The notes beneath the pieces are model-generated. The model did no database searches and was not told where the DNA came from. It saw nothing but the letters and a program-made list of their open reading frames with translations. DNA of 32,470 bases from positions 1 to 32,470 of the forward strand of contig CAMBTV010000005.1 in NCBI GenBank assembly GCA_945870835.1, read 5' to 3'. Positions 1-32,470 of the stretch are shown in pieces. Each line of letters starts with the position of its first letter. The first letter of the stretch is position 1. A program made the translations under genes and the position numbers. This DNA comes from Chitinophaga pinensis. Its GTDB lineage: Bacteria > Bacteroidota > Bacteroidia > Chitinophagales > Chitinophagaceae.

Positions 1-79
1 TAATAATATTAATTATATAAAATAACAAAAATGAAGAACTTATAATATGCAATGGTCAATATTTTGACACATAGTTTCA

Positions 80-87
80 TATCTTCG
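80..87 (+). promoter_or_regulatory. Possible Bacteroidota -7 element (TATCTTCG) upstream of sucC
   Basis: Resembles the TAnnTTTG consensus 16 nt before the ATG; no convincing -33 element at normal spacing. Confidence 0.3.
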
Positions 88-103
88 CCAAAACTTTTTT
101 TAC

Positions 104-1315
104 ATGAATCTTCACGAATATCAAGCAAAGGAACTACTAAAAAAATACAATGTACCGGTGCAGGAAGGAATTGCCTGTAACACAGCTACCGAAGCAGAAG
201 AAGCATACCGACAAATTCACTCACAGTATGGAAGTAAATTTGCAGTTGTAAAAGCTCAAATTCATGCGGGAGGAAGAGGAAAAGGTACCATCATTGGAAA
301 AGAGCAACGCGGAGTAGCGGTAGGTAAAAATGCAGAGGCTGTTAAAGAAATTGCACAGAATCTAATCGGGGGTACGTTGGTAACCATTCAAACAGGACCT
401 ACTGGCAAAATAGTAAATAAAGTGCTAGTTGCTCAAGATGTATATTATGATGGAGCCAGTCCAGTAAAAGAATTTTATCTATCCATATTACTAGACCGTT
501 CGAAAGGACAAAATGTAGTGATGTATAGCACAGAAGGCGGTATGAATATTGAAGATGTAGCACATGATACCCCTGAAAAAATATTCAAAGAGTGGATACA
601 TCCTGGAGGATTACTACAAGGATTTCAGGCTCGCAAAATAGCCTTCAACCTTGGTTTGAGTGGAGAAGCATTTAAAAATTGTGTAAAATTTGTAACTATT
701 TTATACAAAGCCTATGTGGAATTGGATTGCGGTATGATAGAGATTAATCCTCTATTTAAAACCAGCGACGACAAGATCATTGCGGTAGATTGCAAAATGA
801 ATATTGATGACAATGCTATTATTCGTCATCCAGACATTGCATCCCTTCGCGATATTTCTGAAGAAGATCCTACAGAAGTAGAAGCTGGGAAATTCAATTT
901 GAATTTTGTAAAATTAGATGGCAATGTAGGTTGTATGGTAAATGGAGCTGGGCTTGCGATGGCTACCATGGATATGATAAAATTAAGTGGTGGTGAGCCA
1001 GCTAACTTTTTGGATGTTGGAGGTGCCGCTAATGCTCAGACAGTAGAAGCTGGTTTCCGCATCATATTAAAAGACCCGAAAGTGAAAGCAATTTTAATTA
1101 ATATATTCGGAGGCATTGTACGTTGCGATCGTGTAGCCCAAGGCGTTATAGATGCTTATCAATCGATAGGAAACATTGAAATTCCAATCATTGTTCGTTT
1201 GCAAGGAACCAATGCGGATGTAGCTAAGAAATTAATTGATGAAAGTGGATTAAAAGTACAAAGTGCTATTCAGCTAAGCGAAGCGGCCTCTTTGGTAAAT
1301 AAAGCGGTTGCTTAA
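104..1315 (+). CDS. sucC: Succinyl-CoA synthetase (ADP-forming) beta subunit
   Basis: Full-length 403 aa ORF starting MNLHEYQAKELLKKYNVPVQEG with ATP-grasp features and GGIVRCDRVAQGVI near the C-terminus, typical of SucC. Confidence 0.97.
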   Translation: MNLHEYQAKELLKKYNVPVQEGIACNTATEAEEAYRQIHSQYGSKFAVVKAQIHAGGRGKGTIIGKEQRGVAVGKNAEAVKEIAQNLIGGTLVTIQTGPTGKIVNKVLVAQDVYYDGASPVKEFYLSILLDRSKGQNVVMYSTEGGMNIEDVAHDTPEKIFKEWIHPGGLLQGFQARKIAFNLGLSGEAFKNCVKFVTILYKAYVELDCGMIEINPLFKTSDDKIIAVDCKMNIDDNAIIRHPDIASLRDISEEDPTEVEAGKFNLNFVKLDGNVGCMVNGAGLAMATMDMIKLSGGEPANFLDVGGAANAQTVEAGFRIILKDPKVKAILINIFGGIVRCDRVAQGVIDAYQSIGNIEIPIIVRLQGTNADVAKKLIDESGLKVQSAIQLSEAASLVNKAVA

Positions 1316-1341
1316 TGAATTAATGAAATAACTAAAATGTC

Positions 1342-1371
1342 AAAATCCCATCTCACAAGAGATGGGATTTT
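1342..1371 (+). terminator. Intrinsic terminator downstream of sucC
   Basis: Perfect 13-bp stem AAAATCCCATCTC / GAGATGGGATTTT with ACAA loop and T-rich tail, 27 nt after the sucC stop. Confidence 0.9.
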
Positions 1372-1525
1372 TGATTATTAAAATTTTTATTTCTTTTATG
1401 CAGTGAATTCCCTCCTATTTCTGCAGATTTTTTTTAATTAATTCGTTCATTTTAACATTGATCTAATTCCAACATTTCTGGGTGAACCTCCATCAGATAT
1501 TTAAAATTCTAAAGGCTGTTATTGA

Positions 1526-1644
1526 CCATTGCCCATTCACTATTGCCCATTCACTATTGCCCATTCACCATTGTCCATTCACCATTGACCATTCACCATT
1601 GTCCATTCACGATTGACCATTCACCATTGCCCATTGCCCATTCA
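1526..1644. repeat. Tandem heptamer repeat, 17 units of CCATTCA / CCATTGN (mostly alternating, so a 14-bp higher-order period)
   Basis: Read directly: CCATTGC CCATTCA CTATTGC CCATTCA CTATTGC CCATTCA CCATTGT CCATTCA CCATTGA CCATTCA CCATTGT CCATTCA CGATTGA CCATTCA CCATTGC CCATTGC CCATTCA. Confidence 0.95.
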
Positions 1645-1647
1645 CCA

Positions 1648-2361
1648 CTACAATTGCTTCAACATAATTTTACGATATTCTACTTTCATTTTTGGCATTA
1701 CATGAACTTGTAATCCTAATACGCCATTGTACTTTCTATTTTTTGCATCCTCATCTGTAACTTCACTCATCAAAACACCATTGATATAATGCTTCAAATG
1801 ATTGTCTTTTACAACAATATGAATTTCATTCCAGTCTCCCTTTTTAATCTTAGCCTTAAGAGAATCTGAATTGCCCAATGAACCAGTAATAGTAGGTTTC
1901 ATGTCAGATTTTAAAACTGATATCTCACCACGTTTCGCTAAAAATCCACGACCACGCTCTTCATAATTCTGACCAGTATAAGTATCGGCTCCATCAATAT
2001 CAGCTTGATACCCTTTTAAAGCAAAGCGAATATTAGGTAGCTCTTCGCTGCGATATTGAACACCGCTATTTCCTTCTGGACTGATGCGATACTGAGCAAT
2101 AAATTCAAAGTTGGTTGGTAATCCACCCCGCCAAATTAAAAAAGTATTTGTTTTTAGTGGTTTTGCTGCAGTAACTTCTCCAACAAAACTTCCATTTTCA
2201 ACTCTCCAAAAAACAGTATCACCCTCCCATCCCTTCATTGTTTTGCCATCAAATATTTTCACAAAACCTTTTGCCTTATTTTTATCTTGAGCATGCAAGG
2301 AAAATATATTTCCTGCTATCAACATAAAAAGAGCTAAACGATAACTTAATTTTTGTATCAT
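1648..2361 (-). CDS. DUF1080 (3-keto-disaccharide hydrolase-type, LamG-like fold) secreted protein
   Basis: 237 aa; N-terminal signal peptide (LALFMLIAGNIFSLHAQ); FVKIFDGKTMKGWEGD, GNSGVQYRSEE, and WNEIHIVVKDNHLKHYINGVLMSEVTDED typical of DUF1080. Confidence 0.88.
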   Translation of the reverse strand: MIQKLSYRLALFMLIAGNIFSLHAQDKNKAKGFVKIFDGKTMKGWEGDTVFWRVENGSFVGEVTAAKPLKTNTFLIWRGGLPTNFEFIAQYRISPEGNSGVQYRSEELPNIRFALKGYQADIDGADTYTGQNYEERGRGFLAKRGEISVLKSDMKPTITGSLGNSDSLKAKIKKGDWNEIHIVVKDNHLKHYINGVLMSEVTDEDAKNRKYNGVLGLQVHVMPKMKVEYRKIMLKQL

Positions 2362-2406
2362 AATTTTTTTTGAAGATGGTTAATGTATGTTTTTTTTCGA
2401 AAAGTT

Positions 2407-3558
2407 TTAAGAAATATTACAATCTTTCCAGCTTCTTGATTTAGCAGAATCCGATACTGCCTGACAAACTTTTTGTGTATCAAGCGCCTCTCTAAAAGTA
2501 GGTGAACAAGGTTCGCCAGTTTCTAAGCTTTTCAGAAAATCTGCAACCTGGTGAACAAAAGAATGTTCATAACCAATGCCCAAACCTGGCACCCACCATT
2601 TATCCATATAGGGATGATCTCCATCGGTAATGTGAATGGAGCGCCATCCTTTGAGTTTTGATTCATCTGCATTATCAAAAAACTCTAAACGGTTTAAATC
2701 ATGTAAGTCCCACCGGATAGAAGCATTGGCTCCATTAATTTCAAAAGTATACAAAGCTTTATGACCACGTGCATATCTAGTAGATTCAAATAAACCCAAT
2801 GACCCATTATTAAAATGACAAAGAAAAGAACAGGCGTCATCGATGGTTACTTCCTGTACTTTTCCGGTCAATTGATGCATCCGTTCTTTTACAAATGTTT
2901 CAGTCATGGCACTCACATCTTTTATTCCTCCATTGAGCCACAAAGCTGTATCGATACAATGAGAAAGTAAATCTCCCAATACACCTGATCCCGCTACTGC
3001 CGCATCCATTCTCCACAAACCCTCTCCCCCTTGTGGAAGATTTTCATTGATCGTCCAGTCTTGTAAAAAATTAGCTCTGTAATGATATATCTTTCCCAAC
3101 TTTCCGGAATCAATAATTTGTTTAGCTAAAGTAACTGCAGGCAGTCTTCGGTAATTGTACCAAACCGTATTTTTTACGCCTGCTTTTTCAATCGCCTCCA
3201 CCATGCCAGTAGATTCTACTAAATCACGCGCAAGTGGTTTTTCACAAAGGATCATTTTTCCTGCTTTTGCCGCTGCAATCGCAATCTCAGCATGCGTATC
3301 ATTGGGAGTGCAAATATCAACTGCATCAATATCTGGACGTTCAATAAGTTTTCTCCAATCTGTTTCAATAGATTCATAGCCCCACTGCTCTGCAAAGGCT
3401 TTTAACTTTGTTTCATTGCGAAAACATACTGCTTTAAGTACTGGTGTATACGCTAAATCAGGAAAAAAATTAGCAATACGAAGATATCCATTGGAATGAG
3501 TTCGACCCATAAAGCCACCTCCGATTAAACCAATGTTGAGTGTTTTTTTTGTTGCCAT
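2407..3558 (-). CDS. Gfo/Idh/MocA family NAD(P)-dependent oxidoreductase (cytoplasmic, no Tat signal)
   Basis: [14 protein letters not shown] Rossmann motif, [35 protein letters not shown]. Confidence 0.93.
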
Positions 3559-3600
3559 TTTAAAAAAAATTAAGACTTACAATTTTATTATTTTTTATTA

Positions 3601-4638
3601 TTATTCAGCTTCATACCAGCCATGTTGATCTCTCACTTTAATCATTGCTGCTAAAATATCATTCCAGGTTTGTTGCTCTGTCATCACTGCATTTGGAAAC
3701 ATACACCCATCCCAACAAATATGTTTGAATGCCTTTGTTAAGGCACCATTGTCATCGCGTAACCAAAAACCTGCATGTTTTGCGATGTCAAGTTTACCAT
3801 TGGGATCTTTGGCTTGGCAATGACGACCCGTTTTGTCGTGAGAACCAGTACCATGTACCGTTCCGTCATTTTGGGCCACATGAAAATCAATGGTCCATGG
3901 GCGAAGTGCATGCGTTAATTTTCTAAGTCCTGCATCCAACAACTCTTGGCTGCTCCAATCAAAATCTGCAGGCAATATTCTGTCTTCGGGACTATTGTAT
4001 CCAAGCAAGTATAAAAGTGTATGTGCCATGTCGGCTTGAAAACCGATATTAGGTCGATCGACTGCTTCTAAAGTATCAATCATTGCTTTCCAACTATGCA
4101 TTCCACCCCAGCAAATCTCTCCTTCTGCAGCTAAGCGTTCGCCATATGATGCGGCCACATCACATGCTTCACGAAAAGTTTCAGCAATCAGCTTTGTGTT
4201 ATTTACTGGATCCAAAGCCCAAGCCTCTGGCTTACTTGCTGAGTCAATACGGATGATACCATTAGGACGTACCCCATATTCACGCAACTTCTGTCCAAAG
4301 TGGCAAGACTTACGCACCATCTCTACAAACACCGCGCGATCTTCTTTACTTCCCATTGCAGGTCCGCCCCAAATAGGAGCCACTAAGCTTCCAATATTTA
4401 AATTAAGAGAAGACACTTTATCGGCTAATTTTTTAATGCCATCATCCGAACTGTCGATATCAATATGTGGCTCAAAAAGTCCGATATCAATTCCGTCAAA
4501 TTTTACGCCATCTACTTCCGCATCAGCAGTGTATTTTAGTAAATCATCAAAAGAAATAGGTGGCTCAGAATCTGGCCCCTTGCCTACAATACCCGGCCAT
4601 GTTGCATTGTGCAGTTTAGGGTAGTTATTTTTTTGCAT
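3601..4638 (-). CDS. Sugar phosphate isomerase/epimerase family TIM-barrel protein (xylose isomerase-like)
   Basis: 345 aa without signal peptide; [42 protein letters not shown] and [24 protein letters not shown] metal-site-like motifs of AP-endonuclease-2/xylose isomerase-like barrels. Confidence 0.85.
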
Positions 4639-4676
4639 GTTGTTCTTTTTATAAATTAAAATAATGAATGAATTTT

Positions 4677-6215
4677 TTATTCCTTAGCAATTGCCACAGG
4701 TCGATAGCCTCCCTTAGATTTAAAATAAAATAAAATTAAAAGATAGCATAAAAACATGAAGGATGGGAAAATAGCTACTGTACGAAGGGCGCTTTTTTTA
4801 GCATCATTTTGAACAGCACTAATTTGATTTACTACTTCTGCCGGGGCAGTTGATAATTTTTTACTGTCTACCGCTTGATAGGATCCAAAGAGTCCTGTTT
4901 TAGATTCAGTTAAATAATTTGCATGAAGGGTAGTATTATTTTTTTGATCGTAAGTAGCAAGATTTTGATCGAGTTGCTTATCCTGAACAAATCCAAGAAT
5001 AACCGCACCAATAACCCCTACACCCATCATACCCACCGCGCCTGTAAAATTAATTGCAAGAGCTCCTCCCTTTGGAAATTGTTCTGATACAACTCCCAAC
5101 ATGGTAGGCCAGAAAAATGTTTTACCCAATGCATAAATAGTAGCCGCAATAATTATTAAATAACCTGTAGAATAAGAAAGGAATACCAACCCGATTACTG
5201 CAACCAATGATCCAGCTACCAATAAGCCGATAGGAGAAAGTTTATGTACAATAGGTCCCGCATAAAAACGAAGTAAAGACATAATAACAGAAGTGTAAAT
5301 CAATACCCATCCACCTTGAAATCCCATTTCCATCATAGCGGGTGTCATCAAATCAGTAATCCAACTATCCGTTCCTAACTCAGTGGTGGCAAGTGGAATC
5401 ATGATCGCTAACAACAGAATAAAAAGTGGTCTTCCAAGAGAACGAACAAAATATCCAAATATACCCGTCAGGGCCAGCGTGATGATAATACTAACGGTGA
5501 AGGACCATTGAAAAAGACTACCTAATTGAAATGAACAAAGCGCAGCGATAATCAATGCGCCTAAAATACCTACTTCTTTTAACATTTCTAGGTAGCTAAC
5601 GCCTGCCTCCACACGCTCATTCACTGGGAAGGATCTCTTTGCGATAATCCAACCATAAACAATTGCAGGTAACAATACAAATCCGATAATTAATTGCCAT
5701 GGAAAATGTTGATTGATCATAAATATCCCTAACAAACCTCCTACTACCATTCCAGCAGGCCAGCCAGCATGTAATATATTTAACCACTTAGTTTTTTCTT
5801 TTGGAAACATCGTGGCTACTACTGGATTCACCACTGCTTCTACTGCTCCATTTCCTAATGCAAATAAAAACGTGCCTAAATAAAGCATCCAATATCCAGT
5901 TGCAAAAATGGTGATCGCCACCGAAACAAGATGGCAGACAAATGCAAAAATCATTGATTTCTTGTAGCCAATTTTATCAATAATTAAACTAAAAAAAACA
6001 ATGCTAATTCCAAAAGGCCAAAATCCAACTCCAAATATTTCTCCTTGTTGCGTTTTACTTAAATCAAACTCTCTACCCCATTGATCCATAATGAATGCAC
6101 GAAAAACAAATCCAAATGCAGTTGCTGTTAATGCAATAAAACATCCCCAAAAAAGTAATTTTTTACTTTTCTCATCATCAGATGATTGGTCGGTATTCAA
6201 TTGTGTAGAATTCAT
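4677..6215 (-). CDS. MFS transporter (sugar-like)
   Basis: 512 aa with multiple hydrophobic segments and a conserved MFS-type layout; located between the two TIM-barrel genes. Confidence 0.88.
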
Positions 6216-6280
6216 ATAGTTTTTTTTAATTAGGGTGAATATTTAAAAAATAAGCAATCGATTAAATTCTTTTCATTCAA

Positions 6281-7132
6281 TTAAAGTCCATGTACTTTGC
6301 CTTGTTGTTTAATAAACGACAGTCCATTTATTGCCATATCCCAAGGTTTTGAATATTCTCGCCACACATTAATAGCATTGGCAAAATCAGGGTCATTTCT
6401 CGAGAAAGCCTCAATGGTAAGCCAACCATCATATTTCACCTCTGCTAGAGAAGAAAAAACTTCGTCCCATTGCACATGTCCATCACCGGGAGTTCCTCGA
6501 TCATTTTCGCTAATGTGAAAGTGTGCCAATATTGGAGCGATTGTTTGAATCGCAGTCCGATTTTTTTTCTCTTCAATATTAGCATGATGGGTATCAAACA
6601 TTGCTTTTACATTTGGATGGGCAGCAGTGTTTATGAGTTTTGTCAACTGTTCTACTGTATTACACAAATAACATTCAAAACGATTCAATGCCTCAAGGGC
6701 AAGAGTGATACCAGCCTGAGCAGCATAATCTCCGGCTGCATGTAAAACTTCTCCGCACCATTTATATTCTTCTTCTAAAGGAGGATGCTGAGCAAAAACT
6801 CCGTGTGCTGAATGAAAGGGACCGCAAAGTACGGTTGCCTTCATATCATGCGCTCTATCTATGCCCCACTTAATTCTATCTAAACCTTTGGCTCTGATAG
6901 CAGCATCTGGACTAACAGGATTTTCATCTTTACCAACTACAAAAACTGCAGTAGTCTCCAATCCAATATTATGTGCGTGATTGCCAAAACGCTGATACGC
7001 TTTATCATCTGGTGAACCTACAAAACATTCTACTCCATCATAACCAATTTGTTTTAATCGATCAATAATTGGTAAAAGATCATCCGACATTACCGCGGAC
7101 CAAACCAGTGTATTAAATCCTATTTTATTCAT
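6281..7132 (-). CDS. Hydroxypyruvate isomerase-like / sugar phosphate isomerase TIM-barrel protein
   Basis: 283 aa; GYDGVECFVGSPDD, ITLALEALNRFECYLCNTVEQL, VKAMFDTHHANIEEK, HFHISENDRGTPGDGHVQWDEVF, WLTIEAFSRNDPDF. Confidence 0.88.
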   Translation of the reverse strand: MNKIGFNTLVWSAVMSDDLLPIIDRLKQIGYDGVECFVGSPDDKAYQRFGNHAHNIGLETTAVFVVGKDENPVSPDAAIRAKGLDRIKWGIDRAHDMKATVLCGPFHSAHGVFAQHPPLEEEYKWCGEVLHAAGDYAAQAGITLALEALNRFECYLCNTVEQLTKLINTAAHPNVKAMFDTHHANIEEKKNRTAIQTIAPILAHFHISENDRGTPGDGHVQWDEVFSSLAEVKYDGWLTIEAFSRNDPDFANAINVWREYSKPWDMAINGLSFIKQQGKVHGL

Positions 7133-7149
7133 GTTTGTAAATTTGAAAA

Positions 7150-8028
7150 TTAATCACGATACGGAACATTAATATCCATTTTACCCGCCCACTTTTTAGG
7201 AATCGGTTTGCCAGCCACAAAATGAAAGGCATTAATAACAAGATGCTGAAAAGATTCCTGATCAAAATCTTCAGGATGCCCCATGGTGGTGAAGAAAAAC
7301 TTTGCCCCATAACTATTGATACCTGTCCATGCTACTGGATTATCATAAGCTTTAGAGTTCTCAGATTTGATTGAATGCCCCATTAATAAAGCAGTAGAGC
7401 CATTAGAAGGAAAATTAGGTAACACCTGATAGAGCCAAGATCTAACATGAAAATTATCATCCACTCCAGTTAGTAAAACATTTTTTGCCTGTGCAGGAAC
7501 AATGCTTACATCAGTAGAAGAATTATGGCCATAATGGGTATGATTATTCTTACCACCCCATCCAGGAGGAGAATTAAAAGCCATTTCACCAAATGCATTC
7601 CATTTTACAAGCGGATGTCCTTTAGGATAATTAAATGAATGAGTAGTAGTTCTAAATCCAATGAGTGGCTTAGCAGTTTTTAAATAGTCCTCTATCAATT
7701 GTACTTGATCTGCTGGAAGTCTTCTCCAGCGAAGAAAAAATACCGCAATATCCGCTTCTTTCAACGCTTCTAATCCTGGAATATTTTCCTCGGAATTATG
7801 ATCTGGAAAAGCTTTTAAAAACTTGGTGCGAAAGCCATAATTTTTCTCTAGCTCAGCAGCTACTTTTGGAAGCGTTGATTCACCACTATATTCATGGTCG
7901 CCAGTTACAAAAACAATAAGTGGCTTTTTTGATGATGACCTCTTTGCTTTTTGTGCAAATCCAACGATGCCCATATAAAGGGAAAGTAATAGTAATAAAA
8001 GGTATTTCAGGTTGATTATTTTTTTCAT
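7150..8028 (-). CDS. ThuA domain-containing secreted protein (class I glutamine amidotransferase-like fold)
   Basis: Signal peptide; KPLIVFVTGDHEYSGESTLPKVAAELEKNYGFRT, KPLIGFRTTTHSFNYPKGHPL, FFFTTMGHPEDFDQESFQHLVINAFHFVAGK. Confidence 0.85.
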   Translation of the reverse strand: MKKIINLKYLLLLLLSLYMGIVGFAQKAKRSSSKKPLIVFVTGDHEYSGESTLPKVAAELEKNYGFRTKFLKAFPDHNSEENIPGLEALKEADIAVFFLRWRRLPADQVQLIEDYLKTAKPLIGFRTTTHSFNYPKGHPLVKWNAFGEMAFNSPPGWGGKNNHTHYGHNSSTDVSIVPAQAKNVLLTGVDDNFHVRSWLYQVLPNFPSNGSTALLMGHSIKSENSKAYDNPVAWTGINSYGAKFFFTTMGHPEDFDQESFQHLVINAFHFVAGKPIPKKWAGKMDINVPYRD

Positions 8029-8072
8029 AAAGTAAAATTTAAATCTAAAAACAATATTTAAAAAAATACAAA

Positions 8073-11000
8073 TTATTTACCAAACGGATGTTGTTTAAGC
8101 AAGTCCTCAGGTGTATAAAAACCTACTTTACCTTTGATAGATGCTCGAACTGCTTTCACCTTATCTGCCGTTACAGCGGGTGCTTTGTTACCAAATGAAT
8201 TTCGTACATAAGTAATTACTGCTGCTACTTCATCATCTTTCAACATACCTTCAAATGGAGTCATTGGCACTTGACCTGGGTATTTTTTACCATTCACTTC
8301 AATTGGTCCATACATTCCTTTGAGTACTAATTTAATAATTCTCTCATCACTACCTAGCACCCAATTAGATCCGGCAACTGGCGGAAACCCAGCTGCTTCA
8401 AGCCCTTTACCATCGGCCTGATGACAGGTTAAACAATAGCCGTCTCTAGAATAAATTGCTTTACCAGCCGCTAAAATTTTATTGTCAACTGCTCCCGGTT
8501 GAGTAGCAGCTAACACTGATTTTTTCTCTGCCATGCCCTGTCCATTCAAATGAGCTACTGATACTTGATAAGGTTTCAACATCCATGAATCCATGGGTTT
8601 TTTACCTGCTTCTAATACTATTGGCAGTCCTTTGTCTTTGTCTAACCAAGAGGCAGACACCATGGATTCCAATCTTACTCTTTCACTTTCATCTTTAGCA
8701 GCATCCATTAATAATTTTGCTTGGTCGGTTACTTGATGTCCAGTAAAACGAAGTACTTCCACAGCCGCAGCTCTCACCTTGAAATCTTTGGCATGAAGCA
8801 ACTGGCGAAGCAATGGTTGATCTACTTTATTAATTCCCCATGTCACCCACAATGCTTCTAATAAATCATGTTCATATTGAGCTGATTTTTTATCCAAATT
8901 AGCTACCCACTTTGTAAGTGCTGGAAGAACTTCAGAAGCTTTGTGCGCTCTTATTTCTCTGCGACTACGGTAACGAGTTCTATATTCAGGAAGTTTTAAA
9001 TTATTCAATAACTCATCAATGCTTGCTCCTGCTACTTTAGCTGGAACAACCAATGGTCTTGAAGGATAAGTAACTCTGTAGATTCTTCCATGGGAATGAT
9101 CACGCAATGGATCTCTTGCATTGTGTTGCATATGACCTATGAGCACGTTGTGCCAATCAGCAATATAAAGCGAACCATCAGGAGCAAATTCTAAATCAAC
9201 TGGACGGTAATTCATGTCAGAAGATTTTACTAAATCTTGACGAAATTTACTTTTATAACCGGCGCCGTCGTCTGAAATAGCATGTTGCTTAGTCCCTAAA
9301 AATCCAATAGTATTGTTAAGTAATAAATCACCTTGTACATCTTCAGGAAAATGTCGGCTAGATACAAATTCAAGTCCGGAGGTTGGTCTTACTCGCTGAC
9401 TTTCCTCAATAAAACTTTTCCCTTTGGGTGTATATTCACCGTACCTTGGTTTTACAGTTCCAGGAATCATCCATGTTACATCCGGTCCTGATGTTTCTTC
9501 GTAAAAAACCTGTCCCCACTCATCAAAAGCAATACCCCAAGGATTAGGAATAGACAATTGTGCAATGCGATCTAATTTTCTGCGATTGATATCATACCTA
9601 AAAAATCCGCCGTTGGTGCCGCGCACAGGTCCATAAGATGTTTCAACATCATTCACAAGAAACACTCCTTGTCCCATATAAATAGCACCCGATGGATCGG
9701 TGGTATAAGCATGGTGAGCATGGTGCGTATCGTGGTCATCAAAACCACTTAAAAGAATTTCTTTGGAATCCGCCTTATCGTCTCCATTGGTGTCTTTTAA
9801 AAGATAAAAGTTGGTACCCTGAGAAAGATACACACCTTCAGGAGCAAGCTCAAATCCAAGAGGAAGTTGCAATCCATCTGCAAAAGTGGTTTGTTTATCT
9901 GCTTTGCCATCCTTATCAGTATCTTCTAAAATAATTAATTTATCATTGGGCTTGGGATCTCCTGGTTTCCAATGAGGATAAGTAGGCATAACGGCTACCC
10001 ATAGACGACCTTTATTATCAAAGGAAATCTGCACCGGATTGGCTAGATCATTAAACTCAGATTCAGAGGCGAACAGTTCAATTTTATAGCCTGGAGGTAC
10101 AGTAAATTTATCCAATGCCTCCTTGCCGTATAGATAGCTAAGGGTTCCATTTCCAGTACTAGTAGCATAATTTGTTTTTACCTCTGTCAATGGAGATGTT
10201 TTTTTATCTGCTGCATCTAGATCCATTTTTACTCCTTTCACTGCTTGCCAGATAGCTTCATCTCTTATCAAAGTCATTTCACGAATCTTAACAATTTCGG
10301 CAGGATAATTATCCGGACCAAATGGATCGTATCTGCGACCAAAAACATGAACTCCATTAGGAATTTTATAATCATTGTGCCACATCCAATTTTTTTCTAA
10401 CACTGCCGCGCGAACCAATTCCCGATGCTGTTCTGCTTTAGCAATTTTTTTTCCAAAAATTCCATCTGCTAGCATTGGGGCAAACTTAGCATAACCAGCT
10501 TCTGTTAACTGAGAACCATCAATAGTAAAGGAGGGAGTAGCATTTTTAAACCACTGACTAGTGGGAGTAAAGACATCTAAAAAATGAACCTTATTTTTTG
10601 CGGTCACTTCTTTCATTGCAGCAGTGTAAAGGGCAAGATTTTTGTTTTCTACTTTACCATTGGGTAAATCAAATTTGCTTGAAAGATCTTCAAATGCAAT
10701 GGGTGAAACTACCGCCAACTGAGGAGCTGATACTCCGTTGTACTTTTGCTTAAGTGTATGTTTAATAAATGCATCCAACTCTGCTTTATAATTTTCTAAC
10801 CCTCCCTTTCCTTGAAAAGATTCGTCGAATCCAAAGAATGCAATGATGACATCTGCTTTGTGCATAGTGATCCATTGATCAGGATATTCTAGAAATCCTT
10901 CGGTTTGAGGACTCTTAGCTAATTCTGTTTGGAATTTTTCAGCACCTGGAAAAGCCCATGGGGTGGGTCTTCCAGAATGAGGCCTAAACCCTGGTGTATT

Positions 11001-11261
11001 TCCTCCATCACACATATTTCGGATATACAACTTACTATCGGGATAACGAAGCTGCATCTCGGTCTCGAAATGCCCGTAATTCATCATCCTAGAACCTAGA
11101 TTATTTCCAATTAAAATAATGTGCGAGCCCTCGGTTATTTTAAGCCCCGTCGTAGATTCAGAATTTTGCATCATAAATGCAGATAGCACAGCTAATGCAA
11201 TCGCAAAAAAAGAAATTTTCAGGTACTTTTTTTTCTTGGTAATGAGGTGCATTGGGTTCAT
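8073..11261 (-). CDS. PVC-type membrane-bound dehydrogenase: N-terminal SGNH-like domain, beta-propeller, HEAT-like region, C-terminal cytochrome c
   Basis: 1062 aa; hydrophobic N-terminus; FTVPPGYKIELFASESEFNDLANPVQISFDNKGRLWVAVMPTYPHWKPGDPKPND propeller start; heme motif CLTCH (codons at 8421-8435) followed by MTPFEGMLKDDEVAAVITYVRNSFG. Confidence 0.88.
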   Translation of the reverse strand: MNPMHLITKKKKYLKISFFAIALAVLSAFMMQNSESTTGLKITEGSHIILIGNNLGSRMMNYGHFETEMQLRYPDSKLYIRNMCDGGNTPGFRPHSGRPTPWAFPGAEKFQTELAKSPQTEGFLEYPDQWITMHKADVIIAFFGFDESFQGKGGLENYKAELDAFIKHTLKQKYNGVSAPQLAVVSPIAFEDLSSKFDLPNGKVENKNLALYTAAMKEVTAKNKVHFLDVFTPTSQWFKNATPSFTIDGSQLTEAGYAKFAPMLADGIFGKKIAKAEQHRELVRAAVLEKNWMWHNDYKIPNGVHVFGRRYDPFGPDNYPAEIVKIREMTLIRDEAIWQAVKGVKMDLDAADKKTSPLTEVKTNYATSTGNGTLSYLYGKEALDKFTVPPGYKIELFASESEFNDLANPVQISFDNKGRLWVAVMPTYPHWKPGDPKPNDKLIILEDTDKDGKADKQTTFADGLQLPLGFELAPEGVYLSQGTNFYLLKDTNGDDKADSKEILLSGFDDHDTHHAHHAYTTDPSGAIYMGQGVFLVNDVETSYGPVRGTNGGFFRYDINRRKLDRIAQLSIPNPWGIAFDEWGQVFYEETSGPDVTWMIPGTVKPRYGEYTPKGKSFIEESQRVRPTSGLEFVSSRHFPEDVQGDLLLNNTIGFLGTKQHAISDDGAGYKSKFRQDLVKSSDMNYRPVDLEFAPDGSLYIADWHNVLIGHMQHNARDPLRDHSHGRIYRVTYPSRPLVVPAKVAGASIDELLNNLKLPEYRTRYRSRREIRAHKASEVLPALTKWVANLDKKSAQYEHDLLEALWVTWGINKVDQPLLRQLLHAKDFKVRAAAVEVLRFTGHQVTDQAKLLMDAAKDESERVRLESMVSASWLDKDKGLPIVLEAGKKPMDSWMLKPYQVSVAHLNGQGMAEKKSVLAATQPGAVDNKILAAGKAIYSRDGYCLTCHQADGKGLEAAGFPPVAGSNWVLGSDERIIKLVLKGMYGPIEVNGKKYPGQVPMTPFEGMLKDDEVAAVITYVRNSFGNKAPAVTADKVKAVRASIKGKVGFYTPEDLLKQHPFGK

Positions 11262-11340
11262 TTTTTTAAATTAAAGTTCAGAGTAAGGTTTTAAAAATTC
11301 ATATAACATTCAACTTCTTTTGGTTCGATAATTTTCATTT

Positions 11341-12555
11341 TTATAAAATCATATCTGGATTGCCTGGTCCAAAATGTTTTAGTATTACAATTGGATCAGT
11401 AGCAGAAGCATTGGAAATAGTCACCCCATCTTTTGCTGCATTTTCGCTGATAAAAAATTCATCATTGGTCAACTGGCCGTAACGAATAAGTGCTGGAGTT
11501 TCAATATCCCAAACGCCCATTTTTCCATGCCCTTGCATTACAATAATTCCATACGCTGCACTATCTTTTATAGTAACTGTTTGACCAGGAAGAACAGTCA
11601 ACTCTTTGGCTCCAAAAGCATCTGATTTATAACAAATCCAATTTTCAATATATCCCTGCGATTTCATTTCATCGATTGCTTTTACAGGCTTCGGTGCCAT
11701 AAATCTATTGGCCATTGTATTTGGATCTACATTTAATTCCCAGTCCAATACATCTATCAATGCATCGTAATCTCCTTTACTTTCAGCCGGTGTTCCATTC
11801 CATAACAATTCGTCAGGAATGATTGCTTCGTTAACCAAGGATTGATACATAGCAAATACATCCGACGCCTTTTGAGGCTCGTAGGTACACATACTGCCAG
11901 GCGCATGAAGTAATCCTGGCGGCACATCCCAGCCAGTGCCAGGCTCTAGTCGATAAGCCTGAGAATAGTTAGTGATTTTATTATCACCTTTCGAAAAATT
12001 AACTAGACACTCTTTAATTTGTTCTTTGGTTGTACCAGGTGCAATACCAATAAAAGTATAAGGGAAGTCACCACCATGATTATTGAGTTGCGGTGGAAAA
12101 TAATAAGCTTCTGGTTTTCCCTTCTGACCAATCAATGCTGCTTTTTCATCATTGTGATGCACATGATGTGGCAATGGTCCCATGTTGTCAAAAAACTTTG
12201 AATACATCGGCCAGCTTTTATATTCATTCCAAAGGCGATCTCCAATTAATGCACCTTTTAGTTCATCAATTGCATCCTTCAATAAAAAAAGTTGCTCTTT
12301 TCCTCCGTCATTAAAAACTACTGCACTGAGTCCTTCATTCTCTCCTGTCAATGGTCCGTTTTTTGCAGGAGTAGTAGATGAAAGCCAGCGTTCGTCTATG
12401 CCTCCACGTATACCACCTAATACATAGTAGTCATCAGGATGTAATTTAATTCTGCGACCAGGAACACAGAATGATCTGGGTACCCATGTAGGTGCTAAAC
12501 GTACTATTCCTTTTCCTTGATCAAGCGCTCTTTGTGCTAAACTTTTTGTGTCCAT
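11341..12555 (-). CDS. Cupin / type I phosphomannose isomerase-like protein
   Basis: 404 aa; LPHHVHHNDEKAALIGQKGKPEAYYFPPQ and LEPGTGWDVPPGLLHAPGS resemble a His/Glu cupin metal site and the PMI-type WDVPPGLLHAPG segment. No signal peptide. Confidence 0.65.
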   Translation of the reverse strand: MDTKSLAQRALDQGKGIVRLAPTWVPRSFCVPGRRIKLHPDDYYVLGGIRGGIDERWLSSTTPAKNGPLTGENEGLSAVVFNDGGKEQLFLLKDAIDELKGALIGDRLWNEYKSWPMYSKFFDNMGPLPHHVHHNDEKAALIGQKGKPEAYYFPPQLNNHGGDFPYTFIGIAPGTTKEQIKECLVNFSKGDNKITNYSQAYRLEPGTGWDVPPGLLHAPGSMCTYEPQKASDVFAMYQSLVNEAIIPDELLWNGTPAESKGDYDALIDVLDWELNVDPNTMANRFMAPKPVKAIDEMKSQGYIENWICYKSDAFGAKELTVLPGQTVTIKDSAAYGIIVMQGHGKMGVWDIETPALIRYGQLTNDEFFISENAAKDGVTISNASATDPIVILKHFGPGNPDMIL

Positions 12556-12589
12556 TGAAAATTTATTGTTGTTGTTAAATCAAAAAATA

Positions 12590-13654
12590 TTATAAATTAT
12601 TTATAAAAGATTGAATACTATTTTCATTCGTCAATACATTCAGCTCTAAATCATAGTGTCTACTTTCTGCCGGTTCAAGGAATAGTAGTGTTCCTTCCTT
12701 TCTAGCTTTTGCTTGTCCAATAGGTGGATTTGTACCTGGTTCAATACCTGTTACATATTCCCCTTTAGCAAAATGTTGCCAACTCGTTAACCAGGGCAAT
12801 TGCTTTTTGGGAAATTGCAAAGTGACAGCAATTCCAATTTTTTTATTTTGAATTCCACAAAAACAATTGCCTTCTTTGTTAGCAGCGATGTCAATAAAAT
12901 CTACTGCCTCACCACTACCGTTGTGTGCTTCCAATGTATCTGGACATTTTTTAAAATGATCCGTTGAAACGGAGGTTTCTTTATTTGCAATACTTTCCTG
13001 AACTGACTTTTGATCACGATAAAGTAAAATCGCTCCTTCATCTGCTAAAGGCCAACCAAAATTGCAATGATATATCAACATATGCGGAGCCGCAATATTA
13101 CCTCGGTTAATTACTTCATCATGAATATGAATGGTGGGTTTACCTAAAGTGGCAGTAATGGTTCTTCTTAATTCAAGACTAGGGCCAAAAATCTGCGTCT
13201 GCTTAATTACACCAGTAATGCTCATGGTGAATTTTCCTTTTGCAGGATCCGGTTGAATAATAGATTCAATTTCTGCAGGAATATTGCTGATCATTCCATG
13301 TAAACCCCATTCACCCGATTCGTCTTGATCAGGCCCACCAACATGCGAAAGTCCGCAGGTAGTAAGCAGGCCTCCGCCGAATGTTCTTAACCAATCTAAG
13401 CCCTTATGAGAAAAAGGTTGTGGAGTACTTATTCCAGAATGATTGAGCCATGCAAGACTATACTGATTATAAAAAGCATCGGCAATATCCATTGCACGAT
13501 CAATCACCACTTTAAATCGAAGTCCCGAACCAGTATTGATCCAGGCAATGCGAACACCCCTACCTAAGCCATTGTCAAGTACAGCAGTTTCAATACCACC
13601 CACCTGTGACACATTGGAAAGTTTATCACTCCAAATTTCTACTTGTGATTCCAT
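12590..13654 (-). CDS. DUF4432 / aldose-1-epimerase-like (galactose mutarotase fold) protein
   Basis: 354 aa; VVIDRAMDIADAFYNQYSLAWLNHSG, TFGGGLLTTCGLSHVGGP, WGLHGMISNIPAE, HMLIYHCNFGWPLADEGA, GIEPGTNPP. Confidence 0.8.
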   Translation of the reverse strand: MESQVEIWSDKLSNVSQVGGIETAVLDNGLGRGVRIAWINTGSGLRFKVVIDRAMDIADAFYNQYSLAWLNHSGISTPQPFSHKGLDWLRTFGGGLLTTCGLSHVGGPDQDESGEWGLHGMISNIPAEIESIIQPDPAKGKFTMSITGVIKQTQIFGPSLELRRTITATLGKPTIHIHDEVINRGNIAAPHMLIYHCNFGWPLADEGAILLYRDQKSVQESIANKETSVSTDHFKKCPDTLEAHNGSGEAVDFIDIAANKEGNCFCGIQNKKIGIAVTLQFPKKQLPWLTSWQHFAKGEYVTGIEPGTNPPIGQAKARKEGTLLFLEPAESRHYDLELNVLTNENSIQSFINNL

Positions 13655-13684
13655 TGATTTAATTCTTATAAAATCGATTATATT

Positions 13685-13727
13685 ATTAAATTAGACGAAA
13701 GGGAGATTACCTTTCGTCTAATTTAAT
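13685..13727. other. Perfect 18-bp inverted repeat (stem-loop) in intra-operon spacer
   Basis: ATTAAATTAGACGAAAGG - GAGATTA - CCTTTCGTCTAATTTAAT; lies in the 97-nt gap between the stop at 13752 and the start at 13654 (minus strand). Confidence 0.9.
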
Positions 13728-13751
13728 AAACCCAATTAGCCTCTATTTTAT

Positions 13752-16412
13752 TTATTTATAAATCGGACTCTGATCATTGCCGCCCGCTTTAAGATATGCG
13801 ACCAAATCTTTTAGTTCGTTGCTATTTAATCTATTGATCATACCAGGAAGCATCGAAGAAATTTCGGATACTCTAGTCCTTAACACATCTTTTTTATTCA
13901 ACTCCCTAACAAATTCAGGAGCAAAAGGATTTTGAGAAATATAGTATTTATTATTATCCTGTTTAATTAGTCTGCCCAATACAGATCCACCTTGCCTTAA
14001 ATAAAATACGGTAGAGCCAAATTGATCTGAAATGGTTTTACTTGGATTTATAATTGCTTCCAGCATATCCTTAGTAGAAAATCTTGATCCAAGTTGAGTA
14101 AGATCTGGTCCAGATATTCCTCCCTCGCCTTTAATTTGGTGACAAGAAATACACATAGAAGCCGCGAACATCGACTTACCCCTTTCAAAATTACGAGTAC
14201 CCGTTGCACTATCCACTACTTCGAGAGCGTTTTTCAATCTCCAATCTCTACCAGGACCAACAGGCATAACTGTACCTACTTTAATACCTGCTCTTGAATT
14301 CAATACAATGGAGTCTCCAGAAATTTTATTAAAATATTCAAAACGATCTTTGGAAACATTTGCCAATGCTGTTTTTCTTGCCGTATTGATGAAGCCTACA
14401 AAACTAACTCCACCCTTATATCCAAAAGCAGTATAAAACCATTGGAAATATTTTTCTTGCAATTCAGGTGTCCAACCATTCTTTGCCTGTGTCAACACAT
14501 TTGCATACCAAGTCTGCTGCAGAGGAGGAATCCTTGAAAGCATAGCAGCGATGTCCATACCATACTGCGGATTTCTAAGAATCAAATCAGCTGACTCAGA
14601 AATTGTTTTCTGTTGAGCATCTGTATTGTCTTTTGCAATGGCCAATAATGCCATTGTTTTTTCTACTACATTGGGTGCATCTACATAAACCAACAACTTA
14701 CTCAACTCACGGTTGAGGTAATTCGATTTTGCAGGAAATTGAGGATTCAAATAAGTAGCGACTACCTTTTTAGAAGCAGCATCGGGTTCTCCCATGCGAG
14801 TGAAAACCAATTCAAAGGCACGTAATAAATCCAACTGCTGAGGTTCAGTTAGCTGTGTGTAATTTATATTGGTCAATGATTTTATTAACTGAGCTTTTAC
14901 TGCTGGAGTACCTCTTCTTGCCAATGCAATGGTAGACTGAATAAGAGTGATAGGATCTTTTTCTGAAAGCACCTTGTTTTCCCACTGAGCCAAAGGCTGA
15001 GTTTCAACAGCTATTCTTGCAGCATATCTTACAAAACGATCTTTATCCTTTAAATAAGGCCATGCAAAATCTACTGCCCCTGCCTTGGGTGCACCATGGA
15101 AATCTTCCAACTTACGTCTTGCTTTTAGTGCATCCGTTAATTCAGGTACCGGTAACTTTTCATTGTTCCCAGTATTATCACCATAGTAAACCCTATATAA
15201 ATCAGATTCTAATCTTCGGCCGCCTGTTAAAAAATATAGTGCTCCATCTGGACCAACCACACCATCTGTTAATGGTAAAGGAGATCCTGAAATAAATTCT
15301 TCTCCGGTAGTTTTATAGGTTGCTCCATCTGGCTCGGTGTGAATGGCATAAATAATTCCAAAGCTCCAATCAAATGCAAACATTGCCTTGCGGTACTTTT
15401 TTGGAAAACGAGCATTCGCTCCTGAAACCAAATTAGTTGGAGAACCTTGGCCTACATTAATCGCAGCAGGTAAATTATCTGGATAATTCGGAGACCATTT
15501 ATCGGTACCCACTCTCCAGCCAAATTCTCCACCACTTGTTACGTGAAGTATTCTAGTAGGACGGTACCAAGGTGTGCCAAAATCCCATTCCATATCAGAA
15601 TCGTAGGCAAACATTTCGCCTTGGTCATTAAAAGCAAGGTCATAAGGATTACGAAAACCAGAGGCTATCATTTCCCAATTTGTTCCTGTAGAATCCACAT
15701 GAGCAAGCCAGCCTCCGTGAGCAGTTACCGTATTATCGTGTCCGTTTGGATCTTTAATAAGTGGAAAAAGATTGTCAATATTACCATCTGGAATATTGCG
15801 ATAACTATTCATTTTTGGAATTTTCGTAAAATTTCCAGCAATTACATAAAGAGATTTTTTATCGGGCGACAATACCACACTATGCGGTCCATGTTCTCCA
15901 TCTCCATCCATGGCCTTCAAGAAGGTAACTTTATCAAACTGATCATCTCCGTTGGTGTCCTGTAGTCTGTACAAACCACTTCCCTTTTTAAAAGTAGCTT
16001 TGGGACCAACATGATTATTTATCACTACATAAAGACTATTGAACGCATATAGAAGACCATGTGCATAGCCCATGGATATACCAGTATCAGATGAAATTTT
16101 CAATGCCTCCACTTTAATTTTAGTAACTGTATCTCCGATTGCAGGCACTTTCATTCTAAATAATCCACCATATTGGTCAGACGCTATGATACGTCCTTTG
16201 TCATCAAAAGTCATAGAAACCCAAGAGCCTTCTCCGTTTTCAGAAGGACCATGTAAATGATCTGCATGAAAACCAGCAGGTAATTTAAGATTGGCTATTT
16301 TCGGATCGGTAGAAACCTGCACTTCTTTTTCCCGATTAATCGTAAAGGAAATGCAAATAATAACAACAGTTGTAAATAATAACAACCAAACTGAGGATGA
16401 TTTTTGTTTCAT
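13752..16412 (-). CDS. Secreted beta-propeller (PQQ-dependent sugar dehydrogenase-like) protein with Planctomycete-type heme-binding c-type cytochrome domain
   Basis: 886 aa; hydrophobic N-terminus; GFHADHLHGPSENGEGSWVSMTFDDKGRIIASDQYGGLFRM; heme motif CISCH (14139-14153) followed by GEGGISGPDLTQLGSRFSTKDMLEAIINPSKTISDQF. Confidence 0.87.
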   Translation of the reverse strand: MKQKSSSVWLLLFTTVVIICISFTINREKEVQVSTDPKIANLKLPAGFHADHLHGPSENGEGSWVSMTFDDKGRIIASDQYGGLFRMKVPAIGDTVTKIKVEALKISSDTGISMGYAHGLLYAFNSLYVVINNHVGPKATFKKGSGLYRLQDTNGDDQFDKVTFLKAMDGDGEHGPHSVVLSPDKKSLYVIAGNFTKIPKMNSYRNIPDGNIDNLFPLIKDPNGHDNTVTAHGGWLAHVDSTGTNWEMIASGFRNPYDLAFNDQGEMFAYDSDMEWDFGTPWYRPTRILHVTSGGEFGWRVGTDKWSPNYPDNLPAAINVGQGSPTNLVSGANARFPKKYRKAMFAFDWSFGIIYAIHTEPDGATYKTTGEEFISGSPLPLTDGVVGPDGALYFLTGGRRLESDLYRVYYGDNTGNNEKLPVPELTDALKARRKLEDFHGAPKAGAVDFAWPYLKDKDRFVRYAARIAVETQPLAQWENKVLSEKDPITLIQSTIALARRGTPAVKAQLIKSLTNINYTQLTEPQQLDLLRAFELVFTRMGEPDAASKKVVATYLNPQFPAKSNYLNRELSKLLVYVDAPNVVEKTMALLAIAKDNTDAQQKTISESADLILRNPQYGMDIAAMLSRIPPLQQTWYANVLTQAKNGWTPELQEKYFQWFYTAFGYKGGVSFVGFINTARKTALANVSKDRFEYFNKISGDSIVLNSRAGIKVGTVMPVGPGRDWRLKNALEVVDSATGTRNFERGKSMFAASMCISCHQIKGEGGISGPDLTQLGSRFSTKDMLEAIINPSKTISDQFGSTVFYLRQGGSVLGRLIKQDNNKYYISQNPFAPEFVRELNKKDVLRTRVSEISSMLPGMINRLNSNELKDLVAYLKAGGNDQSPIYK

Positions 16413-16802
16413 CGTAGCAATTTAAATTTTGATGACTAAGAAAGTGAAAACCACTTGAACTTATTCATTAGTGAAAAAAAACCCTATTGAAAGGGATGAA
16501 ATTTAATGTGATTTTAAAAACAATCGGCTCTCAATCACTTGTTAAATAAAAACAGTCAGTAACTATTTAAATATAACTGATTATAGAAATTCTAAACTAA
16601 GCTTTATGTATGAAATAAAAAAATATGAAACCGATTTTATTCCTTTTTTCATTTTGATGGCTCCAAATTAATACTTAGACGCTATAAATATTGTAAAAAA
16701 AAATATTTGAAAGGCTGCTGCATCAGCGATTCCTCTTATTTAAGCTGATTGTTTATAATTATTACCTACATTCATACTACAATCTAAAATGAATAATTAA
16801 TT

Positions 16803-17828
16803 ATGCGATCTATCATTTTTTTAACCAGTCTTCTTTTTTTCTTTACAGGAAATATTAAAAGTCAGGGATCAGTAGAAAAGGCCAATCAATTTATTAGCCA
16901 ACTCAATGAATCCCAAAAATTAAATACTCTTTTTCCTTTTGATGGAGAAGAGCGTTACAATTATCATTTTGTACCCTATGAAAGAAAGGGAATAACATTC
17001 AATGAAATGAATGCCGATCAAAAAAAGACTGCCTTTGATTTATTAAAAACTTGTTTGAGTGAGGCTGCTTATAACAAGACCAAGGAAATCATGCAACTAG
17101 AAAATGTTTTGATTGAATTGGAAAAAAGAAAGCCAGATGATCATTTCCGTGATCCAGGGAATTATCATATTTCAATTTTCGGTATCCCTTCTGCTAAAAC
17201 GATTTGGGGATGGCGTTTTGAAGGACATCATATTTCATTTAATTTTTCTTTTGACAAAAAAAATCTTAGCTCAGGGACTCCTGCTTTTTTAGGTACCAAT
17301 CCAGCAATCGTTTTGAGTGGTTCTAAAACAGGCACTCAAGTTTTAAAAGATGAAACCGATAGAGGGTTTGCTTTATTAAATTCTCTTTCTAAAACTCAAT
17401 TACAAAAAACAATCATTGATACGGTTGCCTATAAAGATATCTTGAGTTTTGATAAAAGAAATGCGATGTTGGGAGATCCCGTAGGAATTAAATACAGCGA
17501 TTTAAATAAGAGTCAGCAAGCACTTCTTTTAAAACTAGTCAGCGCCTATGTTCATCGTTTTACTACCCTATTTGCAGACAAGATGTTGAAAGAAATTCAA
17601 GAGGCTGGACTCGACAAACTTTGGTTTGCATGGGCTGGACATACCAAAGCTGAAATGGGAAATGGCAATGGTTCTTATTATCGAATTCAAGGTCCTACTA
17701 TTTTGATTGAATACGACAATACACAAAACAATTCAAACCATATTCACTCTGTACTTCGTGATTTAAAACATGATTTTGGTGGGGATGATTTATTGGAACA
17801 TTATAAAAATGATCATGCTGCTCATTAA
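16803..17828 (+). CDS. DUF3500 domain-containing secreted protein
   Basis: 341 aa; signal peptide; NYHFVPYERKGITFNEMNADQKKTAFDLLKTCLSEAAYNKTKEIM and NYHISIFGIPSAKTIWGWRFEGHHISFNFSF typical of DUF3500. Confidence 0.88.
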   Translation: MRSIIFLTSLLFFFTGNIKSQGSVEKANQFISQLNESQKLNTLFPFDGEERYNYHFVPYERKGITFNEMNADQKKTAFDLLKTCLSEAAYNKTKEIMQLENVLIELEKRKPDDHFRDPGNYHISIFGIPSAKTIWGWRFEGHHISFNFSFDKKNLSSGTPAFLGTNPAIVLSGSKTGTQVLKDETDRGFALLNSLSKTQLQKTIIDTVAYKDILSFDKRNAMLGDPVGIKYSDLNKSQQALLLKLVSAYVHRFTTLFADKMLKEIQEAGLDKLWFAWAGHTKAEMGNGNGSYYRIQGPTILIEYDNTQNNSNHIHSVLRDLKHDFGGDDLLEHYKNDHAAH

Positions 17829-17860
17829 TTACTGCGAATCAATTGAAGCCTAATTTTAAA

Positions 17861-17891
17861 AAATGTCATCTGATTTAGATGACATTTTTTT
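17861..17891 (+). terminator. Intrinsic terminator downstream of the DUF3500 gene
   Basis: 11-bp stem AAATGTCATCT / AGATGACATTT followed by a T-run. Confidence 0.9.
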
Positions 17892-17956
17892 TGGGAATTA
17901 TTTTTTAGAAAGCGTTCATCTACAAATATCTGTTATCCATTTTTTCTGAAAAATAA

Positions 17957-17983
17957 AAGCCCCCTAAATTATTTAGGAGGCTT
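17957..17983 (-). terminator. Intrinsic terminator downstream of dapD (minus strand)
   Basis: Minus strand AAGCCTCCTAAAT..ATTTAGGGGGCTT with one U-G pair, followed by TTATTTTT. Confidence 0.8.
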
Positions 17984-18001
17984 AAAAAATCAATTTAATT
18001 T

Positions 18002-18832
18002 CTACACCGATACATTAAAATCTCTCAATGCATCATTCAAACTTGTTTTAAGATCTGTAGAAGGTTTGCGTTGTCCAATGATTAGGGCGCATCCTACTCC
18101 AAATTCACCTGCAGGGAATTTCTTAGTATAAGATCCAGGGATCACCACACTTCTTGCTGGAACCCTTCCTTTCATTTCAACAGGCTCGGCACCGCTTACA
18201 TCAATAATTTTGGTTGATTGTGTCAATACTACATTGGCACCCAACACCGCTTCTTTTTCTACCCTCACTCCTTCTACTACTATACAACGGCTTCCAATAA
18301 AACAACCATCTTCAATGATCACTGGACTTGCTTGCAATGGCTCTAATACACCACCAATGCCTACACCACCACTCAAATGAACCCCTTTGCCTATCTGGGC
18401 ACAACTTCCAACTGTAGCCCAAGTATCGACCATAGTACCTTCATCTACATAGGCTCCAATATTTACATAAGAAGGCATCAATACTACATTCTTAGCCAAA
18501 TAAGCACCATACCTTGCCACTGCATGGGGAACGGCCCTTACTCCCAGTTCCGCATAACCGCTTTTTAATTTCATTTTATCATAAAACTCAAAGGGAGGCA
18601 ATACCATCGTTTCCATTTGCTGAATAGCAAAATACATGAGCACCCCTTGTTTTACCCATTCATTTACCTGCCATTCAAGACTACCATCAGCACTAGTGCC
18701 AACAGGTGAAGCAGTACGAAGTCTTCCTTTGTCTACCTCTTCTATAACTGCTCTTACAGCATCAGCGTATTTTTTGTCTTTCAATAATTCCCTGTCTGCC
18801 CAGGCGGCTAGTATTAATTCCTTTAATTCCAT
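18002..18832 (-). CDS. dapD: 2,3,4,5-tetrahydropyridine-2,6-dicarboxylate N-succinyltransferase
   Basis: 276 aa; hexapeptide left-handed helix repeats, MPSYVNIGAYVDEGTMVDTWATVGSCAQIGKGVHLSGGVGIGGVLEPLQASPVIIED. Confidence 0.97.
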   Translation of the reverse strand: MELKELILAAWADRELLKDKKYADAVRAVIEEVDKGRLRTASPVGTSADGSLEWQVNEWVKQGVLMYFAIQQMETMVLPPFEFYDKMKLKSGYAELGVRAVPHAVARYGAYLAKNVVLMPSYVNIGAYVDEGTMVDTWATVGSCAQIGKGVHLSGGVGIGGVLEPLQASPVIIEDGCFIGSRCIVVEGVRVEKEAVLGANVVLTQSTKIIDVSGAEPVEMKGRVPARSVVIPGSYTKKFPAGEFGVGCALIIGQRKPSTDLKTSLNDALRDFNVSV

Positions 18833-18868
18833 AGTGATTATTATTTAGATTTATTTTAATATCAGGTG

Positions 18869-18878
18869 TGCAAGATAC
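18869..18878 (-). promoter_or_regulatory. Possible -7 element (TATCTTGCAC) for dapD
   Basis: Minus-strand TATCTTGCAC about 37 nt upstream of the dapD ATG; same 10-mer occurs upstream of the divergent glycosyltransferase gene. Confidence 0.35.
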
Positions 18879-19031
18879 AAAAAGATAAAAATTTAGTTGC
18901 GAAGGATTTGTTCACCGAGTTGGCTGTTGAAAAAATCAATTTTGGTTATTAGAAAATAAATAATCATACATTAAAAATCACCGTCAGCGCCTGTACCTAC
19001 TTCCAAGCCAAACGAAACCACCTGTTTTTTA

Positions 19032-19041
19032 TATCTTGCAC
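19032..19041 (+). promoter_or_regulatory. Possible -7 element (TATCTTGCAC) for the glycosyltransferase gene
   Basis: TATCTTGCAC about 20 nt upstream of the ATG at 19062; identical 10-mer to the dapD upstream site. Confidence 0.35.
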
Positions 19042-19061
19042 CTAATTAAGCAATCAATAGT

Positions 19062-20210
19062 ATGAATATAGGGTACGATGGTAAAAGAGCTTTTCAAAAC
19101 AAAACGGGACTAGGTAACTATTCTCGATCTTTGCTTAGTATTTTAAACCGCTATTTCCCCCAGTTGCAATACACTTTATTTGCACCTAAAAAAACTAATT
19201 TATTTGATATTGACTCTTACCATAATTTTCAAACCATACAACCCCCAAATTTTTTTTATAAAAAATTGCCTTCCCTTTGGCGCAGAATAGGAATTGTAAA
19301 ACAGATTGATCAAGCCCATTTAGATATTTATCATGGGCTAAGCAATGAGTTACCGAAGAATATTGAAAAATTAAATATTAAAACTGTTGTCACTATTCAC
19401 GATCTTATTTTTGAACGATTTCCTAAAACATATCATTTAGATGAACGCTACACTCACCGATGGAAAATAAAAAGAGCCTGCAAAATTGCAGATGCGGTTA
19501 TTGCCATCAGCGAGCAAACAAAAAATGACTTGATTGAATTGTACGGAGTATCTCCACAAAAAATAACTGTCTGCTATCAAAGTTGTAACCCAATTTTTGA
19601 AAAAACAATCAGTGAAATAGAAAAGAATAATGTTAAGAAAAAATATCAGTTACCCGATCAATACTTTTTATTTGTAAGTTCAATCACTGCAAGAAAAAAC
19701 CTGATAGCCATCTGCAGAGCTATGATTATTTTAAAAGATACCCTTGCTATTCCACTGGTAATCATTGGAGATGGGAAAATCGAAAAGAATGAAGTAAAAC
19801 AGTTGATGAAAGAAAGTGGTATAGAGCATAGATTGCTCTTTCTAAATGAATTGTCTGCAGCAAAAGAAGACAGCTTTACCAGTGCAGCAGATTTTCCGGC
19901 AATTTATCAGCAAGCGCTTGCCCTTGTATATCCTTCCATTTTCGAAGGGTTTGGTTTGCCAATATTAGAAGCCATGTGGAGCGGATTGCCTGTCATTTGT
20001 AGCAGCGTTTCAAGCATGCCAGAGGTTGCCGAAGATGCGGCCTTGTATTTTTCACCTGAAGATACCAATCAACTTGCCCAACATTTACAAGCGATTGCAT
20101 CAGATCAACAACTAGCTAAGATTTTGAAAGATAAAGGACGAGAGCAAGCAAAAAAATTTAGTACAGAAAACTATGCCAATCAAATAATAAAAATTTATAA
20201 AAGTTTGTAA
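19062..20210 (+). CDS. Glycosyltransferase family 4 (group 1) protein
   Basis: 382 aa; QYFLFVSSITARKNLIAICRAM, VYPSIFEGFGLPILEAMWSGLPVICSSVSSMPEVAEDAALYFSPED. Confidence 0.93.
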   Translation: MNIGYDGKRAFQNKTGLGNYSRSLLSILNRYFPQLQYTLFAPKKTNLFDIDSYHNFQTIQPPNFFYKKLPSLWRRIGIVKQIDQAHLDIYHGLSNELPKNIEKLNIKTVVTIHDLIFERFPKTYHLDERYTHRWKIKRACKIADAVIAISEQTKNDLIELYGVSPQKITVCYQSCNPIFEKTISEIEKNNVKKKYQLPDQYFLFVSSITARKNLIAICRAMIILKDTLAIPLVIIGDGKIEKNEVKQLMKESGIEHRLLFLNELSAAKEDSFTSAADFPAIYQQALALVYPSIFEGFGLPILEAMWSGLPVICSSVSSMPEVAEDAALYFSPEDTNQLAQHLQAIASDQQLAKILKDKGREQAKKFSTENYANQIIKIYKSL

Positions 20211-20782
20211 TGAGTCAATTTTTAAATGACATAGAAAAATGTAATGAGGTGCTAAAAATGGGAGGATTGATATTGTATCCTACTGATACAATCTGGGGTA
20301 TTGGCTGCGACGCGACGAATGAGCAAGCAGTCGCTAGAATTTATGCGCTCAAAAAAAGAATTGCCAGTAAATCAATGATTGTATTGCTTGCTGAAGAAAA
20401 AGAATTAACGAAATATATAGTGCAGCCTAATCTTCAAATATTTGATTATATCAAAGATGTATCCAAACCTACCACTGTAATATATGAAGGGGCAACAGGC
20501 GTAGCAAAAAATTTAGTAAATGAAGATGGAACGCTTGCAATTAGAATAGTAAAAGATAAGTTCTGCGAACAATTGATACAGTTATTTAAAAAACCCATTG
20601 TATCTACTTCAGCCAATCTATCTGGTTATCCATCGCCTGCTATTTTTACTGATATCGATATAGAAATAAAAAACGGTGTTGACTATATTGTACAACACCG
20701 TCAGGATGATATTAATTTAGCTGCCCCTTCAGCAATTATAAAGTGGAATAACAATGGCATTCCCACTATCATTCGGAATTAA
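20210..20782 (+). CDS. L-threonylcarbamoyladenylate synthase, Sua5/YrdC family
   Basis: 190 aa; GGLILYPTDTIWGIGCDATNEQAVARIYALKKR, STSANLSGYPSP. Start overlaps the preceding stop (TAATG). Confidence 0.93.
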   Translation: MSQFLNDIEKCNEVLKMGGLILYPTDTIWGIGCDATNEQAVARIYALKKRIASKSMIVLLAEEKELTKYIVQPNLQIFDYIKDVSKPTTVIYEGATGVAKNLVNEDGTLAIRIVKDKFCEQLIQLFKKPIVSTSANLSGYPSPAIFTDIDIEIKNGVDYIVQHRQDDINLAAPSAIIKWNNNGIPTIIRN

Positions 20783-20783
20783 T

Positions 20784-21374
20784 TTAAAAAATTGCTAAGC
20801 CAATTCCAATCTGAATACTTTGGCTTTTCCAACTGTCCACTTTGTCAATGTCATTTAAATTACTTAGCCCTAAAGCATATCTACCATAGATACTAAATTT
20901 TGAAGCCTGTAATTGCAAACCAGCTAGTACACTAAAATCACCAGTCTTAAAAGCATTCTTCCCATTTTGTAATAAAGTTTCATTTTTACTCATCAAGATA
21001 GAATACTGTGGACCTGCCTGAATGGTAAGGACGTTAGAAACTTTGTAACCTATTAAGACAGGAATATTAATGTAATTTAATTCAATTTTAGACTGTGTAG
21101 ATCCCAAAAAGCTACTGTAAATAACCCTAAATTGGCTAGAAGTATCTTGCTTAACCTGACTAAAAAAAACTTCCGGCTGAATGAACAATTTATTTCCAAT
21201 TCCCGCTTCTAAAAATCCACCAATATGGTAGCCGAAAGTAAATTTATCAGAAAAAGACTGTCCCGACAATTTGTTCATATTGGCTCCACCCTTAATACCA
21301 AGATGGACAGTTTGAGCATTTAAATTTGACAAGAATAATACTGAGAGAAAAAACAGAAGAAGATATGTTTTCAT
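20784..21374 (-). CDS. Outer membrane beta-barrel protein (PorT-like)
   Basis: Signal peptide MKTYLLLFFLSVLFLSNLNAQ, HLGIKGGANMNKLSG, C-terminal IQIGIGLAIF beta-strand. Start revised from the ORF track (21401) to the internal Met at 21374, just before the signal peptide. Confidence 0.85.
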   Translation of the reverse strand: MKTYLLLFFLSVLFLSNLNAQTVHLGIKGGANMNKLSGQSFSDKFTFGYHIGGFLEAGIGNKLFIQPEVFFSQVKQDTSSQFRVIYSSFLGSTQSKIELNYINIPVLIGYKVSNVLTIQAGPQYSILMSKNETLLQNGKNAFKTGDFSVLAGLQLQASKFSIYGRYALGLSNLNDIDKVDSWKSQSIQIGIGLAIF

Positions 21375-21459
21375 AATTTTATTTTTATTTACAATAATCA
21401 TTACAACTTATATGCCAATGATTCAAAAAGACTTAATAATATTGAAACGAATTTTTGAG

Positions 21460-22449
21460 TTAAAAAGTATAACCAACCGTTAACATAAATATAGAAGTTG
21501 TTTTTTCGGTACTATTAGAACCAACATAATAATCTAAGTAGTACTGAGGTTCTATATTCAGATTTCCAATTGAATAGCTTAAATTTAAATTAAGACCAAT
21601 AGACTGAACATTAAATTTGCTAGTTTGTGTACGAGGCGGTCTACGCTTTTTGGATTGCATTCTAAAAAAATTACCCCCACCCATCGAGGCTGCATTGGTT
21701 AAATGAGTCACTGTATAAGTTCCGGAACCTGCATTAACCATCAGTGATGGACTAAAAATTATACCATCAGATTTGTCGAAAACGGAATTCCATAAAAAAT
21801 CATGACCAACAGAAAATATAGTGTAAAATGAACTAGTTTTATAATCTAAAGTGTCATAAAATTGCCTTTGAATCCCATTGATTAATGTATCCTTATTATT
21901 AACTTCTCCATAGGCACCATTAGAAAAACCCAAAGCAATGGAAGGTTTTAGCCAAGACTTTTTATAACCAACAGAAGAATAAAAATCATTTAGTACCGTT
22001 GATGAAAATTCAGAATATTTATTCTTTACAAAATAACGAGTAAAGGATATTCCCAATGAAATATTTTCATTTCCAATTAAACTATAGGAAGGAGAAAGTG
22101 AATATTGATTAAAGCCAAAGTCATTGTTATCTCTATGAACATTTGCACCAGCTGTAATACCTAAGCCAGTTTTGTTAAAATAAGAAATTGAAGGTGAATA
22201 TACCACTACGGATGACTTACCATGACTAGCATTCAAAGACTTATTATTAGGATTGTACAGACGATTTCCAAATCCTACACTCGCATAAAAATAACTAACT
22301 GCCTTTTCATCAGAGCCTAACAAATTCTTTAACTGGTTTTCTAACTCAATTGAATCCTTTTCAGAAAGACTTTTCTCTGGCTGAACCTGAGCATAGGATT
22401 TGGATACTATGATTGTAAACGTAATCAAACAAAGGAATAATGAACGCAT
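21460..22449 (-). CDS. Putative outer membrane beta-barrel protein of unknown function
   Basis: Signal peptide MRSLFLCLITFTIIVSKSYAQ, alternating beta-strand pattern, terminal Phe (MLTVGYTF). Start revised from 22494 to 22449. Confidence 0.7.
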   Translation of the reverse strand: MRSLFLCLITFTIIVSKSYAQVQPEKSLSEKDSIELENQLKNLLGSDEKAVSYFYASVGFGNRLYNPNNKSLNASHGKSSVVVYSPSISYFNKTGLGITAGANVHRDNNDFGFNQYSLSPSYSLIGNENISLGISFTRYFVKNKYSEFSSTVLNDFYSSVGYKKSWLKPSIALGFSNGAYGEVNNKDTLINGIQRQFYDTLDYKTSSFYTIFSVGHDFLWNSVFDKSDGIIFSPSLMVNAGSGTYTVTHLTNAASMGGGNFFRMQSKKRRPPRTQTSKFNVQSIGLNLNLSYSIGNLNIEPQYYLDYYVGSNSTEKTTSIFMLTVGYTF

Positions 22450-22572
22450 ACAACTAGATGATTTATAGTTTTGACAACAAAAATTACAATGCAATATCCA
22501 TCAATTTATTTAAAAGATAAAAAACGAACTGCCTCACATTTAATAAAAATGCTATTTCTAAAAAATAAGCAT

Positions 22573-22580
22573 TACATTTG
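22573..22580 (+). promoter_or_regulatory. Possible -7 element TACATTTG upstream of the DEAD-box helicase
   Basis: Exact TAnnTTTG match; implies a leader of about 130 nt. Confidence 0.4.
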
Positions 22581-22716
22581 CAAAATTATTTATAACGAGT
22601 ATTGCATGAAGTGCCCAAAAGGCTGTTGAGATAAGTAACTTTAGATTTTTTTTAGTAGGAATTAAGTAGCGCAACAACAGGAAGATAGCATATCATGTAA
22701 ACACAAAATCATTTAC

Positions 22717-24504
22717 ATGAATGCATTTGAAGCCTTAGGCTTAAACGAACAGTTAGTACAAGCAATTACAGAAATGGGATTTGAAACTCCCACCCCCATC
22801 CAAGAAAAAGCCATCCCCGTTTTATTATCAGGAACAACCGATTTTGTAGGCTTAGCCCAAACCGGTACTGGTAAAACTGCTGCTTTTGGATTACCCCTTT
22901 TACATTTAATTGATGTCAGTCAAAAACATCCCCAGGCGCTTATTGTGTGTCCAACAAGGGAATTGTGTTTGCAAATTTGCAATGACTTAATGAATTTCAA
23001 AAAACACGTGAAAGGCTTAAATGTTGAGCCAGTTTATGGTGGCGCCTCCATTGTAATGCAAATACGTGAATTAAGAAAAGGTGTTCAAATAGTGGTCGCT
23101 ACTCCAGGTCGTCTAATTGACCTTATTGAAAGAAAAGCGATTGACTTACAAAAAGTAAAATATGTTGTCCTAGATGAAGCAGATGAAATGCTGAACATGG
23201 GCTTTAGAGATGATATTGACTTTGTTCTAAAAAACACAATACTTAGAGAAAGTATTTGGCTGTTTAGCGCAACAATGCCTACAGCTGTAAAAGCAATTTC
23301 TAAAAACTTTATGACTAACCCTATAGAGGTTACCATGGGTAAAAAGAACACAGCAAACGTAAATATCGATCACCAATATTTCATTACACCCGCACATAGT
23401 CGTTTTGATACATTAAAACGTCTAGTAGATTTTAATCCCGGAATGTACGGCGTAATTTTTACTCGTACCAAAGCCGATGCACAAGAAGTAGCTGAGCGCC
23501 TAGTAAAAGAAGGCTATGATATTGAAGCACTTCATGGCGATCTTACACAGCAACAAAGAGATAAGGTAATGGGCCGTTTTCGCGCTAAAAGCATACAGCT
23601 TTTAATTGCTACCGACGTGGCCGCAAGAGGTATTGATGTAGATGGCATTACCCATGTAATCAATTTTGAATTGCCAGATGATATTGAAGTATACACTCAC
23701 CGAAGTGGTAGAACTGCAAGAGCTGGAAAAAGCGGTATTTGTATTACCATCTGCCATAGCAGAGAAGCTTACAAAATAAGATCGATCGAAAAAATGATTA
23801 ACGCACAATTCCATCGCCTTGATATTCCAAGTGGTAAAGATGTTTGTCGCAAACAGTTTTTTCACTTCATGGACAAATTAATGTCAGCTGATATTTCTAA
23901 TGGTGAATACGAAAATTATTTACCTGATCTACAAGAAAAATTTGCAGACGTTAGCAAAGAAGATGTTTTGAAAAGAGTAGCTGCGCTAGAGTTTAATCAT
24001 TTCTTGAAATACTATCAAAATTCCGAAGACTTAAATACCAAAACAGACTCAAGAGAAAGAAGAGATAGTGGAAGAGATGCAGGTTCATATGAAAGAAAAG
24101 AACGCAGTAATTTTAGTAGAACAGTCGACAACGGCTTTAGTAGATTATTTATCAATCTAGGAACTAAAGATGGTTTTTACAAGGCCAGCTTTTTGCAATT
24201 CATTTTAGATGAAAGTAATTTAAATAAAGAGGTGCTAGGAAAAATTGATATCCGTGAAATGAATGCATGGATAGAAGTTGATAAAGCAGCCTCAGCAAAA
24301 ATGATCAAAAGTTTGGATGGAAAAAAATACAACGGACGCCTAGTAAGAATGAATGAGGCAGACGGTGGATTTAAAAGACCCTCCGATGAAGGAAGAAGCG
24401 ATAGAAGTTCTAGAAATGATGGAGGCGGAGATAGAAGTTCTAGGGGTGATAGCGGAAACAGAACTGAGGGAAGGAAGAGAATTCCATTGAGAGATAAAAG
24501 ATAA
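22717..24504 (+). CDS. DEAD/DEAH-box ATP-dependent RNA helicase with DbpA/CsdA-like C-terminal RNA-binding domain
   Basis: AQTGTGKTAAF, PTRELCLQI, VLDEADEML, SATMP, HRSGRTARAGKSG; C-terminal FSRLFINLGTKDGFYKASFLQFILDES and an Arg/Ser/Gly-rich tail. Confidence 0.96.
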   Translation: MNAFEALGLNEQLVQAITEMGFETPTPIQEKAIPVLLSGTTDFVGLAQTGTGKTAAFGLPLLHLIDVSQKHPQALIVCPTRELCLQICNDLMNFKKHVKGLNVEPVYGGASIVMQIRELRKGVQIVVATPGRLIDLIERKAIDLQKVKYVVLDEADEMLNMGFRDDIDFVLKNTILRESIWLFSATMPTAVKAISKNFMTNPIEVTMGKKNTANVNIDHQYFITPAHSRFDTLKRLVDFNPGMYGVIFTRTKADAQEVAERLVKEGYDIEALHGDLTQQQRDKVMGRFRAKSIQLLIATDVAARGIDVDGITHVINFELPDDIEVYTHRSGRTARAGKSGICITICHSREAYKIRSIEKMINAQFHRLDIPSGKDVCRKQFFHFMDKLMSADISNGEYENYLPDLQEKFADVSKEDVLKRVAALEFNHFLKYYQNSEDLNTKTDSRERRDSGRDAGSYERKERSNFSRTVDNGFSRLFINLGTKDGFYKASFLQFILDESNLNKEVLGKIDIREMNAWIEVDKAASAKMIKSLDGKKYNGRLVRMNEADGGFKRPSDEGRSDRSSRNDGGGDRSSRGDSGNRTEGRKRIPLRDKR

Positions 24505-24512
24505 ATTATCAT

Positions 24513-24560
24513 ATTCAATAAAAAATGCCTCGAATAAATTCGAGGCATTTTTTATTGAAT
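24513..24560. terminator. Bidirectional intrinsic terminator downstream of the helicase gene
   Basis: Perfect 22-bp inverted repeat ATTCAATAAAAAATGCCTCGAA-TAAA-TTCGAGGCATTTTTTATTGAAT, with A-rich and T-rich outer arms. Confidence 0.92.
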
Positions 24561-24639
24561 GAGCTATTGGAAGTAAATTTAAAATCTTATTGAAATGGAA
24601 TTAATTTTTTAAATAGAATATCTTCAAAAATTCCTAAGC

Positions 24640-24915
24640 GCCCTTTCGGAAAAGCTTTTTAGTTTATTAAAATTTAGGCATTTAGGGCTGGGATTTCCTT
24701 CCGAAATAGATTGCTTTTACTTTTTTGCCTTGATGCAAAAAAGTAACAAAAAAAATCAATCCTGCGAATAAAAAGGCTGAAATTTTAACTATCAGCCTAA
24801 AATCAAGGAACTCGCCGGTAGAGTAATTTACTTTTAAGGGTTTGCCGGCTCAGACAGCCTTGATTTTTTAACGGCTGATAATTCAAATTTCTAGCACTTT
24901 TTATTCGAAGGCGTC
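24640..24915. repeat. Structured self-complementary intergenic element
   Basis: Nested inverted repeats: TTACTTTTTTGC (24717-24728)/GCAAAAAAGTAA (24735-24746); CGAATAAAAAG (24765-24775)/CTTTTTATTCG (24897-24907); AAATTTTAACTATCAGCC (24780-24797)/GGCTGATAATTCAAATTT (24873-24890, 16/18); AAAATCAAGG (24799-24808)/CCTTGATTTT (24858-24867); TTTCGGAA (24644-24651)/TTCCGAAA (24699-24706). Confidence 0.85.
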
Positions 24916-24933
24916 AAACAGCGGATCTACTTG

Positions 24934-26184
24934 CTATACCAATTCAATGACAGTTATTTCTGGCAAAATGCCTACCCTGCCTGGATAGCCGAGAAAACCA
25001 AAGCCTCTGTTTACGTACAATTTTTGCTTTACATCTTCATACAAGCCCGCCCATTGCTTATAGACATATTGGGCCGGACTCCATCTAAAACCTGGTATTT
25101 CTATACCAAACTGCATACCATGCGTATGACCACTTAACATTAAATCAATATCGGAATACTTAACTTTTACTTCCGCTTCCCAATGACTTGGGTCATGACT
25201 CAGCAAAATTTTAAACGGATATTTTTCAGTGCCAGAATGAGCTAAATCCATTCTGCCGTACTTAGGAAAATTAGCTTTTGCACCCCAATTTTCAATACCC
25301 AACAACGCAATTTGGTCGCCATTCTTTTCCAATACTACATGTTCATTCATCAATAATCTCCATCCCAAATTAGCATGTACGCCTTTAAGATTTTCTAGAT
25401 TTTGTTCCTTACTAATACCATCGATTGGCCAACGTACATAATCTCCATAATCATGATTGCCTAAGGTAGAATATACACCCATTGGCGCTTTCAACTGATT
25501 GAAAACATCCAAATAATCATCCATTTCAGTTGCCTTATCATTGACGAGATCTCCCGTAAATAAAATGAGATCTGCATTTTCACCCATAATTTCTTTTACC
25601 CCATGTTGCACAGCTTTTTTGTCAGTAAAACTTCCACTATGAATATCACTGATATGCAAAATCTTCATCCCCCTAAATGCCTTCGGTAAATTATCAAAGG
25701 AAAGTTGCACTCTTTTGATATCATAATTATACTTATTACTAAAGCCATAAATAAGGCTCGTAAATAATGTTCCACCCAAGGCCAAACTTAACCAACTTAA
25801 AAAAACCGACCGCGTAATACCTGTTTCATTACCCTCCGCTGCTATTGAATTAAAATTAAAAAAATTTCCAACCGCCCATTGTATAGCTCTTCGAATATCA
25901 TCTACCAAAATAAAAATAATCGCAACGATTTTGGCAAGTAAAAATCCCATTATAAAAGCCAATAAATAAGTCCTCGCTTTTCGGGGCAATAATTCGGGAC
26001 CACCAAAAGTAAAAAGTAAAAATCCAACAACAGTGAATACAGTAATCCCCCAGTAAATACTATAAACAATCGCCTTGGTCTTGGGTGAACCGGAATGACT
26101 GACTGTTTTTACTGCTTGAAAAACATACAGATCTAAGAGAAATATAAATGTTAGAAAAATTAAAGCTCCAACTGGTGATCGCAT
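24934..26184 (-). CDS. Membrane-anchored metallophosphoesterase
   Basis: 416 aa; N-terminal TM segments; MKILHISDIHSGSF, LFTGDLVNDK, STLGNHDYGDY, LSHDPSHWE, LMLSGHTHGMQFG. Confidence 0.94.
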   Translation of the reverse strand: MRSPVGALIFLTFIFLLDLYVFQAVKTVSHSGSPKTKAIVYSIYWGITVFTVVGFLLFTFGGPELLPRKARTYLLAFIMGFLLAKIVAIIFILVDDIRRAIQWAVGNFFNFNSIAAEGNETGITRSVFLSWLSLALGGTLFTSLIYGFSNKYNYDIKRVQLSFDNLPKAFRGMKILHISDIHSGSFTDKKAVQHGVKEIMGENADLILFTGDLVNDKATEMDDYLDVFNQLKAPMGVYSTLGNHDYGDYVRWPIDGISKEQNLENLKGVHANLGWRLLMNEHVVLEKNGDQIALLGIENWGAKANFPKYGRMDLAHSGTEKYPFKILLSHDPSHWEAEVKVKYSDIDLMLSGHTHGMQFGIEIPGFRWSPAQYVYKQWAGLYEDVKQKLYVNRGFGFLGYPGRVGILPEITVIELV

Positions 26185-26557
26185 AAGAATATTATTTTTT
26201 GATTTTTATAGATTTAATTTAGGTAGTAGGAGAAAAATATATTGATGAGCAAAACTTTCATTGATTAAGAAGTGCAACTGATTGTTTAAGATTTACCCTA
26301 AAAAGCAAAGAAACATTTCATATATAATTTATATAAATATAATAGTCATTATTTCTTTTCGCTCAACAATTCAACACATTAACAAACCTGCACAAACAAT
26401 GTTGTCAAATTTAAGCTGAATAACCAATGTTTATATAAACTTTGTGAAAAAAGAGTGAAATTAACTGAGAAAATGAAGGGTTTTATGAGCTAATTGTAAC
26501 CAATAGAACCAGAGTTTTAAAAAGTTGTTACCTTTACTATTGTTGCATTTCAAACTG

Positions 26558-26565
26558 TACCTTTG
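26558..26565 (+). promoter_or_regulatory. Possible -7 element TACCTTTG upstream of parA
   Basis: Exact TAnnTTTG match about 100 nt upstream of the parA ATG; -33 element not clear. Confidence 0.4.
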
Positions 26566-26666
26566 TAAAGTTTGCGGGCCTTATGTATTCAACTTTGATG
26601 AGAAGCATAAAGCACTTGCGATAAAAAGCTTACTAACAATAATTAATTCTCCCATAGGGAGTCAGT

Positions 26667-27467
26667 ATGGCAAAAATAATAGGCATTACAAACCAGAAGG
26701 GAGGGGTAGGAAAAACAACTACCGCAATAAATCTAGCAGCAAGTTTAGCTGTACTAGAATACAAAACCCTGTTGGTAGATGCTGACCCACAGGCAAACAG
26801 TACTACCGGCGTTGGATTTGACCTACACAATATTACTCAGAGTTTATATGACTGCATGATCAATGAAGTCAATGCAAAAGATGTTTTACTTAGAACCCAG
26901 GTGCCCAATTTAGACTTGATACCTTCTCATATTGATTTGGTAGGTGCTGAAATTGAAATGATAGATTACCCCAATCGAGAGGGCTTATTAAAAAAAATAT
27001 TGGAGCCTATCAGAGATGACTACGACTTCATAATTATAGACTGCTCGCCATCCCTAGGTCTCATTACTGTCAATGCACTAGTAGCGGCTGATAGTGTAGC
27101 AGTTCCTGTTCAAACAGAATTTTTTGCATTGGAAGGTTTGGGTAAATTATTAAATACGATTAAGATTGTTCAAAATAGGCTAAACCCCGAACTTCAAATT
27201 GAAGGTATTTTAATGACGATGTACGACGGCCGTTTACGCTTATGCAATCAGGTTGTTTCAGAAGTAAGAAGGCATTTTGACGACATGGTTTTCAGTAGCA
27301 TTATTCATAGAAATACCCGATTGAGTGAGGCTCCTAGTTTTGGAAAACCTGTAATTTTGTACGATGCAGAAAGCAAAGGCTCTATTAACTACCTCAACCT
27401 TGCCAAAGAAATATTACAAAAAAATAATCTGACTAAAATTCAGCAACAAGATCGGGTGATACAATAA
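26667..27467 (+). CDS. parA: ParA/Soj family chromosome-partitioning ATPase
   Basis: ITNQKGGVGKTTTAINLAASLA deviant Walker A, DADPQANST, IIIDCSPSLGLITVNAL. Confidence 0.96.
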   Translation: MAKIIGITNQKGGVGKTTTAINLAASLAVLEYKTLLVDADPQANSTTGVGFDLHNITQSLYDCMINEVNAKDVLLRTQVPNLDLIPSHIDLVGAEIEMIDYPNREGLLKKILEPIRDDYDFIIIDCSPSLGLITVNALVAADSVAVPVQTEFFALEGLGKLLNTIKIVQNRLNPELQIEGILMTMYDGRLRLCNQVVSEVRRHFDDMVFSSIIHRNTRLSEAPSFGKPVILYDAESKGSINYLNLAKEILQKNNLTKIQQQDRVIQ

Positions 27468-27577
27468 CCATTAGTAAAATCTGTTTTTACTTCCCGTTCA
27501 ATTTAGTAAAAGCAATTAAATTAACGCAGCTATTGTCCTGAGGCCGCGAATTAAAAAATATTAATCAGTATTCAATT

Positions 27578-28492
27578 ATGACTCCTCCCAATAAAAAAGA
27601 AGCATTAGGAAAAGGTATCCGCAGTTTATTGCAAAATATGGATATGGATTTCAAAAATAATAAAGGCGGTTTAAAAACTGATATTATTGAGAAAACTACC
27701 GCTACCAACAGGATTGCGCTAGACCAAATTGAAATCAATCCCAAACAACCAAGGAAAGATTTTGATGAAACCGCATTAAGTGAGTTAGCCGCTTCACTCA
27801 AATTACATGATATTATTCAACCGCTTACTGTGAGCAGAATGCCTACAGGAAAATATCGGTTAATTGCAGGAGAAAGACGTTTCAGAGCAGCAAAAATTGC
27901 TGGACTAAAGGATGTACCCGTTTATGTTCGCCAGGTAAATGATTCAGAGTTGTTGGAGTTGGCATTACTTGAGAATTTACAAAGAGAAAATTTAAACTCT
28001 ATTGAAATCGCGCTGAGCTATAAAAGGCTAATGGACGAATTGGATTATACGCAGGAACAAGTGGCAGAAAGAATGGGTAAAGAACGCAGTACAATCACCA
28101 ATTATATTCGTTTACTAAAACTACCTCCAGATATTCAGGTGGCAGTTCGTACCGGCGTTATCTCGATGGGACATGCTAGGGCACTCATTAGTGTAGATGT
28201 GGTAGATAAACAACTTTTTATATTTTCAGAAATAAAAACCAAAGAACTATCTGTAAGGCAAACGGAAGAGTTGGTAAGAAAAATGTACACTGGAACTGGG
28301 AATATAAAAAACACAGCCAAGGCCGCATTGCCTCCATCATTCAAAAAAATTGAAGACAACTTATCTTCTCAATTCAGTACAAAAGTAAAACTAGTTCACA
28401 ACAAAAAAGGTTTTGGCTCTGTTACATTTGAGTACTACTCTTTAGAAGAATTAAACGGACTATTGGATAAATTGAATATTAAAGTAAGTTAA
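27578..28492 (+). CDS. parB: ParB/Spo0J family partition protein
   Basis: IEINPKQPRKDFDETALSELAASL, RLIAGERRFRAAKIAGL, ALLENLQRENLNSIE, KERSTITNYIRLLKLP. Confidence 0.96.
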   Translation: MTPPNKKEALGKGIRSLLQNMDMDFKNNKGGLKTDIIEKTTATNRIALDQIEINPKQPRKDFDETALSELAASLKLHDIIQPLTVSRMPTGKYRLIAGERRFRAAKIAGLKDVPVYVRQVNDSELLELALLENLQRENLNSIEIALSYKRLMDELDYTQEQVAERMGKERSTITNYIRLLKLPPDIQVAVRTGVISMGHARALISVDVVDKQLFIFSEIKTKELSVRQTEELVRKMYTGTGNIKNTAKAALPPSFKKIEDNLSSQFSTKVKLVHNKKGFGSVTFEYYSLEELNGLLDKLNIKVS

Positions 28493-29106
28493 TGTCGAAA
28501 GTAGTTTCCATATTTATTTTCATAAGTTTATATTTTTTTAGCGTAGAAACAACTGCTCAGTCGACCAATAGCATTACTACGTCTGATAAAATAAATAGCA
28601 CAGATTCAAGTAATAAAAAAAAGATTAAAAAATTTAATACGCGCACCGCTACTCTTCGGTCAGCGATGATTCCCGGATGGGGGCAGATCTACAACAAAAA
28701 ATATTGGAAACTTCCATTGGTTTATGGTGGACTAGGTATTACAGCAAGTGTGTTTCAATATAATGTAAAAAACTACAATTTATTGCGGCAAGCATTCTCC
28801 TATAGAACAGATACTATTAGCGCCAATGACGCATTGATAGATCCTCGGTTTAAAAACCTTTCAACAAATGCAATTCAAAGTTATCGCACCTCATTTCGCC
28901 AAAATGTAGATTATACTGTTTTATTTTTTATTGCCTTTTGGGGGCTCAACGTAATAGACGCTACAGTGGATGCAAATCTCAAGGCATTTGATGTGAATGA
29001 CAATCTAAGTCTTCAAATTAAACAAGGTTATAGTCCAATGGCTAATACCACGGGCCTTAGTTTGGTGCTGGACATACATTCTAAAAAAATGTACGCTAGT
29101 AAATAA
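28492..29106 (+). CDS. DUF5683 domain-containing protein
   Basis: 204 aa; signal peptide; RTATLRSAMIPGWGQIYNKKYWKLPLVYGGLG; start overlaps the parB stop (TAATG). Confidence 0.88.
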   Translation: MSKVVSIFIFISLYFFSVETTAQSTNSITTSDKINSTDSSNKKKIKKFNTRTATLRSAMIPGWGQIYNKKYWKLPLVYGGLGITASVFQYNVKNYNLLRQAFSYRTDTISANDALIDPRFKNLSTNAIQSYRTSFRQNVDYTVLFFIAFWGLNVIDATVDANLKAFDVNDNLSLQIKQGYSPMANTTGLSLVLDIHSKKMYASK

Positions 29107-29139
29107 TTATATTTGCTTTTATACAATCAATTAATCATC

Positions 29140-29898
29140 ATGGATTCAACGAATACCACTTCCGCTTTTACTAAAAATCCTCTTCGCATTGCGCTTATTG
29201 GATATGGAAAAATGGGTAAAGCCATCGAAGAAATAGCTGTAAATAGAGGACATAGCATTGGACTGAAAATAGATATTAATAGTTTGAATGATTTTACAAA
29301 AGAAAACTTACAGCAATGTGATGTTGCCATAGAATTTACCAGCCCACACACTGCGGTACAAAATATTCTTACCTGCATAGAGGCTGGCATTCCAATCGTA
29401 TGTGGTAGCACTGGATGGCTTGCCCGCTGGGAAGAAGTGAAACAAGCATGCGAAGCTTTCAAAGGTTCTTTGGTTTATGCTAGTAATTATAGTGTAGGCG
29501 TTAACGTTTTTTTTGAAGTCAATCAGTTATTGGCTCGACTCATGAACCCTCATACAGAATATGAAGTGAACATGTTAGAGATTCACCACACAGAAAAAAA
29601 GGATGCCCCTAGTGGAACAGCAATCACCTTGGCAGAACAGATTTTGGAAAACCTAGGAAGAAAAAAAGAGTGGGTAAATCAACACAATGCTACTCCTGAA
29701 GAGTTGTCCATTATCAGCGAAAGAATAGATCCAGCTCCTGGTACTCACAAGATAAAATATAGTTCTAACATAGATGATATTGAAATCATTCATACAGCCC
29801 ATAACCGACAAGGCTTTGCTACCGGTGCAGTATTGGCAGCCGAATTCATAAAAACAAAGAAAGGCGTTTTTAGTATGAAAGACGTGCTGGGATTTTAG
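29140..29898 (+). CDS. dapB: 4-hydroxy-tetrahydrodipicolinate reductase
   Basis: IALIGYGKMGKAIEEIA, CGSTGWL, LEIHHTEKKDAPSGTAITLAE, HTAHNRQGFATGAVLAAEFI. Start set at the ATG at 29140 (ORF track used an upstream TTG). Confidence 0.95.
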   Translation: MDSTNTTSAFTKNPLRIALIGYGKMGKAIEEIAVNRGHSIGLKIDINSLNDFTKENLQQCDVAIEFTSPHTAVQNILTCIEAGIPIVCGSTGWLARWEEVKQACEAFKGSLVYASNYSVGVNVFFEVNQLLARLMNPHTEYEVNMLEIHHTEKKDAPSGTAITLAEQILENLGRKKEWVNQHNATPEELSIISERIDPAPGTHKIKYSSNIDDIEIIHTAHNRQGFATGAVLAAEFIKTKKGVFSMKDVLGF

Positions 29899-29929
29899 AT
29901 AGTCATCGCTTCAAAAATTTCTTCGTGCC

Positions 29930-31117
29930 ATGCAACACAATAATTTTTATAAAATAATTTTATTCTTTTTATTGCTTGTTACAAGTGTTACTATTCAAGC
30001 ACAGCAAAAATCAGTACCCGTATTTGTTTCAGGCTCGGATGGGCATGCTACTTTTCGTATTCCTGCAATTATAATTTTATCCAATAACGAACTGCTGGCT
30101 TTTTGTGAAGGCAGAGTAAATAGTGACAATGACTTTGGTGATATCAATATTGTAATGAAGCGAAGTGTTGACAAAGGAAAAACATGGAACAACTTAGAAA
30201 CTATTGTAGATGTAGATTTATTACAAGCAGGAAATCCTGCTCCTGTGGTTGACCTTCAGGATCCGGCCTATCCCAACGGTAGAATTTTTTTATTTTACAA
30301 TACTGGTAATAACCATGAAGGCGAAGTAAGAAAAGGAAATGGAATAAGAGAAGTATGGTTTAAAACTTCCACCGACAATGGCAAAACTTGGTCGGCACCA
30401 ACTAACATCAGTACTTCCGTTCACCGTCCCAAACAACCCAAGATAAATGGTGCTTATAATTTTACAGAAGACTGGAGAAGCTATGCAAATACCCCTGGAC
30501 ATGCGCTTCAGTTTTTAGAAGGAAAATATAAGGGAAGGATTTATATCCCTGCAAACCATTCAGCAAAATCTCCTCAGAAAAATTCTGAAGATTACGATGC
30601 ACATGCATTTTATTCTGACGACCATGGATTAACATTTCATTTAAGTGAATCCTTAAAAATTCCCGGTAGCAATGAATCTACTGCTGCTGAAATATCCAAC
30701 AACCGGATACTATTGAATGCTAGAAATCAAAAAGGGGATATCAAACAAAGAATCACCGCTATCAGCAGTGATGGAGGCGTTCATTGGGATACTACTTATT
30801 TTGACAAACAACTACCCGATCCTATTTGTGAAGGAAGTGTAGTAACTATTGGAAATAGAAATGGTAAAGCTATACTAGCTTTTAGCAATGATGCGGATAC
30901 CAGCTATAGAAATAATTTAACGCTGCGCATTAGTTATGACGAAGGAAAGAGTTGGAAAAAAAGTTTTTTAATAGATGCCAATCCAAATAAAGCCGATAAT
31001 AAAAATGACTATACAGCTTATTCAGATTTAGTGAAAATGGATAAGCGAAGGGTTGGAATACTTTATGAGAAAAATAATTATTCCTCCATTGTTTTTGTTA
31101 TCAAGCGATGGAAATAA
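29930..31117 (+). CDS. Secreted sialidase (exo-alpha-sialidase, BNR repeats)
   Basis: 395 aa; signal peptide; FRIPAIIILSNNELLAFCEGR (FRIP motif) and Asp-box motifs SVDKGKTWNN, STDNGKTWSA, SDDHGLTF, SSDGGVHWD, SYDEGKSWK. Confidence 0.93.
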   Translation: MQHNNFYKIILFFLLLVTSVTIQAQQKSVPVFVSGSDGHATFRIPAIIILSNNELLAFCEGRVNSDNDFGDINIVMKRSVDKGKTWNNLETIVDVDLLQAGNPAPVVDLQDPAYPNGRIFLFYNTGNNHEGEVRKGNGIREVWFKTSTDNGKTWSAPTNISTSVHRPKQPKINGAYNFTEDWRSYANTPGHALQFLEGKYKGRIYIPANHSAKSPQKNSEDYDAHAFYSDDHGLTFHLSESLKIPGSNESTAAEISNNRILLNARNQKGDIKQRITAISSDGGVHWDTTYFDKQLPDPICEGSVVTIGNRNGKAILAFSNDADTSYRNNLTLRISYDEGKSWKKSFLIDANPNKADNKNDYTAYSDLVKMDKRRVGILYEKNNYSSIVFVIKRWK

Positions 31118-31129
31118 AAATTATCAACT

Positions 31130-32470
31130 TTAAAACATTCTAGGTATCCCCAATTGTGTTTTTCCTGATGAATGGTATTTTACATTTTCATTGGCAGATG
31201 GATTTTCCTTCAATAATTTCCAAGAATCAAGATTACTGTCAGTAGGCAAAAGAAAAACCTCCTCAGTAGCTTTGGTTTTAAAGCTTACTACTGTTCCATT
31301 AAGCAGTTGATTTTTTTTTGATAAATTAGAAATTAGTGTTGCGTTGGCCCAAGGTAGTTCCAACTTACACTCATTACCGTTGATACTTTTTATGGCAACC
31401 CATGCTATTTTTCCCGACTTAATTTCAGATGAGATAATAAATCCAGCTTGCGCATGTAATGTAAATCTACCATCCTTGCTAAGATCAAAAGCAGGAAACA
31501 ATCGAATAATACCCTCCTGACTCTGAAGTAATGATTCATTCATGGCAGTTGCCATTACACTCATTGCTTCCATCGACATATGGCGGAAAGGCCATGCTGG
31601 AAGCGGAACTTTTTCTCCAGTCGTAGATCCAATAATACTTACAGGATTAGTTTTGAAATAAGAGGTTCCTTGAGCATCTTCTTTAACTTCTGAACTAATA
31701 TGTCCCCAACCATTTACAAAAAGCTGCCACTTCGCAGGAAATTGTTTGAGGTTAATAGCTAACTCCTTCGCTAGACCTAAACGTGCCATTACGATGGGTA
31801 CTTGCTCCCATCCCATATTTTCATTTCCATACAAACGAAGTGTTGACGTCATCACTTTAAATAAAGATTCATTTTTTTGTTTTAACCCAACCAATCCAGA
31901 TGGAAAAACAGGTACCCAAGGCACTGCTGGAAAAATACCTTCGTAAATTTTAAATTCAGCAGACTTTTTATTTTTTTCATCCTCAGTCAAAAGATATGAA
32001 TACTGAGGGTCATCTGTTTGATACCAAGTGGTAAGCCAATTTTTCTCTTTAATCCCCCACCCTGCAGCTACAATCTGATTTCCTGGAGCTGAATAACCTT
32101 TAAATATTCCTGTATTGATAATGAATCCTTTTTCATCCTTACTTATCAATGATGGAGAGACATTTACTAAAGGAAGTGGGGCTAAATGATCTATGATATC
32201 CTTATAAATATTTTTTTCAGGACCCTCCATTCCGGCTGATTTAAGTGCTTCCAGTGCAACAGTAAATAGAGTTCTCGCATACACCAATTCAGTAAGTCCA
32301 TCGCGAAGTTTGATATGTCCTTCATAACCTGTGCCTTCTTTTGCATGATACAATCCATCATTTTCCTTTACTAACAAAGATTGAAAAAACTTAGCTGCTT
32401 CTAGAATAAAAGGAATGGCTTTTTCTTTTAAAAAAATTTTATCATTCGTAAATTGATACTGTCTCCAAAA
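31130..32470 (-). CDS. Six-hairpin glycoside hydrolase, GH95-like, 5'-truncated by the window edge
   Basis: The 31130..32377 ORF remains open upstream to the edge (FWRQYQFTNDKIFLKEKAIPFILEAAKFFQS-LLVKENDG), so the annotated TTG start is not the true start. GWGHI, RHMSMEAMSVMATAMNESLLQSQEGIIRLFPAFDLSKDGRFTLHAQAGFIIS resembles the GH95 C-terminal region. Confidence 0.7.
   Translation of the reverse strand, partial: FWRQYQFTNDKIFLKEKAIPFILEAAKFFQSLLVKENDGLYHAKEGTGYEGHIKLRDGLTELVYARTLFTVALEALKSAGMEGPEKNIYKDIIDHLAPLPLVNVSPSLISKDEKGFIINTGIFKGYSAPGNQIVAAGWGIKEKNWLTTWYQTDDPQYSYLLTEDEKNKKSAEFKIYEGIFPAVPWVPVFPSGLVGLKQKNESLFKVMTSTLRLYGNENMGWEQVPIVMARLGLAKELAINLKQFPAKWQLFVNGWGHISSEVKEDAQGTSYFKTNPVSIIGSTTGEKVPLPAWPFRHMSMEAMSVMATAMNESLLQSQEGIIRLFPAFDLSKDGRFTLHAQAGFIISSEIKSGKIAWVAIKSINGNECKLELPWANATLISNLSKKNQLLNGTVVSFKTKATEEVFLLPTDSNLDSWKLLKENPSANENVKYHSSGKTQLGIPRMF

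Follow-up and report, generated by a model that had tools for sequence, protein, structure and literature searches.

The window, a stretch of 32,470 nucleotides from Chitinophaga pinensis, opens contig 5 of a 2.8-Mb genome that is 97% complete. It carries a block of ten genes, all on the minus strand (1648–16412), in the order A, DUF4432, ORF404, B, ThuA, TIM1, MFS, TIM2, GFO and DUF1080. Proteins A (13752–16412; 886 aa) and B (8073–11261; 1062 aa) are each encoded by an intact open reading frame. Between them lie genes for DUF4432, an aldose 1-epimerase-like protein (12590–13654), and for ORF404, a cytoplasmic, cupin-like protein of 404 aa (11341–12555). B is followed by its two partners, a ThuA-like protein with a signal peptide (7150–8028) and TIM1, a cytoplasmic, ketose-epimerase-like protein of family PF01261 (6281–7132). 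An MFS transporter gene (4677–6215) separates these from three core members of the A module: TIM2, a second cytoplasmic PF01261 protein (3601–4638); GFO, an NAD(P)-dependent oxidoreductase of the Gfo/Idh/MocA type (2407–3558); and DUF1080, a protein with a signal peptide that belongs to the 3-keto-disaccharide hydrolase family PF06439 (1648–2361). Reading N-termini by eye, we found export-like sequences in A, B, ThuA and DUF1080, and no signal peptide in DUF4432, ORF404, TIM1, TIM2 or GFO. A promoter scan remained at chance level.

An earlier note on this DNA had placed a CISCH motif at 14139–14153 and a CLTCH motif at 8421–8435 in two exported propeller proteins. Both translate exactly as claimed on the minus strand and form the heme attachment sites of A (C754–H758) and B (C943–H947), respectively. 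The two cytochrome contexts are distinct, as the note had also proposed: the heme domain of A is of the TIGR02603 type, that of B a class I cytochrome c, and both pass family cut-offs, so that neither is a chance motif.

Protein A comprises a six-bladed propeller of sGDH fold (approximately residues 35–415), HEAT-like helices (approximately 425–700) and the TIGR02603 heme-c domain (approximately 740–875). It appears to be exported, judging by its signal- or lipoprotein-like N-terminus. The signal ends in Ser/Ala-Cys in many A orthologues, which is suggestive of lipoproteins among them; the copy in the window has no clear lipobox. A Pfam scan of A gave no GSDH (PF07995) match, sequence searches of the propeller against the PDB by phmmer and HMM returned heme and HEAT matches only, and A scores below the TIGR02604 cut-off (70.1 versus 122.2 bits) and has lost that family's Arg at position −8 of the last PDG strand. 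Profile alignment nevertheless relates A to the sGDH family (P = 1.9 × 10−6). An AlphaFold2 model built from 60 homologues (mean pLDDT 82.4, pTM 0.80; heme-motif loop 754–772 below 50) points the same way: the top 20 Foldseek matches in the PDB are all PQQ sugar dehydrogenases and an AA12 enzyme, led by 8re0 (best, E = 9.9 × 10−12), 2ism, 1cq1 and 3a9g, with E values of about 10−11 to 10−10. Lower matches are non-quinoproteins, including HHIP, Diels-Alderases, lactonases and strictosidine synthase, so the fold alone is no proof of a quinoprotein.

We then mapped sites by profile alignment to four solved dehydrogenases and by one mixed alignment. The catalytic H144 of sGDH corresponds to H174 of A and the R228-N229 dyad to R254-N255, and all three residues are invariant in 124 of 124 A homologues, with identities down to 36%. 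The same is true of E173, H177, D258, D271, D273, E275, D348, W349 and R399. Equal conservation is found at 61 of the 381 propeller positions, and the chance that the three named sites would all be invariant is about 0.4%. In sGDH, K377, R406 and R408 anchor the carboxylates of PQQ. The corresponding positions of A are S350, P380 and T382, so these anchors are missing, and the Gly247-Pro248 Ca2+ loop of sGDH is replaced by D273-M274 within a conserved acidic DSDMEW loop. In the comparison with PQQ sugar dehydrogenases that the earlier note had proposed, A matches in fold and catalytic sites and differs in the anchors and Ca2+ loop, and the model of B is too poor to judge a pocket.

A therefore resembles sGDH and YliI/Asd (GSDH, PF07995) in its six-bladed propeller, catalytic His, Arg-Asn dyad and export, and differs from sGDH in lacking the Lys377/Arg406/Arg408 anchors, the Gly-Pro loop and a GSDH match and in adding a HEAT region and a fused heme c. 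A parallel for this pattern is offered by the fungal AA12 enzymes, which have the sGDH fold minus several PQQ contacts and share with A the His, the Arg/Asx pair and an acidic Ca2+ site. CcSDH requires PQQ even though several of the PQQ-binding residues of sGDH are missing from it (PMC4133262), and TrAA12 binds Ca2+ through Ser240/Asp242 instead of Gly-Pro while keeping Arg/Asx (PMC6881810). CcSDH is also fused to a cytochrome, an AA8 domain with heme b; A, by contrast, is bacterial, carries a heme c of the TIGR02603 type and is too distant in sequence for an AA12 family match. On these alignments, A would retain the catalytic positions with a cofactor clamp unlike that of sGDH, and PQQ is a plausible cofactor.

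The heme domain of A exceeds the cut-offs of TIGR02603 (87.8 versus 68.15 bits) and Pfam Cytochrom_C (36.3 versus 21.3 bits). C754, C757, H758 and M854 are kept wherever aligned in 123 of 123 A homologues. A solved relative of this domain is KustD1711 (7zs0; profile E = 6.6 × 10−11), whose axial Met292 aligns with M854, predicting His758/Met854 ligation of the heme in A with M854 as the axial Met. KustD1711, from the anammox bacterium Kuenenia stuttgartiensis, has Met292 as distal ligand and hemes near +350 mV with Ca2+ (PMC11791136). The likeness extends to a homologous heme domain with a shared axial Met; the high, Ca2+-tuned potential is a feature of KustD1711 itself, which has two heme domains, lacks a propeller and is no sugar protein.

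Protein B is built differently. A pseudo-SGNH N-terminus precedes a DUF7133/TIGR02604 propeller (approximately residues 380–735), a HEAT_2 region and the class I cytochrome c. B fits both propeller families (DUF7133, 239.4 versus 27 bits; TIGR02604, 222.8 versus 122.2 bits), whereas A fits TIGR02603, and its heme domain passes the Cytochrom_C cut-off (39.0 versus 21.3 bits) and also that of Cytochrome_CBB3. M1000 is the likely axial Met, and the hemes of A and B both look to be of the electron-transfer (His/Met) type. In the propeller, Pro takes the place of the dyad Arg (Pro-Asn) in every one of the 16 close orthologues, but B retains the His cluster, the Asn and, at −8 of the last strand, the Arg. 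With the dyad Arg lost, we rejected as the main reading that B is a PQQ enzyme equal to A. The model of B has low confidence (a mean pLDDT of 60.7, with most of the propeller under 50), and its fold search matched the heme, SGNH and helical-repeat parts only, leaving it uninformative on the propeller pocket.

The SGNH-like domain, which the earlier note had not described, lies within the N-terminal 270 residues of B (residues 40–270) and has fold matches to esterases; its Pfam GDSL_2 score is below cut-off. The catalytic Ser and His are gone in 16 of 16 orthologues (GNN for GDS and DGSQ for DxxH), and the domain is probably a binding domain. B is probably a diverged propeller–heme protein that co-travels with A as part of a second module and has a different chemistry.

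Gene neighbourhoods support this division into modules. We collected 80 A-bearing loci from public genomes, some on short contigs, so that the counts are lower bounds. DUF4432, the most frequent immediate neighbour of A, was found near it in 49 loci, ORF404 in 48, DUF1080 in 46, TIM2 in 41 and GFO in 40. Away from window-like loci the A module reads A-DUF4432-ORF404-TIM2-GFO, with DUF1080 at either end. A B orthologue (at least 65% identity) lies near A in 18 of the 80 loci; outside window-like loci, the companions of B are ThuA and/or TIM1. The window has the B-ThuA-TIM1 module and the MFS gene inserted within the A module; the MFS gene had one weak match at its position among the 80 loci and is thus not conserved there. 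In a sample of 396 Bacteroidota genomes, A occurred in 29, B in 29 and both in 23 (Fisher P = 2 × 10−26, inflated by shared descent). Close orthologues of ORF404 were found in 10 of these genomes, all 10 of which carry A and B (P = 9 × 10−13, likewise inflated). ORF404 has no match in Pfam, NCBIfam or the PDB, and its orthologues are 74–95% identical between genera. More distant homologues (36–39% identity) in other Bacteroidota families mostly adjoin GH-like, cupin and aldo-keto reductase genes; in the stretches read they were never beside a GMC gene, so no exchange of GMC for A was seen there.

The composition of the A module invites the question of where glycoside oxidation takes place. One answer is that the substrate is imported and oxidized in the cytoplasm by GFO, with A and B acting elsewhere, for example in converting released aldoses to lactones. 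GFO is core to the module, the closest named family to it is levoglucosan dehydrogenase (341 bits), and an MFS carrier lies within the local operon. However, that score is below the equivalog cut-off of 650 bits, the MFS gene is not part of the conserved module, and the DUF1080 protein of the block is exported, so a keto-glycoside should form outside the cytoplasm. We regard this route as improbable.

A second answer places the oxidation in GMC flavoproteins. The earlier note had stated that the block encodes no GMC flavoprotein, and this is confirmed. Its further suggestion, that the propellers stand in place of GMC, holds for the block and fails for the genome, which has four GMC loci outside the block, three with a Tat-type partner subunit. 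On contig C118, a complete parallel cluster comprises GMC, a Tat-type subunit, a TIM barrel, MFS, GFO and a second TIM barrel; contig C240 has GMC, subunit, DUF1080 and a Tat-type protein resembling a Gfo/Idh/MocA enzyme. Among the 396 genomes, GMC is present in 27 of the 29 that carry A, versus 147 of the other 367. Given the four GMC genes here and this co-occurrence across Bacteroidota, a genome-wide swap of A for GMC is refuted.

These findings fit a relay in which A and/or B accept electrons from GMC/flavin glycoside 3-dehydrogenases encoded elsewhere and the propellers only bind glycan or a partner protein. In favour of such a relay, no CxxCH gene adjoins the GMC genes on the stretches examined, GMC is enriched in A genomes, and both hemes are of the electron-transfer type. 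Yet across the 80 loci, the only GMC sequence at a distance of up to about 9 kb from A was a fragment at the edge of one locus; GMC searches also came up empty in two genomes that carry A, and a relay needs no invariant pocket of acidic, His and Arg residues such as A possesses. We consider a relay rather unlikely. The local arrangement instead presents the block in the window as a second cluster of the GMC/LacABC plan in which A fills the role of the oxidase, which backs the inference of the earlier note as far as it concerns A. In lactose clusters of Caulobacter and Pedobacter, LacABC acts together with DUF1080, epimerases and a reductase (PMC9007349). LacABC-type clusters and the block share an exported oxidase, DUF1080, TIM-barrel epimerases and a Gfo/Idh/MocA enzyme; the oxidase is GMC plus a partner subunit there and the propeller–heme protein A here.

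Related propellers in the same genome also bear on function. A protein with both TIGR02604 and TIGR02603 matches (L169) exceeds the Pfam GSDH cut-off (27.4 versus 25 bits) and so bridges the families. Among the DUF7133-type propellers, L006 carries a cytochrome, and L005 and L011 carry azurin-type copper domains. Such interchangeable heme and copper carriers suggest that the propellers do redox work, and the swap is expected if the C-terminus is an exchangeable electron carrier, which counts in favour of a dehydrogenase. The genome also encodes a clear PQQ dehydrogenase with a cytochrome insert (L017, contig C120, 1024–3228; PF01011, 616 bits), making PQQ use plausible. A search for pqqC gave no match in this genome and none in the control genomes either, so the result does not speak for absence of the gene; PQQ may be taken up from outside.

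On contig C121, a single protein (L005, 305–3220) joins ThuA, DUF7133, HEAT and azurin-type copper domains, with copper in the place of the heme of B; ThuA, the neighbour of B in the window, is fused here. On contigs C109 and C71, the paralogous propellers L011 and L012 end in an azurin-type copper domain and a cytochrome c, respectively, each preceded by an open reading frame resembling a DUF1080-type protein.

The sole purified relative that we found in the literature suggests another activity. Lac161_ORF7 (TIGR02604, HEAT_2 and Cytochrom_C), which shares its domain types with B when the two are compared by domain content, released glucose from lactose with a Km of 1.8 mM and was reported as a β-galactosidase (PMC5342196). 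This counts against a dehydrogenase and raises the prospect that the propeller is a hydrolase or lyase that cuts glycosidic bonds, the heme being regulatory or vestigial; the many invariant carboxylates of A (D271, D273, E275 and D348) would suit such an enzyme. The reported activity is based on one coupled glucose assay (PMC5342196), however, and the heme cysteines and axial ligands of A show no more variation than its propeller site does, paralogues exchange heme for azurin-type copper, and the top fold matches of A are dehydrogenases. A hydrolase or lyase thus seems to us an improbable explanation. As the earlier note had remarked of PVC-type dehydrogenase proteins, neither cofactor nor substrate is generally established: our literature search found no paper that settles which cofactor TIGR02604/DUF7133 proteins use or which reaction they catalyze.

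Collectively, we judge the chances to be about even that A works in the periplasm as a quinoprotein-like dehydrogenase of sugars or glycosides and feeds its own heme. Its top fold matches, invariant sites, the L169 bridge, synteny with DUF1080, GFO and TIM barrels, linkage to ORF404, the mirroring of LacABC lactose clusters and the CcSDH precedent for PQQ without the usual contacts all argue for this assignment. The earlier proposal that one or both propellers oxidize sugar is accordingly favoured for A, with its fold, invariant His/Arg/Asn, His/Met heme and clustering without GMC, and disfavoured for B, in which the dyad Arg is Pro. Against a quinoprotein stand the missing anchors, Ca2+ loop and GSDH match and a fold common to non-quinoproteins. 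The regiochemistry also tells against an sGDH-like enzyme: sGDH oxidizes the C1 of aldoses, and DUF1080 partners need 3-keto-glycosides.

As a dehydrogenase of sGDH fold, A would act in the periplasm or at the outer surface. Its propeller would hold, beside the general base H174 and the R254-N255 dyad, a cofactor of quinone type, with PQQ plus Ca2+ the likeliest choice. Electrons from the oxidation of a sugar or glycoside would flow by way of the His758/Met854 heme of A into the respiratory chain. Cleavage of the oxidized glycoside would fall to the DUF1080 protein, which is exported as well, and cytoplasmic processing of the released sugar or keto-sugar to DUF4432, ORF404, TIM2 and GFO. Here the fold derives from the model and the heme ligands from homology, and we infer the cofactor, substrate, reaction and direction of electron flow. 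More speculatively, A could found a new family: heme-fused glycoside dehydrogenases of quinoprotein type, which oxidize a non-anomeric carbon, bind their cofactor unlike sGDH and replace GMC/LacABC in a pathway of DUF1080, ORF404, TIM barrels and GFO across Bacteroidota; we hold this extension to be doubtful.

Propeller proteins annotated as 'PVC-type heme-binding' are many and their chemistry is unestablished. A is a tractable member: its module of six genes is conserved, its candidate active site is invariant and its heme is defined, which together yield testable predictions. If the dehydrogenase assignment is true, Bacteroidota would have a second, quinoprotein-like route, parallel to GMC, into the recently recognized oxidative (3-keto-glycoside) pathways. 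In the closest relative found, a Chitinophagaceae MAG (L037) whose A copy is 88% identical to that of the window, an extra tandem copy of A (3677–6289; 77% identical) lies directly upstream.
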